Positions 1 to 64,000 of a DNA stretch of 64,000 bases are shown here, in pieces; the first letter of the stretch is position 1, and every line of letters starts with the position of its first letter. The stretch spans positions 1 through 64,000 of the forward strand of contig CASFBJ010000016.1 of the NCBI GenBank assembly GCA_949292875.1, in the 5' to 3' direction. Both the position numbers and the translations under genes were made by a program. Origin of the DNA: an uncultured Christensenella sp. GTDB lineage: Bacteria > Bacillota > Clostridia > Christensenellales > UBA1242. A model generated the notes under the pieces. That model ran no database searches and was not told where the DNA came from. It saw only the letters and a list, made by a program, of their open reading frames with translations.

Positions 1-11
1 CATTTAGGGTC

Positions 12-59
12 AAATGGTCCTACTACTTTAAAAAAAATAGTAGGACCATTTTGTTTTTT
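12..59 (+). terminator. Intrinsic terminator
   Basis: A perfect 14-bp inverted repeat (arms 12-25 and 38-51) is followed by a T-rich run at 50-59. It would end a plus-strand transcript that enters from outside the window; that upstream gene is not visible. Confidence 0.8.
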
Positions 60-126
60 AATCGTTAAATCGCTTTATTTATATAGTAATTTTATGGTGG
101 GTATAAAATACCATTAAAAATGAACT

Positions 127-176
127 CAATTTTGGTAATGTTGAGGTCGGCAGTTCGAATCTGCTCGTTAGCTCCA
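127..176 (+). pseudogene. 3' fragment of tRNA-Thr(GGT)
   Basis: This stretch folds as the 3' half of a tRNA. It has an anticodon arm 127-143 (four of five pairs; loop TTGGTAA giving anticodon GGT), a five-base variable loop AGGTC at 144-148, a perfect T-arm 149-165 with loop TTCGAAT, a 3' acceptor strand CGTTAGC 166-172, discriminator T and encoded CCA 174-176. The matching 5' acceptor strand (GCTAACG) and a D-arm are absent upstream, so it cannot be a working tRNA. Such 3' tRNA fragments commonly mark the far end of an element integrated at a tRNA gene. A tRNA pseudogene formed by simple deletion is the alternative. Confidence 0.65.
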
Positions 177-178
177 AA

Positions 179-232
179 CAATAAAAACCCTTTAAAATAA
201 AGGCATTTAGCCACTTTAAAGGGTTTTTATTG
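179..232. terminator. Long bidirectional terminator, first of a tandem pair
   Basis: Perfect 18-bp inverted repeat with arms 179-196 and 215-232. A small GGC/GCC hairpin sits in the loop. The arms themselves carry the A- and T-runs, so it could stop transcription from either side. It begins three bases after the tRNA-like CCA. Confidence 0.7.
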
Positions 233-271
233 TAATATAAAACTACCAAAATCTGGTAGTTTTATATTACA
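231..271. repeat. Second long perfect inverted repeat, terminator-like
   Basis: Perfect 18-bp inverted repeat with arms 231-248 and 254-271 and a 5-base loop, directly abutting the previous hairpin. It lacks a long T-run after the arm, so terminator function is less certain than for its neighbour. Confidence 0.55.
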
Positions 272-312
272 AAACAATTAACAAATCAACTTTTCCAATT
301 TTTATTATTTTA

Positions 313-887
313 TTATAGCTCCTTTTCTTCATCTAGATATGTTATTTTTTCATTGAATCTATAATTTTTTCTTTACAATATTTATAATTTCATAAGTAAA
401 ATTTAAAGCAATATTTTTAATTTGTTCATCTATAGTATCTATAGTATATTCTCTTTCCTCGTTATATTATTTATTTGAGATTGAATATCTCTTAATTCAC
501 TTACTCTATATTTTTTATTAACCAAAGCTTCTTGACATATTCACTTAATTTCCAAATAAAATCTTTCATTATCTGCACCTTCTTTTATACTTTCAATATC
601 TTCATTATATCCCTTCGCTATAGATTTCAATTCATTTTTTAAAAATCGTAAATCAATATTATTAGCACTAATTTCTTTTATTGCAAACATTTTTTCATCT
701 ATTTTACTAATTAATTTTAGTATTTTTTGAAATATATAATTACTTTCACAAGTTACTTCCAGAATGCATTTCTATAATCTGAACAGACAATTTTTGTTTG
801 TTTTTTATCTGTGCATACTTTATAGTATGCTTGCAACTCTTTAATTAGTTCGTTTATTTGTTCTTTAATCTCTATATAATATATCAT
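313..887 (-). pseudogene. Decayed coiled-coil-like protein gene
   Basis: On the minus strand an ATG at 887 opens a 44-codon frame ending at 753. Coding-like sequence then continues in other frames, with one in-frame stop and at least two frameshifts, to a final TAA at 313-315. The pieces are rich in Lys, Glu, Ile and Asn (for example IKEQINELIKELQAYYK near the start), like a helical charged protein. No family is recognised. The repeated frame breaks suggest a dead gene rather than sequencing error, but this cannot be proved here. It lies beside the tRNA fragment and fits a decaying accessory region. Confidence 0.5.
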
Positions 888-1236
888 AATTTCTAAACAC
901 CTTGCATATATATGCTATCAATTTTTTAATTTTGCCAATATTGGTATTATAATTTATTTATTGTCAATACAAGTCAATACAAAATCTATTATTAATAATT
1001 TATTATTTTTATACCGCAAGATAGTATACAAAATATTTATTCTAAAAAAATGTAGTAGAATATTCTCCACTTCAAATATTTTAGCAATTTAAAATATCAC
1101 AACATTGTTTGATTATTTATTTTACTAATTATACGACTTGTCTTCGGTATAAAGTACAATATTACGTAAAAAATTTTTAAGCTTTGCTTTTTATATTTAT
1201 TTGACTAGAAAAGTTTCTTTTAAAATATACCCATTA

Positions 1237-1416
1237 TTAATCAAAACAACTATGTGATAAATATAACTTTCTTTCATAGCATTTTATGAATAAATTTTGT
1301 GTAGACTCAAGTTTAATTTTATCATAAAAAGTTTCTAAATAGGTTAAACAATCTAGAATTCTTGTGCGATACTTTATTTTATAAAAAAATTCGCCAATAT
1401 TAATGGCGAAATTTTA
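1237..1416 (-). pseudogene. Possible C-terminal gene fragment, no start codon
   Basis: An open minus-strand frame of about 58 codons ends at a TAA at 1237-1239 and reads like protein (for example RTRILDCLTYLETFYDK). It has no usable ATG, GTG or TTG near its upstream end, where it runs through the terminator hairpin of the large lipoprotein gene. It may be the tail of another decayed gene, or a chance open frame in AT-rich DNA. Confidence 0.3.
1383..1411 (-). terminator. Intrinsic terminator of the large lipoprotein gene
   Basis: TTCGCCA/TGGCGAA stem (1390-1396 and 1404-1410) followed on the minus strand by seven T residues. It lies about 95 bases beyond the stop codon of the 1437-aa lipoprotein gene. 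Confidence 0.7.
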
Positions 1417-1505
1417 AATATCTATTATTTTTAATTCAAATAATCTTGTTTATTATAGCATTTTAAATTTAATCACTTTAATTGAAATCTAGCGAGTAAA
1501 CAGTG

Positions 1506-4500
1506 TTATAAACTTTCAGGACTATCTGCAAATACAAAATAGATTGGGAAATAAACATCTTCAAATACGTTTAAGTACACCATAGCATACTTTGCTCCAG
1601 ATACTTGCGAAACAGAGCCATCTTCATCTGTATTCAAATCTAAAGAAATATTGCTTAAGTCAGTTATTGGAGTTATTTTATCTTGTTGAAATAATTTATT
1701 TATATAAGGAGTATTTCCAGTTAATTGTACTGTGTCTATTTCTCCATTTACCAATTCTCCAAAATAAGCATAAAACTTAGAAAAACCATTTTCTTCTGGT
1801 ACAACATAGACATTGCCTACAGGTCCATCTACTCCATTTTCTAGATACAACCTAGTATCGTTGTAGTAAACTTCAAATATTAAAGATTGAACTTCTTCTA
1901 CATTAATTATAATCTCTCGTCTGTTTGAATTATCTGAAGAAATAATCTCTATCTTATATGTACCTGCATTATTTATATACAAAGTTTTAGAATTAGAATC
2001 TTGCTCAATAATCACATTATTAAAATACACTTTTACTTCAGCATTTTGATCTTCTGTTATAATATCTATTGAACCAGAAATAATAACACTTTGAATAGTA
2101 TATTCATTTCCCACAATTAAATCAGTGATATTTTTTTCATTAATTTCATCAGAATAAATAAATTCAGCATTTATATTATTTGAAATATCTCCACTGGTGA
2201 ATAGATAGATTCTATATACTTTTTCCCCATCAAGAGTTGAAATTTTATATTCTAAATACGTTAATTGATTGTCTTGTATTATTATTTCTTTTGATAAAAT
2301 AGATACATCTGATTTACACACAATAGTTATATCATCGCTCTCCACTCTAGTTAAATCATATAAAGATGTACTGTAAGTGTATATGTTTGTATCCACATCA
2401 TCTATCCGCCATTCATTATTTGAACCATAACTGATAGTAATAGATTCAATGTAGTTTGATGGTTCAACTGCAAAGTATTCCACAATCAAATCAAAGGTAT
2501 ATGTTATATCATAACCCACAACAGTGGCAGTATAAACTGCATTGATTTCATTTTTACCTTCATTTAATTCAATGCTTGACTCATTATTAAATGTTATTGA
2601 TTGATTCGTGTAATATGATGTATTTTCATAAGAAGGAGGAGTTAAAGTATTGTTTGTAACTTTTAATACTGGTATATTTGCATCTTTTACGAATTGCATC
2701 TCTTTTAATATAAATGGAATTTCATAATTTATATATAAACTAGTTGTATAAAACACATCGCCGTTTCTATATACTTTAATGGTATAATTTCCGCTTTGAA
2801 TAGTTGTAAAATCCTCTATCTCAGTGCCTTCAGGATTGAAGATTTGATAAGTACAATCTTCATAGCCTGAATTAAAAACTATATTAAAATCGGATATAAA
2901 TCCATCTATTGATATAAATTGCAAAGGTTGTGCAATCCCTTCAATACTGTCTGAATATTCATTATTCAAGTTTACGATTTTGATATCTATCATATCAATT
3001 GGCGTAAATTCTGCAAAATTAATAGTCAAAACTCCATAATAACCACTTTCGCCTGTTTTAAGTGAAACGTGAAAATATGTTCCAATATCATCTATAGACA
3101 AGTTTAATACACTTTGATTCAATTCATTTAAAGATTCATTAACTTCAGTAGAATAATACAACCCAAACTTTGATATTGTTTGTTCATCAAATTCTAGAAT
3201 AAATGAACTCTCATTTTCTTTTTTTTCATAAACAAAATAATTATCGTCTACACTAAAATTTTGATTATTTATTTTTACATTATCAAACATTTTAACACTA
3301 AAATTTAGATTTATAGTAGACATTAGAACATTATCTTGAATAATTATTTGTAAATTATCATTCATATTATTAAATAAAAAGCTATAACTATTTGCGGTTA
3401 TTTCTACATTCTCCTGATAATTTACATTTACATAAATGGTATAACTTTCACTAAATGCAGGATTAATATCAAATGACAGTTCACTACCATATAATGCTCT
3501 TTTTTGAGGATCTAAACAAAAATCTTCATAGCTAACACTATTACCATTAAACTTTATATTTGTTAAAATGTCTTCACATACTTTCAAAGTTAAGTCAATA
3601 GAATTTGCATATACATTTATGTAATCTATACTTTCAGCAAGTTGATAATTTAGCCTTATATTCATACTTTGACCAATTGAAAGAATAGTATTCTCAGGCA
3701 ATTCTACATATAAACCATCACTATTTTCGTATAATATAGACCAAGAGCCAAAGTCACTTGTCAAATTAGAAAATAAACTTAAAACATTGTCAGTAGCATA
3801 TACCATAACATCTTTTGGTTGATAACTACTAAAATATTCATAATCTATTTGTTCATTTTCATTAGCAACACTATTTATAATTGCCCAATGTGTACCAGCA
3901 TAATCAGTTACTTGATTTGCATTTAGTATATATTTATTTGTCAATATAGCATAATCAGTTACAATGTCTTCATAATCAGCACTTGTCTCTATTTCTAAAC
4001 GACAACATAGATAATAACTTTCCGCATCTTCAAAACTAAATTTTGTATTAATAATTATCTTATAATAATCTTGGTCACTTTCATAATCCGTAATAGTATA
4101 AGTGATATCACTTATTGAAACATTAGACATAGCAGATTGATAACTATCTATTCTAATTAATGAAACTTTTTCTTCTGTCAATGTAGCATTAAAATATGCT
4201 TTTGGAACAATACAAACAATTTCACCATAGCCGTTTTCATCTACAGTTAAGTTATCAGTAATAAAATATCCACCCTCATTTACTGAATTTTGATTTATAT
4301 TTATATTTAAAGTCAAATGACTTGTCCCGTATTGTTCACCCAAATATCCCCAATTATAATTAACATTATCTTTTAACCTAAATTGAAGTTTATATGTACC
4401 AATAGCATTTTGTTCAATCTCTACTTTTACATCATAACAATCTTCGCTTCCATTTTTATATAAGACAACTCTAATAGGACCGTCATAATCGTTATTTATA

Positions 4501-5819
4501 AATAATGAATTGTCTTCATAATAAATATTAACTTTTTTATCATTATTTGCATCTGTTACATCATACAATTCTACAACATTAAAATATTTCTCAAAATATG
4601 ATAGAGTATCGGTAAAATCTTGTATGTATAAATCTTCAAGTATTTTTATTTCTGCAATAGATTGTTTTTCAAATGATATAGTATTTTCAGTAAGAAACTC
4701 TTGACTAGGTTTTGCAAAAATAGGATACTTTACATTTCCTTTTTGCAAATTAATTTCAACCATTTCGCCCAATGCTTCACCAATAAGGTTAAAATTGTTT
4801 TCGTCATATATACTAGACAACTTAAAATTTACTTTTTTCTCTATTGGAGATTGCGAACAATTAATTGTTTCACTTGGATTTTCCCAATTGCCAATATTCA
4901 AAGATACTAGGTAATCTGGAAAATTTTGATTAAATGCATAAATATTTGTACCCATTAAGACAGGTGTTATTGCGCTTAAAGGAACATTATTAACAAATTC
5001 TCCATTAAAAGTATATTCAGCATTAATCGTATAAGATGAACTTGAATCATTTAATATTGAATCAAGATTTGTCTTCGTTACAGTTATAGGATAAGGTTTT
5101 GAAAGCTGTGCATGATAATTATTTGTAAATGGCACAAAGGCAATAAGATACCAATTTCCAGCCGGTATCTTCTTAGATATTTCAGTAGCAACAATATGAT
5201 TATCTTGCAATTCACTAGGTATGTTATAAGCATCATTAAAAGCTTCAGGATTTTCACTTAAAATGTTTTGATAAACATCTCTATCTATGTAATAAAAATT
5301 TACTACACTATCTAAACCAGTATAATTTTGCACAACTACATTCTCTGATAAATATGGCATATTAAGGTAATCCCAAGTGCTATTTTCCATATGCAAAGTA
5401 TAGTTAGCATCATCGCTAGCTTCTATATGAAATGATACTTCTGCATAAATGGTACTATTATCATAAGTATAGAGAACAACATAATTACCACAATCTAAAA
5501 TTGAAGGAAATGATTCAATCGTCTCATCATTAAACTTAATAGTGTACTTTACACTATCTGCACTAGTTTTAACTTCAATTTTTGAATCGTCAGTATACTC
5601 TATTTCAAGCGACAATTTGTCTAACTCTTGTAGTGCTGGTTGTACAGGATTCGTAGTATATTCAAATCCACCTAAATTACGACTAATTTCAACACTATCA
5701 CCAATTTTTGTATAAATGTTTCTAATTTGCTTTTCTCCACATGAACAAGCACTTAAATAAATTGCACATGGTACAATCATCATGATAGCTAAAACTAAAC
5801 AAAAAAACTTATTTTTCAT
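1506..5819 (-). CDS. Very large surface lipoprotein, unknown function
   Basis: A 1437-residue protein with a type II (lipoprotein) signal peptide: Lys at 2 and 4, a hydrophobic core to about residue 22, then the lipobox Leu-Ser-Ala-Cys with Cys25 as the predicted lipidated residue. The mature chain is acidic and rich in Asn, Ser, Tyr and Ile, with almost no Cys after residue 27. It looks like many tandem beta-sandwich modules: strand endings of the type G(T/N)Y-x-I-x-V recur (near residues 107, 480, 1040 and 1340). I recognise no enzyme motif, sortase signal or LysM domain. A strong AGGAGG site precedes the ATG. The gene stands alone with its own terminator. An adhesin or envelope-scaffold role is inference only. 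Confidence 0.7.
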   Translation of the reverse strand: MKNKFFCLVLAIMMIVPCAIYLSACSCGEKQIRNIYTKIGDSVEISRNLGGFEYTTNPVQPALQELDKLSLEIEYTDDSKIEVKTSADSVKYTIKFNDETIESFPSILDCGNYVVLYTYDNSTIYAEVSFHIEASDDANYTLHMENSTWDYLNMPYLSENVVVQNYTGLDSVVNFYYIDRDVYQNILSENPEAFNDAYNIPSELQDNHIVATEISKKIPAGNWYLIAFVPFTNNYHAQLSKPYPITVTKTNLDSILNDSSSSYTINAEYTFNGEFVNNVPLSAITPVLMGTNIYAFNQNFPDYLVSLNIGNWENPSETINCSQSPIEKKVNFKLSSIYDENNFNLIGEALGEMVEINLQKGNVKYPIFAKPSQEFLTENTISFEKQSIAEIKILEDLYIQDFTDTLSYFEKYFNVVELYDVTDANNDKKVNIYYEDNSLFINNDYDGPIRVVLYKNGSEDCYDVKVEIEQNAIGTYKLQFRLKDNVNYNWGYLGEQYGTSHLTLNININQNSVNEGGYFITDNLTVDENGYGEIVCIVPKAYFNATLTEEKVSLIRIDSYQSAMSNVSISDITYTITDYESDQDYYKIIINTKFSFEDAESYYLCCRLEIETSADYEDIVTDYAILTNKYILNANQVTDYAGTHWAIINSVANENEQIDYEYFSSYQPKDVMVYATDNVLSLFSNLTSDFGSWSILYENSDGLYVELPENTILSIGQSMNIRLNYQLAESIDYINVYANSIDLTLKVCEDILTNIKFNGNSVSYEDFCLDPQKRALYGSELSFDINPAFSESYTIYVNVNYQENVEITANSYSFLFNNMNDNLQIIIQDNVLMSTINLNFSVKMFDNVKINNQNFSVDDNYFVYEKKENESSFILEFDEQTISKFGLYYSTEVNESLNELNQSVLNLSIDDIGTYFHVSLKTGESGYYGVLTINFAEFTPIDMIDIKIVNLNNEYSDSIEGIAQPLQFISIDGFISDFNIVFNSGYEDCTYQIFNPEGTEIEDFTTIQSGNYTIKVYRNGDVFYTTSLYINYEIPFILKEMQFVKDANIPVLKVTNNTLTPPSYENTSYYTNQSITFNNESSIELNEGKNEINAVYTATVVGYDITYTFDLIVEYFAVEPSNYIESITISYGSNNEWRIDDVDTNIYTYSTSLYDLTRVESDDITIVCKSDVSILSKEIIIQDNQLTYLEYKISTLDGEKVYRIYLFTSGDISNNINAEFIYSDEINEKNITDLIVGNEYTIQSVIISGSIDIITEDQNAEVKVYFNNVIIEQDSNSKTLYINNAGTYKIEIISSDNSNRREIIINVEEVQSLIFEVYYNDTRLYLENGVDGPVGNVYVVPEENGFSKFYAYFGELVNGEIDTVQLTGNTPYINKLFQQDKITPITDLSNISLDLNTDEDGSVSQVSGAKYAMVYLNVFEDVYFPIYFVFADSPESL

Positions 5820-6080
5820 TATTTGCCTCCTTGTGTTATACGCAAGTAAGTGTGATAATTGAAATCTTAAAAATTTTTATGTATAACTAAAAATAGTATA
5901 CACAAATACATAAAATAAATCAAATATTTCTTATAAATAATAAAAAATTGAACTATTTTTCATAAAAAATTTTCATAAAATATATTTATGCCAAATGTAT
6001 TAGTTTATTTCTTTTAAATAATAAACTTGAATTTAATTGACAACAATATAATTTCATATATAATACTTTTTGAGGTAAAA
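5820..6080. other. Divergent intergenic region
   Basis: This AT-rich region separates the divergent lipoprotein and phosphatase genes and must hold both promoters. I could not assign convincing -35/-10 pairs, and no palindrome stands out. Confidence 0.3.
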
Positions 6081-6794
6081 ATGAAAGATATAGAATTTTT
6101 AAAAAATGTAGTTTTAGAAGCAAGTAAATTGATAAATGAAAATAAAATAGTAAAAAATAAAGGTGAATATGGCGATTTAGTAACCAACTTTGATTATGAA
6201 ATAGAAAATTTTATAATCAATAAAATAAAAGAAAACTATCCAGAATTTGATATAGTTAGCGAAGAATTTAATTCAAATAAAGAATTGACAAAAAATTGCT
6301 TTACCATAGACCCAATAGATGGTACTGTGAACTTTGCACACAACTTACCTATTTGGGCAATACAAATAGCTTGCATAAGAAAAAGTAAAACTTGTGCAGC
6401 AGTCATTTATTTCCCAATGTTTAATCAAATGTTTTGGGCAGATGAAAGCGGTTCTTATCTTAATGACAAAAAAATACATGTAAATAATAAATCAAAAGAA
6501 AAATGCTTGTACACAGTTGAAGGTAATGCGCGTATGAAGTATATTATGGAAATGTGCAAATATAACCCAAATTATAGAATTTTTGCTTGCGCAGCTTTGA
6601 ATTTCGCTTATGTAGCTTGTGGAATTCTTGGAGGAACAATTTTTATTCATGATACATTATGGGATTATACTCCTGGACAATATTTAGTTAAACAAGCAGG
6701 CGGATGTATTTATAACGAAAAAGGGTGCCATATAGCAACCAATAACAAAGATTTGGCAATGTTATTTAAAAATATAGTCAAAAACACTAAATAA
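6081..6794 (+). CDS. Inositol monophosphatase family protein
   Basis: A 237-aa metal-dependent phosphatase of the IMPase/FBPase/CysQ superfamily, expected to hydrolyse a small phosphomonoester such as inositol-1-phosphate in the cytoplasm. The metal-binding motifs are present in order: Glu61-Glu62 (SEE), the signature Asp77-Pro-Ile-Asp80-Gly-Thr, and the C-terminal Trp194-Asp195 with the helix QYLVKQAGG. The frame opens at 6027, but the ATG at 6081 has a TGAGG ribosome site ten bases before it and matches the normal family start. The true substrate (inositol-1-P, PAP or a sugar phosphate) cannot be told. No pathway partner lies next to it. Confidence 0.85.
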   Translation: MKDIEFLKNVVLEASKLINENKIVKNKGEYGDLVTNFDYEIENFIINKIKENYPEFDIVSEEFNSNKELTKNCFTIDPIDGTVNFAHNLPIWAIQIACIRKSKTCAAVIYFPMFNQMFWADESGSYLNDKKIHVNNKSKEKCLYTVEGNARMKYIMEMCKYNPNYRIFACAALNFAYVACGILGGTIFIHDTLWDYTPGQYLVKQAGGCIYNEKGCHIATNNKDLAMLFKNIVKNTK

Positions 6795-6823
6795 GATAAT
6801 AAAGCAATCAATTTTATCATTTT

Positions 6824-6858
6824 AAAGTAGAAACTTATGCCTAAAGTTTCTACTTTTT
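6824..6858. terminator. Bidirectional terminator between convergent genes
   Basis: Inverted repeat AAAGTAGAAACTT/AAGTTTCTACTTT with flanking A- and T-runs. It serves the plus-strand phosphatase gene and overlaps the stop codon of the convergent SDR gene (ends at 6850), so both transcripts can stop here. Confidence 0.8.
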
Positions 6859-7647
6859 TAATAATCTCTTTATAATCTTCAATTGCAATTTATCCGGTAA
6901 GGCATTTAACATTTTAAGATAAATATTTGCATTTACACTATAAACAAGTTTTGGTTTTTTAGCTATTAATATCTTTTCTACAAGTTTAGCTACTTTTTCA
7001 GATTCTATAGTCTTTGCCTCAACGGAATTTACTATATTTTTAAATTTTTCAGTATTGTATCTATACAACTGCGTTTTTTCACACATTTGATTAAGAGCTT
7101 TCGTAGAGGCAGATATCATATTTGTCTTCACTGCACCAGGACGCAAAATGCAAACTTTAATTCCTAATAAATTTAATTCCATACGCAATGAAAATGCATA
7201 TTTTTCTATTGTAGATTTTGTTATAGCATATAAACCAGTAAAAGGCAATGGATCTAACGGTGCAAGTTCACTTGATGTTATAACTATTCTTCCTTTTTTA
7301 TTTAAAAGTAAAGGTAAAAAAATTTTATTAATGCGATACACTCCATTTACATTTATATCAAAAATCTTTTTAAAATTTTCTTCTTCTATTTCTATCAAAG
7401 AATCCATCACATAGATGCCAGCAAAGTGTATAATTGCATCTAAACCATTTGTAATTTTACATATTTCTTCATACACTTTCTTTATTTCATCCATGTTCGT
7501 AACATCAACTTTAAAAGGGATAATATTTTTGTATTGCTGCTGTTCTGCCACATCTAAAGCAAATACTGTATAGCCATTATCTGCTAAATAATGAGCAGTA
7601 GACATTCCCATTCCATTTCCTGCTCCAGTTATCAAAATGTATTTCAT
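6850..7647 (-). CDS. Short-chain dehydrogenase/reductase (SDR)
   Basis: A 265-aa classical SDR, an NAD(P)-dependent oxidoreductase with a Rossmann fold. The dinucleotide motif T7-G8-x-G10-x-G12-x-G14 is at the N-terminus and an Asp follows the second strand (D32). The NV-NG motif is at 99-102, the catalytic Ser at 125-126, and the Tyr140-x3-Lys144 pair in GLYAITKS. The Lys-rich C-terminal tail is longer than in minimal SDRs. Substrate is unknown. No Shine-Dalgarno site is seen before the ATG. Instead an extended -10 (TGCTAAAAT; hexamer at 7654-7659) lies six bases upstream, so the transcript may be leaderless. Confidence 0.85.
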   Translation of the reverse strand: MKYILITGAGNGMGMSTAHYLADNGYTVFALDVAEQQQYKNIIPFKVDVTNMDEIKKVYEEICKITNGLDAIIHFAGIYVMDSLIEIEEENFKKIFDINVNGVYRINKIFLPLLLNKKGRIVITSSELAPLDPLPFTGLYAITKSTIEKYAFSLRMELNLLGIKVCILRPGAVKTNMISASTKALNQMCEKTQLYRYNTEKFKNIVNSVEAKTIESEKVAKLVEKILIAKKPKLVYSVNANIYLKMLNALPDKLQLKIIKRLLKK

Positions 7648-8003
7648 AGTATTATTTTAGCATAGTAATAAAACTTTTTTCTACTAATTAAGTAAAAAAT
7701 ATTTCTATTTGTAAAAATTAAATCACAAATATTTTTTAATAAACTTTTGAGAGCAAAAACTATTTTTTTAATAATTTTTAGAACTAAAACAATCACTAAT
7801 AAACAAACAATTTAATTAGAATAAAATAAACATGTACCCTCGCTTTTTTATTCACAAAAAAACTTAAATACTTTAGATTATAAAACTACTTAAATCTTTT
7901 ACTAAAACAAATTTATACTAAATTATTATGATTATAATAATCATAAATTCAACAACAATTTTTACTAATTTACACATTTTATTTTAAAAAAACTAACCAC
8001 ATT
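7648..8003. other. AT-rich intergenic region with a small palindrome
   Basis: Apart from the SDR promoter at its left end and the terminator at its right end, I see only a perfect AT-only inverted repeat, TTATGATTA/TAATCATAA, around 7924-7945. No open frame looks coding on either strand. Confidence 0.4.
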
Positions 8004-8017
8004 TTACATAGTTAGTT
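7986..8017 (-). terminator. Intrinsic terminator of the RyR-like gene
   Basis: AACTAAC/GTTAGTT stem overlapping the last codons of the gene, with a T-run on the minus strand after the stem. Confidence 0.65.
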
Positions 8018-8843
8018 CTTTTTCTGTTACTAACATCCTATTTTTAGCAAATCTAACCGTTTGATTATTTTTCCCAAAAAAATCTTCTAATATTTCTATT
8101 TCATCTTCTGTAAATTTATTAACATTTGAATATAATACTGAACCCATAGTAGGATTTGTTGCATAATTCTCTCGTCCATCAGGCGTAAAAACAGGCCTAT
8201 CACCATAAACTCTATCAAGCATATAATCTAACACTATACCCTTGTTTACTACACGCAAAACGTCCATAGCCAAAAGAATATGCACTCTATCTTTCATTTT
8301 TTCTTCTTCGCTAAGTTTTTCATAAGGCACCATTAAAGACTCATCTATCCATGCATCTGGGTTTTCTTTCCTTTCCTGTTCTCTTCTTTCTACCCACATA
8401 TTATGAACTTTTTCTGCATATTTTTCCACTTTTACTTCATCAAAATTTTTACAATCACTTTTTTTTGATTTTAAACCATTAAATTTAACACCAAAAAGTT
8501 CCTCAAATAATGCGATATAATTAAGCCCCCAGTATACTTTATCTAATCCTAAGATCTTCTCTACTGCAACTCCAGCTTCAATATTTTCTTGTTTCCATTT
8601 ATTTGAAAGTTCTTCATAAGGCATATTTAATATATCTATCTTAACTTGTCCATCTTCCACTTTAACATATTCAGGCTTTTTACCACTAGATATAAGTTCT
8701 AGCATTTTTTTGTCATATTCATCATCGCCTGTATCCTTCCAAACTTGCGCAAAGGGCTTATTAGTTTTTGGGTCTATCTGCTTTCTTTTATTCATAGCCC
8801 ATGTTTCATGAAATTTTTTAGCAAAAATATTACTTAATGACAT
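8004..8843 (-). CDS. Tandem RyR-domain-like protein
   Basis: A 279-aa soluble protein without signal peptide or membrane segments. The second half resembles a RyR repeat (the domain of ryanodine receptors also found in bacteria and phages): YAEKVHNMWVERREQE at 142-157, then LMVPYEKLSEEEKMKDR at 170-186, matching the 'PY-x-x-L-(S)-EEEK-x-x-DR' signature. The first half looks like a diverged copy: AKKFHETWAMNKRK at 8-21 and NMPYEELSNKWKQEN at 73-87, each copy followed by a helical segment. So the protein is probably an internal duplication. Function is unknown; binding of a small ligand is an inference from the fold. It is monocistronic, with a near-consensus sigma-A promoter, an operator-like palindrome and its own terminator. 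Confidence 0.6.
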   Translation of the reverse strand: MSLSNIFAKKFHETWAMNKRKQIDPKTNKPFAQVWKDTGDDEYDKKMLELISSGKKPEYVKVEDGQVKIDILNMPYEELSNKWKQENIEAGVAVEKILGLDKVYWGLNYIALFEELFGVKFNGLKSKKSDCKNFDEVKVEKYAEKVHNMWVERREQERKENPDAWIDESLMVPYEKLSEEEKMKDRVHILLAMDVLRVVNKGIVLDYMLDRVYGDRPVFTPDGRENYATNPTMGSVLYSNVNKFTEDEIEILEDFFGKNNQTVRFAKNRMLVTEKELTM

Positions 8844-8870
8844 AATACACCTCTTTTTATTTTTTCATTT

Positions 8871-8901
8871 TAACTATACTACATAGTTATATAATTGTCA
8901 A
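8871..8901 (-). promoter_or_regulatory. Sigma-A promoter with overlapping operator-like palindrome
   Basis: Read on the minus strand: -35 TTGACA (8896-8901), a 17-base spacer and -10 TATAGT (8873-8878). A perfect inverted repeat TAACTAT-N5-ATAGTTA (8871-8889) covers the -10 and part of the spacer, where a repressor dimer would block polymerase. The binding protein is unknown. Confidence 0.7.
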
Positions 8902-8917
8902 CACCTGTAAAAAACTT

Positions 8918-9802
8918 TTAATCAACTTCAATTAGCTCATACATTGTAGTTCCTATTCCCAACTTTTCTGCACACTCAATTGTAAAAACACCATTTCTAC
9001 TTTCAACTCTTTCTATAAAATGTTTTTTACCTTCATCTTTTGAAGAATATACTAAGTCAAGGCAGGCTTTATCTAACGCAACAGGGTCTAAAGATGCCAA
9101 AATTCCAACATCTTGCAAACATGGATTTTCCGCAACAGCACAGCAATCACAATCTACAGACATATTTGCCATGATATTTATAAAAACAATGTTATTTTTA
9201 AAATAATTTGTTATTGTACTTGCCGACTCAGCCATTGCTTGTAAAAAATCATTTTGCCTTGCAAGATTATCCCATAATATATTTTGGTCTTTAGTCACAC
9301 CACCTGAGTGTATCCAACTTTTACCCCTTGATGATGCACAACCTATAGACAACTGTTTTAATGCTCCGCCAAAACCACCCATAGGATGCCCTTTAAAATG
9401 AGACAAGACAAGCATACTGTCATACTTTTGCAAATGATTACCTACAAAATTTTCTTGTATAATTTTACCTTTAGGTATAGGTAAGCAAATATCTTCGTCA
9501 CAATCATCCATTATGTCAACATTAAAATATTTGGTCCACCCATGCTTAACAATAAGCTTTTTATGTTTCTCAGTTTCATTTCTTTGTCCACTATATGCGG
9601 TATTGCACTCTACTACAGTTCCTTGAACAAAATCTATAATGCTCTTAAAAAACTCTGGCTTAATAAAGTTTTGATTTCCTTTTTCTCCTGTATGCAATTT
9701 TACAGCAACATTTCCTGGAAGCTTTTTTCCTAAAATTTCATATAATCTCACAAAAACATTAGAATTAATGCTTTTACTAAAATATACTTTTGATTTTTTC
9801 AT
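8918..9802 (-). CDS. DUF362 domain protein
   Basis: A 294-aa protein of the DUF362 family. The typical segments are present: an N-terminal KLHTGEKGNQNFIKP stretch, a central YDSMLVLSHFKGHPMGGFGG block and ALKQLSIGCAS. Family members often carry a ferredoxin-like [4Fe-4S] region with CxxCxxC motifs after the core. That region is absent here, although a Cys cluster (CDCCAVAENPC) lies near residue 220. The biochemical role of the family is not settled. An AAGGAG site precedes the ATG. It is flanked by the RyR-like and MazG-like genes on the same strand, without close spacing, so co-transcription is not clear. Confidence 0.75.
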   Translation of the reverse strand: MKKSKVYFSKSINSNVFVRLYEILGKKLPGNVAVKLHTGEKGNQNFIKPEFFKSIIDFVQGTVVECNTAYSGQRNETEKHKKLIVKHGWTKYFNVDIMDDCDEDICLPIPKGKIIQENFVGNHLQKYDSMLVLSHFKGHPMGGFGGALKQLSIGCASSRGKSWIHSGGVTKDQNILWDNLARQNDFLQAMAESASTITNYFKNNIVFINIMANMSVDCDCCAVAENPCLQDVGILASLDPVALDKACLDLVYSSKDEGKKHFIERVESRNGVFTIECAEKLGIGTTMYELIEVD

Positions 9803-9868
9803 ATTTACTCCTTATTTTATTTTTTTATTGTAATTTAAAATTAAAATATATATAAATCTTTTAAAACA

Positions 9869-10171
9869 TTAATTTTCAATGTTTAACAGGTATTTTTTAT
9901 TAAATCCACCATTTCGCATTAATTTTTCATTTCTTATAATTTCAAACTGAGCTAAAGAAACTTTCTTGTTTTTAAGTATTGCATAAATAACTTCTATTAT
10001 ATCTGCAAGTTCTTCTATTTCCTTACTTTGCATATATTCATTTACTTCTTCTATTAACTTTTGATTTAAAGCTTCTTTGTATTCATCATCATTTAATATT
10101 TCTATCTTGCATTTACCACCATTACTTTTAATTATATCAGGTATATTATCTCTTACAAGTTTACTACTCAA
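9869..10171 (-). CDS. MazG/HisE-like nucleotide pyrophosphohydrolase
   Basis: A 100-aa protein of the all-alpha NTP pyrophosphatase group. The metal-binding helices are visible: KLIEEVNEY near residue 38, then EELADIIEVIYAI near 56, the E-x2-E ... E-x2-D pattern of the group. The opening KLVRDNIPDII is typical of the phosphoribosyl-ATP pyrophosphohydrolase-like subfamily. With no his genes nearby, a house-cleaning role on modified nucleotides is more likely than histidine synthesis. The start is a TTG preceded by AAGGAG at good spacing; no ATG fits. Confidence 0.75.
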   Translation of the reverse strand: MSSKLVRDNIPDIIKSNGGKCKIEILNDDEYKEALNQKLIEEVNEYMQSKEIEELADIIEVIYAILKNKKVSLAQFEIIRNEKLMRNGGFNKKYLLNIEN

Positions 10172-10236
10172 TTATTATACTCCTTCACCTAGTACTTAAA
10201 TACATATTAACACGATATAAAACATTTATCAAATAT

Positions 10237-10274
10237 AAAAAGGCAATATTAATAATGATTTTATTAACATTGCC
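10237..10274 (-). terminator. Intrinsic terminator overlapping a stop codon
   Basis: Long AT-rich hairpin closed by GGCAAT/ATTGCC ends, with a T-run on the minus strand. The last codons and TAA (10264-10266) of the preceding 104-aa gene lie in the upstream arm. Confidence 0.7.
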
Positions 10275-10578
10275 CTTTATTTCTTTTTAGTTCTTTACTT
10301 CGTTGCATATCTCTTTCTTCTTTTAACTTTCTACTCTCTTCTGTTCTATCTAAATATTTTTGTAAATCTGCATTAAATCCAGGGAAGTATTTTTCTAAAG
10401 TTTGTAATTTAAATTCTAGTTCATTATCTTCCCATTTAGGTTTCAAATCCCCTGTTACATGTTTACGACATCTAGTTAAAAACTTTGTTTGGTCAGAACA
10501 TTGCCCTAATCTTTGATAAGCCATACAGCTTACAACAAAATTTTTACTATTAAAATATTTTTTAGTTATATTTGCCAT
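10264..10578 (-). CDS. Hypothetical basic protein downstream of alaS
   Basis: A 104-aa soluble protein, basic, with Cys residues near 18, 27 and 37 and at the C-terminus, and a charged helical second half (EESRKLKEERDMQRSKELK). I do not recognise a family. It starts 36 bases after the alaS stop on the same strand and carries the terminator that ends the group, so it is probably the last gene of the typA-dnaB-alaS transcript. Only a weak ribosome site is visible. Confidence 0.5.
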   Translation of the reverse strand: MANITKKYFNSKNFVVSCMAYQRLGQCSDQTKFLTRCRKHVTGDLKPKWEDNELEFKLQTLEKYFPGFNADLQKYLDRTEESRKLKEERDMQRSKELKRNKGQC

Positions 10579-10614
10579 TTATCTTTTCACTCTTTTAATA
10601 TTATTATATCTTTT

Positions 10615-12441
10615 TTAATCAAGTATTGCTTTTATTCTTCTTATACCGCTACTACTACTTTCTTCCTTTACAATCTTAAAGTGATGAAGTTCTTTAGTAT
10701 TTTTTACATGAGGTCCACCACATATCTCTTTACTTACATTTCCAATAGTATATACTTTTACTTTTTCACCATACTTACTATCAAAAACTCCTAATGCGCC
10801 TTTACTTTTAGCTTCTTCCACACTCATTTCTTCACAAATTACATCTATTTCATCTTTTATTGCATTATTGACAAACTCTTCAACTTTTGCTATTTCTTCA
10901 CTTGTTAGTTTATGGTCGCAATTAAAGTCAAATCTTAGTCTTTCTTCTGTGATATTACTTCCTTTTTGCCTAATATCCTTACTTACAATATTTTGTAGTC
11001 CTGCTTGAAGAAGATGTGTTGCAGTATGCAATCTTGTAGTTTGCTCACTATTATCCACAAGTCCACCTTTAAAACTTCCAGCACTAGTAGTTCTAGCAAG
11101 TTCTTGATGTTCTTGACTAGCTTTTTTAAATCCTTCCATATCTACACTAAATCCACGCTCTTCAGCCATTTCTTTAGTAAACTCTATAGGAAATCCAAAT
11201 GTATCATAAAGTCTAAAAGCAGACTTACCATTTATAATTTTACTAGGTATATCTTGATTATTATTTTTAGCAAATTCTATATGTCTTTCAATTCCAGACA
11301 CAACTTTTTCAAATTCTTTTATACCTTGATTTAAAGTTTTCAAAAATTTTTCTTCTTCTAATGAAAGTTCTTTTAATATCTTTTCTTCATTTGCTTTAAT
11401 TTCAGGATAAAAATCTGCAAAATAATTGCAATAAACTTTAGCAAGTTCTATAAGTTTGCCATCTTGTATGTCTAACTTTTTAGCATGTCTAATCGCCCTT
11501 CTAATAAGTCTACGCAAAACATATCCTGCGCCTGTATTTGATGGAGAAATTCCTTTTTCATCACCTAAAATAACTACTGCGCTTCTTATATGGTCTGCAA
11601 CTATTCTAAAACTTGATGTAAACTCATCGCCTAAGTCATTATATACTTTGCCACTTAGTTCTTCAATCTTTTTCATAGCATCTTCAAATACATCAGTAAC
11701 AAATACACTATTTGCGCCATTTAGCACAACAAGACATCTTTCAACCCCAAATCCTGTATCCACATTTTTTTGCTTTGCTGGAACATAATCTGTATCAGAT
11801 ATCCTATTGTATTGCATATAAACATCATTACCTATTTCCATATATTTACCGCAATCACAAGCAGGCGAACATTCTTCACAACATTTTGGTTTTCCAGTAT
11901 CTAAAAACATTTCACTATCAGGTCCACAAGGTCCTCTATTTAGTTCCCACCAATTTTCACTCTTAGGTAGAAAAAATATTCTATCTTCTGGAACGCCTTG
12001 TTCTTTCCATAGATTATATGTTTCAGTATCTTTTGGCGCATATTCATTACCTTCAAAACAAGTAACAGCTATTTGGTTTTTAGATAATCCTAAATACTCT
12101 GGACTAGTTAAAAATTCGTAACTCCAAGCAACTTTTTCCTTTTTGAAATAGTCCCCCAAACTCCAATTTCCCATCATCTCAAAAAAAGTAAGATGGAAGT
12201 TATCTCCCACTTCATCAATATCACCTGTACGAATGCACTTTTGCACATCTGTAAGTCTTGTACCCATAGCATGCTTTTCGCCCAACAAATAAGGCACTAA
12301 AGGTTGCATTCCTGCAGTAGTAAAAAGACTACTAGGGTCATTCTCTGGCAAAACAGAAGCAGATTTTATAACTTTATGTCCTTTACTTTGATAAAAAGTA
12401 AGCCACATATTTTTCAACTGCTTTGAAGTAAATTTTTTCAT
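10615..12441 (-). CDS. alaS: Alanyl-tRNA synthetase, short form
   Basis: Attaches alanine to tRNA-Ala. The 608-aa product is far shorter than the usual roughly 870-880 aa. The class II catalytic core is intact (SASVLPENDPSSLFTTAGMQ at 27-46 and the R-x-I-x-DH segment FRIVADHIRS). The tRNA-recognition helical part follows, with RRLIRRAIRH and YDTFGFPIEFT. The AlaX-like editing domain is present, with zinc/editing residues H472-x3-H476 (HTATH) and C574-x3-H578 (CGGPH). The chain then stops. Two regions appear absent: the beta-barrel segment with its GGQ-x-GD motif between core and editing domain, and the C-Ala domain. A Cys-rich loop (CCEECSPACDCG) lies in the core. AGGAGA precedes the ATG, 15 bases after dnaB. 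Confidence 0.95.
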   Translation of the reverse strand: MKKFTSKQLKNMWLTFYQSKGHKVIKSASVLPENDPSSLFTTAGMQPLVPYLLGEKHAMGTRLTDVQKCIRTGDIDEVGDNFHLTFFEMMGNWSLGDYFKKEKVAWSYEFLTSPEYLGLSKNQIAVTCFEGNEYAPKDTETYNLWKEQGVPEDRIFFLPKSENWWELNRGPCGPDSEMFLDTGKPKCCEECSPACDCGKYMEIGNDVYMQYNRISDTDYVPAKQKNVDTGFGVERCLVVLNGANSVFVTDVFEDAMKKIEELSGKVYNDLGDEFTSSFRIVADHIRSAVVILGDEKGISPSNTGAGYVLRRLIRRAIRHAKKLDIQDGKLIELAKVYCNYFADFYPEIKANEEKILKELSLEEEKFLKTLNQGIKEFEKVVSGIERHIEFAKNNNQDIPSKIINGKSAFRLYDTFGFPIEFTKEMAEERGFSVDMEGFKKASQEHQELARTTSAGSFKGGLVDNSEQTTRLHTATHLLQAGLQNIVSKDIRQKGSNITEERLRFDFNCDHKLTSEEIAKVEEFVNNAIKDEIDVICEEMSVEEAKSKGALGVFDSKYGEKVKVYTIGNVSKEICGGPHVKNTKELHHFKIVKEESSSSGIRRIKAILD

Positions 12442-12456
12442 TATAATTCTCCTATG

Positions 12457-13893
12457 TTAAAAGATATCATCTATATCTTCATTATTTTCAAGTGGCTCAT
12501 ATGTAACCGCTTCATTATTTTTCTTACTATAATCTGGAGGCGCAGACTTTTCTAAGCTTTCTTCATTTCTATCCCTATTTACAGAAACAAAAGTAGTATA
12601 TTCTCCTCTCCAAATAAGTGGAACTCGTCCTTGTTGACCATTACGATGTTTTGCTATAACAAGTTCTGTTAGGTTATCACTTGCTTTTGAATCTGCATAT
12701 TGATCTGGTCTATTTATGAAAAGCACAATATCAGCATCTTGCTCTATAGAACCAGACTCTCTTAAGTCTGAAAGCATAGGAGTATGGTCTTTTCTTGATT
12801 CCACTGCACGATTTAATTGAGACAAAAGCAAAATAGGTATCTCCAAATCTTTTGCAGCAATCTTTAATGCTCTTGTAAACTCACTAATAACTACTTGCCT
12901 AGTTTTATCTTGCCCGCCATCAGTATCCATCAGTTGCAAATAGTCTATCATAATCATATCTAATCCCTTTTCATGCTTTAATCTTCTACACTTTGCCGTA
13001 ATACTTAATGGATTAGAATATGAATTGTCATCAATATATATGTCTAAATCTTTTAGCTTATTGCTTGCTTCAAACAATCTTTGCCACTCTTCGCTATTTA
13101 AGTCACCGCTAAGCGCTTTCGCCATATTTACACAAGCAAGTGAACATAGCATTCTTTGAGTAATTTGTTCTTTAGGCATTTCAAGAGAAAATATAGCACA
13201 TTTATGCCCCGCTAAAGCAGCATTTGTAATAACATTCATAGCGAAACTCGTTTTACCAAAACCTGGTCTTGCAGCAAGCAAAATTAAATCACCTTTTTGA
13301 AAACCATTAGTTAATTTATCTAATCCGTAAAATCCTGTTGTTATTCCTCTTAGTTTTGACTTGTCTTTTTGTATGTCTTGCAATTCTTTTATAACAGGGT
13401 CAACATTATCACTAATCTTAATCAAAGAAGATTTTATGCCATTATCCGCAATATCAAATATAAGTTTTTCTGCATAAACTAATGGTTCTCTTGAATTTGA
13501 TTCATAAGCAGAAGAAATTATCTCTTGCCCAGCATTTATAAGTTGACGAAGTAGACTATCTCTTTTTACTATATCTACATAATACTCATAATTAAAAGCA
13601 CTAGGTAACATATTAGAAAGTTTTGCCAAATACTCTATATCACCAACACTTTCAAGCAGTCCGCTTTTTTCTAAACTATCTGAAAGCGTTATAAGGTCTA
13701 TAGGCTTATTATCCATATAAAGATTTAGCATAGCTTCAAATATTATCCCGTGTGATTCTATATAAAAATCTTCTACTTTTAAATCACCTAAAATACCTGC
13801 AGGCGCATTACTATCTATAAGAACACAACCCAAGCAACTTTGTTCCGCTTCTATATTGTGCGGAAGCGTTTTCCCTTTTACAGCTTTTGCCAT
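12457..13893 (-). CDS. dnaB: Replicative DNA helicase DnaB
   Basis: Hexameric 5'-3' helicase that unwinds DNA at the replication fork. The 478-aa product has the N-terminal domain opening LPHNIEAEQSCLGCVLID and a RecA-like motor with Walker A AARPGFGKTS near residue 215, Walker B MIMIDYLQLM, the LLSQLNRAVE segment and the arginine-finger region KHRNGQQG. The frame opens upstream at a TTG, but the ATG at 13893 with AGGAGA five bases before it is the better start. The usual neighbour rplI is absent; it lies between a small membrane protein gene and alaS. Confidence 0.95.
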   Translation of the reverse strand: MAKAVKGKTLPHNIEAEQSCLGCVLIDSNAPAGILGDLKVEDFYIESHGIIFEAMLNLYMDNKPIDLITLSDSLEKSGLLESVGDIEYLAKLSNMLPSAFNYEYYVDIVKRDSLLRQLINAGQEIISSAYESNSREPLVYAEKLIFDIADNGIKSSLIKISDNVDPVIKELQDIQKDKSKLRGITTGFYGLDKLTNGFQKGDLILLAARPGFGKTSFAMNVITNAALAGHKCAIFSLEMPKEQITQRMLCSLACVNMAKALSGDLNSEEWQRLFEASNKLKDLDIYIDDNSYSNPLSITAKCRRLKHEKGLDMIMIDYLQLMDTDGGQDKTRQVVISEFTRALKIAAKDLEIPILLLSQLNRAVESRKDHTPMLSDLRESGSIEQDADIVLFINRPDQYADSKASDNLTELVIAKHRNGQQGRVPLIWRGEYTTFVSVNRDRNEESLEKSAPPDYSKKNNEAVTYEPLENNEDIDDIF

Positions 13894-13903
13894 AGCATCT
13901 CTC

Positions 13904-14209
13904 CTATTCACCAAAAATATCTATATCTTCTTCCTTTGGTATAGCTCTCTTACCTTTTCTTTCATTTTCTTCTTTCTCAGCCTTTTCATACAAACTTTGC
14001 ACATAAAGACCTATTACTCCCGCTATAGTTAGACATACGGCAGTAACAACCCAGATAACCCATTCATGAGTTGTACCTATAAGAATGTACAAAAGCACAT
14101 CAATTATAAGCACAGGAATAAAAGATATGAGCATTACCCTAAAAAAGTATTTAAAATACCCTTTATACATAGATTTTTTTTCATAAAGATTGTTGTTTTT
14201 TTTAGACAT
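13904..14209 (-). CDS. Small two-TM membrane protein between typA and dnaB
   Basis: A 101-aa protein with a basic N-terminus, two membrane segments (about 25-44 and 50-70) and a charged cytoplasmic tail ending EEDIDIFGE. No family is recognised. It begins two bases after the typA stop and ends ten bases before the dnaB start, so it is certainly in their operon. Its ribosome site AAAGGT overlaps the end of typA. A role in membrane association of one of its neighbours would be a guess. Confidence 0.7.
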   Translation of the reverse strand: MSKKNNNLYEKKSMYKGYFKYFFRVMLISFIPVLIIDVLLYILIGTTHEWVIWVVTAVCLTIAGVIGLYVQSLYEKAEKEENERKGKRAIPKEEDIDIFGE

Positions 14210-14211
14210 AA

Positions 14212-16032
14212 TTATTTACCTTTAAATTTGTTTTTCATTCTTTGGTCATGATCAAGTATTATTTTTCTCATTCTTAAACTTTTAGGTGTAACTTCCAAAT
14301 ACTCATCATTTGCTATAAAATCTAAACAATTTTCAAGTGATGGTGCCTTAATAGGCGTTAATCTTAATGCTTCATCAGATGAAGAACTTCTGCAGTTTGA
14401 TAAATGCTTTTTCTTACAAACATTTACAACCAAATCATCACTCTTTGCATTTTCACCTACTATCATTCCAGCATATACAGGTGTACCAGTAGTAATAAAG
14501 AGTCTTCCTCTATCTTGCGCATTGTATAACCCGTATTGAATAGCTTCTCCAGATTCAAAAGAAATAAGTGAACCATTTGTTCTTCTTTCTATGTCACCTT
14601 TATATGGCTCATATCCCATAGGCACAGTGTTAAGTATACCTTCTCCCTTTGTATCTGTTAAAAATTCGCTTTTGTAACCAAAAAGACCTCTAGCGGGTAT
14701 AGAAAACTCTATCCTCATTCTATTTTGATGTGGCATCATATTTAAAAGTTCACCTTTTCTTGAACCCATTTTTTCCATTATTACACCAACGCTTTCTTCC
14801 GGCACATCTATTATTGCTTTTTCCATAGGTTCACATTTCACACCATCTATTTCTTTGAAAAGAACCCTAGGCATACCTACTTGAAACTCGTATCCCTCTC
14901 TCCTCATATTTTCAATTAAAATAGACAAGTGCATTTCACCTCTACCACAAACTTTAAAACTTTCACTAGTTTCACCATCTGTAACCCTTAAAGATAAGTC
15001 TCTATCCGCTTCTTTGTAAAGCCTATCTCTTAAATGTCTACTAGTTAAAAATTTTCCTTCCTTACCAGCAAATGGACTATCATTTACTGTGAAAGTCATT
15101 TCTACACTAGGTTCACTAATCTTAACAAATGGAAGAGCCTCAACTTGTGAAGAATCACAAATTGTATCACCTATTTGTACGCCTTCTGCACCAGCAACCA
15201 AAACAATATCTCCAACCGTAGCACTCTCAACAGGCACTCTCTTCAACCCTTCAAATTGAAATAGTGTCGCAATCTTTGTTTTAATATTTTTTTCTTCATT
15301 GTGATAGTTACATAATGTAATAGGTTGATTAACACGAATGTTTCCTCTTGTTACTTTTCCTATAGCAAGTTTTCCAACAAAGTCATTAGGCTCAGTTGCT
15401 GAAACTAGCATTTGTAAAGGTGCGTTTTCATCTCCTTCTGGAGCTGGAATGTAATTTATAATAGTTTCAAACAAAGGCTTAAAGTCTACTGCATTATCAT
15501 CCATATTAGTCTTAGCAACGCCATTTCTTGCACTAGCAAATATGAAAGGACTTGCTAATTGTTCTTCACTAGCATCTAAATCCATAAGTAAAAGTAAAAC
15601 TTCATCTATTACTTCTGTTATTCTTTCATCTGGTCTATCAATCTTATTTATAACAACTATTACTTTATGATTAAGTTCCAATGCTTTTTGCAAAACAAAT
15701 CTTGTTTGTGGCATTGGGCCTTCAAATGCATCTACAACAAGAAGTACGCCGTCCACCATTTTCATAACTCTTTCAACTTCTCCACCAAAATCGGCGTGTC
15801 CAGGCGTATCTATAACATTTATTTTAACACCATTGTACATACATGAAGTATTTTTTGCGAGTATAGTTATTCCTCTTTCTTTTTCTTGAGCATTATTATC
15901 CATTACTCTATCAGAAACTTCTTGATTTTCTCTAAAAACATTACCTTGTTTTAGCATTTCATTAACAAGCGAAGTTTTGCCGTGGTCTACATGGGCAATA
16001 ATCGCTACATTTCTTACCTTATCATTTTTCAT
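14212..16032 (-). CDS. typA: Ribosome-associated GTPase TypA/BipA
   Basis: Translational GTPase of the elongation-factor family that acts in ribosome assembly and stress adaptation. The 606-aa product has the full-length layout: G1 AHVDHGKTSL at the N-terminus, switch I region with RGITI, G3 DTPGHADFG, G4 INKID, and G5 SARNG. Domains II, III and V follow, then the characteristic C-terminal domain with the ARGLFGYKSEFLTDTKGEG motif near residue 445. It is first in the run typA - membrane protein - dnaB - alaS. A palindrome overlies its likely promoter. Confidence 0.95.
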   Translation of the reverse strand: MKNDKVRNVAIIAHVDHGKTSLVNEMLKQGNVFRENQEVSDRVMDNNAQEKERGITILAKNTSCMYNGVKINVIDTPGHADFGGEVERVMKMVDGVLLVVDAFEGPMPQTRFVLQKALELNHKVIVVINKIDRPDERITEVIDEVLLLLMDLDASEEQLASPFIFASARNGVAKTNMDDNAVDFKPLFETIINYIPAPEGDENAPLQMLVSATEPNDFVGKLAIGKVTRGNIRVNQPITLCNYHNEEKNIKTKIATLFQFEGLKRVPVESATVGDIVLVAGAEGVQIGDTICDSSQVEALPFVKISEPSVEMTFTVNDSPFAGKEGKFLTSRHLRDRLYKEADRDLSLRVTDGETSESFKVCGRGEMHLSILIENMRREGYEFQVGMPRVLFKEIDGVKCEPMEKAIIDVPEESVGVIMEKMGSRKGELLNMMPHQNRMRIEFSIPARGLFGYKSEFLTDTKGEGILNTVPMGYEPYKGDIERRTNGSLISFESGEAIQYGLYNAQDRGRLFITTGTPVYAGMIVGENAKSDDLVVNVCKKKHLSNCRSSSSDEALRLTPIKAPSLENCLDFIANDEYLEVTPKSLRMRKIILDHDQRMKNKFKGK

Positions 16033-16091
16033 CTTTTATCTACCTTACTTTTAATCAAATTTTGTTTTTTTTGGAAATTATCCATGTTTCT

Positions 16092-16113
16092 ATAGTATAG
16101 CATACTATACTAT
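16092..16113. promoter_or_regulatory. Perfect 22-base palindrome at the typA promoter
   Basis: ATAGTATAG-CATA-CTATACTAT is a 9-4-9 perfect inverted repeat, 60-80 bases upstream of typA. On the minus strand it contains TATACT, which could be a -10 element, so the repeat is placed like an operator. No cognate regulator is visible. Confidence 0.4.
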
Positions 16114-16313
16114 CTTTGCATAGTACTTTAATAAAAATAGTTGCAAATATTTTTTAATACGCTTAAAAAAAGTAAGCAATTTTTATAAATTCTTTAAGTT
16201 AAAATTTTTATTTGCAAAATATTTTTTATTTTATTTTTATAACAAAAACTAAAATTAAGTTATATTTTATACAATTAAATAACTAATTTTATCAAATTTA
16301 CATCTCTCAAACA

Positions 16314-17231
16314 CTAATTTAGAAACCCTTGAATAATTGTATCTACAGCTTGTTTTTCATCAAGTCCTAAAGTCATAAGTTTTACAACTTGCTCAGGTGC
16401 AAGTTTACCAATCACTGCTTCATGTACAAGGTTCGCACCGCTACACATCGCACTTATTTCTGGAGTTGATGTAACTTTTGCCATATCATCAATTATTGCA
16501 TCACATTCAACATGTCCAAAACACTCTTTTTCTCCAACTAATTTACTTGTAAAAGCTTGTTCACTATTATCTGTTGCAAAACTCCTACTAGTTATATGAC
16601 AAGAACTTTTTTCTCCTTTTAGCCTTACTTCAAAATCTGTTTTACAAACTTGTTTTAGATTAGTACTAATACTTTCTTTTATTATTAAATTAGCATTCTT
16701 TAAAACTTCTGCATAAGTTTTTCTATCGCTATCATCTATACCGTTTAGTTGATGAGTTTCCATAATAAATGAAGAACCTTCTTCCAAGTATATTTTTGTA
16801 TTAGGATTCATTATTTTTTTTGCACTTATATCTCCATAAGCAATATGCTTTTCCACGTAACGAACTTTACTATTTTTACCTACACGGAAAGTATGCTCTC
16901 CACTATGCTCACTAGTTTCTTTTCCAGTACAATGTATACCACAGCCTGCAATTATTAAAATGTCGCAATCATCACCTATATAAAAATCATTATAAACTAT
17001 ATCTTTTAATCCTGATTTAGTTAAAACAACAGGAATGTGTATACTTTGATTTTTTACCCCGCTTTTTACATATATTTCTATACCATCTTTTTCTTTTTGC
17101 GGAACAATATTTATTTCTTTAGTGCTTTTTCTTTTATCAAGCTTACCATTAACTCTTATATTATAAGCTCCTTGCGGAACTTTTTCTAGGTTCGCTATCT
17201 CTTTAAGTATATTTTTCTTGATTTCATCCAT
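16314..17231 (-). CDS. SufB/SufD-like Fe-S scaffold, minimal (SmsB-type)
   Basis: A 305-aa beta-helix protein of the SufB/SufD family, shorter than SufB (about 470) or SufD (about 400). The family C-terminus is clear: TPEISAMCSGANLVHEAVIG, then KLAPEQVVKLMTLGLDEKQA and a final GF. This holds the Cys (in AMCSG) and His (in VHEA) expected at the cluster-assembly site. It follows a SufC-type ATPase gene with no SufD, SufS, SufU or SufE in the window. That matches the two-gene minimal 'SMS' arrangement proposed for anaerobes. The start is the ATG at 17231, with GAGGTG inside the end of the sufC-like gene, so translation is coupled. Confidence 0.85.
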   Translation of the reverse strand: MDEIKKNILKEIANLEKVPQGAYNIRVNGKLDKRKSTKEINIVPQKEKDGIEIYVKSGVKNQSIHIPVVLTKSGLKDIVYNDFYIGDDCDILIIAGCGIHCTGKETSEHSGEHTFRVGKNSKVRYVEKHIAYGDISAKKIMNPNTKIYLEEGSSFIMETHQLNGIDDSDRKTYAEVLKNANLIIKESISTNLKQVCKTDFEVRLKGEKSSCHITSRSFATDNSEQAFTSKLVGEKECFGHVECDAIIDDMAKVTSTPEISAMCSGANLVHEAVIGKLAPEQVVKLMTLGLDEKQAVDTIIQGFLN

Positions 17232-17232
17232 A

Positions 17233-17907
17233 TTATTGCACCTCACAAAGAACTTTCATTGGAGTACCTTGTTTAACAATCTCTCCATCACTCATAACTA
17301 TAAGTCTATCCATAACGCTAATAAGTTTTTCTTGATGAGAAACTATCATAATCATAGGATTCCCTTGAAATCTTAAATTTTGAAAAACTTGAATTAGTTT
17401 ACTAAATGACCACAAATCTATACCTGCTTCAGGTTCATCAAAAATCAAGCATTTACTTTTCTTGAAAAGTATACTTGCTATTTCTAATCTTTTTAGTTCC
17501 CCACCAGACAAATTGCTATCTAATTCTCTATCTAAGTAAGAATTAGGACAAAGACCTAAAGTTGAAAGTACTTTGCATTGCTCTTTTCTATCTAATTTTC
17601 TTCCCGCAGATATCTCAAACAATTTACTTATAGATACACCTTTAAACTTAACAGGTTGCTGAAAAGCAAAACTAATACCTAATTTAGCTCTTTCTGTTAT
17701 ACTTAAATTAGTAATATCTTCGCCATCAAAAAACACTTGTCCACTTGTAGGTTTTTCTATTCCCATCACAACTTTCATTAAAGTAGATTTACCACTTCCG
17801 TTTGCGCCAGTGATAGCAACCATTTCTCCATAATCAATTGAAAGATTAATATTTTTTAATATTTTTTTACCTTCTTTTTCAACACATATATTCTTAAATT
17901 CTAACAT
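17233..17907 (-). CDS. SufC-like ATPase of Fe-S assembly (SmsC-type)
   Basis: A 224-aa soluble ABC ATPase that would power the SufB-like scaffold. It has Walker A GANGSGKST, Q-loop with FAFQQP, the SufC-type signature LSGGELKRLEIA, Walker B CLIFDEPEAGID and the switch His in VSHQEK. EAGID after Walker B is close to the EtDSGLD/EAGID form of SufC-type ATPases and argues against an importer subunit. The frame is open further upstream, but the ATG at 17907 with AAGGAG is the right start. There is no permease next to it; the partner is the overlapping SufB-like gene. Confidence 0.85.
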   Translation of the reverse strand: MLEFKNICVEKEGKKILKNINLSIDYGEMVAITGANGSGKSTLMKVVMGIEKPTSGQVFFDGEDITNLSITERAKLGISFAFQQPVKFKGVSISKLFEISAGRKLDRKEQCKVLSTLGLCPNSYLDRELDSNLSGGELKRLEIASILFKKSKCLIFDEPEAGIDLWSFSKLIQVFQNLRFQGNPMIMIVSHQEKLISVMDRLIVMSDGEIVKQGTPMKVLCEVQ

Positions 17908-17998
17908 AAGGCTCCTTTTATGAAGAATTATAACACGATACATCATTTTTTTCAAGAGTTTATTATACAAGAATTAAAAAAAAGGATATGTATCCTTT

Positions 17999-19444
17999 TT
18001 ATAATCTTGAAATAGTATTTTGCATTCTTCTTAGACTTTCTTCTTTTCCAAGAACATGCAATATTTCACCGCTTCCACAAGGAGTAACAGTTTGCCCAGA
18101 AACTGCAATACGAACAGGCCACATTACAAACCCTAACTTATAACCTTTTTCGTTTGCATATTTGCTTAATATGTTGTTTAATTTTTCTTGTGTCCAATCT
18201 TTCTCGCCTTGCAAAAGAGTGACAACATCTATAAGTACTGCTTTAGAATTTTCTAAATTTGTTTTATTTTTCTTATTTATTAAAAGTTCTAAATCAAAAT
18301 CTGGATATTTATAAAAGAACTGTAATTTTTCTTCAAGTTCATTTGCATTACTTATTCTTGTTTGCATAAAATCGCTTAAAAATAACCAATTATCTTTGAT
18401 AATATTAGGCAATTTTTCAATATATGGTGCTGTATAGTCTAAAAATTCTTGTTTACTTAACCTAGTTATATATTCGCTATTAAACCAATTCAACTTTTTA
18501 TAATCAAATATTGAATCAGATTTTACTAAACCTTCTAAAGTGAATAAATCTACAAGTTCATTTAGAGAGAAAATTTCTCTTTCCAATTTTGAACTCCAAC
18601 CTAAAAGAGCAACATAATTGATTATAGCTTGAGTTAAATATCCTTCGCTTACTAAATCTTCAAAACTTTTTGCACCATGTCTTTTAGATAATTTTGAAAC
18701 ACTTCCATCTTCATTTTGTCCTAAAATTTGAGAAAGATGTGCAATTTTAGGACTTTCCCAACCAAAAGCCTTATATAAAAGTTCATACTTAGGAGTAGAT
18801 GAAATATATTCTCTACCTCTCATCACATGAGTTATACCCATAAGATGATCGTCAATTACATTTGCAAAATTGTATGTAGGCATTCCATCACTTTTTAATA
18901 ATATCTGGTCATCAAGCGTACTATTTTCTACTCTTATTTCGCCATAAACTTCATCATAAAAAACAGTTTCACCATCAAGAGGCATTTTTTGTCTTATAAC
19001 ATAAGGTTTTCCGTTTTTTAAGTTTTGCTCTACTTCTTCTTTGCTAAGATTTCTACAATGTCTATCGTATCCAGCAAAATTATTTTCTTCTTTACTATCG
19101 TGTTCATGAGTTTTTTCACAAAAACAATAATAAGCAAACCCTTTGTCTACTAACTCATGTGCATATTTTTTATATATATCTACCCTTTCACTTTGCACAT
19201 ATGGTCCATAATTTCCGCCTTTATCAGGGCCTTCATCATAGTCTAGATTTGCCATTTTTAATGAATTATATATTACATCTATAGCATCATCTACATACCT
19301 ACTTCTGTCGGTATCTTCTATACGCAATATATATGTACCGTTATTATGTCTAGCAAAAAGATACGCATATAATGCAGTTCTAAGATTTCCTATATGCATA
19401 TACCCAGTAGGACTAGGAGCGTATCTAGTTCTTACTTTCATCAT
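17999..19444 (-). CDS. gltX: Glutamyl-tRNA synthetase
   Basis: Class I synthetase charging tRNA-Glu (and in many Clostridia also tRNA-Gln for later amidation). The 481-aa product has APSPTGYMHIGNLRTALYAY (HIGH motif region) at about 8-27, the acceptor-binding domain, the KMSKS-equivalent KLSKRHG near residue 255, and an all-helical C-terminal anticodon-binding part of normal length. An AAGGAG site precedes two adjacent ATG codons; either could be used. No T-box is seen upstream, unlike glyS. Confidence 0.95.
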   Translation of the reverse strand: MMKVRTRYAPSPTGYMHIGNLRTALYAYLFARHNNGTYILRIEDTDRSRYVDDAIDVIYNSLKMANLDYDEGPDKGGNYGPYVQSERVDIYKKYAHELVDKGFAYYCFCEKTHEHDSKEENNFAGYDRHCRNLSKEEVEQNLKNGKPYVIRQKMPLDGETVFYDEVYGEIRVENSTLDDQILLKSDGMPTYNFANVIDDHLMGITHVMRGREYISSTPKYELLYKAFGWESPKIAHLSQILGQNEDGSVSKLSKRHGAKSFEDLVSEGYLTQAIINYVALLGWSSKLEREIFSLNELVDLFTLEGLVKSDSIFDYKKLNWFNSEYITRLSKQEFLDYTAPYIEKLPNIIKDNWLFLSDFMQTRISNANELEEKLQFFYKYPDFDLELLINKKNKTNLENSKAVLIDVVTLLQGEKDWTQEKLNNILSKYANEKGYKLGFVMWPVRIAVSGQTVTPCGSGEILHVLGKEESLRRMQNTISRL

Positions 19445-19517
19445 TTTATCTCCTTCAATTAATTATGTTCAAAATAACTATTTATAACATTTTAAAAATT
19501 TATATCATACAATTACA

Positions 19518-20102
19518 TCATACGAAATGTTTTATAAAAGTTTTCCTATGTATAGGACAAGCACCATATTTCTTAAGTAATTCTATATGTTGTTTTGTCC
19601 CATAACCTTTATGCTTTGCAAATGCATACTCTGGATAAATCTTATCATATTCTTTCATCTTTCTATCCCTATATACTTTTGCAAGTATAGATGCTGCAGC
19701 AATACTATAACTTAGAGCATCGCCATGAATTATATTTTCTTGTTTTATACTTGTATCTATACTAACCGCATCTATTAAAACAATTTCAGGTTTAATGCTT
19801 AAACTCTCAATGCAATTTTTCATACCAAGTTTTGTAGCATTTAATATATTTATCTCATCTATTGTTTTTTCATCAACTTCACATATTGCATAATCTATTG
19901 CTTTTTCTATAATTTCATCATACAACTTTTCACGCTTTTTTTCAGTAAGTTTTTTACTATCATTTATTCCTTCAATTATATCTTCACTATCTAAAGGCAT
20001 GACTACACAAGCGCAAACGACAGGACCTGCAAGAGGACCACGACCGGCTTCATCTATACCCGCAATTATGCAATCTTTGTACTTTTCTTCGTATTCAAAC
20101 AT
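19518..20102 (-). CDS. rnhB: Ribonuclease HII
   Basis: Cuts the RNA strand of RNA-DNA hybrids and starts removal of misincorporated ribonucleotides. The 194-aa product has the RNase HII opening AGIDEAGRGPLAGPVV at 14-29 with the DE dyad, the third acidic residue in IVLIDAVSID, the conserved ASILAKVYRDR, and the last metal ligand region HKGYGTKQHI. Length is typical of the minimal form. Confidence 0.95.
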   Translation of the reverse strand: MFEYEEKYKDCIIAGIDEAGRGPLAGPVVCACVVMPLDSEDIIEGINDSKKLTEKKREKLYDEIIEKAIDYAICEVDEKTIDEINILNATKLGMKNCIESLSIKPEIVLIDAVSIDTSIKQENIIHGDALSYSIAAASILAKVYRDRKMKEYDKIYPEYAFAKHKGYGTKQHIELLKKYGACPIHRKTFIKHFV

Positions 20103-20113
20103 ACACTCTATAC

Positions 20114-20137
20114 TTAAAAAAACGCATAAGCGTTTTT
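20114..20137. terminator. Intrinsic terminator of the rubrerythrin gene
   Basis: AAAAAAACGC-ATAA-GCGTTTTTTT hairpin, symmetrical and so active in both directions. It lies just after the rubrerythrin stop and before the rnhB start. Confidence 0.8.
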
Positions 20138-20140
20138 TTA

Positions 20141-20677
20141 TTAATAATTTTCCTTTCTTATTTCAAAAAAACTTTGTGGGTGGTCGCAAACTGGACAAAC
20201 TTCAGGCGCCTTAGTTCCTACAACTATATGTCCGCAATTTCTGCATTCCCAAACTTTTACTTCAGACTTTTCAAATACTTGCTTAGTTTCAACATTTTGC
20301 AAAAGTTTTCTATATCTTTCTTCGTGCATTTTCTCTATTTCACCAACTGCACGGAACTTTTTAGCAAGTTCAGGGAAACCTTCTTCTTCAGCAGTTTTTG
20401 CAAATCTTTCATACATATCTGTCCATTCGTAATTTTCGCCACTTGCAGCCTCAGTTAAGTTTTGCACTGTATTACCTATTCCTTGCAACTCCTTGAACCA
20501 TATCTTTGCGTGTTCTTTTTCATTATCAGCAGTATTTTGGAATAATGCAGATATTTGTTCGTATCCTTCTTTCTTTGCAACACTTGCAAAATATGTGTAC
20601 TTATTTCTTGCTTGACTTTCACCAGCAAAAGCCTCTAAAAGATTTTTTTCAGTTTGAGTTCCTTTATATTTGTTCAT
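20141..20677 (-). CDS. rbr: Rubrerythrin
   Basis: Peroxide-reducing diiron protein of anaerobes. The 178-aa product has the N-terminal ferritin-like four-helix domain with diiron ligands in [17 protein letters not shown]-type helix 1, EKEHAKIW and [12 protein letters not shown]-terminal rubredoxin domain follows, with CRNCGH and [11 protein letters not shown] supplying the four Cys for one iron. It is monocistronic, with its own terminator and a TATACT -10-like element about 40 bases upstream of the ATG. A ferritin-like relative lies at 62.8 kb. Confidence 0.95.
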
Positions 20678-20765
20678 TGTATATCTCCTTAAAAAAATGT
20701 ACTAATACTAGAGTATAGCACATTTTCTAAAAAAACAAAATATTTTCAAAAAATTTTTAAAATTT

Positions 20766-21449
20766 TTATCTGTACATTTCCATTTCTTTATATTTATCAT
20801 CTTTTTTAGTAATAGGAGTATTTTGAATAGCAATAAAATTATCTGCATAATCAATTATCTCGCCTATTTGACTCTGTAAAAATTCTTTTAATTCTTCTAT
20901 TCTTTCTTGCAATTTATAAACCTTAAAAATGATATCACTATTTTTACAAGTTATACTATCCATATTTTCTGTATTGCCAATAGGTTCATTATTTTCTTCG
21001 CTTTCACCTTGTTGATTATTATCATTTTCTTTTAATACATCTTCTTCATTTTTTTCATTATTATTATCTTCTATTGCAACATAACTTTCATCTTTACCAA
21101 TGCTATTAATAGCACTTTCTATATCTATATCAATATCATCTCCAACACTTATCATTTTTGCTGTTGCAATTTTATTAAAAACTTCTTGCATATACTCTTC
21201 AGAAGGTAGCAACGCTTGATGATTTAACAAAATTTCATACATAGCAAGATATCTTAATTTTTGTGTTTTAAGTTTAAATCTTATATTTCCCAAGTTAATA
21301 AATTCTCTCAATAATGTTGCGTAATTAAAATTTTCATATTCTGATAAATATGCACAAAATTGCATTTGATTTTTATTTATCAATAAAAGCTCTCTTGGAG
21401 AAAAGTAGAAATCTAATGCACTTGCTTCTGGATACACTGTCTTTAACAT
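20766..21449 (-). CDS. Hypothetical acidic protein with central linker
   Basis: A 227-aa protein with no signal peptide or membrane segment. Residues 1-125 look folded and helical (PEASALDFYFSPRELLLIN, then a Leu/Tyr-rich region). Residues about 126-170 form an Asn/Glu-rich low-complexity linker, and a coiled-coil-like helix (VYKLQERIEELKEFLQSQIG) follows. I do not recognise a family. An AAGGAG site gives a clear start. Its upstream neighbour is divergent, so it is its own unit. Confidence 0.6.
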   Translation of the reverse strand: MLKTVYPEASALDFYFSPRELLLINKNQMQFCAYLSEYENFNYATLLREFINLGNIRFKLKTQKLRYLAMYEILLNHQALLPSEEYMQEVFNKIATAKMISVGDDIDIDIESAINSIGKDESYVAIEDNNNEKNEEDVLKENDNNQQGESEENNEPIGNTENMDSITCKNSDIIFKVYKLQERIEELKEFLQSQIGEIIDYADNFIAIQNTPITKKDDKYKEMEMYR

Positions 21450-21661
21450 AAAAAATCTCCTTAAATAAACTATAATTATTTTATCACATTAGCAATAATA
21501 TGTCAAGACTTGTTTTAAACTATAAGAATTACCTATTAAAAGCAAAATTTTTTCTTTACACAACAAGTTTTAAAGAATATTGACAATTTTAATTTTAATT
21601 AAATTCTAAAAACTAAAATTAAAACTTATTAATAATAAAAATTTAAAAATAATAAAAATTT

Positions 21662-21689
21662 TTGCATTATATTTTATTTTTGCTATAAT
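21662..21689 (+). promoter_or_regulatory. Sigma-A-like promoter of the sbcD-like gene
   Basis: TTGCAT (21662-21667), 16-base spacer, TATAAT (21684-21689), about 31 bases upstream of the ATG. Confidence 0.55.
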
Positions 21690-21720
21690 TATATATGAAA
21701 AATATGTATGGATGGTAAAT

Positions 21721-22794
21721 ATGAAAATAATACACACTGCAGATTTACACATAGATAGCAAAATGGAAAGTAACTTAAGTGTAGAAAAAGCAAAAGAAAG
21801 AAGAAATGAGATAAAACAAACTTTTGTAAGGCTTATTGAATACGCTAAAAAACATGAAGTGAAAATTATAATTATAGCAGGCGACCTTTTTGATACTAAC
21901 GAGATATCTAATAGAACAAAAAATCTCATTCTTGATTTAATAAGACAAAATACAGATATTTCTTTCCTATTTTTAAACGGAAACCATGATGAAAGTATAT
22001 ACAAAGAAGAAAATATCCCTGAAAACTTTTTACACTTTGAAAACAACTGGACTTACTTTAATTTTGATGATATAACAATAGCAGGTATAACGCTTGGAGA
22101 AAAATATAATGAAAATATTTTTGACAACTTACACCTAAGCGAAAATAGAAAAAATATAGTTGTACTTCATGGTCAAATAACAAAAGGGAGCATAGAATAT
22201 GTACCTTATGGCATCAATCTCAATTTATTAAAAAACAAAAACATAGACTATCTTGCATTAGGACACATTCACGAGTATAGTTTTGGTAAACTTGATGACA
22301 GAGGTTACTACGCTTATAGCGGAGCATTAGAAGGTAGAGGTTTTGACGAATGTGGTGAAAAAGGTTTTGTTTTTTTAGAGTTTGAACAAGATGGTTTAAA
22401 ACATCTTTTTGTTCCTTTTGCTACACGAAAATTTTATGAACTAGAAATAGATGTTTCTCACTGCTCAAATATGGTTGAAATGATGCAATTAATAAATGAA
22501 AATACAAAAGACATAGGAAAAGAAAATCTAATTAAAATCATATTAAAAGGTGAACTAGAAAAAGATTTTGAAAAAGATATAGATTACTTACTCACCAACT
22601 TAAATGAAAAATATTATTTTGTAAAAATAGAAGATAAAACAAAAATAAAAATTGACTTACAGGCACTACAGGCAGACATATCTTTAAAAGGCGAATACAT
22701 TAGGCAGGTACTAGGTAGCAATGAAATACCTGAAGAAGATAAAAATGACATAATCATGTATGGAATAAAAGCTTTAGAAGGAGAAGATTTTTAA
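21721..22794 (+). CDS. SbcD/YhaO-like DNA repair exonuclease
   Basis: A 357-aa calcineurin-like metallophosphoesterase of the Mre11/SbcD/YhaO group, expected to be the nuclease subunit paired with the ATPase encoded next. The metal motifs occur in order: HTADLHID at 4-11, AGDLFD, NGNHDE, VLHGQI and LGHIHEY. The ATG at 21721 puts the HTADLH motif at the family's usual distance from the start. The next gene begins four bases after the stop, so the two proteins are made together. It is shorter than SbcD (about 400) and closer in layout to Bacillus YhaO. Confidence 0.85.
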   Translation: MKIIHTADLHIDSKMESNLSVEKAKERRNEIKQTFVRLIEYAKKHEVKIIIIAGDLFDTNEISNRTKNLILDLIRQNTDISFLFLNGNHDESIYKEENIPENFLHFENNWTYFNFDDITIAGITLGEKYNENIFDNLHLSENRKNIVVLHGQITKGSIEYVPYGINLNLLKNKNIDYLALGHIHEYSFGKLDDRGYYAYSGALEGRGFDECGEKGFVFLEFEQDGLKHLFVPFATRKFYELEIDVSHCSNMVEMMQLINENTKDIGKENLIKIILKGELEKDFEKDIDYLLTNLNEKYYFVKIEDKTKIKIDLQALQADISLKGEYIRQVLGSNEIPEEDKNDIIMYGIKALEGEDF

Positions 22795-22797
22795 TAA

Positions 22798-24957
22798 ATG
22801 AAAATTCATCAAATACATATAGAAAATTTTGGAAAACTACATGACTTTACACTAAATTTTGAAGATGGTATCAATGAAATAAATGAAAAAAATGGTTATG
22901 GTAAAACTACACTTATGGCATTTATAAAATCTATGCTATATGGCTTCCCTTCTACTACTAGTAAAAACATTCAAAAAAATGAACGCCTACGCTATTTACC
23001 TTGGAACAAGCAAACTTATGGCGGATATATGATTTGCGAGTTTGAAGATAAACAATATAGAATAGAAAGAACATTCTCTACAAAAAATAGTGACGATGAG
23101 TGCGGTATATACAACTTAAAAACTATGGAAAAACTAAATATTGAAGATATAGGTCTACATTTTTTAGGTTTAGATGCAAGCAGTTTTGAACGCAGTGTGT
23201 ATATAGGCGGAAATATGCTTGAAACAAGTGCGAACTCAGTCTTAATAGGAAAATTAACAAAATTAAATGCAAGCAGTCAAGAAAGCATAAGTAATTATGA
23301 AAATGCACTAAAAATACTAGATACAAAAAGAGCATATTACTTAAAAACAGGCAATCGTGGAGCAATATATGACAAGAAAGAAAAAATAAGTACTCTTCAA
23401 AGAACTTTAAGCGAAATTAAACAATCTATAGAATTTAGCAAAAAATATGATGAAGAAATAAAAGATTTGCAAAAAGAAGAAAAAGGAATAATAGACAAAA
23501 TCAAATTAATAGAAGAAAATATCACAATTGCATCAAAAGAAAATGAAAAACAAGCTACAAGAAAACATTTTAATTCGCTTGTAAGTAACAAAGAAAAAAT
23601 AATGCAAGAAATAACAAAAATAGAAAATTGTTGTCCAAACGGCATACCAAGCGATGAAGCAATACAAATATGCACAGAAAAACTTGTTGAAAAAAATAAA
23701 CAATTAGCATTACAAGAACAATCTTTTAGAAAAATGAAAGATTTAGAAGAAAATCAACCAATCTTAAAAGATTTTAAAGAACAAGAAAAAAAAGCACAAA
23801 TGCTCATTCAAAACACATCGCAAGTAAACAAAAACAATAAACCAATATTATTTGCAATAATAGGATTAGGAGTATTGTTTGTGTTAGCAGGATTAATATT
23901 TGCACCATTAATAAATGTAATCTTAGGCATAGGTTTTTGCATTATAGGAATATTTACTATATGTTTTAGTTTGTGGAAGTTGTCAAAAATTAAAAAACAA
24001 TGTTCAAACATTACAAATAATAGAAAAGAGTTGCAAATATTACTTAATCTAGATAAAAACTACTCTACTCAAGATGCTCAAAAGGCACTGATTAAACTTG
24101 AAAGCATATACGAAATATATAACGAAGAAAAAGAAAATAACATAGAATTTGAAAAGAATATAAATAAATTAGAACAAGAAATTAATCTATTCTTTTCAAG
24201 TTTTAAAAATATTCCAACAGATAAAAATACCGCTTTAGAAGTGATTAAAAAATATAAAATACGATATGATGATTTAAACAATGAATTACAATCTTTTATT
24301 AAACAAATAGAAGATTTTGACACAGAAAAATTAGACACACCTGACATAAAGTTTGACTTATACACACTTAATAAGCAAAAGACAGAATGTAATAATGAAT
24401 TAAATGAAATAAGAAAATTAATCATAGATAAAAGCAACAAAAAAGCAAATGAAGATATAAAGGCAGATAGTTTATTTGAAGTAAATGCAGAATTAAACAA
24501 AACATACGAAGAATTAAAACTTTATGAAAAAACTTATTCAAATATCATGTTTGCTTATAACTACTTGAAAAAAGCAAAATTAGAATTAGGAAATAGATAC
24601 ATCACTCCTACACAAAACAAACTTAATGAACTTGTAGAACTTTGTCCATACCTAAAGCCATACTCTCCTATTACTTTAAAAGAAGATTTGACACTAATGT
24701 ATGAAGAACAAGGCAAACTTAGAGATGAACAAACATTTAGTAGTGGACTTTTAGTTTCATCTTCAATTCTTGTTAGATTTGCACTTGCAAGCATAATTTT
24801 TGATAAAGAACCTTGTACTATATTTCTTGATGACCCTTTTACAAGCCTAGATAAAGAAAACTTTAACTACATAAAACAAACTATTTCTACTCTTTCAAAA
24901 CAATATCAAATTATTTACTTTACATGTGCTCAATCTCGTTCACTAATAACAAACTAA
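22798..24957 (+). CDS. YhaN-like AAA ATPase (SbcC/Rad50 relative)
   Basis: A 719-aa SMC-like ATPase. Walker A is EKNGYGKTTL at about 32-41. Long coiled coils (about 180-330 and 400-580) flank a central hydrophobic pair of segments (about 342-390), a feature of the YhaN family that suggests membrane anchoring. The C-terminal ABC signature region (FSSGLLVSSS) precedes Walker B TIFLDDPFTSLD. It is translated right after the nuclease gene and is the expected partner in a membrane-bound end-processing complex. It is shorter than SbcC (about 1000 aa). Role in repair is inferred from family and pairing. Confidence 0.85.
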   Translation: MKIHQIHIENFGKLHDFTLNFEDGINEINEKNGYGKTTLMAFIKSMLYGFPSTTSKNIQKNERLRYLPWNKQTYGGYMICEFEDKQYRIERTFSTKNSDDECGIYNLKTMEKLNIEDIGLHFLGLDASSFERSVYIGGNMLETSANSVLIGKLTKLNASSQESISNYENALKILDTKRAYYLKTGNRGAIYDKKEKISTLQRTLSEIKQSIEFSKKYDEEIKDLQKEEKGIIDKIKLIEENITIASKENEKQATRKHFNSLVSNKEKIMQEITKIENCCPNGIPSDEAIQICTEKLVEKNKQLALQEQSFRKMKDLEENQPILKDFKEQEKKAQMLIQNTSQVNKNNKPILFAIIGLGVLFVLAGLIFAPLINVILGIGFCIIGIFTICFSLWKLSKIKKQCSNITNNRKELQILLNLDKNYSTQDAQKALIKLESIYEIYNEEKENNIEFEKNINKLEQEINLFFSSFKNIPTDKNTALEVIKKYKIRYDDLNNELQSFIKQIEDFDTEKLDTPDIKFDLYTLNKQKTECNNELNEIRKLIIDKSNKKANEDIKADSLFEVNAELNKTYEELKLYEKTYSNIMFAYNYLKKAKLELGNRYITPTQNKLNELVELCPYLKPYSPITLKEDLTLMYEEQGKLRDEQTFSSGLLVSSSILVRFALASIIFDKEPCTIFLDDPFTSLDKENFNYIKQTISTLSKQYQIIYFTCAQSRSLITN

Positions 24958-25006
24958 AAAATGTAAAATAAAATATGATAACTATATTTAAAATTTAGGA
25001 GAACAA

Positions 25007-26329
25007 ATGACAAATTTTTACTTAGCACAAATAGTAAGTATTGTAACTATATTATCAACTGTATTAGGACTATTTCAAAAAGAAAAGTTTAAAACTATGC
25101 TACATTTTACTATTTCAAACATTTCTATGATTGTAACATACGCTTTACTTGAAAGGTATCTATCAATAATTTTAGTTGCTATTGCAACTATAAGAACTAT
25201 TGTGTACTATATATACGCATACAAAAATCTTAAACCAAATACCTTAGTTGTAGTTAGTTTTGAAATCGTATTTGTACTAGTATGTATGTTTTTATGGACA
25301 GATTATGTAGACTTACTTATGCTTATCAATCTATGTATGCTTGCATATACGACATGGCAAGACAATATGAAGATTTTAAGGATAGGATATCTTATCTCTG
25401 CTATACTACTTATAGCATACAATCTTTTAGTCGGTGCATATGTTAGTTCAATAAGTGAAATTATTTTATTAGTTTTCTCAATATTAGCAATTATAAAATA
25501 TGACATAAAAAACAAGATAGACAATGTAGTTTTAGACTTTTACACAACTATATCAAAAACATATGAAATTGATATAAAAGACAATGAAAATTATATTAGT
25601 GTGTTTTCCAATAAAATTAAAGATGTTTTTAATAATTTTATTTATGTAAAAAAACCTTTAGAATACAAAAAAGATATAGAAATATATGAAAACTATTTGA
25701 TAGAACTCAACAGGAAACCCGCTATTTATTTTGAATCAGTAGATAATGAAAACATACAAACTATAATGGAAATAGCAAATAAAAATGTAATGCTTTATCA
25801 TGATGTCTGGATGAAACTTAGAACAGGATACAACACAAGACATAAAAAATGCTTATTAGAAAATCTAGAATTTAAAGAATGTGATGCAACTTATAAAAAA
25901 GATATATTGCATTTATTTGATAAAGGTTTTATTCATTTTAATAGCAAAAATATATATAAATATGAAGAAGAATATCTTCAAAACTATGAAGAAAAACTAG
26001 ATAATGAATACTTAATAGAAAATCATATGGTACCTTATATGGCATTTTATAATAATGTACCTATTTGTCTACTTTTTATATATAGACATGGTACTAATGC
26101 ATACATATGCCAAATAACAACACTCGAGCAGTACAGAAGAAAAGGTGTTGCATCTGCGCTTATTAGATACGCTATACAATGCGAAAGAAAAAATAATATA
26201 GAAGACTTTTATCTAGTTACAGAAAAATATACATTCTTAGAAACTTTTTACTTAAAAAATAACTTTGTTGAAATTTCTCAAGGAATATGTATAGAACCAA
26301 AGAAAAAACCAAAAAATATAAACGAATAA
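25007..26329 (+). CDS. YgjV-like membrane domain fused to GNAT acetyltransferase
   Basis: A 440-aa two-part protein. Residues 1-170 hold about six membrane segments and resemble the YgjV inner-membrane family, including KTMLHFTISNISMIVTYAL and LRIGYLISAILLIAYNLLVGA. Residues about 185-435 are cytoplasmic and end in a GNAT fold: ICQITTLEQYRRKGVASALI has the acetyl-CoA pyrophosphate-binding R/Q-x2-G/R-x-G/A pattern, followed by YLVTEKYTFLETFYLKNNF. The middle part (185-330) is not recognised. AGGAGA gives the start. It is followed 15 bases later by the deaminase gene. Substrate is unknown; acetylation at the inner membrane face is inference. Confidence 0.7.
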   Translation: MTNFYLAQIVSIVTILSTVLGLFQKEKFKTMLHFTISNISMIVTYALLERYLSIILVAIATIRTIVYYIYAYKNLKPNTLVVVSFEIVFVLVCMFLWTDYVDLLMLINLCMLAYTTWQDNMKILRIGYLISAILLIAYNLLVGAYVSSISEIILLVFSILAIIKYDIKNKIDNVVLDFYTTISKTYEIDIKDNENYISVFSNKIKDVFNNFIYVKKPLEYKKDIEIYENYLIELNRKPAIYFESVDNENIQTIMEIANKNVMLYHDVWMKLRTGYNTRHKKCLLENLEFKECDATYKKDILHLFDKGFIHFNSKNIYKYEEEYLQNYEEKLDNEYLIENHMVPYMAFYNNVPICLLFIYRHGTNAYICQITTLEQYRRKGVASALIRYAIQCERKNNIEDFYLVTEKYTFLETFYLKNNFVEISQGICIEPKKKPKNINE

Positions 26330-26344
26330 AAAGGAACTCAAAAT

Positions 26345-26806
26345 ATGAATAAATACATGAAAATAGCAATAGATGAAGCAAGAAAAGGCATACAAAACGC
26401 ACATGGTGGCCCTTTTGGAAGTTGCATAGTAAAAGACGGAAAAGTTATAGCAAGAGCACATAATAAAGTACTTCTAAAAGGCGACGCTACTTGCCATGGA
26501 GAAATGGAAGCAATACGACAAGCAAGCAAAAAACTTGGCACTTACGACCTTACAGGTTGCGAAATATACACAACAGGCGCCCCTTGTCCTATGTGTGCTT
26601 GCGCATGTCAATGGGCAAATATAAGCAAGATTTATTATGGTTGTACCATTACAGACAATGCAAATATAGGATTTAGAGATGAAAGATTTGAAAAAATATT
26701 TCATGAAATATATAAGAAAAACAGTTATTTTTTAGAAGTAGATAGAGATGCATGTTTAAAATTATATGAAGAATATATGAATATGGAAAATAAGATAAAC
26801 TATTAA
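26345..26806 (+). CDS. Guanine-deaminase-like zinc deaminase
   Basis: A 153-aa cytidine-deaminase-fold enzyme, probably converting guanine to xanthine. The zinc site is visible: HGEMEAIR near residue 52 (His ligand and catalytic Glu) and PCPMCACAC near 79. GPFGS near residue 26 and IGFRDERFEKIF in the C-terminal third match the GuaD-like subgroup better than tRNA adenosine deaminase (TadA). A Gly replaces the usual Ala in H(A)E. It follows the YgjV-GNAT gene at 15 bases with an AAGGAA site. Another nucleobase or nucleoside substrate is possible. Confidence 0.8.
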   Translation: MNKYMKIAIDEARKGIQNAHGGPFGSCIVKDGKVIARAHNKVLLKGDATCHGEMEAIRQASKKLGTYDLTGCEIYTTGAPCPMCACACQWANISKIYYGCTITDNANIGFRDERFEKIFHEIYKKNSYFLEVDRDACLKLYEEYMNMENKINY

Positions 26807-26912
26807 TGTAATTCTATTAAATATGAGTATATAAAATATGCTAAAATTTTTTATATAAATAATTACTTTAATGATATTATATACATACATTTATAATAAA
26901 TTTGCTTGTAAC

Positions 26913-26953
26913 AAAAAAAGAACTTTATCGCAAAATTTGATAAAGTTCTTTTT
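26913..26953. terminator. Bidirectional terminator between convergent genes
   Basis: Perfect 15-bp stem (26915-26929 with 26939-26953) with A-run and T-run at its ends. It lies between the plus-strand deaminase and the minus-strand membrane protein gene. Confidence 0.85.
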
Positions 26954-26996
26954 ACATTATATCTAGTTTTATTATAACATTAAAAACAAGAAATAT

Positions 26997-27593
26997 TTAT
27001 TTTTGTCTTTCATCAGTTGCTATTTTTGCTTTTTTACCTCTATAAAATAGTTCACCATCTCTTATTTCAAAATTTGTAACAACTTTTTCAGGTTTGTCGT
27101 CTTCTTTTTTACTCTTTGTATCACTATTTGTTCCAACATATGCAGGGCTATCTTCAGTACTTGAATATTTATTACTTTCTTCTTTTTTTACACCAAATCC
27201 ATCAAAATCTTTTTTTTCATTTTCTTTGTTAAATTCTACTTTATTTGGATTTTCTCGCTCTACTCGTTTTTCTTGTACTATTTCTGGCTCTACACCCTTA
27301 CTCAAATCACTGTCTTGCTTTTTGCTTCTACCTTTAAAAAGTATTTTAGACTTTTTTTTGCCTGCTAATCTTGCTATCTCTACAGCACCTATAGCAACTC
27401 CACTACAAACAAGTGCAGATATACCAAAGGTAGCAGTATAAGCAAGCGCAGTAGCACCACCAAGATAACTATTTGCTAAAACTAATACTAGTGGACTTGC
27501 AACGCCTGTAAGCACTGCAGCAAAAGCAACTGCTGAAACAACAGCAATAGTCAAAGCTTTCCAATGTCTTTTTGCAGATTTTTTAACACTCAT
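26997..27593 (-). CDS. Hypothetical two-TM protein with charged tail
   Basis: A 198-aa protein with two Ala/Val/Gly-rich membrane segments near the N-terminus (about 13-35 and 38-68). A long, highly charged and probably disordered tail (Lys/Glu/Asp/Ser) follows and ends in a short beta-like stretch, NFEIRDGELFYRGKKA. No family is recognised. The frame extends upstream, but the ATG at 27593 has a perfect AAGGAGG at good spacing. A fully consensus sigma-A promoter drives it, so it should be well expressed in growing cells. Confidence 0.65.
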   Translation of the reverse strand: MSVKKSAKRHWKALTIAVVSAVAFAAVLTGVASPLVLVLANSYLGGATALAYTATFGISALVCSGVAIGAVEIARLAGKKKSKILFKGRSKKQDSDLSKGVEPEIVQEKRVERENPNKVEFNKENEKKDFDGFGVKKEESNKYSSTEDSPAYVGTNSDTKSKKEDDKPEKVVTNFEIRDGELFYRGKKAKIATDERQK

Positions 27594-27632
27594 AAGTATA
27601 CCTCCTTGTATACATTTATCATTGTTACACAT

Positions 27633-27661
27633 ATTATAGCATTAAAACATATATATGTCAA
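27633..27661 (-). promoter_or_regulatory. Consensus sigma-A promoter
   Basis: Minus strand: TTGACA (27656-27661), 17-base spacer, TATAAT (27633-27638). Both hexamers match the consensus exactly; the ATG of the 198-aa gene is 39 bases downstream. Confidence 0.85.
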
Positions 27662-27771
27662 TACCATTGATTTAAAAATGATTTTATTCTCTCTATCATG
27701 CAATCAAACTAGATTTGATATACACTTATTAATTGAATTACAAGTATAGATACAAATCTATTATATGGAAT

Positions 27772-29757
27772 TTAACAAACAATAATTACTGGTTTTCTAT
27801 TTACTTTCTTTACAAAATAATTAGTTAAGTTTTTTCTAACAAAAGCTCTTATCTCGTTTCTATCCATACTCTTTATGCTACTATTTTGCAATGACTCAAA
27901 AACGAACTTTCTCGCTTCACCTATTACTTCACTTTGTTCATCATTGTATATGAAACCCCTTGTTAGCAAATCTGGCATTCTGTATTGTTTCTTGCTATTA
28001 TCGTCTATATGCAAAACTGCAACACATACTCCGTCTACTTCAAGTTGCTTTCTGTCTCTTATAACTGCACTTTCTTTATCTCCTACTCCGTACCCGTCTA
28101 TAAGTCTACTGCCACTAGTTATATCTTTTGCTTGAGTCATAGCATTGTGCGAAAACTCTACTACATTTCCTAAATCGGCAATAAAGACATTTCTTTCTTC
28201 CATACCCATACTAACTGCCAAATCTTTATGCAATTTTAAGTGCCTATATTCACCATGAATAGGTATGAAAAACTTAGGTTTTACTAGATTGTGCATTATG
28301 CGAAGTTCATCTTGACAAGCATGCCCAGAAACATGAACATCTGCAAGTTCATGATATATGACTACACAACCTTTTTTGTATAGATTATTTATAACATTAT
28401 ATACACTCTTTTCATTTCCAGGTATAGGGCTTGCAGATATTATTACACAATCTTCACTTGTTAGTTTTACCTTAGAAAAATCGTCATTTGCCATTCTAGA
28501 AAGCGCACTCATAGGCTCTCCCTGACTACCTGTACTAACTATAAGTAGTTCACTATTTTTGTACTTGCTAATGCTATCTACATCTATAATAATGTTCTTA
28601 TTAAATGTCATTTCCCCTATTTTTAGCGCAGTTTCTGCTACATTTATCATACTTCTTCCGCTAAAAACTATTTTTCTTCCATATTTTTCCGCAAGGTCCA
28701 TTATTTGTTGTAGTCTATGCACATTTGATGCAAAAGTTGCAACTATTAATCTCTTTTCTTTATACGCTTCAAAAAGTTTGTCTAGCGTTTCGCCTACGCT
28801 TCTTTCACTCATACTATATCCTTTACGCTCTACATTTGTAGATTCACAAAGCATTAGTTGTACACCTTTCTTACCTATCTCTGCAAGTCTTGTAAGGTCT
28901 GTAGTTTCGCCCTTTATAGGACTAAAATCTATTTTAAAATCGCCAGTGTGTACAACCATTCCTACAGGTGTAGACACAGCAACCGCAAAAGCACCAGATA
29001 TACTATGATTTACATTTATAAACTCTATTTCAAAACAACCTAACTTTATCTTTTGCCCAGCCTTAACAATCTTTGAGCCATACTTAACTTTCTTATGCTC
29101 TTTCATTTTGTTTTCAACTAGTGCTATAGTAAGTTTGCTACCATATATGCTAGTCGGTATCTCATTAAGGACATATGGCAAACCGCCTATATGGTCTTCA
29201 TGCCCGTGTGTAAGTACTATTCCCCTTACCTTTTCTCTATTCGCTACAAGATATGTTATGTCTGGTACTACTATGTCTATACCTGGCATTTCATCATCTG
29301 GAAATGTAAGTCCACTATCTATAACTATAATATCATCTTCATACTCTAAAGCATACATATTTTTTCCAATCTCACCTACTCCGCCTAAAAACACTACCTT
29401 TAATTTTTTGTTTTTATTTGTTGTATTTTTTAACTTAGTAAGTTTGTCCATGTGTGTAGTAAGCGTGTACTCTACTACTGCCTTCTTATGCTCATTATTT
29501 GCATTTGTATTTGTATTTGTTTGCTCGTTTTGCTTCTCCTGCACATTTTCTTTTAAAACCTTATTTTGCTTTGCTTGTTTATTAAAAAATCTTTTTCCTT
29601 TATTATTTTCTCCATTTTTGTTATTTGAAAAAGATTTTGATTTTGCATCAATGCCTACTTTATTATCAATGCTTCCATTTTCATTGTTTTTTGCTTTATT
29701 ACTAGTTTCTAAACTAGAAACTTGTTCATTATTTAAAATATTTCTATTGTCTTCCAT
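27772..29757 (-). CDS. rnj: Ribonuclease J with long N-terminal tail
   Basis: Metallo-beta-lactamase/beta-CASP ribonuclease with 5'-3' exonuclease and endonuclease activity in mRNA decay. The core starts near residue 117 (KLKVVFLGGVGEIGKNM). It holds the metal motif THGHEDHIGG, the later ligands in HTGDFK and HVSGHA, the beta-CASP motifs, and a C-terminal domain ending in NRKPVIIV. The roughly 115 residues before the core are Asn/Lys/Glu-rich, low-complexity and absent from typical RNase J (about 555 aa); they are likely disordered. The start codon sits after an AAGGAG site. Whether the paralogue RNase J2 exists lies outside this view. Confidence 0.9.
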   Translation of the reverse strand: MEDNRNILNNEQVSSLETSNKAKNNENGSIDNKVGIDAKSKSFSNNKNGENNKGKRFFNKQAKQNKVLKENVQEKQNEQTNTNTNANNEHKKAVVEYTLTTHMDKLTKLKNTTNKNKKLKVVFLGGVGEIGKNMYALEYEDDIIVIDSGLTFPDDEMPGIDIVVPDITYLVANREKVRGIVLTHGHEDHIGGLPYVLNEIPTSIYGSKLTIALVENKMKEHKKVKYGSKIVKAGQKIKLGCFEIEFINVNHSISGAFAVAVSTPVGMVVHTGDFKIDFSPIKGETTDLTRLAEIGKKGVQLMLCESTNVERKGYSMSERSVGETLDKLFEAYKEKRLIVATFASNVHRLQQIMDLAEKYGRKIVFSGRSMINVAETALKIGEMTFNKNIIIDVDSISKYKNSELLIVSTGSQGEPMSALSRMANDDFSKVKLTSEDCVIISASPIPGNEKSVYNVINNLYKKGCVVIYHELADVHVSGHACQDELRIMHNLVKPKFFIPIHGEYRHLKLHKDLAVSMGMEERNVFIADLGNVVEFSHNAMTQAKDITSGSRLIDGYGVGDKESAVIRDRKQLEVDGVCVAVLHIDDNSKKQYRMPDLLTRGFIYNDEQSEVIGEARKFVFESLQNSSIKSMDRNEIRAFVRKNLTNYFVKKVNRKPVIIVC

Positions 29758-29848
29758 TATTTTCTCCTTTTATTATTTATTTTTGTTTCATATTTCAAAA
29801 AGCACTATACCTACAAACTAAACTATACTAAAAAATAGAATAACAAAA

Positions 29849-29880
29849 ATTATACGCTTTAGCGTAGTTGTCTTTACAAC
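29849..29880 (-). promoter_or_regulatory. Possible rnj promoter with two small palindromes
   Basis: Minus strand TATAAT (29849-29854) is preceded by two adjacent inverted repeats, TACGC-TTTA-GCGTA (29853-29866) and GTTGT-CTTT-ACAAC (29867-29880). The second carries a weak -35-like TTGTAA at a 19-base spacing. They may be operators or the hairpins of a short leader RNA; the promoter call is tentative. Confidence 0.35.
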
Positions 29881-30328
29881 TTGTAATAATATAATTATTG
29901 CTTAAATATTTAAGAAAGAAATTTTGTATATTTTTTATAATTAAAAAAAGTAATAGCACTTTTAAAATTTTTCGTTAATATGATTATGCACTATCACTAA
30001 AAAAAAATCAAGTCTTTTTATTTTATTTGTTTCATTTATTTTTTTATTTTATATTTCGCTTTTTTACTACAGAATAAAATAGTAGAGAAAATTTTTGAAA
30101 AAATATTTTGATATCTATAGATAATAAATAGATATATATTAAATTTATCTTATATTTTAGATTACCTTATACATGCACTTTTATCTTATATCTATTAATA
30201 AATAGAAATACGATTTAGACATTGAATATTAGAATATTAAATTTAAAACATATTTATTAAACACATATTACTGATTTTAATATATTCTCTAAAATAATGA
30301 AAAAATTTTTATTTTATAAATATACATT
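29881..30328. other. AT-rich region without recognisable genes
   Basis: About 450 bases between the rnj promoter and the next terminator. Neither strand shows a coding-like frame with a ribosome site. It holds homopolymer-rich AT sequence only. Confidence 0.4.
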
Positions 30329-30380
30329 AAAAAAACACTCAAACGCAGGAGTTTAGTTCTCTAAATGACTGCCTTTGAGC
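30329..30380 (-). terminator. Bulged long-stem terminator of the Cys-rich gene
   Basis: On the minus strand a three-part stem forms: CTCAAA/TTTGAG, GCAG/CTGC and TTTAG/CTAAA, separated by one small symmetric mismatch and one internal loop, then a GTTTTTTTAA tract. It lies 70-120 bases beyond the Cys-rich protein stop. The compound stem is more elaborate than the other terminators in the window. Confidence 0.65.
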
Positions 30381-30448
30381 ATTTTCAGTAAACGCAGTAA
30401 GAAAATATTTTTACATATTTTCGTTCGCGCCGCTTTTTAAAGCCGATT

Positions 30449-30691
30449 TTACATACAGCATGATAATAATAAGTATAACACTATTATATTGCACCAATCT
30501 ATATCACAACCACAGCAACAAGTAAGTAATAATAAGATTAGTATTATAGAACAGCAATCAAATCCACAGCCTTTATCACAACAATCGTTACAATCATTGC
30601 AATCACAGCCACATTGCTTTCTGTTTCCAAAAAGTTTTCCACCAAAGCCACGGTTACAGCCACAGCCACAGTTTCCAAATAATCCGTTCAT
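30449..30691 (-). CDS. Cysteine-rich micro-protein with hydrophobic tail
   Basis: An 80-aa protein in which about a quarter of the residues are Cys. The N-terminal part is Gly/Cys/Asn-rich (NCGCGCNRGFGGKLFG, CGCDCNDCNDCCDKGCG). Two Leu/Ile/Cys-rich segments follow (CCSIILILLLLTCCCGC and CNIIVLYLLLSCC). It resembles the small 'high-cysteine' proteins annotated in Clostridia, whose function is not known to me. Of two nearby ATG codons, the one at 30691 has AGGAGG at workable spacing. Cys pairing or metal binding at the membrane or spore surface is inference. A second small hydrophobic Cys-containing gene lies at 49.8 kb. Confidence 0.65.
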   Translation of the reverse strand: MNGLFGNCGCGCNRGFGGKLFGNRKQCGCDCNDCNDCCDKGCGFDCCSIILILLLLTCCCGCDIDWCNIIVLYLLLSCCM

Positions 30692-30736
30692 TTGCATTCC
30701 TCCTGTATTTTTCCTGCGTATGCGCTTATTTTGTTT

Positions 30737-30853
30737 TTATGTATATCTAGCGCTTTCATCTTTTGTACGACTTCTTCCTTTTGTACTTTTCATTCTTTTG
30801 CGTCTTAAAATCTTATGTATTTTACAAATATTTTTTTCTTTCGTATATTTCAT
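30737..30853 (-). CDS. Possible 38-aa very basic peptide
   Basis: A short minus-strand frame, ATG at 30853 to TAA at 30737, encodes a peptide with about 15 Lys/Arg residues (RRKRMKSTKGRSRTKDE in the middle). It lies 45 bases upstream of the Cys-rich gene on the same strand. The ribosome site is weak (GAGCA). It could be a nucleic-acid-binding micro-protein or a leader peptide, or a chance frame. Confidence 0.3.
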   Translation of the reverse strand: MKYTKEKNICKIHKILRRKRMKSTKGRSRTKDESARYT

Positions 30854-31009
30854 TATATATTGCTCATACTACAAATGTGCATATTAAAATATATATTTCT
30901 TATTTTAATATCTCATCAACCTTTTTTCATAATCATATATGCTTAATATTTATAGAATGCAATACAAAAAATGCAAAATATTTCTTTTTTAAAAAACTTG
31001 CATTTTTAT

Positions 31010-31038
31010 TTGACATATATCTGCTTTTTTCGTAGAAT
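31010..31038 (+). promoter_or_regulatory. Sigma-A promoter of the TasA/camelysin-like gene
   Basis: TTGACA (31010-31015), 17-base spacer, TAGAAT (31033-31038), about 62 bases before the ATG. Confidence 0.75.
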
Positions 31039-31100
31039 ACAAGCGTAGATGATTATTAATCTATACTTTTTGTTTCTAAAAAAAATATAAGGAGAAAAAA

Positions 31101-31826
31101 ATGTTAAAGAAAACAAAAACAAACAAGAAAACGATTGCTATTGTTGTGCTTGCTGTCCTACTAGTAGCATTACTAGCATTCAATGTAACTTATGCATACT
31201 TTACTGATAAAGATAGTGGCTCAGGTACACTTAACTTCGGTATAGTAGACTTCACATTAGAAGATTTTGGTACTACAATTGCTCACACTTCTAATGGTAC
31301 ACATTTGACAACTTATGTTATGCCTGGAGATAAAGTAACACTAGCTGGAACTATAACAGTTTCATCTGCTGAAAACGCAGATGATATTTGGTTTAAAGTA
31401 GATGTTCCTGCAGACCAAATCAAAATACAATATGATGGTACTGATTTAGTATTTGATGGTACAGTAACTAATGCTACTACTGGACACCAATATCAAACAG
31501 GTGATGAAGCAACTATGAAAAATGCAGTTACTACTGCTGTACAAACTGCCATAATCAATGCTTTCAAAGGCTTATCTGAAGCAAATGCTGTTTGGAAACT
31601 TGCTGATAATGGTATATCTGCAAATAAAGTTCCTAAAAGTTCATCATTAAACTTAAATACTATTAGTTTCACTTTAGATGCTACTCAGTTTGGAAACTTA
31701 TTCCAAGATACAACAATACTATTTGGTATAGAATTCCAAGCAATTCAAGCAACTAATGTTGCTGATAACGCTGCTGCTGAAACTTTGTGGCCAACAATAA
31801 ACTTTGATACAGGTTTAACTGCTTAA
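31101..31826 (+). CDS. TasA/camelysin-like secreted protein with SipW-type signal
   Basis: A 241-aa exported protein. The N-terminus has Lys-rich residues, a hydrophobic core (IVVLAVLLVALLAF) and a cleavage region NVTYA-YFTDKDSGSG typical of SipW-dependent signal peptides. The mature part is a Thr/Ala/Asp-rich beta domain (YVMPGDKVTLAGTITVSS, then DIWFKVDVPAD), like the TasA/CalY group that forms matrix fibres in Bacillus. It lacks Cys. No sipW signal peptidase is adjacent, so processing must rely on one elsewhere. The GGAGAAAAAA site, strong promoter and strong terminator suggest high expression. Fibre formation is inference. Confidence 0.75.
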   Translation: MLKKTKTNKKTIAIVVLAVLLVALLAFNVTYAYFTDKDSGSGTLNFGIVDFTLEDFGTTIAHTSNGTHLTTYVMPGDKVTLAGTITVSSAENADDIWFKVDVPADQIKIQYDGTDLVFDGTVTNATTGHQYQTGDEATMKNAVTTAVQTAIINAFKGLSEANAVWKLADNGISANKVPKSSSLNLNTISFTLDATQFGNLFQDTTILFGIEFQAIQATNVADNAAAETLWPTINFDTGLTA

Positions 31827-31862
31827 TCAAAAACATATACATATAGTAGGAAATGTATATAG

Positions 31863-31890
31863 AAAATGCGACTTTTGGTCGCATTTTTTT
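31863..31890 (+). terminator. Intrinsic terminator
   Basis: TGCGAC-TTTTG-GTCGCA stem followed by seven T residues, about 40 bases after the TasA-like stop codon. Confidence 0.9.
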
Positions 31891-32190
31891 AATTATATTT
31901 TTTGTTTTTTATTCTAATCGTTTAGCTTACTTGCTTGTATTCCTATCATAACAAAAGCACATATTTTTCATATTTTACTTTGTTTGCAATATTCATTATT
32001 TTGCTTTCGCATTATCTACAAAGAAGTATATCATTTTAGCATTTTTACTATACATGTAATGCATTTTAATTAAAGTAAATATTTTTTACTTAATTATATT
32101 TAAGTTAAACAATTTGTAGTTATAATAGATTAATATAACACAAGAATATTAGATATTACATTTGCAATTTATCATATATAAAATAAAGCA
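31891..32190. other. Intergenic region, nothing recognised
   Basis: Three hundred bases of AT-rich DNA between the terminator of the TasA-like gene and the promoter of the PH-like gene. No frame, repeat or RNA fold stood out. Confidence 0.4.
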
Positions 32191-32219
32191 TTGACAAAAA
32201 CGCACTTATAAAGTAAAAT
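32191..32219 (+). promoter_or_regulatory. Sigma-A promoter of the PH-like gene
   Basis: TTGACA (32191-32196), 17-base spacer, TAAAAT (32214-32219); the ATG follows 26 bases later. Confidence 0.7.
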
Positions 32220-32245
32220 GAGAAAAAATGTATAAGGTGGTATAT

Positions 32246-32626
32246 ATGAAGATAGCTGAAGCGGAAAAAGATGCTAAACTTTTATGGAAAGACAAAAAGC
32301 GAATATTTGGTATGCCTATATCTTTTACGACATATGGCATATATGAAAAGGAAAACGAATGGACAAAACTTTTTGTACAAACTGGTTGGTTAGATACGAA
32401 AGTAGAAGAACTGCACATATATAGAATAGATGACATTTCACTAAATCAAACATTAGGTGATAAAATGTATGGTGTAGGTTCTATAAAGATATATTGTCAA
32501 GATGCTTCTAATAACGAAGTAACGCTTAAGTGCATAAAAGAGCCATATAAAGTTAGAGCGCTTTTAAATGACTTAATAGAAAGAGAGAGAACAAAGAGAA
32601 AAACTGTATATGGAGAATTTCAATAA
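32246..32626 (+). CDS. Bacterial PH-domain-like (YdbS/bPH2-type) protein
   Basis: A 126-aa soluble protein made of one beta-rich domain. The pattern FTTYGIYEKENEWTKLFVQTG ... HIYRIDDISLNQTLGDKMYG-VGSIKIYC ... KEPYKVRALLNDLIE matches bacterial PH-like domains. There the R-x-x-DI and G-x-G-x-I strands precede a final helix that carries VR-x-L. Most relatives have N-terminal membrane segments; this one has none. Start at the ATG 32246, preceded by AAGGTGG. Monocistronic. The ligand or partner is unknown. Confidence 0.65.
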   Translation: MKIAEAEKDAKLLWKDKKRIFGMPISFTTYGIYEKENEWTKLFVQTGWLDTKVEELHIYRIDDISLNQTLGDKMYGVGSIKIYCQDASNNEVTLKCIKEPYKVRALLNDLIERERTKRKTVYGEFQ

Positions 32627-32673
32627 TTGTATATAGTATTATATAGGTAAATGTTTACTTTTATATAGATGAC

Positions 32674-32707
32674 AAAAGGACTTATTTTTTACATAAGTCC
32701 TTTTTTT
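32674..32707 (+). terminator. Intrinsic terminator
   Basis: AAAAGGACTTAT/ATAAGTCCTTTT stem with a long T-run, 48 bases after the PH-like gene. Confidence 0.85.
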
Positions 32708-32805
32708 AACAAATAAAGTTAAATATTTTTGTATATTTTATTATTATTAAAATACAATCAAAACAAAATAATCTTATATCAACTTATGAGATGTGATAAA
32801 GTAAA

Positions 32806-33723
32806 CTAATAAACATCTTGTGCATTTTCACTTAATTCTTGCAAGATAGCATTATTGTTTTTCCAATTTTCCTTTACTTTCACAAAAAGTTCAAGATAAA
32901 CTTGCTTACCTAGCATTTTTTCTATATCTAAACGAGAAAGTTGACCTATCTTTTTAAGCATTTGTCCTTTTTTACCTATTATAATGGACTTATGAGATTG
33001 CTTTTCGCAAATAATATCGGCATAAACTTTTGCAAGAGTAGAATATTCTTCAAACTTTATAATGCTTACCGCCACCCCATGCGGTACTTCATTATCTAGA
33101 GCATAGAGCATTTTTTCTCTTATTATTTCGCCACAAATAAACTTAGTAGACTTTGTAGTGTACACTTCTCTATCAAAAAGCAAATCATTTTCATCAACTT
33201 GCGGTAAGTATTTTTTAATCATTGATAAAAGTACATCTAAGTTTCTATTTTTATGGCTTGATATAGGTAATATCTCTTTTAGAAATGTTAGTTCGTTTAA
33301 CTTTTGCAAATGCGGATACAATTTTTCAAAAGTAGTTAAGTCTGTTTTAGTTACGAGTAAGATAACATTTTCATATTTTTTAAAGCTTTGTATAAAAGTA
33401 AGCGTTTTGTCATCTATGCCTTTGCTACCGTCTACAAGAAGTAATACAAGGTCTACATCAATACTTGCAAGTGCTACATTTTTGTTCATTATATCGCCTA
33501 GTTTGCTATCGCTATGATGAATGCCTGGGGTATCTACAAAAACTATTTGACTATCTTCATCATTATATATGCCTACTATATTATCTCTTGTAGTTTGTGG
33601 CTTAGGGGACACTATGCTTACTTTTTCTTTTATAAGTGCATTTATAAGCGAACTTTTACCAGCGTTTGCCTTACCTACAACGCACACAGTGCCTAAATAG
33701 TATTTTTTATCCTTTTTATCCAT
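32806..33723 (-). CDS. era: GTPase Era
   Basis: GTPase that binds 16S rRNA during small-subunit assembly. The 305-aa product has G1 GKANAGKSS, switch I SPKPQTTRDN, G3 DTPG and a C-terminal KH domain with IIGKKGQMLKKIG. The G4 motif reads TKTD in place of the usual NKxD, a change at a guanine-contacting residue. It is last in a yqfC-yqfD-ybeY-era run; the gene before it ends ten bases upstream. Confidence 0.95.
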   Translation of the reverse strand: MDKKDKKYYLGTVCVVGKANAGKSSLINALIKEKVSIVSPKPQTTRDNIVGIYNDEDSQIVFVDTPGIHHSDSKLGDIMNKNVALASIDVDLVLLLVDGSKGIDDKTLTFIQSFKKYENVILLVTKTDLTTFEKLYPHLQKLNELTFLKEILPISSHKNRNLDVLLSMIKKYLPQVDENDLLFDREVYTTKSTKFICGEIIREKMLYALDNEVPHGVAVSIIKFEEYSTLAKVYADIICEKQSHKSIIIGKKGQMLKKIGQLSRLDIEKMLGKQVYLELFVKVKENWKNNNAILQELSENAQDVY

Positions 33724-33733
33724 AACTCACCTT

Positions 33734-34231
33734 TTAGTATTTTTCTTTTATTTCTTCTACTCTATCTAGTACATTTTCTTCTATTTCACGCATAACTTTT
33801 TTTTCTTCATCTTGCATATGGTCGTAACCTAAAAGGTGAAGAAGTCCATGCAAAAAAAGGTACGCATATTCTCTTTCTTGACTATGTCCATATTCTAGTG
33901 CTTGTTCTTTTGCTATATCATCGCATATAACTATGTCGCCTAGTGATAGTTCGCCAGTTTGCATATCTATATCAAATGGATACAAATCGGGGTTTACTAT
34001 ATCGCCAGCTTTTAGATTAAGTAAAGGAAAAGAAAGTACATCTGTAGGTTTGTCTACATTTCTCATAGACGCATTTAGAGAATGTATGTATTCTTTACTT
34101 ACAAAATCTAGTGAGCAAGTTAGTTTATCATAAGTTTGATTAGTTACTATCATGCAGTTTTGAAAAACCTTTTCAAGTAATGAAACTAAGTTTTTGTCAA
34201 GTTCTTTATTATCGTTTAAATATTCTATCAT
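33734..34231 (-). CDS. ybeY: rRNA maturation endonuclease YbeY
   Basis: Zinc-dependent RNase in 16S rRNA 3'-end processing. The 165-aa product carries the HGLLHLLGYDH motif (His-x3-His-x5-His) near residue 128 and the usual upstream segments TDVLSFP and GDIVIC. Its start overlaps the end of yqfD by four bases, so translation is coupled. The phoH gene that often sits between yqfD and ybeY is absent. Confidence 0.95.
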   Translation of the reverse strand: MIEYLNDNKELDKNLVSLLEKVFQNCMIVTNQTYDKLTCSLDFVSKEYIHSLNASMRNVDKPTDVLSFPLLNLKAGDIVNPDLYPFDIDMQTGELSLGDIVICDDIAKEQALEYGHSQEREYAYLFLHGLLHLLGYDHMQDEEKKVMREIEENVLDRVEEIKEKY

Positions 34232-35358
34232 AATTGCTCCTTAGTTGCTATATTTTTTCTTACTTCAAGATATGTAGTTATATGGTACACGCCGTCTATT
34301 TCTATGGTTTGAGTGCTTTGACTAACCACTTCAAAATTTGATTTTATATTTTCATATGCTTTATATAGAGATTCTTTTTCAAGGGCTACTCTATCTCTTT
34401 CATAGTTTGCCTCGCCTATGTCGCCAATCTCATAATATATAGTATCTTGCATAATTATAGGTACTATTCCGTTCATAGTTTGAGTAATAGTTTCCACTTC
34501 ATATGTAGATTGAAGTATACTTTCATCTCCTTGTTGTGAGCATGGCACATTCATTCCTAAAATATTCATTGTCCTTTTTATGTACACATTGCCCGTTCTG
34601 CCTTGAAGTGGTTTATTTGTATCATACACTACTTGACCTTTAATGTAAGTACGAGCATACACTTCGCCTTTAGCCTGCACAGGTATGCTTTTATCTCCGT
34701 CAAGCACATAAGGCGCTATGAGCATTTGACCCTTTTTTACTATATCTCCTACTTTTACAAGCGGTGTACCTTGCTGTACTTTCATCTCAGATATTACACC
34801 TGTGAATTCGGCATATATTGGTGAAAAAAGTGTAGTGTCTGTTTCTTCATCATAATCTTTCTCTTTTATATGTAGTACTAGCGTATTTCCTACAACTAGC
34901 GCACTAGCAAAAGAAATATCGGGAAAATGAGAAAGAATAAGCGGTTCTATATCTTCTACATTTAGTGAAAAAGAAAGACTGCCTATATTATATCCATTTT
35001 CTTTTAGTAAGTCAATTATTTCGCTTTTTTCTACTCTATTTAATCCTTTAATATCATAGACTAAAAGAACATTTGAAAAAATAAGTATGAGCAAAAATGA
35101 AATACATAGCCCAACTATAAGACCTATTCTATTTCTCATAAACTGTAAAAAACTTTCTAATCCTATCGTTTTAGTTTGCATATCATTGCTTTCGTGTTGC
35201 AAAATCTCTTTAACTTGCTGTTCATGCTTTTTATCTACAGAAAAAGAAAGAGAATGCTCGCCTTTCTCTATGTCATAAGTTTGTATGCCTCGACTATGCA
35301 ATGCGTTTAACTTGCGCTCTGCATTTAGTGGCTTAACTGTAAAGCGAATAGTACGCAT
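34228..35358 (-). CDS. yqfD: Sporulation protein YqfD
   Basis: Membrane protein of the YqfD family, needed for spore formation under sigma-E control in Bacillus and Clostridia. The 376-aa product has an N-terminal globular part (1-85), one membrane segment (about 91-112, GLIVGLCISFLLILIFSNVLL), and a long extracytoplasmic region with LKENGYNIGS, KVGDIVKKGQMLIAP and QAKGEVYARTY stretches typical of the family. Its start abuts the yqfC stop at 35358. It should sit in the outer forespore membrane. Confidence 0.9.
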   Translation of the reverse strand: MRTIRFTVKPLNAERKLNALHSRGIQTYDIEKGEHSLSFSVDKKHEQQVKEILQHESNDMQTKTIGLESFLQFMRNRIGLIVGLCISFLLILIFSNVLLVYDIKGLNRVEKSEIIDLLKENGYNIGSLSFSLNVEDIEPLILSHFPDISFASALVVGNTLVLHIKEKDYDEETDTTLFSPIYAEFTGVISEMKVQQGTPLVKVGDIVKKGQMLIAPYVLDGDKSIPVQAKGEVYARTYIKGQVVYDTNKPLQGRTGNVYIKRTMNILGMNVPCSQQGDESILQSTYEVETITQTMNGIVPIIMQDTIYYEIGDIGEANYERDRVALEKESLYKAYENIKSNFEVVSQSTQTIEIDGVYHITTYLEVRKNIATKEQL

Positions 35359-35618
35359 TATTTAACCTCCGTACTTGTTATTTTTCCACAAATAAGTATG
35401 CCTTGTTTACTTATCTCCTTTATGTAAAGTTCTGTTCCTAATATTTCTAGCACCTTATTTTTTTTTAGTGATAAAACAATAGTATCTGTTTGAAATTTAA
35501 GTATTTTTGATATACCCATTACATACAATTGTTCTCCGCCTAAGTTAAGCATTTTATATGGATAAAGCGCTTCATTTATTCCGCTTGAAGAAAGCAGATT
35601 TTGAGTTACATTTAGCAT
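35358..35618 (-). CDS. yqfC: Sporulation protein YqfC
   Basis: A small sporulation protein of about 86 aa, the usual YqfC size, with the family pattern YPYKMLNLGGEQLYVMGISK and VLSLKKNKVLEILGTELYIKEIS. The frame is open for 40 codons upstream, but those residues have no ribosome site and no family counterpart. The chosen ATG at 35618 also lacks a Shine-Dalgarno site. A sigma-E-like promoter ends six bases before it, so a leaderless transcript is likely. Confidence 0.8.
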   Translation of the reverse strand: MLNVTQNLLSSSGINEALYPYKMLNLGGEQLYVMGISKILKFQTDTIVLSLKKNKVLEILGTELYIKEISKQGILICGKITSTEVK

Positions 35619-35624
35619 GATATA

Positions 35625-35652
35625 TATGTATGTTTTAAAATGTAAAATATTA
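35625..35652 (-). promoter_or_regulatory. Sigma-E-like promoter of yqfCD
   Basis: Minus strand: TAATATT (35646-35652), 13-base spacer, CATACATA (35625-35632), against the Bacillus sigma-E consensus KMATATT-N14/15-CATACANT. The -10 ends six bases before the yqfC ATG. Confidence 0.55.
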
Positions 35653-35741
35653 CTTTCACACATAAACAAGTGCGTAAATATAATGAAATATAAGCGATTT
35701 TTTACCAAACAGCAAAAGCAAAATACTAAGGAGAACACAAT

Positions 35742-36500
35742 TTGAAAAAAATACTTGAGTTTAAAGATGTTTCACTAAATTATTTTACATTGGAAAGTGA
35801 AACAAGAGCACTTGAAAATATAACATTTGATATAAACGAAGGCGAATTTGTATCCATTGTAGGGCCTAGTGGTTGCGGTAAAACAACCATACTTTCACTT
35901 ATAGCAGGACTTATTAAGCCTAGTAGTGGTGAAATAAAATTGTATAGTAATAGCGACCACGCCTGCGGATATATGTTTCAAAGAGATTTATTATTTGAGT
36001 GGCGTAACATTGAGCAAAACATAACACTAGGACTTGAAACACAGCACAAGAAAACAAAAGAAAATGTTGCTTACATTAAGGAACTTGCGACCAAGTACGG
36101 ACTTGGCGACTTTTTGAAGCATTATCCTAATCAATTAAGTGGCGGTATGCGTCAAAGAGTTGCACTTATAAGGACACTTGCGCTTAAACCGGACATTCTG
36201 CTTCTTGATGAGCCTTTTTCCGCTTTAGACTTTCAAACAAGGTTAAATGTTTGCGATGATGTATACGAGATAATAAAGAAGGAAAAGAAAACTGCAATAC
36301 TTGTAACTCACGATATAAGTGAGGCCATATCAATGAGTGATAGAATAATCATACTAAGCAAAAGACCTGCAAAAGTTAAGCAGATAATGGATATAGAATT
36401 AAATACATTTACACCATTTCAAAGACGAGAAAAACCTACCTTTAGCAAATATTTTGAAAAGATATGGAAGGAGATGAACAGTGATGAAGAAAAAAAATAG
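35742..36500 (+). CDS. ABC importer ATPase (SsuB/TauB-like)
   Basis: A 252-aa ATPase of the nitrate/sulfonate/taurine importer group. It has Walker A GPSGCGKTT, the Q-loop in GYMFQRDLLFEWRN, signature LSGGMRQR, Walker B DILLLDEPFSALD and the switch His in LVTHDISEA. Start is a TTG eight bases after AAGGAG; no ATG fits. It overlaps the permease gene by 20 bases. No periplasmic-type binding protein gene is near, so the substrate (aliphatic sulfonate, riboflavin or thiamine precursor, nitrate) cannot be told. Confidence 0.85.
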   Translation: MKKILEFKDVSLNYFTLESETRALENITFDINEGEFVSIVGPSGCGKTTILSLIAGLIKPSSGEIKLYSNSDHACGYMFQRDLLFEWRNIEQNITLGLETQHKKTKENVAYIKELATKYGLGDFLKHYPNQLSGGMRQRVALIRTLALKPDILLLDEPFSALDFQTRLNVCDDVYEIIKKEKKTAILVTHDISEAISMSDRIIILSKRPAKVKQIMDIELNTFTPFQRREKPTFSKYFEKIWKEMNSDEEKK

Positions 36501-37293
36501 TATTGTTGTGAGTAATGAACACAACAACTTTATAAAAAGTGTAAAAAGATATAAAGGATTAGTAATAGGGTTACAAATAACACTTTTTGTTGCTTTTTTT
36601 GGATTATGGGAACTTTTTACTTATGTAGGAATATTAGACGCTTTTTTTGTTAGTAGTCCTAGCAGAATGATAAGTACAATCATAGAACTAGCGCAACAAA
36701 ACAACTTGTGGCAACACATTTTTACTACATTATACGAAGCCTTTTTAGGTTTTTTAATAGCAACAGTTTTAGGATACATCATTGCAGTACTTTTATGGAG
36801 TAGTAAGTTAGTTAGAAATGTTCTTGAACCATACATTGTAGTTCTTAATAGTTTGCCTAAAATAGCATTAGGGCCAATAATCATTGTATGGTTTGGTGTA
36901 GGCACAAAAGCAATAGTTGTAATGGCAATACTCATTCTTATTATTGTTACCATTCTTTCTATGCTTAGTTCATTTTTATCTGTAGATAAAGACAAAATAC
37001 TACTTATGCAATCTTTAGGTGCAAATAAATGGCAGATTTTAACCAAATTAGTTATACCTAATAGTATGGTTGATTTTATATCTGTTCTAAAGATAAATGT
37101 AGGTTTAACATGGGTAGGAACTATAATGGGCGAATACCTTGTAAGCAAAGCAGGATTAGGATACCTTATAGTTTATGGTGGAACGGTATTTAATCTAGAT
37201 TTAGTTATGGCAAGCACGCTTATACTTTGTATACTTGCTGGGGGTATGTACGGACTAGTAGTGCTTATAGAAAAAAGATTTAAAAGAAACTAA
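36481..37293 (+). CDS. ABC importer permease (SsuC/TauC-like)
   Basis: A 270-aa inner-membrane permease with about six membrane segments. The EAA loop (LMQSLGANKWQILTKLVIPN) contacts the ATPase encoded just upstream. The motif GPIIIVWFGVGTKAIV near residue 137 is typical of the BPD_transp_1 members of the sulfonate/nitrate group. Two starts are possible, GTG 36481 or ATG 36484, both after AAGGAG. The pair is divergent from yqfCD and has no substrate-binding component in the window. Confidence 0.85.
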   Translation: MMKKKNSIVVSNEHNNFIKSVKRYKGLVIGLQITLFVAFFGLWELFTYVGILDAFFVSSPSRMISTIIELAQQNNLWQHIFTTLYEAFLGFLIATVLGYIIAVLLWSSKLVRNVLEPYIVVLNSLPKIALGPIIIVWFGVGTKAIVVMAILILIIVTILSMLSSFLSVDKDKILLMQSLGANKWQILTKLVIPNSMVDFISVLKINVGLTWVGTIMGEYLVSKAGLGYLIVYGGTVFNLDLVMASTLILCILAGGMYGLVVLIEKRFKRN

Positions 37294-37335
37294 TTCATAT
37301 GTTTTTAGCGGGTATTTTTAAAAATTTTATCATTT

Positions 37336-38313
37336 TTACCGCATTTTCTTTACAATAATAACAAGCACTATAAAACATGACATAAGTCCTAATATTATGT
37401 AAGAATATTCTACTATTTTTGAAAAACCTAATAGCGAGCATACAAACATAAGAGCAAACAAGATAGTTAGATAAAAGTACGAATTAGTACTTTTTTTAAT
37501 CTTTGCATAAAGAGCATACGCACTAGAAAGAAAAGAAGATAGCATTGCAAGAAAAGTTACAATAAGTGTGAGAATGTATAGTGCTGGAATATTTTTTGCT
37601 ATATCTACAAGAGGCATATCTATGTTTGTTATATTTTCATGTTGCAATATATATATTTGCACAAATATAAAAAGTACAAGTATAGCACAAGAAAGCAGGC
37701 AACTAAGAATAATTTGTTTAGTAGTCATTTTATTAGATAGTTGCAATACACTACCACAAAGAAGTACAACATTAAGCGTAACATAAGGAAAAATATTTAG
37801 ATAATTAGTTGTGCTTATATCTACAATATTTTGTGTAGCGTTTGGGTGATATATACTTACATACAAAAGGCCTAAAAGATATAGTATTACAAGCGGAAAA
37901 AGTATGACATTTACTTTAACAATACCTGACAAATCAAACTGCAACAAAACAAAACTAAAAGCAAGAGTTATAAGGCAAAATATTGTACCAAAAAGTTCAT
38001 TTAAGCCAGATATCATTAGAGATGCAAAAGTAAAATATGTAAGATAAGAAAGCAATGTAAAAACTATATTAAAAATAGACTTCTTCCCTTTTTTATTATT
38101 ACAAACATCAAGCATATTTGAAATATTTGCCTTTTTAAACTTTATAAAAAGAATAATAGATGTAGATAAAAAAACTATAGCGCATAATAAAAGCAAATAA
38201 AGTGCATGATTTCCAAATTTTGCAAAATAGTGATATATCTCATTACCAGTAATAAAACTTGCACCAATTATGGTACAAATATATACACAAACAAAACTAA
38301 TTACATTCTTCAT
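37336..38313 (-). CDS. YkvI-like multi-spanning membrane protein
   Basis: A 325-aa protein with about ten membrane segments. Its opening (NVISFVCVYICTIIGASFITGNEI) matches the YkvI family, distant relatives of amino-acid transporters of the LeuT/APC fold; the unwound GASF-x-TG stretch is the expected substrate site. The ATG at 38313 is favoured over an in-frame GTG because AAAGAG stands eight bases before it. It overlaps the spoIVFB-like gene by 17 bases, so it is co-translated with it and may be made during sporulation. Confidence 0.7.
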   Translation of the reverse strand: MKNVISFVCVYICTIIGASFITGNEIYHYFAKFGNHALYLLLLCAIVFLSTSIILFIKFKKANISNMLDVCNNKKGKKSIFNIVFTLLSYLTYFTFASLMISGLNELFGTIFCLITLAFSFVLLQFDLSGIVKVNVILFPLVILYLLGLLYVSIYHPNATQNIVDISTTNYLNIFPYVTLNVVLLCGSVLQLSNKMTTKQIILSCLLSCAILVLFIFVQIYILQHENITNIDMPLVDIAKNIPALYILTLIVTFLAMLSSFLSSAYALYAKIKKSTNSYFYLTILFALMFVCSLLGFSKIVEYSYIILGLMSCFIVLVIIVKKMR

Positions 38314-39130
38314 TGTTTTCACTCTTTAAAAATATATTTTCAAATTCATTTTGCATTATTAGTTTTTTAACTTTATTATTCTCATCAAATACTAAAAGTG
38401 CAGTATAGTAATTTTGGTTTAGTATCTTATGTATACACATTTTGTCGCTATCTTGAGTAATACAAAAAACTTTTAGTGGCATAGGTTTATTTTTTGATAA
38501 AACTTTGCTTTGTAGCGTTAATATGCTCTCATATGAGTACAATTCTTTATCATCAAATGCTCCAAATAAAATAAAGAAAGACATAATACCAAAACTAAAG
38601 TTTGGACTATAAAATAATGAAATAATAAATAGAATAAAAAGCAATATAGAAGATATAATATTTAAAATGCAAAGTACTTTATAACAAATGCTTCTTTTCT
38701 TGTATTTACTGCTTAATGCTAGCAATATTCTACTTCCGTCTAGTGGTAAAAGTGGCAAGAAATTGAATATTGCTAAAGAAATATTTGAATATACAAAAAT
38801 ATCTGTATAAGCATAACTTTCAGGATATATCCACCATAAGCATATAGTCAAAATGCCTACAAAAATATTTGCTAATGGTCCTGATATTGCAATCTTTATA
38901 TCATCTTTGTAATTAAGATTAGATGAAGATAAACTAAGTTGAGCACCATAAGGAAGTAGACAAAAGTTTTTTAGCCCTACCCCTATTTTCCTCGCTACTA
39001 TATAATGAGCATATTCATGTATAAAGACTGCAGATAAAAAGCAAATAAAATAAAAAGCATTTACAAATACACACATAAATATTGCTAATACTATAAAAAG
39101 TGGGTGCAGGATAAATATATTTTTATTCAT
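38297..39130 (-). CDS. spoIVFB: SpoIVFB-like intramembrane metalloprotease
   Basis: M50-family site-2 protease, the group that processes pro-sigma-K in the mother cell. The 277-aa product has the zinc motif HEYAH near residue 39 in the second membrane helix, the third ligand motif NFLPLLPLDGSRIL near 122, about six membrane segments, and a C-terminal domain (about 205-270) resembling a single CBS unit, as in SpoIVFB. spoIVFA is not adjacent. There is no ribosome site before the ATG; a sigma-E-like promoter ends six bases upstream. Another M50 role is possible but the layout favours SpoIVFB. Confidence 0.85.
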   Translation of the reverse strand: MNKNIFILHPLFIVLAIFMCVFVNAFYFICFLSAVFIHEYAHYIVARKIGVGLKNFCLLPYGAQLSLSSSNLNYKDDIKIAISGPLANIFVGILTICLWWIYPESYAYTDIFVYSNISLAIFNFLPLLPLDGSRILLALSSKYKKRSICYKVLCILNIISSILLFILFIISLFYSPNFSFGIMSFFILFGAFDDKELYSYESILTLQSKVLSKNKPMPLKVFCITQDSDKMCIHKILNQNYYTALLVFDENNKVKKLIMQNEFENIFLKSENNEECN

Positions 39131-39136
39131 GTACTA

Positions 39137-39165
39137 AATGTATGCTTGTACAATAAAAAATATAA
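39137..39165 (-). promoter_or_regulatory. Sigma-E-like promoter of spoIVFB
   Basis: Minus strand: TTATATT (39159-39165), 14-base spacer, CATACATT (39137-39144). The -10 is a perfect match to CATACANT and the -35 differs at one position. It ends six bases before the ATG. Confidence 0.6.
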
Positions 39166-39203
39166 TTAAGTTAAAATAAAAAGGAAAAGTTATAGCACAC
39201 AAA

Positions 39204-39234
39204 ACAAAAAAAGGACTCTTTTTGAAGTCCATTT
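39204..39234 (-). terminator. Intrinsic terminator of the spoIIR-sleB-ypeB operon
   Basis: GGACT/AGTCC stem with an 8-base loop and, on the minus strand, a run of T residues. It lies about 65 bases after the ypeB stop. Confidence 0.75.
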
Positions 39235-39298
39235 TTATATTTGAAGTTATATTATCTTTAATTTTTTTAATTAATATTTAGTTTTGATTTGTGTTTAA

Positions 39299-40756
39299 TT
39301 ATGAAAGCAATGCACCTTCCTCTGTATCTACAACTTTCATTATTCTTTCTTCATCGCCATTGTAGGCATTTATATATATATAATAATGTCCGCCATTGTA
39401 TTCACAATCAAATTCATATGCAAGCACTTCGCCACCATATTCAAGTGGTATAATGCAAAGTTTTTGAGTATTTATATTTATAGTCTTTTCTATAAGTTCT
39501 CTTGCTTCTGTAGCACCTACACTAGGAGTTGTTTTAGTCCTTTCTACATGATTATATGCGTAATTTTGTGCTTCATATCCTATAACCAGCCCAGTAGTCA
39601 TATCTACTTTTATCTTAATTAAGTCTGGATAATATATAATATTGTTAATAACAGGCGCCATATTTATAACTGCTATACCTTTAGATGTTTCATTCCACAC
39701 CATTTTCATATCACTTATTCCACAAGCAGTTAAAAAGTTTTTCGCAATTTCTGCACATTCATCTATAGATTTAGTAGGCGTTTCACTTTCACTTGCTTCA
39801 CCTACAAAAGTGAGTAAAAATCCTCCTCTTTTCGCCATTTGCACCATAATGCTTTTATTATCGTTTAATTTTACTGTAAAATCATATGTGTCAAAATTAG
39901 CACTTGTAGTACCTTCGTAAACTATTTCACTATATTCGTATTTTTCATTTAATACTGCTTCTAGTTTTGCTTGTGCATCTTCTTTTGAAACTTCTTCTTT
40001 AGGTAATCCTTTTATCTCTTTGTTATATAAGGAATCAGAAAATGGTCCATCAAATATCATACTAGGATAACTTATACTATCTGAGCTAAAGCCTTCAAAA
40101 TTTGAACTAAAATCATCTATACCTAAGTTAGCATTTGCACTTCCTTCAAGTATGCTATATCCTTGTATAACCTTATCAATTAGTGCGTTAAGAACAAGTT
40201 TTAATTCACCTGTTATATCTATAAGTTCTTGCAACTTTTCTTTTTGTTCACTAGTTAGACTAGCATTTGTTGAAATAAGGCTTGTACAGTATCCGTCCAT
40301 TTGATTTATAAACTTCACGCCTTCCCTTGTTGCAGATATATTTACAGGTAGATATGCCAAATTACTTTGCGCATATTTACAATTATCACATACTAGTTGC
40401 AAATATTTCTTTTGCAAACTTTCAGAACTACTTACTTTAGATTTGTTTAAGTTTAGTTCTATATCATTTACATTATCCACAAGTTCATATACAGCTTTAT
40501 TGTATGAAGATTCAAGCGAATTTCCGTATTCATTTTTCATTAAACTTGAATTTGTATACAAAATGCCTAAAGTTATAGCACAAGTTAGAAACACTATACT
40601 AAAAACTATACATACCATATACTTATATTTTAAATCTTCATATCTACCTTCAAATTTCATTTTTTTAAAGTTACTATCATTATTTGCATCAGTTTTTGAA
40701 ATTAAAGTTTCATCTTTAACATCATTATCGTAATTGTTATTTACATTTTGTTCCAT
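39299..40756 (-). CDS. ypeB: Germination protein YpeB
   Basis: Partner of the cortex-lytic enzyme SleB, needed to keep SleB stable in the dormant spore. The 485-aa product has a cytoplasmic Asn/Asp-rich N-terminus, one membrane helix (about 48-70) and a large extracytoplasmic region with three PepSY-like parts in the C-terminal half (for example around EDAQAKLEAVLNEKYEY, SIDECAEIAKNFL and SVGATEARELIEKT). It is nine bases downstream of sleB, the normal order. AGGAGG precedes the ATG. Confidence 0.9.
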   Translation of the reverse strand: MEQNVNNNYDNDVKDETLISKTDANNDSNFKKMKFEGRYEDLKYKYMVCIVFSIVFLTCAITLGILYTNSSLMKNEYGNSLESSYNKAVYELVDNVNDIELNLNKSKVSSSESLQKKYLQLVCDNCKYAQSNLAYLPVNISATREGVKFINQMDGYCTSLISTNASLTSEQKEKLQELIDITGELKLVLNALIDKVIQGYSILEGSANANLGIDDFSSNFEGFSSDSISYPSMIFDGPFSDSLYNKEIKGLPKEEVSKEDAQAKLEAVLNEKYEYSEIVYEGTTSANFDTYDFTVKLNDNKSIMVQMAKRGGFLLTFVGEASESETPTKSIDECAEIAKNFLTACGISDMKMVWNETSKGIAVINMAPVINNIIYYPDLIKIKVDMTTGLVIGYEAQNYAYNHVERTKTTPSVGATEARELIEKTININTQKLCIIPLEYGGEVLAYEFDCEYNGGHYYIYINAYNGDEERIMKVVDTEEGALLS

Positions 40757-40765
40757 TGTTACCTC

Positions 40766-41461
40766 CTATCTAGCAAAAGTATGTCTACCTATAACTACAG
40801 TTACTTCACGAGAAAATATCCATGAACTACTTGCTGTCGCAGGGTTATAATAGTATATACTTCCATAAGTTGGGTCCCAGCCATTCAAAGCATCTCTTGC
40901 CGCTTGATAAGCGGTACTATTTGGTTCCAAATTTATTTGTCCATCATGAACAGCGGTAAATGCCCAAGGTTGATAAATTACCCCACTTATTGTATTTGGA
41001 AAAGAACTACTTTTAACTCTATTTAATATAACCGCACCAACAGCTACTTGTCCTACATAAGGCTCACCTCTAGCTTCTGCATATATGCATTTTGCTAGAA
41101 GATATAAGTCAGAACTACTATTACTAGATGATGAACCACTATATAGATAAGACATACCTAACGCTTTCGCCGTGATAGGACCTACTGTACCTGTTTGTTC
41201 TATACCATTTACTCTTTGAAAATATTTAACAGCTTCAGTAGTTAAAGGGCCATAATATCCAGTTATAGGACCATCAAAATATCCCCATCTTTTAAGTTTT
41301 TCTTGTACCGTCATTACATCTTCAGTAGAAAGTGCAGTTTGTACAACATCTGCTTTAGTATAATCATTTCTATTTGCAATAAGAATAACAGCATATATAG
41401 CTAAAAAAGCCATAACAACTAGCGTAATTAAAACTATAGAAAACTTTACTTTATAATTCAT
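40766..41461 (-). CDS. sleB: Spore cortex-lytic enzyme SleB
   Basis: Lytic transglycosylase that degrades cortex peptidoglycan during germination. The 231-aa product has an N-terminal membrane/signal segment (about 6-29), a peptidoglycan-binding type 1 domain (VQEKLKRWGYFDGPITGYYG) and a Hydrolase_2 catalytic domain with catalytic Glu in YAEARGEPYVGQVAVGAV and the WAFTAVHDGQI segment. The ATG at 41461 is used: its AAGGAG lies inside the last codons of spoIIR, giving coupled translation. Confidence 0.9.
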   Translation of the reverse strand: MNYKVKFSIVLITLVVMAFLAIYAVILIANRNDYTKADVVQTALSTEDVMTVQEKLKRWGYFDGPITGYYGPLTTEAVKYFQRVNGIEQTGTVGPITAKALGMSYLYSGSSSSNSSSDLYLLAKCIYAEARGEPYVGQVAVGAVILNRVKSSSFPNTISGVIYQPWAFTAVHDGQINLEPNSTAYQAARDALNGWDPTYGSIYYYNPATASSSWIFSREVTVVIGRHTFAR

Positions 41462-41462
41462 A

Positions 41463-42008
41463 CTAATCTCCTTGTTTAAAAAACTTTTCAATTATTTCCA
41501 AAATTTTAGATTTATATACTACTAAACTTTTACTTGCGTTATCATTAGGCACAAAACATAAAGGCGGATATACAACGCACCACCAATTATCACCCTTTGC
41601 TTCACCTAACTCACATATAAGAGCATCATAATACCCACTTTCAACTATTTCTCCCTCATAATACCTATCTGGAAAATACTCATTACATATCTTGACATTA
41701 CTTTTATAATCAAAGTTGTGTTTTTCCAAAATATAATCTGCTATTTGCTCTAATGTATGAGAAACTCTTTTAGTCATTTCCATTGCATCTTCTTTAGACT
41801 TGCACTCTGCTACATATGGTGTAAGAAAAGAAACAAAAGCTTCTTTAATTTCATACTTTACATTTTGGTCTATATCAGCATTGCTATTTGCCCTTATATG
41901 TAACCTAAAGATTTTTGTTTCTTTCTCATTATCCGCTTCTTGACCACTTAACAAAATAGCACCTATACAAAGTATCACAGCAACTAATATACAAAAAGTT
42001 TTTTTCAT
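41463..42008 (-). CDS. spoIIR: Stage II sporulation protein R
   Basis: Forespore signal protein that activates pro-sigma-E processing by SpoIIGA. The 181-aa product has a signal/anchor segment (about 4-20), then the family motifs FRLHIRANSNADIDQNVKYE, EGEIVESGYYDALICELGEA and GDNWWCVVYPPLCF. The AGGAGC site fits the ATG. It is first in an operon with sleB and ypeB, an unusual grouping because SpoIIR acts early (sigma-F) while SleB and YpeB act late in the forespore. Confidence 0.92.
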   Translation of the reverse strand: MKKTFCILVAVILCIGAILLSGQEADNEKETKIFRLHIRANSNADIDQNVKYEIKEAFVSFLTPYVAECKSKEDAMEMTKRVSHTLEQIADYILEKHNFDYKSNVKICNEYFPDRYYEGEIVESGYYDALICELGEAKGDNWWCVVYPPLCFVPNDNASKSLVVYKSKILEIIEKFFKQGD

Positions 42009-42188
42009 AAACGCTCCTATATTTAATTTAATTTTTAACTTTAAAATTAAAATTAAAATGCGTTTAATGTCGTTAAAACAACAATAAACGCATATTTTAG
42101 ATATTTTTAAATTCTATTTATATGTATGTAAATATTTAATATAAAATATTTCAAAATACATAGCGTAAAACATTATTATTACAAATAT

Positions 42189-42216
42189 AAAAAAAGACTA
42201 CGCCATAAGCGTAGCC
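42189..42216 (-). terminator. Intrinsic terminator of clpX
   Basis: CTACGC/GCGTAG stem with a T-run on the minus strand, directly after the clpX stop. Confidence 0.8.
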
Positions 42217-42219
42217 TAG

Positions 42220-43530
42220 TTATGCAACAACTGTAGAAGTATCTGCATTTGCCAACTGTTCATTTTCTACATCAAATGTAGTTTCTGCTAAATCTTTCCT
42301 TTCATATATCGGTTCACTTTTACCAAGTACTACATCTTTTGTAATAGTTATACCGCATATCGTTTTATCACTAGGAACAGCATACATTATAGGTAACATT
42401 ATTTGTTCAAGTATAGTTCTTAGTCCTCTAGCACCTGTTTTTAACCTTATAGATTGCTTTGCAACTTCTTCCAGTGCCTCATCTTCAAAATTAACTTTCA
42501 CACCTTCTATGTTAAACATCTTTTTGTATTGTTTAGTTATAGCATTTTTAGGTTCTTTAAGTATATTTATTAGCGCCTCTTTTGTAAGTCCATGAAGTCC
42601 TACAACTATAGGTAATCTTCCTACAAATTCAGGAATTAGTCCACATTTTACTAAGTCTTCAGGTTGCAATTTACTCATAAACTCTGACATAACTTTTTCA
42701 TCTATAGTCTTTACGCTTGCATTAAATCCAAGACTATTACTATTAGTTCTAGCATCAACAATTTTATCTAAACCAACGAATGCACCACCACATATGAAAA
42801 GTATATTTGTTGTATCCATTTGTATAAGTTCTTGATTAGGATGCTTTCTACCTCCTTGAGGTGGTATTCCAGCTATAGTTCCTTCCAAAATCTTTAACAA
42901 TGCTTGTTGTACACCCTCACCGCTTACATCTCTTGAGATAGACACATTTTGGCTCTTTTTACATATCTTATCTATTTCATCAATGTATATAATGCCTCTT
43001 TCTGCTTTTTTTACATCAAAATTTGCATTTTGCAATAATTTTTGCAATATACTTTCTACATCATCACCTACATATCCTGCCTCAGTAAGCGTAGTTGCAT
43101 CACAAGAAGCAAATGGTACTTCTAAAATCTTAGCAAGTGTTTTAGCAAGCAAAGTTTTTCCTACACCAGTAGGTCCAATCATTAGCACATTGCTTTTTTC
43201 TAATTCTATTTCATTATTTTGATGAACAGTCATGTTGTAATTAATTCTCTTATAATGATTATAAACAGCAACAGAAAGTACTTTTTTAGCCTCATCTTGA
43301 CCAATTATAAACTCATCTAATTTTGCCTTAATTTCGCTTGGTGGAAGTAGATTAATTTTCCCTAATTTTTCTGCTTTGGTTTTTATTTCCTCTTGCATAA
43401 TTTCGGAACAAACAGCTATACATTCATCACATATATAGCAACCACCTTTAGAACTTACAATCATTTTTTTTACAGCCATTTGACTTTTGCCACAAAAACT
43501 GCATACCATTTCTTCATTAATTTTTGCCAT
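42220..43530 (-). CDS. clpX: ATP-dependent Clp protease ATPase subunit ClpX
   Basis: AAA+ unfoldase that feeds tagged substrates to ClpP. The 436-aa product has the N-terminal zinc-binding domain (CSFCGKSQ and CYICDEC), Walker [14 protein letters not shown] near 115, pore loop GYVGDDVE, Walker [11 protein letters not shown] and the IGF-type ClpP-docking region, which reads SLGFN near residue 268. Length is normal. It lies 18 bases downstream of clpP in the order tig-clpP-clpX. Confidence 0.95.
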
Positions 43531-43548
43531 AATCCCGCCTTAAATATT

Positions 43549-44130
43549 TTATTCTCTTTCTACAAAAACTTTATCAATTAGCCCATAAGCTTTCGCTTGT
43601 TCTGCAGTCATAAAATTATCTCTATCCGTATCTTTTTCTATTTTCTTTATGTCCTGACCGCTATTTTCACTCAAAATCTTATTTAACTTTTGTCTAGTAT
43701 CTAATATATGTTCTGCAGCAAGTTTTATATCTGATGCTTGACCTTGAGCACCGCCCAAAGGTTGATGTATCATTATTTCACTATTTGCTAGTGCAAATCT
43801 TTTTCCTTTTGTACCGCTACTAAGTATAACGGAAGCCATAGAGGCAGCAAGTCCTACACATATGGTACAAACATCACATTTTATATATTTCATGGTATCA
43901 TATATTGCCATACCTGCAGTAACTACTCCACCTGGACTATTTATATATATAGATATATCCTTATCAGGATTTTTTGCTTCCAAATATATAAGCTGTGCTA
44001 CTACTAAATTAGCAGTTTGGTCATTTATTTCACCAGTAATAAAAATAATTCTGTCTTCTAATAATCTAGAATATATATCATAACTTCTTTCACCGCTAGA
44101 AGTTTGGTCTACTACCATAGGAACTAACAT
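43549..44130 (-). CDS. clpP: Clp protease proteolytic subunit ClpP
   Basis: Serine protease forming the barrel that degrades proteins delivered by ClpX. The 193-aa product has the catalytic Ser in [14 protein letters not shown], the His in [11 protein letters not shown] and the Asp in DTDRDNFM. The ATG at 44130, with AAAGGAG eight bases upstream, is preferred to the earlier in-frame TTG. It precedes clpX directly. Confidence 0.95.
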
Positions 44131-44194
44131 AATATCACTCCTTTTCAAGACATTAGTATTATTTTACCTAATACTTTGATTTATTATGAAAATA

Positions 44195-45481
44195 TTATTG
44201 TATAATTTTGTTGTTTTCCTTTAGAAAAGCAATTAATTTGTCCATTAATATTTCATTTTTAATGTAAGACAAATCTTGTTCTCCTATATTTTTCTTCATA
44301 TCCTCAGTATTTAAACCATACATTTTTGCAATTTCTTCAATCTTAGCATCAACTTGCTTATCTGTTACTTTTATTTTTTGTTTTTCAATAATGTTTTCTA
44401 AAACAAGTCTTATACCGCAGTTTGCTTTTGCTATACTTTTTTGCTCATCTCTTATTTCTTGCATAGTTTTTTTAGCATACTTTAGATAGTCATCTAGTTT
44501 CATGCCTTGCATAGAAAGTTTTCTTTCAAAATCATTTAATATAAAATCTATTTCATCTTCTATCATGCAATCAGGTACTTTAAACTTAGATTTTGCAACT
44601 ATTGCATCAATAAGTTTATTCATATTTTCAGTATCAACTTGTTTTTGAGCTTGTTCTTGAAGATTTTTTTCTACATCTTTTCTAAAATCTTCTAAAGTTT
44701 CAAACTCGCTTACCATACTTGCCCATTTATCATCAATAACAGGTTGTTCTTTAACAAATATTTTATTTATTTTAACATCAAATACGCTTGGTTTACCAGC
44801 CAACTCTTTACTATGATAGTCTGCTGGAAATGTTACATTTATAGCCTTTTCTTCGCCTATTTGCATTCCTACTAATTGTTCTTCAAAGCCTTCAATGAAA
44901 CTATGAGAACCTATCTCTAATTCATAGTTTTCAGCTGTTCCGCCGTCAAACTTTTTGCCATCTACACTCCCAGAAAAATTAATATTTGCTATATCTCCAT
45001 TTTGAACAGCTCTATCAGTTACTTCTACTTTTCTAGCATTTCTATTAGCCATATTTTGTATATATTCATCTATATCTTTTTTCTTAACGCTTGCTTTTTT
45101 ACCTTTAATCTCTAATCCTGTATAATCTCCCAATTCTACTGTTGGTCTATTTTGAAATGTAAGAGTCATTTTAAACCCAGTTTCGTCAAACTTATCAAGA
45201 GCCATAGATGGACTTGATACTGGATACAATTTCTCTTTAGTTATTATAGCAAGATAATGTTCCTTATACACAGCATCTATAGCATCATCTACAAAAATCA
45301 TGCTACCATACGCATTTTCTATAGCCTTTCTAGGTGCTTTTCCTTTGCGGAATCCTTGAACTTCATATTTTCCTTTGTTTTGTTCATATGCTTTTTCCAT
45401 AGCATTTGTCCATTCTTCTTTGTTTAATTCTATAGATAAATCTATTAAGTCATTTTCTTTTTTTACTATATTATATTTCAT
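44195..45481 (-). CDS. tig: Trigger factor
   Basis: Ribosome-bound chaperone and prolyl isomerase. The 428-aa product has the N-terminal ribosome-binding domain with the signature GFRKGKAPR near residue 43, the central FKBP-like PPIase domain (VQNGDIANINFSGSVDGKKFDGG; IGSHSFIEGFEEQLVGM) and the helical C-terminal substrate-binding arms. Normal length. First gene of the tig-clpP-clpX group. Confidence 0.95.
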   Translation of the reverse strand: MKYNIVKKENDLIDLSIELNKEEWTNAMEKAYEQNKGKYEVQGFRKGKAPRKAIENAYGSMIFVDDAIDAVYKEHYLAIITKEKLYPVSSPSMALDKFDETGFKMTLTFQNRPTVELGDYTGLEIKGKKASVKKKDIDEYIQNMANRNARKVEVTDRAVQNGDIANINFSGSVDGKKFDGGTAENYELEIGSHSFIEGFEEQLVGMQIGEEKAINVTFPADYHSKELAGKPSVFDVKINKIFVKEQPVIDDKWASMVSEFETLEDFRKDVEKNLQEQAQKQVDTENMNKLIDAIVAKSKFKVPDCMIEDEIDFILNDFERKLSMQGMKLDDYLKYAKKTMQEIRDEQKSIAKANCGIRLVLENIIEKQKIKVTDKQVDAKIEEIAKMYGLNTEDMKKNIGEQDLSYIKNEILMDKLIAFLKENNKIIQ

Positions 45482-45586
45482 GTTTTTCTCCCTTTATGTA
45501 ATTCGTAAATCAAATATATTATTATATATATGTATATAATCATAGCACATATAATCATTTTTAGTCAATTACTTATGTCAATTAGT

Positions 45587-46438
45587 TTATGGTTTTTCTT
45601 TTACTTCTACTTCAAATACAGCTTTCATTTCTGGTTCTTCTAATTCATAGTCATCGCCAACATATAATATGGTTACTTGATATTCGCCAGGCTGAGTAGT
45701 ATCTATAGTACGACTTATTTGTATATCATCGCCCATAAGTATTTTTTCTTCACCATTGTCTAAAGTTACTCCTAAATGAATTATGTTATAATTAATCACA
45801 TCACCAACATAATAAATACTACTAATATCTCCTGTAGGATGCATCTCTTTTATTTTAAGTTTTACAACTTCTATAAAAAATGTAACCTCATGTCCCTCGT
45901 AGGATACTGTTACTATTTTTTCTCCCAAAACAGATGTATCTATCTCACTAAACTCAAGAGATTCTGCTTTTATTTCAATTTCTTCACCATCGTTATAAAC
46001 CACTTTTGCTACAATATTAGATGTATCAAATTCATCATATTGTTTAATAGTTTTAGGTAATGTTGACTCAATTAAAGAAAATTCTTTTATTTCTGGGTTT
46101 ACAACCATTATTTCTATATTTTGATAAACTTTATGATTTATATCTTCGCCATACACAACTGTTAGTGTTTTCTTACCTGCCACATCGGTGCTTAAAGTTT
46201 TTATATTAGATGTTATGTTTTTATCATCTATATACACCTCTTTAGTAGTATCATTAGAAAAATGCACAACAAATTTTGCGCCTTGCAGATCTATCTTTTC
46301 ACCAACAAAATATTGTGTCTTTAATGTAGCACTAATAACCTCTATCTTAGTAGGATAAACCTCACCACAACCTACAATTAAAAACATAGAAAAAAATAAT
46401 AAAATTGATGCAATGCTTAAACTAATTCTTTTTCCCAT
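45587..46438 (-). CDS. Lipoprotein with three Big_3-type Ig-like domains
   Basis: A 283-aa lipoprotein: signal peptide with lipobox Leu-Ile-Val-Gly-Cys (Cys24). Three tandem domains of about 80 residues follow, resembling the bacterial Ig-like group 3 fold. Each has a Y-x-V/x-G-x-x-ID-type opening (YFVGEKIDLQGAKFVVHF, QYDEFDTSNIVAKVVYNDG, YYVGDVINYNIIHLGVTLDNG) and an ending of the type VAGKKTLTVVY or QPGEYQVTILY. It has no enzyme motif. GGAG precedes the ATG. Likely surface exposed and involved in binding; partner unknown. Confidence 0.75.
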   Translation of the reverse strand: MGKRISLSIASILLFFSMFLIVGCGEVYPTKIEVISATLKTQYFVGEKIDLQGAKFVVHFSNDTTKEVYIDDKNITSNIKTLSTDVAGKKTLTVVYGEDINHKVYQNIEIMVVNPEIKEFSLIESTLPKTIKQYDEFDTSNIVAKVVYNDGEEIEIKAESLEFSEIDTSVLGEKIVTVSYEGHEVTFFIEVVKLKIKEMHPTGDISSIYYVGDVINYNIIHLGVTLDNGEEKILMGDDIQISRTIDTTQPGEYQVTILYVGDDYELEEPEMKAVFEVEVKEKP

Positions 46439-46537
46439 ATAATCTCCACTTCCAATTACTATAGTTTATACCAATTTGTAAAATCTATTATAAATAGAAA
46501 AAATGTGTCAACTAATATAGTTTACACATAATTTTCA

Positions 46538-46762
46538 CTATTTTTTAGCTTCTAAATAATTTACTATATCTTGTATAGTTTTCAAGTTTTGAGCATCTTC
46601 ATTAGATATTTGAATACCATATTCATCTTCTAAAGCCATAAGCATTTCTAAGGTATCTAATGAATCTACACCCAAATCTTCTACAAGTCTAGATTCTAAA
46701 GTTATTTTATCTTCAGATATATTAAGTTGTTCTGCAACTATTTTTTTTACTTGCTCTAACAT
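46538..46762 (-). CDS. acpP: Acyl carrier protein
   Basis: Carries acyl chains in fatty acid synthesis on a 4'-phosphopantetheine arm. The 74-aa acidic protein has the attachment Ser in GVDSLDTLEMLMALEDEY at about residue 36 and the helix pattern of the family. An AAGGAG site precedes the ATG. No other fab genes are near; the downstream gene is the lipoprotein on the same strand. Confidence 0.92.
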   Translation of the reverse strand: MLEQVKKIVAEQLNISEDKITLESRLVEDLGVDSLDTLEMLMALEDEYGIQISNEDAQNLKTIQDIVNYLEAKK

Positions 46763-46846
46763 TTTGTATCTCCTTGTATATTTTACCTAGGTAGTATACA
46801 ATATTTTTTTTTATTTGACAAGTATATTTGTATAGTTTGCAATTAT

Positions 46847-47455
46847 TTATTTATCTGTAAATGGTATATACTCAGATGGGTCTACTTTTGCGCCATCTCT
46901 AAAAAGCTCAAAATGTAGATGATTAGTATCTAAATGTTCTGCGTTAGCAGTTGCTCCAACTTTTCCTATAACTTGTCCTTGCTTTACTTCATCGCCAACA
47001 GCAACGCTTACATCTTCTTTAAGTGAACCGTATAGAGATTTCATTCCATCGCTATGCTCTATCACAACAACAGTACCTTCAAGATAATTAGTATAAACTT
47101 GGGTTACTTTGCCGTCAGCTATAGCCATTACTTTAGCGTCTTCAGATGCAGACAAGTCTAGACTTTTGTGAGCTTCCCATCTTTTTAATGATGCATTATA
47201 CATTAATTCTGTTTCGTTATACTCTTTTAGTATTGTAAATGTTTCTAAAGGCACTCTAAAATCTTCTACGCCTGGAGTAACAACCTCTGTAGAACCACCT
47301 TTATCATCATCTACATCAGTATTTACATTTTGAGCATTAGCAGAACTAGTGAGCGCTATGACTGTAACCATTATGGCAAGTGCCAACACCACTAAAATAT
47401 AATACACATTAGATTTTAAAAACTTTAAAAATTTGTTTCCTTGATTCTCACTCAT
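46847..47455 (-). CDS. spoIIQ: SpoIIQ-like M23 metallopeptidase
   Basis: Forespore membrane protein that pairs with SpoIIIAH across the intermembrane space. The 202-aa product has one N-terminal membrane helix (about 18-38), an Asp-rich linker and a LytM/M23 domain. The zinc ligands are kept: HKSLD (His-x3-Asp) near residue 111 and NHLHFELF (His-x-His) near 180, as in clostridial SpoIIQ but unlike the inactive Bacillus protein. The ATG at 47455 is preceded by GGGAGG at a long spacing. A vegetative M23 peptidase cannot be excluded, but size and neighbours favour SpoIIQ. Confidence 0.75.
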   Translation of the reverse strand: MSENQGNKFLKFLKSNVYYILVVLALAIMVTVIALTSSANAQNVNTDVDDDKGGSTEVVTPGVEDFRVPLETFTILKEYNETELMYNASLKRWEAHKSLDLSASEDAKVMAIADGKVTQVYTNYLEGTVVVIEHSDGMKSLYGSLKEDVSVAVGDEVKQGQVIGKVGATANAEHLDTNHLHFELFRDGAKVDPSEYIPFTDK

Positions 47456-47532
47456 CTTTCTTTTTAAACCTCCCTGCACTAATCATTGACACATTTTTTT
47501 TATTTAAACATTTTTTTAAAAATTTTTTTTTA

Positions 47533-47991
47533 TTAAAATGAACCCACAATCATTGGATATCCCACAACTAATAATTTTTCACTAATAGATATTTGCAAAT
47601 TGACTTTTTTCCCATCTATAAACTCATACTTTGGTAATAAATGTGTATACATATAATAAATCTCTCTATCTGCCACATTTTCGCATTTCACTATATAGCA
47701 ATGCATACCTTGAATAAACTCGTTTAAATCAAAATTTTCACTATCTGTAACAAAAGTTTCACCATATACTTCTATATCATATATATCGCCTTGCTTTATA
47801 TTTTGTAATTCATTTTCATATGCAAGGTTAGGCTCTTTACTTTGTAATTGCATATTATCTGCATTAGATGAATAGGCAAAAATTTCTCCACCTGTAAAAA
47901 TGCTTTTTAACATAGACACAAAATCTTCTTTCATTAAACCAGCGCATAAAAAACATATGATAAACATACTAAATAAAAAAAATCTTCGCAT
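47533..47991 (-). CDS. Small exported protein, possibly YwmB-like
   Basis: A 152-aa protein with an N-terminal signal/anchor segment (about 3-18). The C-terminal 60 residues (KKVNLQISISEKLLVVGYPMI at the end) recall the closing strand of YwmB, a family found near spoIIQ/spoIID genes, but the protein is shorter and the match is weak. It lies immediately upstream of the spoIIQ-like gene. Its GGAG site and ATG are both trapped in a 10-bp hairpin, so expression is likely conditional. Confidence 0.5.
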   Translation of the reverse strand: MRRFFLFSMFIICFLCAGLMKEDFVSMLKSIFTGGEIFAYSSNADNMQLQSKEPNLAYENELQNIKQGDIYDIEVYGETFVTDSENFDLNEFIQGMHCYIVKCENVADREIYYMYTHLLPKYEFIDGKKVNLQISISEKLLVVGYPMIVGSF

Positions 47992-48013
47992 AATAAAAAC
48001 TCCATTATGCGAA
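47985..48013 (-). promoter_or_regulatory. Hairpin over the ribosome site and start codon; terminator-like
   Basis: Perfect 10-bp stem TTCGCATAAT/ATTATGCGAA with a 9-base loop. On the minus-strand RNA the loop carries the GGAG ribosome site, the 3' arm carries the AUG, and the coding sequence that follows begins GAUUUUUUUU. So it can act both as a terminator for the upstream operon and as a translation block for the 152-aa gene. Confidence 0.7.
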
Positions 48014-48049
48014 AATTATAAACATTATTTTTACTTTTATACTCATTAA

Positions 48050-49270
48050 TTACAAATAATCTAATACACCAAAATCTCTCACTAGTTTTATAAAACAATC
48101 GCCCTTAGTAAAATCTGGTGTAAAATATATGGCTTTAAGTGCAGTATCGTTGTGCATTTTTTTACTAAAAGAATACCCACTATCATTATACAAATCTAAT
48201 GCCTTATCTATCATATGGTCTAAAATAATTGAAAAATTTGCACACTTTTTCACTAGTTTTTTCTCAAATCTTCTAACTAAATAGTTCATTTTTTCTGCTT
48301 TTAAAGTATCAAATTCATCAATCTCATAATCAACATTATGAAATAAGTTATCTATTAATCTAATTTTCTTTTCTATATCATAGTAACTATAAGATAATGT
48401 TGGCAAATTTTTGAAAAACTCCGCATATACTTTTGCCATTGCTTGAACTCCAACTAATCTTATTTCATCATAAGACAAATCACTTTTAGGCTCAAAGTAC
48501 TTATACAATTTTCCAAAAACATTTTCCTTAGTGTCAAGATTGATTTTAGATTGAATTAAAAATTTTGAAAAATCTTCCATAAAGCAAAGATAATTATCTA
48601 AAAACTTATCATGCAAAAACACTACTTCACTTAGCAAATTGTTTAATCTATAAGCATAGTTTACAAATTCACTTTTTAAGTCTATATAATAATTAGATTT
48701 ATAAATGTAAGTATCTAACATTAGTTCCAAAAACGAACCAAAATATACAATGGTTGAAAACACACTTGCTACAAGACTCTCTCTATCTATTTCATTACCA
48801 CATTTATAAGATATAATGTAGTACTTCATAGGCTCACACTTCTCATATGTGAGCATTCCCTCTTTTGTAACATAACATAAAGGTAAAAAAGCATCTAAAC
48901 TAGGCATATTTTCCATGTAGTATACACAATCTTGCCCACAATCTCTACTTACCATCTTTGCATAAGAAATACTATCTATATCCAAACAACACAAGAGCGA
49001 AACATTATCTACTACCTTGTATACACTTTTCGCATTTTGCAGTGTCGCTTTATCATCACTAAAAAGATAGATAGGTTTTACACCTGTTTCATCTAACGCT
49101 TTTTTCATTTTTACATACAACTCACTCGTACATATAAAACAAACTTTACAGTTTACATAATTACTTTTTAAATATTCTTTAAAAGCAGATAATGCATCAT
49201 CATATAAGCCACTTTCTATACAAGCAATTTTACTAACTTTATTTGATTTTTCTTCTTTTTCTTCTACCAT
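48050..49270 (-). CDS. Degenerate dehydroquinate-synthase/G1P-dehydrogenase-like protein
   Basis: A 406-aa cytoplasmic protein. The N-terminal 130 residues have a Rossmann-like alternation (KVCFICTSELYVKMKKAL, KPIYLFSDDK, VSLLCCLDIDSISYAK). The helical C-terminal half ends in ALKAIYFTPDFTKGDCFIKL and FGVL, like the tail of sn-glycerol-1-phosphate dehydrogenases. The GGGS nucleotide loop and the metal-binding His pair of that superfamily are not seen, so it may be a pseudo-enzyme. It is Cys-rich in the first half. It begins 15 bases after an ArsR gene, in one operon. The family link is my inference from pattern and could be wrong. Confidence 0.45.
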   Translation of the reverse strand: MVEEKEEKSNKVSKIACIESGLYDDALSAFKEYLKSNYVNCKVCFICTSELYVKMKKALDETGVKPIYLFSDDKATLQNAKSVYKVVDNVSLLCCLDIDSISYAKMVSRDCGQDCVYYMENMPSLDAFLPLCYVTKEGMLTYEKCEPMKYYIISYKCGNEIDRESLVASVFSTIVYFGSFLELMLDTYIYKSNYYIDLKSEFVNYAYRLNNLLSEVVFLHDKFLDNYLCFMEDFSKFLIQSKINLDTKENVFGKLYKYFEPKSDLSYDEIRLVGVQAMAKVYAEFFKNLPTLSYSYYDIEKKIRLIDNLFHNVDYEIDEFDTLKAEKMNYLVRRFEKKLVKKCANFSIILDHMIDKALDLYNDSGYSFSKKMHNDTALKAIYFTPDFTKGDCFIKLVRDFGVLDYL

Positions 49271-49285
49271 TTCATTCACCTCTAT

Positions 49286-49639
49286 CTATTTGCTATGAAA
49301 TATGTACTTACTATCTTGTATGTGCTCTACTCCATTCATCATTATTTCATTAACTTTATCATTAGCAAGTGAATAATATATTACCTTTCCATCTCTTTTA
49401 TACTTTACCATACTTAATGATTTTAAAAGTTTTAACTGATGACTAACCGTTGTTTGATTAATATTTAGCATATTGCTTATATCTGTTACACAAAGTTCTG
49501 CCATACTAAGCGCAGACAAAATTTTAATCCTTGTTTTATCACTATACGCTTGAAAATAGTTTGCAAGAAGTTCTAAAACTTCGCTACTAGGCATATAATG
49601 AAGTATTGCTGATTTTGTTTTCTCTTCTATATTCGGCAT
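49286..49639 (-). CDS. ArsR-family transcriptional regulator
   Basis: A 117-aa winged-helix regulator. The DNA-binding part is clear: ALSMAELCVTDISNMLNINQTTVSHQLKLLK at about 44-74 with the recognition helix TTVSHQLKLL, then a wing (YKRDGKVIYYSL). The classic metal motif ELCVCDL is changed to ELCVTDI: one Cys remains, so the arsenic-type site is incomplete and the signal is unknown. It is first in an operon with the pseudo-dehydrogenase gene. AGGAGG precedes the ATG. Confidence 0.85.
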   Translation of the reverse strand: MPNIEEKTKSAILHYMPSSEVLELLANYFQAYSDKTRIKILSALSMAELCVTDISNMLNINQTTVSHQLKLLKSLSMVKYKRDGKVIYYSLANDKVNEIMMNGVEHIQDSKYIFHSK

Positions 49640-49787
49640 ACACCCTCCTTAAATGATATATTGTAAAATAATTTGCACATATTACCATACATTATCATCA
49701 TAAGGCAAACTTAAAATTGTAACAATCGCTAATCGTGTCGCATATTAGATATTAAGCAAAAAAAATATCATATAGGAGAGAAAAATA

Positions 49788-49982
49788 ATGTCTACTTGGT
49801 ATGTTTTAATTGTGATTATTCTAGGTATAGTCGTAAGCGCTACAAATATAGATTTAGCAAACAATACTATTATACTTTTACTTATATTATTAGCTTTAGC
49901 AGGAACAACCAACAATGGTTGTTGTCATAACAATAACCAATGCGGTTGCCCCGGTTTAAACTTTAATAACGCTTTTGTATAA
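49788..49982 (+). CDS. Small hydrophobic protein with Cys-rich tail
   Basis: A 64-aa protein: one or two membrane segments (about 4-18 and 26-39) and a polar tail with four Cys (GCCHNNNQCGCPG). No family is recognised. It has a good AGGAGAG ribosome site and its own terminator. It shares with the 80-aa protein at 30.4 kb the mix of hydrophobic stretches and CxC pairs, though the order is reversed. Confidence 0.6.
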   Translation: MSTWYVLIVIILGIVVSATNIDLANNTIILLLILLALAGTTNNGCCHNNNQCGCPGLNFNNAFV

Positions 49983-50021
49983 CGAAATACTTAAAATACA
50001 AACAATAAAAACTTTAAAAAC

Positions 50022-50051
50022 AAAAAAGGAACTCTGCAAAGTTCCTTTTTT
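50022..50051. terminator. Bidirectional terminator
   Basis: AAAAAAGGAACT/AGTTCCTTTTTT stem with a 6-base loop between the convergent small Cys protein gene and the thioesterase gene. Confidence 0.85.
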
Positions 50052-50100
50052 ACTATATTTGTAAGTTATGAAATATATAAGTATTATATGCAATTATATT

Positions 50101-50625
50101 TTACAAACCTAGTATTTGTGTATTTTTTATATTCACAAATTTTATTCCCCTCTCATCAGGAAAATTTTCCCATACAAAATCTGCAGACTCACCTGCTATT
50201 GTTTCTATAGGTAATTTCATATATGTAGCTTCTGCACTCGCAAGCAAGTTACCATTTTCGTCTTCTATACCACCTACTCCAACAAAACCAAGTTGTGTAT
50301 TTTTTACTATTCTTGCAAAACACTTTATACTTTCATTTAGTGGAACAGGTTTACGAAACTTAACTTCTATTTTAGTAGTAACTCCCCAAACTGTCGGTTC
50401 TTTTATAAGTATAGCTCTACCTATTGTTTCATCAAGTAGCGCAGTTATCATACCGCCATGCATTCTATTAGGGTAACTTTGATGTTCCTCTCGTCCAGAG
50501 GTTATAGTACAAAGCACATCTTTTTGTAATTCATAAAATTTTGCACCTAAAGAAAACAAACTTTCAAGTCCACAAATCATACACTTATCCGAATTGTTTT
50601 GTAATTTTAACGCTTTTAGTTCCAT
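50101..50625 (-). CDS. PaaI-family hotdog thioesterase
   Basis: A 174-aa acyl-CoA thioesterase-like protein of the 4HBT/PaaI group. The catalytic loop NRMHGGMITALLDETIGRAI (about 54-73) holds the conserved His-Gly-Gly and the Asp/Glu of the active site. The central strand TKIEVKFRKPVPL and the closing helix AEATYMKL are also family-like. Three Cys cluster near the N-terminus (KCMICGLES). Substrate unknown. Monocistronic. Confidence 0.8.
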   Translation of the reverse strand: MELKALKLQNNSDKCMICGLESLFSLGAKFYELQKDVLCTITSGREEHQSYPNRMHGGMITALLDETIGRAILIKEPTVWGVTTKIEVKFRKPVPLNESIKCFARIVKNTQLGFVGVGGIEDENGNLLASAEATYMKLPIETIAGESADFVWENFPDERGIKFVNIKNTQILGL

Positions 50626-50784
50626 TTAAACCTCGTATTTTAATTTTATTTTTTACTATATTTTTAAAATTAGATTTTAATTAAATATATTTTCAGTATA
50701 ATAATACTAGTTTTTGCGTACTTTTGCAAGTATTTACTAAAAATATTTTTCAAATATTTATCAAGTTATACATATTGCTTTTTA

Positions 50785-50815
50785 TTGACTTAATTTACAT
50801 ATTGTGGTATATAAT
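50785..50815 (+). promoter_or_regulatory. Probable recF promoter
   Basis: TTGACT (50785-50790) and an A/T-rich -10 (TATATA 50808-50813 at 17-base spacing, or TATAAT 50810-50815 at 19), with the recF ATG about 26 bases downstream. Confidence 0.5.
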
Positions 50816-50840
50816 ATTATAAGATTTAAGGAATGAAAAA

Positions 50841-51929
50841 ATGTATATAAAAGAATTATCAGTATCAAATTTTAGAAACTATGACAATGCTTATATTAAT
50901 CTTAGTAATGGTTTAAATGTTTTTGAAGGTCAAAATGCACAAGGCAAAACAAATCTATTAGAAGCAATATATATATGCGCAATAGGCAAAAGTAATAGAA
51001 CAAGTAAAATAAAAGATTGTATAAACTGGAGCAAAAGTTTTTCTATAATAGACATTAAAGTACAAAAAAAGATAGGAACAATTCATATACAATTTAAAAT
51101 TTTAGAAAACGGAAAAAAAATTATACTTATAAATGGCTCTCCTATAAAAAGTTTATCTCAATTACTTGGAGAAATAAATATAATATATTTTTTCCCAGAC
51201 GATTTAAAACTTATAAAAGAAGCTCCAAACGATAGAAGAAAATTTATGGATATAGATATATCTCAAGCATCAAAAATATATTTTAACAATCTTATGAAAT
51301 ACAATCTTGCACTTGCTCAAAGAAATAAGCTTTTAAAGTCTGCTAAAACGCTTACAGAGTTAGAACAAACTATAAATATTTGGGACGAGCAACTAAGTAG
51401 TTATGCGAGTAAAATAATAATGTCTAGAATAAGATTTTTAGCAAAGCTTGCTCCACTCGCAGAAAAAAGCCATTTTGAGTTAAGTAACAATCAAGAAACT
51501 TTAAAAATATCTTATCAAGGCGAAACAGGTGATAGTGTTGATGAAATAAAAAACAAACTATTAAAACTTTACAAAGAAAATCTTGAAAAGGATTACAACT
51601 TAGGATACACAAGTATAGGCCCACATAAAGATGATATATATATAGAATTAAACGGTGTAGATTTGCGTTCTTTTGGTTCTCAAGGACAACAACGCACCGC
51701 ATCACTAGCACTAAAATTTGCAGAAATAGAACTTTTCAAAAGTGAATCAGGCGAAGAACCTATAATACTATTAGATGATGTTTTAAGTGAGTTAGATGAA
51801 AAAAGAAGACAAAATCTCATTAAAATGAGTGAAAAACTTCAAACTATAATAACTTGCACTGAGTATACTGAAAATGCAAAAAATGCCCAAGTTTTCAAGA
51901 TAAAATCAGGAAAAATTACCAAAAACTAG
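50841..51929 (+). CDS. recF: DNA replication and repair protein RecF
   Basis: SMC-like ATPase that loads RecA at gaps. The 362-aa product has Walker A GQNAQGKTNLLEAI near residue 34, the GSPIKSLSQLLGEINIIYFFPDDLKLIKE-type central part, the signature SFGSQGQQRTASLALK near 275 and Walker B EPIILLDDVLSELD. It is not in the usual dnaA-dnaN-recF-gyrB order: the HU gene follows and a thioesterase gene precedes it. Confidence 0.95.
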   Translation: MYIKELSVSNFRNYDNAYINLSNGLNVFEGQNAQGKTNLLEAIYICAIGKSNRTSKIKDCINWSKSFSIIDIKVQKKIGTIHIQFKILENGKKIILINGSPIKSLSQLLGEINIIYFFPDDLKLIKEAPNDRRKFMDIDISQASKIYFNNLMKYNLALAQRNKLLKSAKTLTELEQTINIWDEQLSSYASKIIMSRIRFLAKLAPLAEKSHFELSNNQETLKISYQGETGDSVDEIKNKLLKLYKENLEKDYNLGYTSIGPHKDDIYIELNGVDLRSFGSQGQQRTASLALKFAEIELFKSESGEEPIILLDDVLSELDEKRRQNLIKMSEKLQTIITCTEYTENAKNAQVFKIKSGKITKN

Positions 51930-51990
51930 TAATTTTTTATGAAAATAAAGCCAAAAACACCTTAAAATGTAACAAATTTGTTGAAATCCT

Positions 51991-52018
51991 TTGCTTTTTC
52001 GTATTATTTTGTTATAAT
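51991..52018 (+). promoter_or_regulatory. Promoter of the HU gene
   Basis: TTGCTT (51991-51996), 16-base spacer, TATAAT (52013-52018), 44 bases before the ATG. Confidence 0.6.
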
Positions 52019-52061
52019 TATAGTAGCAAAATTTGCTAATACATTCATAGGAGAAAAAAAG

Positions 52062-52337
52062 ATGAATAAAACAGAATTTATAAAAGAAATTCAAAAAGAA
52101 GGCGATTTTAGTTCTCTAAAAGATGCTGAAAAAGCATACAATGCTTTCGTTGGAGCAATCTACAAAGGATTAAAAAATTCTGGCAAGATTATATTAGCAG
52201 GCTTTGGAACATTTGAACTTAAAAACAAACCAGCAGGAACTGTAAAAAATCCAAAGACTGGTGCTGTAATCAAAACTGAAGCAAAAAGAGTTCCTAAGTT
52301 TAAGTTTAGTAGTAGCTTCAAGACTTTATTATCATAG
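52062..52337 (+). CDS. hup: HU-family DNA-binding protein
   Basis: A 91-aa nucleoid protein of the HU/IHF family, binding DNA as a dimer. It opens MNKTEFIKEI and has the dimer core AFVGAIYKGLKNSGKIILAGFGTFELKN and a beta-arm region that ends KRVPKFKFSSSFKTLL. The conserved arm sequence is somewhat changed: NPKTGAVIKTEAKRVPKFK keeps the NP-TG and P-F-K residues. The frame extends upstream, but the ATG at 52062 has AGGAG and the family start. It has its own promoter and terminator. Confidence 0.92.
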   Translation: MNKTEFIKEIQKEGDFSSLKDAEKAYNAFVGAIYKGLKNSGKIILAGFGTFELKNKPAGTVKNPKTGAVIKTEAKRVPKFKFSSSFKTLLS

Positions 52338-52343
52338 GAGCAT

Positions 52344-52370
52344 AAAAAAAAGAGCAAATGCTCTTTTTTT
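52344..52370. terminator. Bidirectional terminator
   Basis: AAAAAAAAGAGC-AAAT-GCTCTTTTTTTT hairpin between the convergent HU and veg genes. Confidence 0.85.
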
Positions 52371-52374
52371 TATT

Positions 52375-52599
52375 TTACATTATTTTAACATCTCCACAAA
52401 GTACATCTGAATACGAATAAGTTTTAGTATTTCCCTCTACATCTTGAAAAGTGAAAACACTTGGATAAATGCTTTGTATACTTCCTGAAAAGGTTTTTAT
52501 TCTCTTTCTTCCCGTATTTACTTCTATATCTATATTTACTCCTTTTAGTTCTTCTATTTGAGCTTTAATCTCATTTATCCCGCTTGGCATTTTTCTCAT
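52375..52599 (-). CDS. veg: Veg family protein
   Basis: A 74-aa beta-barrel protein of the Veg family, abundant in Firmicutes and linked in Bacillus to biofilm matrix gene expression and spore outgrowth. The features are INEIKAQIEELKGVNIDIEV, GRKRIKTFSGSIQSIYPSVF and TYSYSDVLCGDVKI at the end. The ATG at 52599 has GGAGG at good spacing; ten further in-frame codons upstream are not needed. Its mode of action is not known. Confidence 0.85.
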   Translation of the reverse strand: MRKMPSGINEIKAQIEELKGVNIDIEVNTGRKRIKTFSGSIQSIYPSVFTFQDVEGNTKTYSYSDVLCGDVKIM

Positions 52600-52688
52600 A
52601 AAGACAACCTCCAAAAATATTTTTGCCATTATTTCCCATTTTTATACATCTAAAAACAAAAATTTAAGTTTTGTATTATAACATTTAT

Positions 52689-52716
52689 GAATAAATTGCA
52701 ATCTTACACATACATA
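52689..52716 (+). promoter_or_regulatory. Sigma-E-like promoter of sipL
   Basis: GAATAAA (52689-52695), 13-base spacer, CATACATA (52709-52716). The -10 and spacing are the same as at yqfC, but here a 42-base leader with a ribosome site follows. Confidence 0.45.
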
Positions 52717-52758
52717 TAAATAGCGCCAAAAGCGAAACTATGAAAAAAGGTGGAAGAT

Positions 52759-54273
52759 ATGGAGAATATAATATTAAATACTAAAAAACATTTAGGAAGA
52801 AAGCAAGTCATATTAGACTGCAAGTTTGGAATAGATAACGGAAAAGAAGTAGATAAAATATTATCTGTTCAATCTAAACCCATAATTACAGAAACCAATT
52901 GTGTTAATGGTAAAATTAATTATGGCGGAAAGTTAGATACAAGTTTACTATACTCTACTACAAATGGTGAAAAGATTTCACTAATCGCCGTTTCCGACTT
53001 TTCCGAAACTTTTGAAAGTAATGAAATAGATGAAGACTCTCTAGCAATAATAGATTGTAAATTAGTAGATATTACTACTCCTTCTATTAAAACAAACGAA
53101 GTTAAAGTTGCCTGTATAGTTGATGTAAATGTGTGCACAATTTCAAAATCTGAAATAGATACAAATTACGAAAAAGAAAATATAATCATAAAGCAGAGTC
53201 AAAATTCTATAACTAGACATTTGTGCGATGTTGCAGACAACTTTGATATATGCGAAGAAATAAAACTTGAAGATACACTAAACCAAATTTTAAAAATAGA
53301 TTACAACTTAAGTTTAAAAGATTGCTTTTGTGGTAACGGATTTCTCGTAGTTGATGCCGAATGTTTTGCTTGCATAACATACGAAGATGAAAATGCTGAT
53401 ACAAAATTTTTTAAAACTCATTTCCCGATAAAGCAAGAAATAGAATGCCCTAGTTCAACAAGTGAATGCTGTGCAAACATAAATGTCTGTGCTTTGAGTT
53501 ACATAGCAAAAACAGTCGTAACACAAGCCAATAATTACAACTTAATTAAATGCGATATCCCTATTCAAATAAGAGGAAATGTTTACGAAATAGCGGATAT
53601 TTCATGTGTAGAAGATGCTTATTCAACAAGTGAAATAATAAGTTGTTCATTTGATTCAGTTAAAGCATTAAAATCAAGTTGTTCACATTTCTACGAAGAC
53701 ACTTGTAAAGGAAATGTACCAATAAAAGACAATCTAGAAGATGTAAAAGTTCTAGCACTTCTTAGCTCAAACTGTGAAGTTGCGAACTACACTATAGATG
53801 AAGACAAACTAACTATAGAAGGAGTATTAAGCACTACTATTCTATACTCTACAGGAGCTGAAAACGAAGAAGAGAAAGCTATTATAACACCTGCAATTGC
53901 AGAGTTTGGTTTTGTAACTACCACAAACACAACTAAGTTAAAAAATTGCACAGACTTAAATGTTCACTGCGGAATAAATGACTTAGACATCAATGTAAAA
54001 AATGGAGAGTTTGAAATATTATCTAAACTAGATTTCTGGATTTTTGGTACTTGCGAAGATGATATAAAAATTTTGAAAAAGGTAGACACTGTTTCTAAAA
54101 GACCTAATCCTGACTGTGCTATCCAAATATTTTTTGCCGAAAAAAACCAAAACATATGGGAATTAGCTAAAGAAATAGGATTAAGTCAAGAAGAAATACT
54201 AAGACAAAATCCTACTTTGCAAGAAAATGTAGAGCAAGGCACAAAAATAGTTATATATCATAAAGTACACTAA
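52759..54273 (+). CDS. sipL: SipL-like spore coat/cortex assembly protein (SPOCS + LysM)
   Basis: In Clostridium difficile, SipL binds SpoIVA and helps place the coat around the forespore. The 504-aa product has repeated SPOCS (DUF3794) domains, seen as recurring segments of the type 'V-x-G-K/x-x-x-x-LLYS' (GGKLDTSLLYSTTNGEKISL near 56 and GVLSTTILYSTGAENEEEKA near 355). A C-terminal LysM domain follows (about 453-500, with NIWELAKEIGLSQEEILRQN). LysM is the part that contacts SpoIVA in known SipL. The ATG at 52759 with AAGGTGG is chosen over an upstream GTG. Sigma-E-like elements lie upstream. Confidence 0.88.
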   Translation: MENIILNTKKHLGRKQVILDCKFGIDNGKEVDKILSVQSKPIITETNCVNGKINYGGKLDTSLLYSTTNGEKISLIAVSDFSETFESNEIDEDSLAIIDCKLVDITTPSIKTNEVKVACIVDVNVCTISKSEIDTNYEKENIIIKQSQNSITRHLCDVADNFDICEEIKLEDTLNQILKIDYNLSLKDCFCGNGFLVVDAECFACITYEDENADTKFFKTHFPIKQEIECPSSTSECCANINVCALSYIAKTVVTQANNYNLIKCDIPIQIRGNVYEIADISCVEDAYSTSEIISCSFDSVKALKSSCSHFYEDTCKGNVPIKDNLEDVKVLALLSSNCEVANYTIDEDKLTIEGVLSTTILYSTGAENEEEKAIITPAIAEFGFVTTTNTTKLKNCTDLNVHCGINDLDINVKNGEFEILSKLDFWIFGTCEDDIKILKKVDTVSKRPNPDCAIQIFFAEKNQNIWELAKEIGLSQEEILRQNPTLQENVEQGTKIVIYHKVH

Positions 54274-54276
54274 TAC

Positions 54277-54313
54277 AAAAAGCACATATTTACAAAAGTA
54301 ATATGTGCTTTTT
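54277..54313. terminator. Bidirectional terminator
   Basis: AAAAAGCACATATT/AATATGTGCTTTTT perfect 14-bp stem between convergent sipL and glycosyltransferase genes. Confidence 0.85.
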
Positions 54314-54315
54314 CA

Positions 54316-55092
54316 TTATATTTCTTGCCTATATTTTAACTTCACATTTGTAAGATACATTTTAGTAAACCCTGCAAACATCCTTTTACCAAAAACCTTA
54401 TAAACAGCCTTTAAAAATTTTTCTTTTCGCTTCAACTCTTTCGTAAACCAAGACGCATCAAAATAGTGAATAGCATATGTATTTTGAGTTACATTAATTT
54501 CTTTAGTTGTAAAATTTATTGGACAAAAATATTCGTTATTATAAACAGACACACTATAATCGTGATTACCATCTAACGAATAAAGAATTTGATTTTTATT
54601 CTTCAATTCTAAACCATAATATTTTTTAAGAAACAATGTCCATACGGGAGTACTAGGTGTTAAATCCATTTTATCGCCACAAATAAAAGGATGAGTTTCA
54701 TAAAATTTACACATCTTATCTAAAAACGGATGACCTTTAACAGAACCTAAAAAAGCAGTCTCTAAATATGCTTCATTTTCAAAAGATATTAAAAAATCAT
54801 TATCTAGCAAATCATCTAAAGGCTTAGTAAGTTCCACATCTGTATCCATGTATATACCACCATAATCATATAGTACTTTTGCCCTTATATAATCTGGAAC
54901 AAATCCGTATTTTTTAGCTTGATAAGCTTGAGATGAAAATAAACTTTGATTAATATCAAAATTTGTTTCATTCCATTCTATTATTTTATAATCTGGACAA
55001 TACTTTTTCCAACTCTCTAAACATCTATAAAAAAGTTCAGGCTTTGCTTTTTCTCCAACCCATACATAATGTATAATTTTAGGTATCGCCAT
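54316..55092 (-). CDS. GT32-like glycosyltransferase
   Basis: A 258-aa sugar transferase of the DXD-containing (GT32/OCH1-like) group that builds surface polysaccharide. The N-terminus IPKIIHYVWVGEKAKPE and the core YGFVPDYIRAKVLYDYGGIYMD with the metal-binding DTD (near residue 93) are diagnostic. The C-terminal segment AIHYFDASW is the usual late His-containing motif. The ATG at 55092 has AAGGAGG. It is not in a polysaccharide cluster; the sugar and acceptor are unknown. Confidence 0.85.
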   Translation of the reverse strand: MAIPKIIHYVWVGEKAKPELFYRCLESWKKYCPDYKIIEWNETNFDINQSLFSSQAYQAKKYGFVPDYIRAKVLYDYGGIYMDTDVELTKPLDDLLDNDFLISFENEAYLETAFLGSVKGHPFLDKMCKFYETHPFICGDKMDLTPSTPVWTLFLKKYYGLELKNKNQILYSLDGNHDYSVSVYNNEYFCPINFTTKEINVTQNTYAIHYFDASWFTKELKRKEKFLKAVYKVFGKRMFAGFTKMYLTNVKLKYRQEI

Positions 55093-55190
55093 ATTATTCC
55101 TCCTTATAACCTTATACATTATATCATAAAATGTAAAAACATGTACTATATTTATTAAAATTTTTTATAAAATTATATTTTTTTTAACTA

Positions 55191-55224
55191 AAAAAGAACT
55201 CTACATTTAAGCAAAGTTCTTTTT
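55191..55224 (-). terminator. Intrinsic terminator
   Basis: AAAAAGAACT/AGTTCTTTTT stem, after the Ser-rich membrane protein gene. Confidence 0.75.
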
Positions 55225-55256
55225 GATTAAAATACTTTATAGAAACTATTGTTTCA

Positions 55257-55592
55257 TTACTTAATTAATGGCACGATTACACCAGCTATAACTAATAGCA
55301 AGCAAATCACATACAATACTTTCCAAACCATTGGTTTAGCTTTTACATAACGCCAAGCAAGTATAGAAACTATAACTATCATAATAGCTGTTGCCAAAGC
55401 TTGTAAAACAGCAACAACTTTTAAGCTTACTCCAGCTAGTGCCAATACCATAGAAACAGCATACAAAAAAGCAACCGCAACTATAGTATACATACTAATC
55501 TTATTTAAACCCCAAACATTGCTTCTTTTAGATGAAGACTTAGAACTTGAGCTTGAACTTGAGCTTGACTTATTTGAACTATTATTTGCCAT
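55257..55592 (-). CDS. Small Ser-rich three-TM membrane protein
   Basis: A 111-aa protein with a Ser/Asn/Lys-rich N-terminal tail (about 1-24), then three membrane segments (about 31-51, 55-76 and 82-108). No family is recognised. The ATG at 55592 has AAGGAGG; the frame upstream of it is not needed. It has its own terminator. Confidence 0.6.
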   Translation of the reverse strand: MANNSSNKSSSSSSSSSKSSSKRSNVWGLNKISMYTIVAVAFLYAVSMVLALAGVSLKVVAVLQALATAIMIVIVSILAWRYVKAKPMVWKVLYVICLLLVIAGVIVPLIK

Positions 55593-55721
55593 AAAGCACC
55601 TCCTTATATATCTACAATTAGTATACCCCTTATCTATAATATTTGTCAATACCTAAATTACAATTTTCTATATTTTTAGAGTATTTTTTTTGGCGTTTTA
55701 TCTTTTTTATTTAGGTTATTA

Positions 55722-55892
55722 TTATATTATTATAAGTAAAGGGTCATCAAATAAAAACATATTAGGAGGAAACGCTGTAAATGTAAAATAGCATACTAAA
55801 ATTATTATCATGCCTACAATTGATATCACATGTAGTATTTTATTTTGTCCTTTCCATTTCAATAGAAAGTAAGACACTATAAAGCCACTCAA
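55722..55892 (-). pseudogene. Truncated C-terminus of a small membrane protein
   Basis: A minus-strand frame of 56 codons, possible TTG at 55892 to TAA at 55722, reads like the last two membrane helices of a protein (GFIVSYFLLKWKGQNK; HVISIVGMIIILVCYFTFTA; PPNMFLFDDP). The YFTF-x-x-PP...F-x-DP ending resembles a small uncharacterised membrane family (perhaps DUF6512). An in-frame stop lies a few codons upstream and no N-terminal part is found, so it is probably a remnant. A short real membrane peptide is possible. Confidence 0.45.
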
Positions 55893-56056
55893 AAAAGTGG
55901 AAACCTATACTACATACGAGAAATGGAAAAACTTCCAAATGTAAAAAAAGTAATAAAGAAAAATAGTAAACAAAAAGAAAAAGTATTATAATTTTCTTAC
56001 AATACTAAATCAAACTTTTATCAATTGAAAAACAATACCACTTAGTTTAAAATAAT
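55893..56056. other. Intergenic sequence, nothing certain
   Basis: AT-rich region between the membrane-protein remnant and the next terminator. A 22-codon plus-strand frame rich in Lys is present but has no ribosome site. Confidence 0.3.
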
Positions 56057-56111
56057 AAAAAAGTTCCTTATTGACTATCTCACTTATAAGCAGTCATTAA
56101 AGAACTTTTTT
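56057..56111 (-). terminator. Intrinsic terminator of the ADH-ALDH-YhhN operon
   Basis: AAAAAAGTTC/GAACTTTTTT outer stem with a second paired part (TGACT/AGTCA) inside; the T-run follows on the minus strand, just after the YhhN stop. Confidence 0.8.
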
Positions 56112-56113
56112 AA

Positions 56114-56869
56114 CTATTTATCTTCCCTATTTTCTTCTTGCTCACTTTCCATTTCTTGTGCTTCAATACTTTCCTTAACTTTATTATCTTCATATGCAAT
56201 ATATATTGAATAAGCCAAAGCAAATTCTGCTGGATAGTAAAGAGATAGACAAAGCACTTGAGCAAGCATAATTCCACCACCAAAAACATTGAAAAGTAGC
56301 ATTAAATCAGATAAGAAAAACAGTGTACTACCTAAAAATACATATATATTTGTCATAGTTCTCTTTCCAATTAAGTTAGACAAAGCCTTACCTACCATTA
56401 AAGATATAACTACAGCGTACAAACAAGCAACCACTTCCATAAGCACACTACCATAATCTAAGTTAGGGAAAAATACTACAACAAGTATAGAAGGTATACA
56501 AATACAAGCAAAACAAATTGCATCTCTTAAGCAAAGTTTACTAAGTTTTATGTATGAAATAAAATAGAATATATGAGCAACAGCAAAAAGTACAGCTCCT
56601 GTTATAAAATGTATTTCAAGTATGATATCTCCTAACATTGCAAAAAACAAACCAATACAAATAAGTATTCCAAAAATCATATGAGATTTATCTTTTTTAA
56701 CAAGTAGGACATATAACAAATTTAGCACTCCTATAAGCACAAATATTACGCTAGTTACAGCTTTTAAAACCAATAATTCTGTGATTATATATGCTATATC
56801 TCCAGCAATAAGCAAAAGGAGCAAAACACTATTTATTATATACATATGATTATCATTAATTTTATCCAT
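56114..56869 (-). CDS. YhhN family lysoplasmalogenase-like membrane protein
   Basis: A 251-aa protein with about eight membrane segments of the YhhN/TMEM86 family, whose characterised members split the vinyl-ether bond of lysoplasmalogens and release a fatty aldehyde. Family features: FFAMLGDIILEIHFITGAVLFAVAHIFY (about 72-99), with the acidic residues of the MLGD segment and the later ALAYSIY helix. A charged C-terminal tail follows. It is last in an operon after an aldehyde dehydrogenase (32 bases) and an alcohol dehydrogenase. Activity in this organism is inferred from family and context. Confidence 0.75.
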   Translation of the reverse strand: MDKINDNHMYIINSVLLLLLIAGDIAYIITELLVLKAVTSVIFVLIGVLNLLYVLLVKKDKSHMIFGILICIGLFFAMLGDIILEIHFITGAVLFAVAHIFYFISYIKLSKLCLRDAICFACICIPSILVVVFFPNLDYGSVLMEVVACLYAVVISLMVGKALSNLIGKRTMTNIYVFLGSTLFFLSDLMLLFNVFGGGIMLAQVLCLSLYYPAEFALAYSIYIAYEDNKVKESIEAQEMESEQEENREDK

Positions 56870-56901
56870 AATTTCACCTCAAAAATTATCTTTTAGTAAT
56901 G

Positions 56902-58278
56902 TTATTTCATAAACATCTTTATCATTTTATCTTTTTTGCTATTATATGGTTGATACCTTATAGGCAAATCTATCCATGTCTTTTTATCTACTATACTCTT
57001 ATAATGCGTAAATGTGTCAAAACCCACCTTACCATGATATGCACCCATTCCACTTTTACCTATGCCACCGAAACCCATTTCATGAGTTGCTATTTGCATT
57101 ATAGTATCGTTAATACAACCGCCACCAAATTTGCAATTTCTAATTACTTTTTGCTCATTTTCTTTTGATGATGAAAATATATACAATGCTAGTGGTGCGT
57201 CATTTGCATTGATAAAATTTATAGCTTCATCTAATTCGCTAAAAGTTACAACAGGCAAAATAGGACCAAAAATTTCTTCCTTCATACACAAATCATCAAA
57301 ATTTGCTTGTATAATTGTTGGCTCTATTTTTAGTCTTTCTTCATCATGTCTGCCACCAAATAAAATGTTATCCTCTTTTAAATGTCTCATAGATAAATCA
57401 TAACTTTTTTTGTTTACCATTTTACCATACAATTCATTATCTATAGGGTCTAAACCATATTGTAAAACTACTTGCCTTTTTACTTCTTTTAATAATTCAT
57501 CTTTTATGCTTTCATCACAATACAAATAATCTGGAGCAACACAAGTTTGACCACAATTCAAAAATTTACCAAAAACTATTCTTTTAGCCGCAAGTTTTAA
57601 ATCAGCAGTCTTATCTACAATACAAGGACTTTTTCCTCCCATTTCAAGTGTAACAGGAACAAAATTTTCACTCGCTTTTTCAAGTACAATCTTTCCAACT
57701 CTAGTACTACCTGTAAAGAATATATAATCTACTTTTTGTTCTAGTAACATTGTACTTTCTTCTACACCACCCAAAACATCATAGACATGCTCTTTTCTAA
57801 AAGTTCTTCTTATAAGTTTATCCATAACCCTTGTAACATTAGGAGAGTGTTCACTAGACCTACATATAACAGTATTGCCGGCAGAAATTGCATCTACTAA
57901 AGGTTGCATAGTAAGTAAAAATGGATAGTTCCAAGGGCTTAGTATAAGCACTACACCATAAGGTGAAGGCTTTACAAAACTTTTTGCACAAAATTGTGCA
58001 ATAGGAGTTTTCACTCGTTTTTCTTTTGCAAACTTTTTTATATGTTTAATCATATATCTTATTTCAGACAATACCATTCCTACTTCAGACATATAAGCTT
58101 CAGTACTACTTTTACCTAAATCTTTGTACAGAGCCTCGCAGATTTCATTTTGCATAACCTGTATATTTGTATACAAATTCTTAAGCGAATCTAACCTATA
58201 AGATACATCTAATGTTTCTCCGGTTAGAAAAAAATCTTTTTGCATTGCAACTATGTTTTCTATTTCTTCTCTAGTCAT
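56902..58278 (-). CDS. Aldehyde dehydrogenase, class 3/fatty-aldehyde type
   Basis: A 458-aa NAD(P)-dependent aldehyde dehydrogenase. It has the short N-terminus and overall length of class 3/fatty aldehyde enzymes, the substrate/cofactor segment LSPWNYPFLLTMQPLVDAI, FTGSTRVGKIV, catalytic Glu in VTLEMGGKSP and catalytic Cys in NCGQTCVAPDY. The C-terminal ATHEMGFGGIGKSGMGAYHG is diagnostic. The C-terminus has Lys-rich residues but no clear membrane helix. It overlaps the upstream alcohol dehydrogenase by eight bases. Confidence 0.9.
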   Translation of the reverse strand: MTREEIENIVAMQKDFFLTGETLDVSYRLDSLKNLYTNIQVMQNEICEALYKDLGKSSTEAYMSEVGMVLSEIRYMIKHIKKFAKEKRVKTPIAQFCAKSFVKPSPYGVVLILSPWNYPFLLTMQPLVDAISAGNTVICRSSEHSPNVTRVMDKLIRRTFRKEHVYDVLGGVEESTMLLEQKVDYIFFTGSTRVGKIVLEKASENFVPVTLEMGGKSPCIVDKTADLKLAAKRIVFGKFLNCGQTCVAPDYLYCDESIKDELLKEVKRQVVLQYGLDPIDNELYGKMVNKKSYDLSMRHLKEDNILFGGRHDEERLKIEPTIIQANFDDLCMKEEIFGPILPVVTFSELDEAINFINANDAPLALYIFSSSKENEQKVIRNCKFGGGCINDTIMQIATHEMGFGGIGKSGMGAYHGKVGFDTFTHYKSIVDKKTWIDLPIRYQPYNSKKDKMIKMFMK

Positions 58279-59476
58279 TGCCTTTCACCTCATAATATAT
58301 TTTCGCAAGTTCTTCTTTACCCCAAAGAATAGGAACAGGATATAAAGGATTTGCTTCTTTTTCCGCCTTTTCCGCAAGCTCCGATATATCTTCTTTTTGT
58401 ATTTGTGGTATATATTTACCTATATTCATATATCTTAGCATATCCTCAAGTTTGTAAATGAAAAGTTTTGCACCTTCTTCAAAGCTTACTTCTTCTCCAA
58501 AAAGTCCAGCATAAGAACCTAGTTCCCACAACTTTTTATATATTGCTCTATCATACTTTTTTAAAACATATGGCAATATGACCGCATTTGTGTAACCATG
58601 TGCAAGATTATATTTTCCACTTAATGAATGAGATATTGCGTGCACATAACCCACATAAGACTTAGTAAAAGCAAGACCAGCCATATAAGATGCTCTAAGC
58701 ATATTATCTCTTGCTAATAGATTGCTTCCATTATCATACGCGTCTAGCAGATTTTCAAAAATAAGTTTTGTAGCCTCTAACGCATTTCCCCTAGTTTCCT
58801 TTGTTGTACTTCTTCCTATGTATGCCTCTACCGCATGAGTTAAAGCATCTATACCAGTTGAAGCAGTGATACTTTGTGGTAAACCTTCAGTTAATGTAGC
58901 ATCTAATACAGCATATGAAGGTATAAGATTGAAATCATTAATAGTGTATTTGTGTCTAGTTTGTGCATCTACTATAACACTCGCAAGTGTAGTTTCACTA
59001 CCCGTACCTGCAGTTGTAGGCACAGCAATCAAAAGAGGTAATTTCCTACCAACTTTTAAAAGCCCTTTCATTTTCGTCAAAGTCTTTTTAGGACGAGCAA
59101 TTCTAGCACCCACAGCCTTAGCACAATCTATTGCAGAGCCACCACCAAAACCTATAAGTGCTTCACAACCCTGCTCTATATACATAACTCTAGCATCTTC
59201 CACATTATCACTTGTTGGATTAGCAACTGTATCATCATAAATACACACTTCAATATTTTGATTAGCCAAACTCTCTTCCATATCTTTTGTGAGTCCCAAA
59301 CTACTTATTCCTTTATCTGTTACTACCAAAACTTTTTTAATATTTTTTTCGTTTAACATACTTGCAAGTTCTTGCATATTTTGCAAAATTTTTGGTTGAC
59401 TATATGGCAAAATCGGTATAGCCCATTTAAAAATAGTTTGAAATGTTCTACAATACATTTTTTTAAAAATATTCAT
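58271..59476 (-). CDS. Iron-containing alcohol dehydrogenase
   Basis: A 401-aa group III metal-dependent alcohol dehydrogenase that interconverts alcohols and aldehydes with NAD(P)H. It has GFGGGSAIDCAKAVGA near 103, the motif PTTAGTGSE near 153, and metal-binding residues in DALTHAVEAYIG and HAISHSLSGKYNLAHGYTNA. The N-terminal 25 residues before the Rossmann part are longer than usual and may be peripheral. First gene of the operon with the aldehyde dehydrogenase and the YhhN protein. Confidence 0.9.
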   Translation of the reverse strand: MNIFKKMYCRTFQTIFKWAIPILPYSQPKILQNMQELASMLNEKNIKKVLVVTDKGISSLGLTKDMEESLANQNIEVCIYDDTVANPTSDNVEDARVMYIEQGCEALIGFGGGSAIDCAKAVGARIARPKKTLTKMKGLLKVGRKLPLLIAVPTTAGTGSETTLASVIVDAQTRHKYTINDFNLIPSYAVLDATLTEGLPQSITASTGIDALTHAVEAYIGRSTTKETRGNALEATKLIFENLLDAYDNGSNLLARDNMLRASYMAGLAFTKSYVGYVHAISHSLSGKYNLAHGYTNAVILPYVLKKYDRAIYKKLWELGSYAGLFGEEVSFEEGAKLFIYKLEDMLRYMNIGKYIPQIQKEDISELAEKAEKEANPLYPVPILWGKEELAKIYYEVKGND

Positions 59477-59703
59477 ACCCTTCTTTCCCCCAACATTGTA
59501 AAATTAACTAAAAATTTTAAATAAATTAAAACTAAATTTACTTTTTTCAACTCAAATATAACCTATTGCAAAATATTAAGCAACTATTTAATTAAAATAC
59601 AATAAGTTTTACAATAAATGTAATATTATTTACTATAATGACACACTTTATTTACAGCGTTTTAAATTCATTTATTTATTTGATTTATTTAGAGTGTTAA
59701 ATT
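59477..59703. other. Intergenic region upstream of the ADH operon
   Basis: AT-rich. The ADH operon promoter should be here, but no clear -35/-10 pair could be chosen and no other feature was seen. Confidence 0.3.
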
Positions 59704-59735
59704 AAAAAAAGATTATAGAAAACTATAACCTTTTT
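59704..59735 (-). terminator. Intrinsic terminator of glyS
   Basis: AAAAAG-TTATAG/CTATAA-CTTTTT stem with one mismatch and flanking A/T-runs, 40 bases beyond the glyS stop. Confidence 0.65.
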
Positions 59736-59774
59736 CTATCTATGATTTATCAAAAATAATGCAGATTTATAATA

Positions 59775-61145
59775 CTATTTTAACAAATTTTCCACAAAAT
59801 TGATAACTTCTTCTATTGTCATTCTTTTTTGTTCCATTGTGTCCCTATCTCTTAGTGTAACTGTATTATTTTCTAAAGTATCAAAATCTATAGTTACACA
59901 GTAAGGAGTTCCTATTTCATCTTGCCTTCTATATCTTTTTCCTATAGAACCTGCTTCATCATAATCGCAATAAAAATGCTTATTTAGTTCTGCATACATT
60001 TCTAATGCTTTTTCGCTTAAATTTTTTTGCAAAGGCAAAACAGCAACTTTATAACAAGCAAGCGTAGGGTGTAAATGCATAACTACTCTTGTATCTCCAC
60101 CTTCAAGCTCTTGTTCTTCATAAGCATTACATAGTACAGCAAGCATTAATCTATCCGCACCTATACTATATTCTACAACTGTTGGAACATATTTTTCATT
60201 TGTAATAGGGTCCATATATAACATACTTTTACCACTAAATTCTTGATGTCTACTCAAATCCCATGTTCCCCTGTGATGTATACCATTTAACTCACTCCAA
60301 CCCATAGGATAATTATATTGAATATCACAAGCGCATTTTGCATAATGAGCCAACTTATCATGGTCCTTATATCTTAAAAAATCTTGCTTTATGCCTATAG
60401 ATAGTAGGAAATCTAATGCTTTTTTCTTATACTCATTATAGAATGCAAAACTTTCATCTTCTTTACAGAAAAGTTGATGCTCCATTTGTTCAAATTCTAT
60501 CGTTCTGTATGTGAAGTTTCCAGGTGTTATCTCATTTCTAAAAGCTTTACCTATTTGCGCTATACCAAAAGGTACTTTTGCTCTCATAGTTCTTTGAACA
60601 TTAAGAAAGTTAACAAATTCGCCTTGCGCGGTCTCAGGTCTAAGATAAACTATATCTTTGTTATCAGCAACCGTTCCCCTACTTGTTTCAAACATGAGTT
60701 TAAATTGTCTAATAGGTGTAAAATTTTTCTTACCGCAATTAGGGCATTTAATGTCATTATCATCTATAAACTTTTGCATTTCTTCATCAGTCATAGCATC
60801 TACATTAATTTGTAAACCTTTTTTCTTTGCATAGTCTTCTATTAGGTTATCCGCCCTATGCCTTGTTTTACACTCTTTACAATCCATTTTAGGGTCACTA
60901 AAACTAGCAGTATGCCCACTTGCTTCCCATACTTTAGGATTCATAAGAATGGCTGCATCTAAACCATAAGTTGACTTATTATTATAAACAAAATATTTCC
61001 ACCATGCTTTTTTAATGTTATTTTTAATCTCTACTCCTACTGGACCATAATCCCATGTATTTCCAAGTCCATCATATATCTCGCTTCCTTGAAAAATTAT
61101 ACCCCTTGATTTACATAAATTAGAAATCTTATCCATTGTTACCAT
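59775..61145 (-). CDS. glyS: Glycyl-tRNA synthetase, homodimer type
   Basis: Class II synthetase charging tRNA-Gly; alpha-2 type, not the alpha-2/beta-2 type. The 456-aa product has ISNLCKSRGIIFQGSEIYDG, WDYGPVGVEIKNN, zinc-like Cys pairs (CKECKTRH and CPNCGKKNF), motif 2 with PFGIAQIGKAFRNEI, the class II TWDLSRHQEF/ SIGADRLMLAV parts and a C-terminal anticodon-binding domain (YKVAVLPLQ...GKRYRRQDEIGTPYCVTID). AAGGAG precedes the ATG at 61145. A T-box leader controls it. Confidence 0.95.
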   Translation of the reverse strand: MVTMDKISNLCKSRGIIFQGSEIYDGLGNTWDYGPVGVEIKNNIKKAWWKYFVYNNKSTYGLDAAILMNPKVWEASGHTASFSDPKMDCKECKTRHRADNLIEDYAKKKGLQINVDAMTDEEMQKFIDDNDIKCPNCGKKNFTPIRQFKLMFETSRGTVADNKDIVYLRPETAQGEFVNFLNVQRTMRAKVPFGIAQIGKAFRNEITPGNFTYRTIEFEQMEHQLFCKEDESFAFYNEYKKKALDFLLSIGIKQDFLRYKDHDKLAHYAKCACDIQYNYPMGWSELNGIHHRGTWDLSRHQEFSGKSMLYMDPITNEKYVPTVVEYSIGADRLMLAVLCNAYEEQELEGGDTRVVMHLHPTLACYKVAVLPLQKNLSEKALEMYAELNKHFYCDYDEAGSIGKRYRRQDEIGTPYCVTIDFDTLENNTVTLRDRDTMEQKRMTIEEVINFVENLLK

Positions 61146-61174
61146 ATTTTTTTATCTCCTTAACATTTTATATG

Positions 61175-61352
61175 CTTACAAAGAAAAAGGCGACACTATA
61201 TCCTTTTTCTTTACTATGGATATAGGGACGCCTTTAGCGCGGTTCCACCCTATTTATGCTTTATAGCATCACTTAATTAGTAATAACACTTACTTACGCG
61301 TACACCATTTTAGTGTAAACTCACGGCACGCCACGCCGGTCATAGTCTTTAA
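61175..61352 (-). promoter_or_regulatory. T-box riboswitch controlling glyS
   Basis: The minus strand carries the T-box core GGGTGGAACCGCG (61238-61250) followed by an intrinsic terminator. The terminator arms 61218-61232 and 61189-61203 pair at GGATATAG/CTATATCC and GGCG/CGCC ends with a T-run after. This is the transcription-attenuation layout: uncharged tRNA pairs with the T-box bulge and prevents termination. The upstream part (61260-61352) holds two hairpins (CGGC-N7-GCCG and TACAC-N7-GTGTA) and seems short for a full Stem I. GGC codons for glycine occur in it, but I could not fix the specifier loop. Confidence 0.88.
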
Positions 61353-61550
61353 ATTTATTATATATCTAAAATTTATCAATGTCAACATTAAACAACTATT
61401 ATTTATCAATATTTTTCATTTTGTTATATTTTTTATCCATTATTTTTAAAGATGAAAACTTATTTTTAACTAAAATACATTTTTAGCATACCGCTACTTG
61501 ACTTTTTTATAAAACTACTGTACATTTATAAAAAATAATAATAAGGATAA

Positions 61551-62705
<1,155 letters not shown>

Positions 62706-62712
62706 TAAAAAC

Positions 62713-62756
62713 ACATCATTAATTAAGAATTTTATCTTTTTAATGATGTATTTTTT
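62713..62756 (+). terminator. Intrinsic terminator of tgt
   Basis: ACATCATTAA/TTAATGATGT 10-bp stem with a T-run at its end. Confidence 0.75.
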
Positions 62757-62791
62757 ATTTAATTTTATTTTTACTATATTTTTTAAAATTA

Positions 62792-63304
62792 TTATTCTCT
62801 ATTATCGTTTATCTCCTGTTTGTTGCATTCAGTAAACTGTCTTAAAAATTTTTCAAATATTTCTTTATGTTCTTTCTCATCTTCTATAATGCTTCTTATT
62901 CTTTCTATATAGTCTTGATTATCTGTCATCTTAATTAGGTTTTCATAAACTCTAATTGCGTATGCTTCACCTTTTATATTTGCTTGTAAAAATTTCATTA
63001 TATTTAATTCATAATTTATGTATGTAGAATTCCAAGGTCTATTCATATCATTTACTACATAAGGAATAATACCCATATCCACTAATATTTCATTCAAGCT
63101 TTTAAAGTGATGCATTTCATCTTCTGCTATTTCTATAAGAGCATCTTTTAATGCAGAATATTTTTCACTATTTGGAAGAATAAGAGATTGAAAAGTATAA
63201 GTCATTATTGCCGACAATTCACCATTATTTCCATTTAATGCTGATAATATATTTGAAACAAATCTAGGGTTTTGACCCATTTTTAAAATTTTGTAGTATC
63301 GCAT
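62792..63304 (-). CDS. Ferritin-like diiron protein
   Basis: A 170-aa four-helix protein with a full set of diiron ligands: Glu in GELSAIMTYTFQ, E-x2-H in AEDEMHHFKSL, Glu in IKGEAYAIRVYENL and E-x2-H in EDEKEHKEIFEKF. It has no rubredoxin domain, unlike the rubrerythrin at 20.1 kb. It could be a peroxidase, a manganese-catalase-like spore coat protein or an iron-handling protein. It starts 41 bases after spoIIP on the same strand. No good ribosome site precedes the first ATG; a second ATG eight codons later is possible. Confidence 0.7.
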   Translation of the reverse strand: MRYYKILKMGQNPRFVSNILSALNGNNGELSAIMTYTFQSLILPNSEKYSALKDALIEIAEDEMHHFKSLNEILVDMGIIPYVVNDMNRPWNSTYINYELNIMKFLQANIKGEAYAIRVYENLIKMTDNQDYIERIRSIIEDEKEHKEIFEKFLRQFTECNKQEINDNRE

Positions 63305-63345
63305 ATTATGTTATATGCTTTTACATATTCAATGTGTGCAAACTT

Positions 63346-64000
63346 CTATTGTTTTAATGCAACAATTATAACAAATGATAACGCAATTGTAAGAATTAGT
63401 ATTGATAAGAACCAATCATTTACATTATTCTCTACTAGATAATTAGATACAAAATTTACATTATCTTCTTTAGTCTCATTTCCTGAGTCTATCTCACCTT
63501 TATCATTACTCCCGCTATTTTCTATATTGTCATTATTCCCTGTATTGCCATTATTATCTTCACTATCTTCATTTTCCTCATTTCCATTTGAAGAGCTATC
63601 ATTTTCATCTTCAACTTCTTCAAGTTCTCCAAATAACGCAACATTTACAACTTCTGCAAGTTCGGGTACAGTTTTTAAAACCAAATCTTTTTCAACTAAA
63701 TGACTCCCCATTTCAAACAGCATCATATATTCATTTAAGTTTTGATTATAATGACCTGAAGCCATATAGATATCTACAAAAAGCCAAGGTGCATATGTTT
63801 TGGATACAGACATTAAAAAAAGAGCAAATGCTTTATTTTTTGCATAATTAGGATTAGCTTTTCCAACAACCATTCTAACCATGCATCTTTCTTCACCATT
63901 AACTTCAGTAATGTAAAAACCTCTACTTGTCCCATCTCTATGTATATCAAATAACGCATCTACATTTTTTTGTAATAATTTTTTAGCAGTTGTGTTACTT
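63346..64000 (-). CDS. spoIIP: Stage II sporulation protein P, partial (N-terminus outside window)
   Basis: Peptidoglycan amidase/endopeptidase of the DMP complex that drives engulfment. Only the C-terminal 217 codons are present; the frame stays open through the right edge. The family signature is clear: DALFDIHRDGTSRG just inside the edge, MVRMVVGKANPNYAKN, then GHYNQNLNEYMMLFEMGSHL holding the catalytic Glu/zinc-site region. After the enzyme domain come an acidic Asn/Glu/Asp/Gly-rich stretch of about 65 residues and a C-terminal membrane helix (NDWFLSILILTIALSFVIIVAL). That tail anchor is unusual, since SpoIIP is normally anchored at its N-terminus. Confidence 0.85.
   Translation of the reverse strand, partial: SNTTAKKLLQKNVDALFDIHRDGTSRGFYITEVNGEERCMVRMVVGKANPNYAKNKAFALFLMSVSKTYAPWLFVDIYMASGHYNQNLNEYMMLFEMGSHLVEKDLVLKTVPELAEVVNVALFGELEEVEDENDSSSNGNEENEDSEDNNGNTGNNDNIENSGSNDKGEIDSGNETKEDNVNFVSNYLVENNVNDWFLSILILTIALSFVIIVALKQ

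Follow-up and report, generated by a model that had tools for sequence, protein, structure and literature searches.

The window analysed here, a stretch of 64,000 nucleotides from an uncultured Christensenella sp., encodes a SufC-like ABC ATPase (smsC; positions 17233..17907, reverse strand) and a protein with the SufB/SufD core (smsB; 16314..17231, reverse strand), and all results presented below were obtained by computation. The smsC reading frame, with an ATG at 17907 and a stop codon ending at 17233, codes for 224 amino acids, while that of smsB, with an ATG at 17231 and a stop codon ending at 16314, codes for 305 amino acids, in agreement with the lengths and outer coordinates given in a preliminary description of this DNA. 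The two genes were there taken to overlap; with the 305 amino acid start of smsB, a single base (17232) separates them on the same strand, and an overlap arises only if an upstream GTG at 17246 serves as the smsB start codon (310 amino acids). The Walker A, Walker B, LSGGE signature and H-loop motifs are readable in the SmsC sequence, which matches the Pfam ABC_tran domain (Bitscore: 104.7; cut-off: 25), while SmsB matches the SUFBD_core domain (PF01458; Bitscore: 63.5; cut-off: 27). As both scores lie well above the cut-offs, neither match is due to chance.

By their order and strand, the two genes are predicted to form a two-gene operon of the SMS kind. The smsC gene starts 91 bases after gltX and is preceded by a ribosome-binding site read from the sequence (AAAGGAG; 17912..17918, reverse strand) and by a promoter-like site (TTGAAA-N17-TATAAT; 17927..17955, reverse strand), purely a consensus match, with 11/12 positions in agreement. 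This site is the best-scoring and well placed among ten in the stretch, with 13.0 expected in shuffled sequences. Its own promoter-like site and ribosome-binding site, together with the distance from gltX, suggest that smsC-smsB may be a transcription unit of its own. The third gene upstream of smsC (window positions 20141-20677) codes for a rubrerythrin (Bitscore: 261.4), which fits an anaerobe, and a short alanyl-tRNA synthetase of 608 amino acids (NCBIfam PRK01584; Bitscore: 850.6) is encoded at positions 10615-12441.

Affiliation of the SmsC and SmsB proteins

The founding paper on the SMS and MIS systems reportedly appeared in Nature Ecol Evol in 2022. Assignment of the window's pair to the SMS type, as proposed in the preliminary description, is borne out by the single SUFBD protein of the genome, by the tree and by the matches to Methanocaldococcus jannaschii. 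In a tree of 43 rows, the 29 SmsB proteins form one clade (99/96), the seven SufB proteins another (96/100) and the five SufD proteins a third (100/100), and the phylogenetic check suggested at the outset hence places SmsB apart from canonical SufB and from SufD, which argues for a distinct SmsB lineage. M. jannaschii SmsB, which like 4dn7 entered this tree as a partial sequence only, groups with the clostridial SmsB proteins (93/76) but has a very long branch, and the union of clostridial and archaeal SmsB is likely, if not firm. A profile of the clostridial proteins matches M. jannaschii SmsB (e-value: 4e-33), while the best PDB match of the clostridial SmsC profile is M. jannaschii SmsC (9h78_A; Bitscore: 215). 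AlphaFold models were built from the window's proteins and named relatives, with a mean pLDDT of 88.8 for SmsC and 93.3 for SmsB. The best fold match of the SmsC model is M. jannaschii SmsC (9h7x_A; Z: 30.5; 1.6 Å over 223 residues). The SmsB model has the SUFBD fold, with matches to 4dn7 (Z: 34.3), SufD (Z: 32.2) and M. jannaschii SmsB (Z: 31.0), the last of these showing the highest identity among the fold matches (27%). SmsB scores 48.3 bits against the NCBIfam SmsB model NF052511 (cut-off: 650), a model of the kind 'exception' and 445 positions long, which we do not take as defining SMS.

The preliminary description remarked that few bacterial examples are studied; the system is not rare, since at least 581 stretches in a scan of named genomes encode relatives. 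Among the best 80 of these, most are labelled as Clostridia of various families and one as Bacteroides. The smsC gene lies directly upstream of smsB in 76 of the 80 named loci, somewhat further off in three and is cut away in one, while an IscS or IscU gene beside smsCB was seen in none of the 80, within flanks of at most 6 kb on each side. Taken by itself, the window's SMS pair is nothing unusual for Clostridia.

Conserved cysteines and the possible cluster site

The retained Cys and His towards the C-terminus of SmsB had been marked as the likely cluster site. Their conservation holds across 132 aligned SmsB proteins, comprising 52 of the window's order and 80 of named genomes. Cys97 (16941..16943, reverse strand) is a Cys in 132/132 SmsB and in 7/7 SufB proteins of relatives; in the motif C237-x2-H240-x2-C243 (16503..16523, reverse strand), C237 is kept in 122/132, H240 in 130/132 and C243 in 132/132; and His270-Glu271 (16419..16424, reverse strand) is kept in 132/132 at each position. 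C243 is shared with SufB, while C237 and H240 are mostly SMS-specific. On the basis of an alignment with the SufB and SufD proteins of relatives, rather than with those of E. coli itself, we take C97 to occupy the position of E. coli SufB C254, the sulfur-entry Cys, C243 that of E. coli SufB C405, a cluster Cys, and H270 and E271 those of SufD H360 and SufB E434. These roles of the SufB sulfur-entry and cluster Cys and of the SufD His and SufB Glu are named in PMC12584684 and PMC12442378. In the minimal SufB2C2 system of Methanococcus maripaludis and Methanothermococcus, SufB C175, C318, H346 and E347 likely correspond to C97, C243, H270 and E271 (not aligned directly; PMC12584684). The SmsB of Thermococcus kodakarensis SmsB2C2 has conserved Cys, His and Glu residues, as here, but falls into a clade nearer SufB and is longer, judging from its residue numbers (PMC12442378).

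As the cluster site, however, these SmsB residues conflict with the methanogen studies, in which the cluster is held by three tail cysteines of SmsC (PMC12192291; PMC12584684) and the SmsB Cys and His can be changed without harm (PMC12584684). The window's SmsC has no counterpart of any of the three M. jannaschii cluster cysteines (C218, C239 and C242; PMC12192291), nor of the three SufC tail cysteines of M. maripaludis and Methanothermococcus (PMC12584684). Its last residue aligns with M. jannaschii residue 236, before C239. The single Cys in the shortened tail, Cys221 (17245..17247, reverse strand), lies outside the column of the relatives' tail Cys, which in 48 of 52 SmsC relatives falls at a gap in the window's protein. 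We read this as a probable variant of SMS and not as exclusion from it, since zero to five Cys occur in this region across SmsC proteins (PMC12192291). With those SmsC cysteines missing, the SmsB residues are no more than a candidate cluster site in this lineage. Two other SmsC cysteines are well conserved: Cys111 (17575..17577, reverse strand) is a Cys in 46/52 SmsC proteins of the window's order and in 79/79 named loci, and Cys120 (17548..17550, reverse strand) in 50/52 and 79/79, giving 125/131 and 129/131, respectively, for clostridial SmsC overall. Both are absent from M. jannaschii SmsC, which has R and D at these positions, and they may hold or pass on the cluster.

Iron-sulfur genes of the genome and IscU ligand loss in the family

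The window's genome (1.04 Mb in 23 contigs) is 94.8% complete, so that a missed gene is possible. It encodes a single SUFBD_core protein, and neither a SufD nor matches to SufE or to an A-type carrier were found in it, in line with the absence of SufD and SufE first noted around the pair. Among four Aminotran_5 matches, the scores of the three strong ones all stay below the SufS cut-off, while an IscU-like protein falls short of the SufU cut-off (Bitscore: 33.5; cut-off: 92.5), and the canonical set of SufD, SufS and SufE or SufU was not found. A full SUF operon elsewhere in this genome is rejected, with no SufD and no SufE found. The search for sufD, sufS, iscU and nifU that the preliminary description had proposed bore out the lack of sufD and of a SufS at cut-off, but also returned an IscS (390 amino acids) and the IscU-like protein (123 amino acids), encoded by adjoining genes on contig 22, where a gene that we recognise as presumably ThiI and a second desulfurase gene precede them. 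The IscU-like protein matches NifU_N (Bitscore: 88). With ligands numbered as in E. coli IscU, of which we take H105 to be one, it carries T, G, N and D in the C37, C63, H105 and C106 columns, the last two being less certainly aligned in this copy, and all four cluster ligands of E. coli IscU are lost. The neighbouring IscU is for this loss rejected as a scaffold. Contig 8 (L004, 112-1866) furthermore encodes a 249 amino acid NifU-like protein with two Cys motifs beside a 333 amino acid protein with an SGGGTGRT motif, which we assume to be of the GGGtGRT type. This NifU-like protein keeps cysteines and is a possible further Fe-S scaffold; among the matches listed, weak NifU_N matches of its kind occur in many relatives, with and without SMS.

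The loss of IscU ligands was followed in a first set of 99 genomes including the window's own, in which 59 encode a SUFBD protein, called as SMS (52) or full SUF (7) by length and copy number. The window's family contributes 59 of the 99, with 37 SMS genomes, six SUF genomes and 16 with neither. Within it, IscU is intact, retaining all four ligands, in 14 of the 15 IscU-bearing genomes with neither system, in 12/37 SMS genomes and in 1/6 SUF genomes, or 14/15 without SMS or SUF versus 13/43 with either. A draw of 297 genomes from the family (202 with SUFBD; 281 with NifU_N at 1e-7) supplied held-out genomes. Those without SUFBD, identified as the difference between the two lists, comprised all genomes beyond the first set with a completeness of 90% or more and contamination of up to 5% (41, or 40 after G292 was moved to SMS); those with SUFBD comprised the 69 of 159 new genomes that reached 95% completeness under the same limit on contamination. 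Among the latter, IscU was read in 56 SMS genomes, to which G292 was added, and in all six SUF genomes. It is intact in 34/40 genomes with neither system, 11/57 with SMS and 0/6 with SUF (34/40 versus 11/63; Fisher p: 8e-12, kinship ignored). In the four remaining held-out SMS genomes the IscU is degraded in all, and no IscU was found in three SMS genomes (G153, G200 and G306).

The loss is graded, with native-type copies in SMS genomes keeping zero, one, two, three and four ligands in 26, 24, 9, 18 and 17 cases, respectively, and H105 is the missing ligand in 16 of the 18 copies that keep three. The first set includes 15 SMS genomes from other families of the order; eight of them encode an intact IscU, seven lack a full-length match, and a degraded copy was seen in none. 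One genome without SMS or SUF (G085) has a second, very divergent IscU copy without ligands beside an intact one. Another of the same order (G061; estimated 99% complete) yielded no SUFBD_core and no NifU_N match at an e-value of 0.001, and no known scaffold was seen in it.

Some genomes carry a second, intact and imported IscSU, mostly of the CGSA type, the IscS of which forms a separate clade on a branch of 0.64 in the IscS tree. Imports with intact ligands occur in 19 genomes without SMS or SUF, 18 being recognised by the CGSA motif and G159 by where its imported IscS falls in the tree. The native copy had already been read in six of them, four degraded and two intact (G251 and G287); in the other 13, twelve native copies were found, all degraded, and none was found in G130. 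Native copies are thereby degraded in 16 of 18 genomes with an import and no SMS or SUF. With the import counted as a third kind of scaffold beside SMS and full SUF, and degraded defined as the loss of at least one ligand in the native IscU, degradation of the native copy is seen in 108 of the 127 genomes that have a further scaffold, against seven of the 35 in which none was found. These 162 family genomes leave out G130 and G133 (no native copy read), genomes without a found IscU, and G014, which has a short IscS piece and an intact IscU.

Exceptions exist in both directions. In 19 of the 127 genomes the native IscU is still intact; in two of these, G251 and G287, the other scaffold is an import. 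The seven genomes in which the IscU is degraded and no further scaffold turned up (G054, G131, G173, G227, G261, G281 and G291) lie in supported clades of the IscS tree that also hold SMS genomes, and in G009 neither SUFBD nor a full IscU was found; all eight are incomplete assemblies. When 21 suspect genomes were searched again with an improved SmsB profile, smsB came to light in one of them, G292, in which the gene is cut by a contig end. As SUFBD is present in 138 of 190 good family genomes, a handful of loci missed in incomplete assemblies is to be expected, a rough estimate and not proof.

Kinship was accounted for with pairs drawn from a tree of the adjacent IscS in 160 genomes, a single-gene tree made by a quick method and with long branches. 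When SMS or SUF is set against the loss of the IscU site, 21 independent pairs are obtained, of which 10.5 agree in direction and 0.0 disagree (median p: 0.002), these being averages of 200 pairings with never more than one pair against; with the traits exchanged, 10.2 of 18 pairs agree and 0.4 disagree (median p: 0.004; values up to 0.11). When imports are counted, the figures are 10.5 of 19 and 0.0 (median p: 0.002) and, exchanged, 10.2 of 16 and 0.6 (median p: 0.006; values up to 0.09). The link between another scaffold and ligand loss withstands the paired test, the reverse test being weaker.

The IscS side of the locus is well kept. Its catalytic Cys column holds a Cys in 193 of 198 aligned copies; the other five (L083, L104, L116, L117 and L258) may be cut, misaligned or truly changed. 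In 196 of the 198 IscU loci holding an IscS, intact and degraded alike, the latter lies within 200 bases upstream of IscU on the same strand, as iscS and iscU are also adjacent in E. coli (PMC2854127); five IscU loci are without any IscS. The dN/dS ratios, which are rough as many dS values lie near or above 1, range from 0.039 to 0.328 for pairs with at least one ligand lost (18 scorable of 22) and from 0.018 to 0.088 for intact pairs (6 scorable of 8). The ligand-poor IscU is under purifying selection, apparently looser than that on the intact protein. In 76 copies with at most two ligands, the weighted fractions at the four ligands are 0.36, 0.22, 0.19 and 0.19. Several residues that touch IscS in the E. 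coli complex (PMC2854127) are kept in 75-92% of these copies (Y3: 0.76; Y11: 0.80, as F; G38: 0.75; K42: 0.80; G62: 0.92), while others have fallen to 37-52% (V40: 0.38; T60: 0.39; Y61: 0.37, as F; K103: 0.52). Compared with the ligands the contact positions fare better, but they are barely ahead of other core residues, and their retention is a weak sign of a kept partnership with IscS. A stop is flagged inside the IscU match in four family copies (G223, G126, G236 and G215), although the frames read reach the C106 column. Six ligand-poor IscU domains (L118, L119, L362, L363, L364 and L267, in G050, G013, G164, G151, G112 and G220, respectively) lie in longer frames of approximately 270-640 amino acids; a Pfam search of L118 and L119 gave nothing convincing beyond NifU_N.

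Proposed roles of SmsCB and of the ligand-poor IscU

We consider it probable, at about three chances in four, that SmsCB is the working Fe-S scaffold of this organism and receives its sulfur most likely via IscS, and that the ligand-less IscU is a partner or regulator of IscS or a fading relic. This reading builds on the family and order of the two genes, the absence of SufD, SufE and A-type carriers among the proteins found, the link between IscU ligand loss and another scaffold, and the purifying selection on IscU. The encoded proteins would form a complex of the SmsC2B2 type, in which persulfide, most likely from the IscS encoded on the other contig, would be taken up at SmsB Cys97; the cluster would be built on the SmsCB complex, which SmsC would open and close by turning over ATP, and would then be passed on with no A-type carrier involved. 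The IscU encoded next to IscS is very unlikely to act as a scaffold and may instead bind or regulate IscS or be slowly fading. M. jannaschii SmsC2B2 is alike in having two genes, for one ABC ATPase and one SufB-core protein, and in that no SufD and no A-type carrier were found (PMC12192291). The M. jannaschii SMS has also been placed in an E. coli strain without ISC and SUF (PMC12192291). Cysteine desulfurases are encoded in the window's organism, whereas none is identified in M. jannaschii, the SMS of which is able to draw on sulfide with no desulfurase present (PMC12192291); the sulfur donor may hence be something other than IscS. In T. kodakarensis, clusters are reportedly assembled with a cysteine desulfurase and ATP (PMC12442378), the route proposed here.

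Three other explanations bear on this reading. That smsC-smsB is a remnant of a canonical SUF operon is highly improbable: some family members do have full SUF, and the NCBIfam scores of SmsB are all below cut-off, the SufB and SufD models among them, but SmsB forms a clade (99/96) separate from the relatives' SufB and SufD, the nearest match to the window's SmsC is that of M. jannaschii, and order and length are uniform in 76 of the 80 named loci. SMS as a degraded SUF is rejected by the SmsB tree and largely refuted. It is also rather unlikely that SmsCB is dispensable or specialised, with Mrp or the NifU-like protein that accompanies the GGGtGRT-type one as the main scaffold and an only indirect link to IscU decay. 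The protein on contig 8, with its two conserved-looking Cys motifs, would suit such a role, and the SufBC of Methanosarcina acetivorans is reported as not required (PMC10500019), yet the occurrence of such weak NifU_N matches with and without SMS, among the matches listed, gives no account of why IscU decays beside SMS, SUF or a second IscSU.

The third agrees with a working SmsCB scaffold and differs on IscU: the ligand-poor protein may have no function and be decaying toward loss, replaced by SmsCB, SUF or an import, which we hold to be possible, if somewhat doubtful. The tendency of dN/dS to lie higher in degraded than in intact pairs, the three SMS genomes in which no IscU was found, the seven of 15 SMS genomes in other families without a full-length match and the stops flagged in four copies, though the frames continue, all speak for decay. 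Against it, IscU remains directly beside IscS whether intact or not, fold residues and several IscS-contact positions are kept, and dN/dS, rough as the ratios are, is well below 1 in all 18 scorable degraded pairs. Where SmsCB is taken as the scaffold, a tentative extension is that the ligand-less IscU may be a new kind of IscS subunit, released from scaffold duty many times over by SmsCB, SUF or a second IscSU and selected for holding or tuning IscS and for directing persulfide towards SmsCB or other acceptors. If this is true, clostridial SMS would be a variant that uses cysteine sulfur and has a cluster site unlike the archaeal one.

What is new to us is the repeated scaffold swap together with the retained ligand-less IscU. 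In the literature found, we recognised no ligand-less IscU tied to SMS, nor a test of SMS as a real scaffold in bacteria that also carry IscSU. The loss of IscU ligands where SMS or another backup exists suggests that the two-gene machine can work without IscU. The family represents a natural experiment, in which the IscU site is usually degraded beside SMS, SUF or an import, in about ten independent comparisons, and intact in 28 of the 35 genomes in which no other scaffold was found; it makes the sufficiency of a bacterial SMS testable and exposes the ligand-less IscU.
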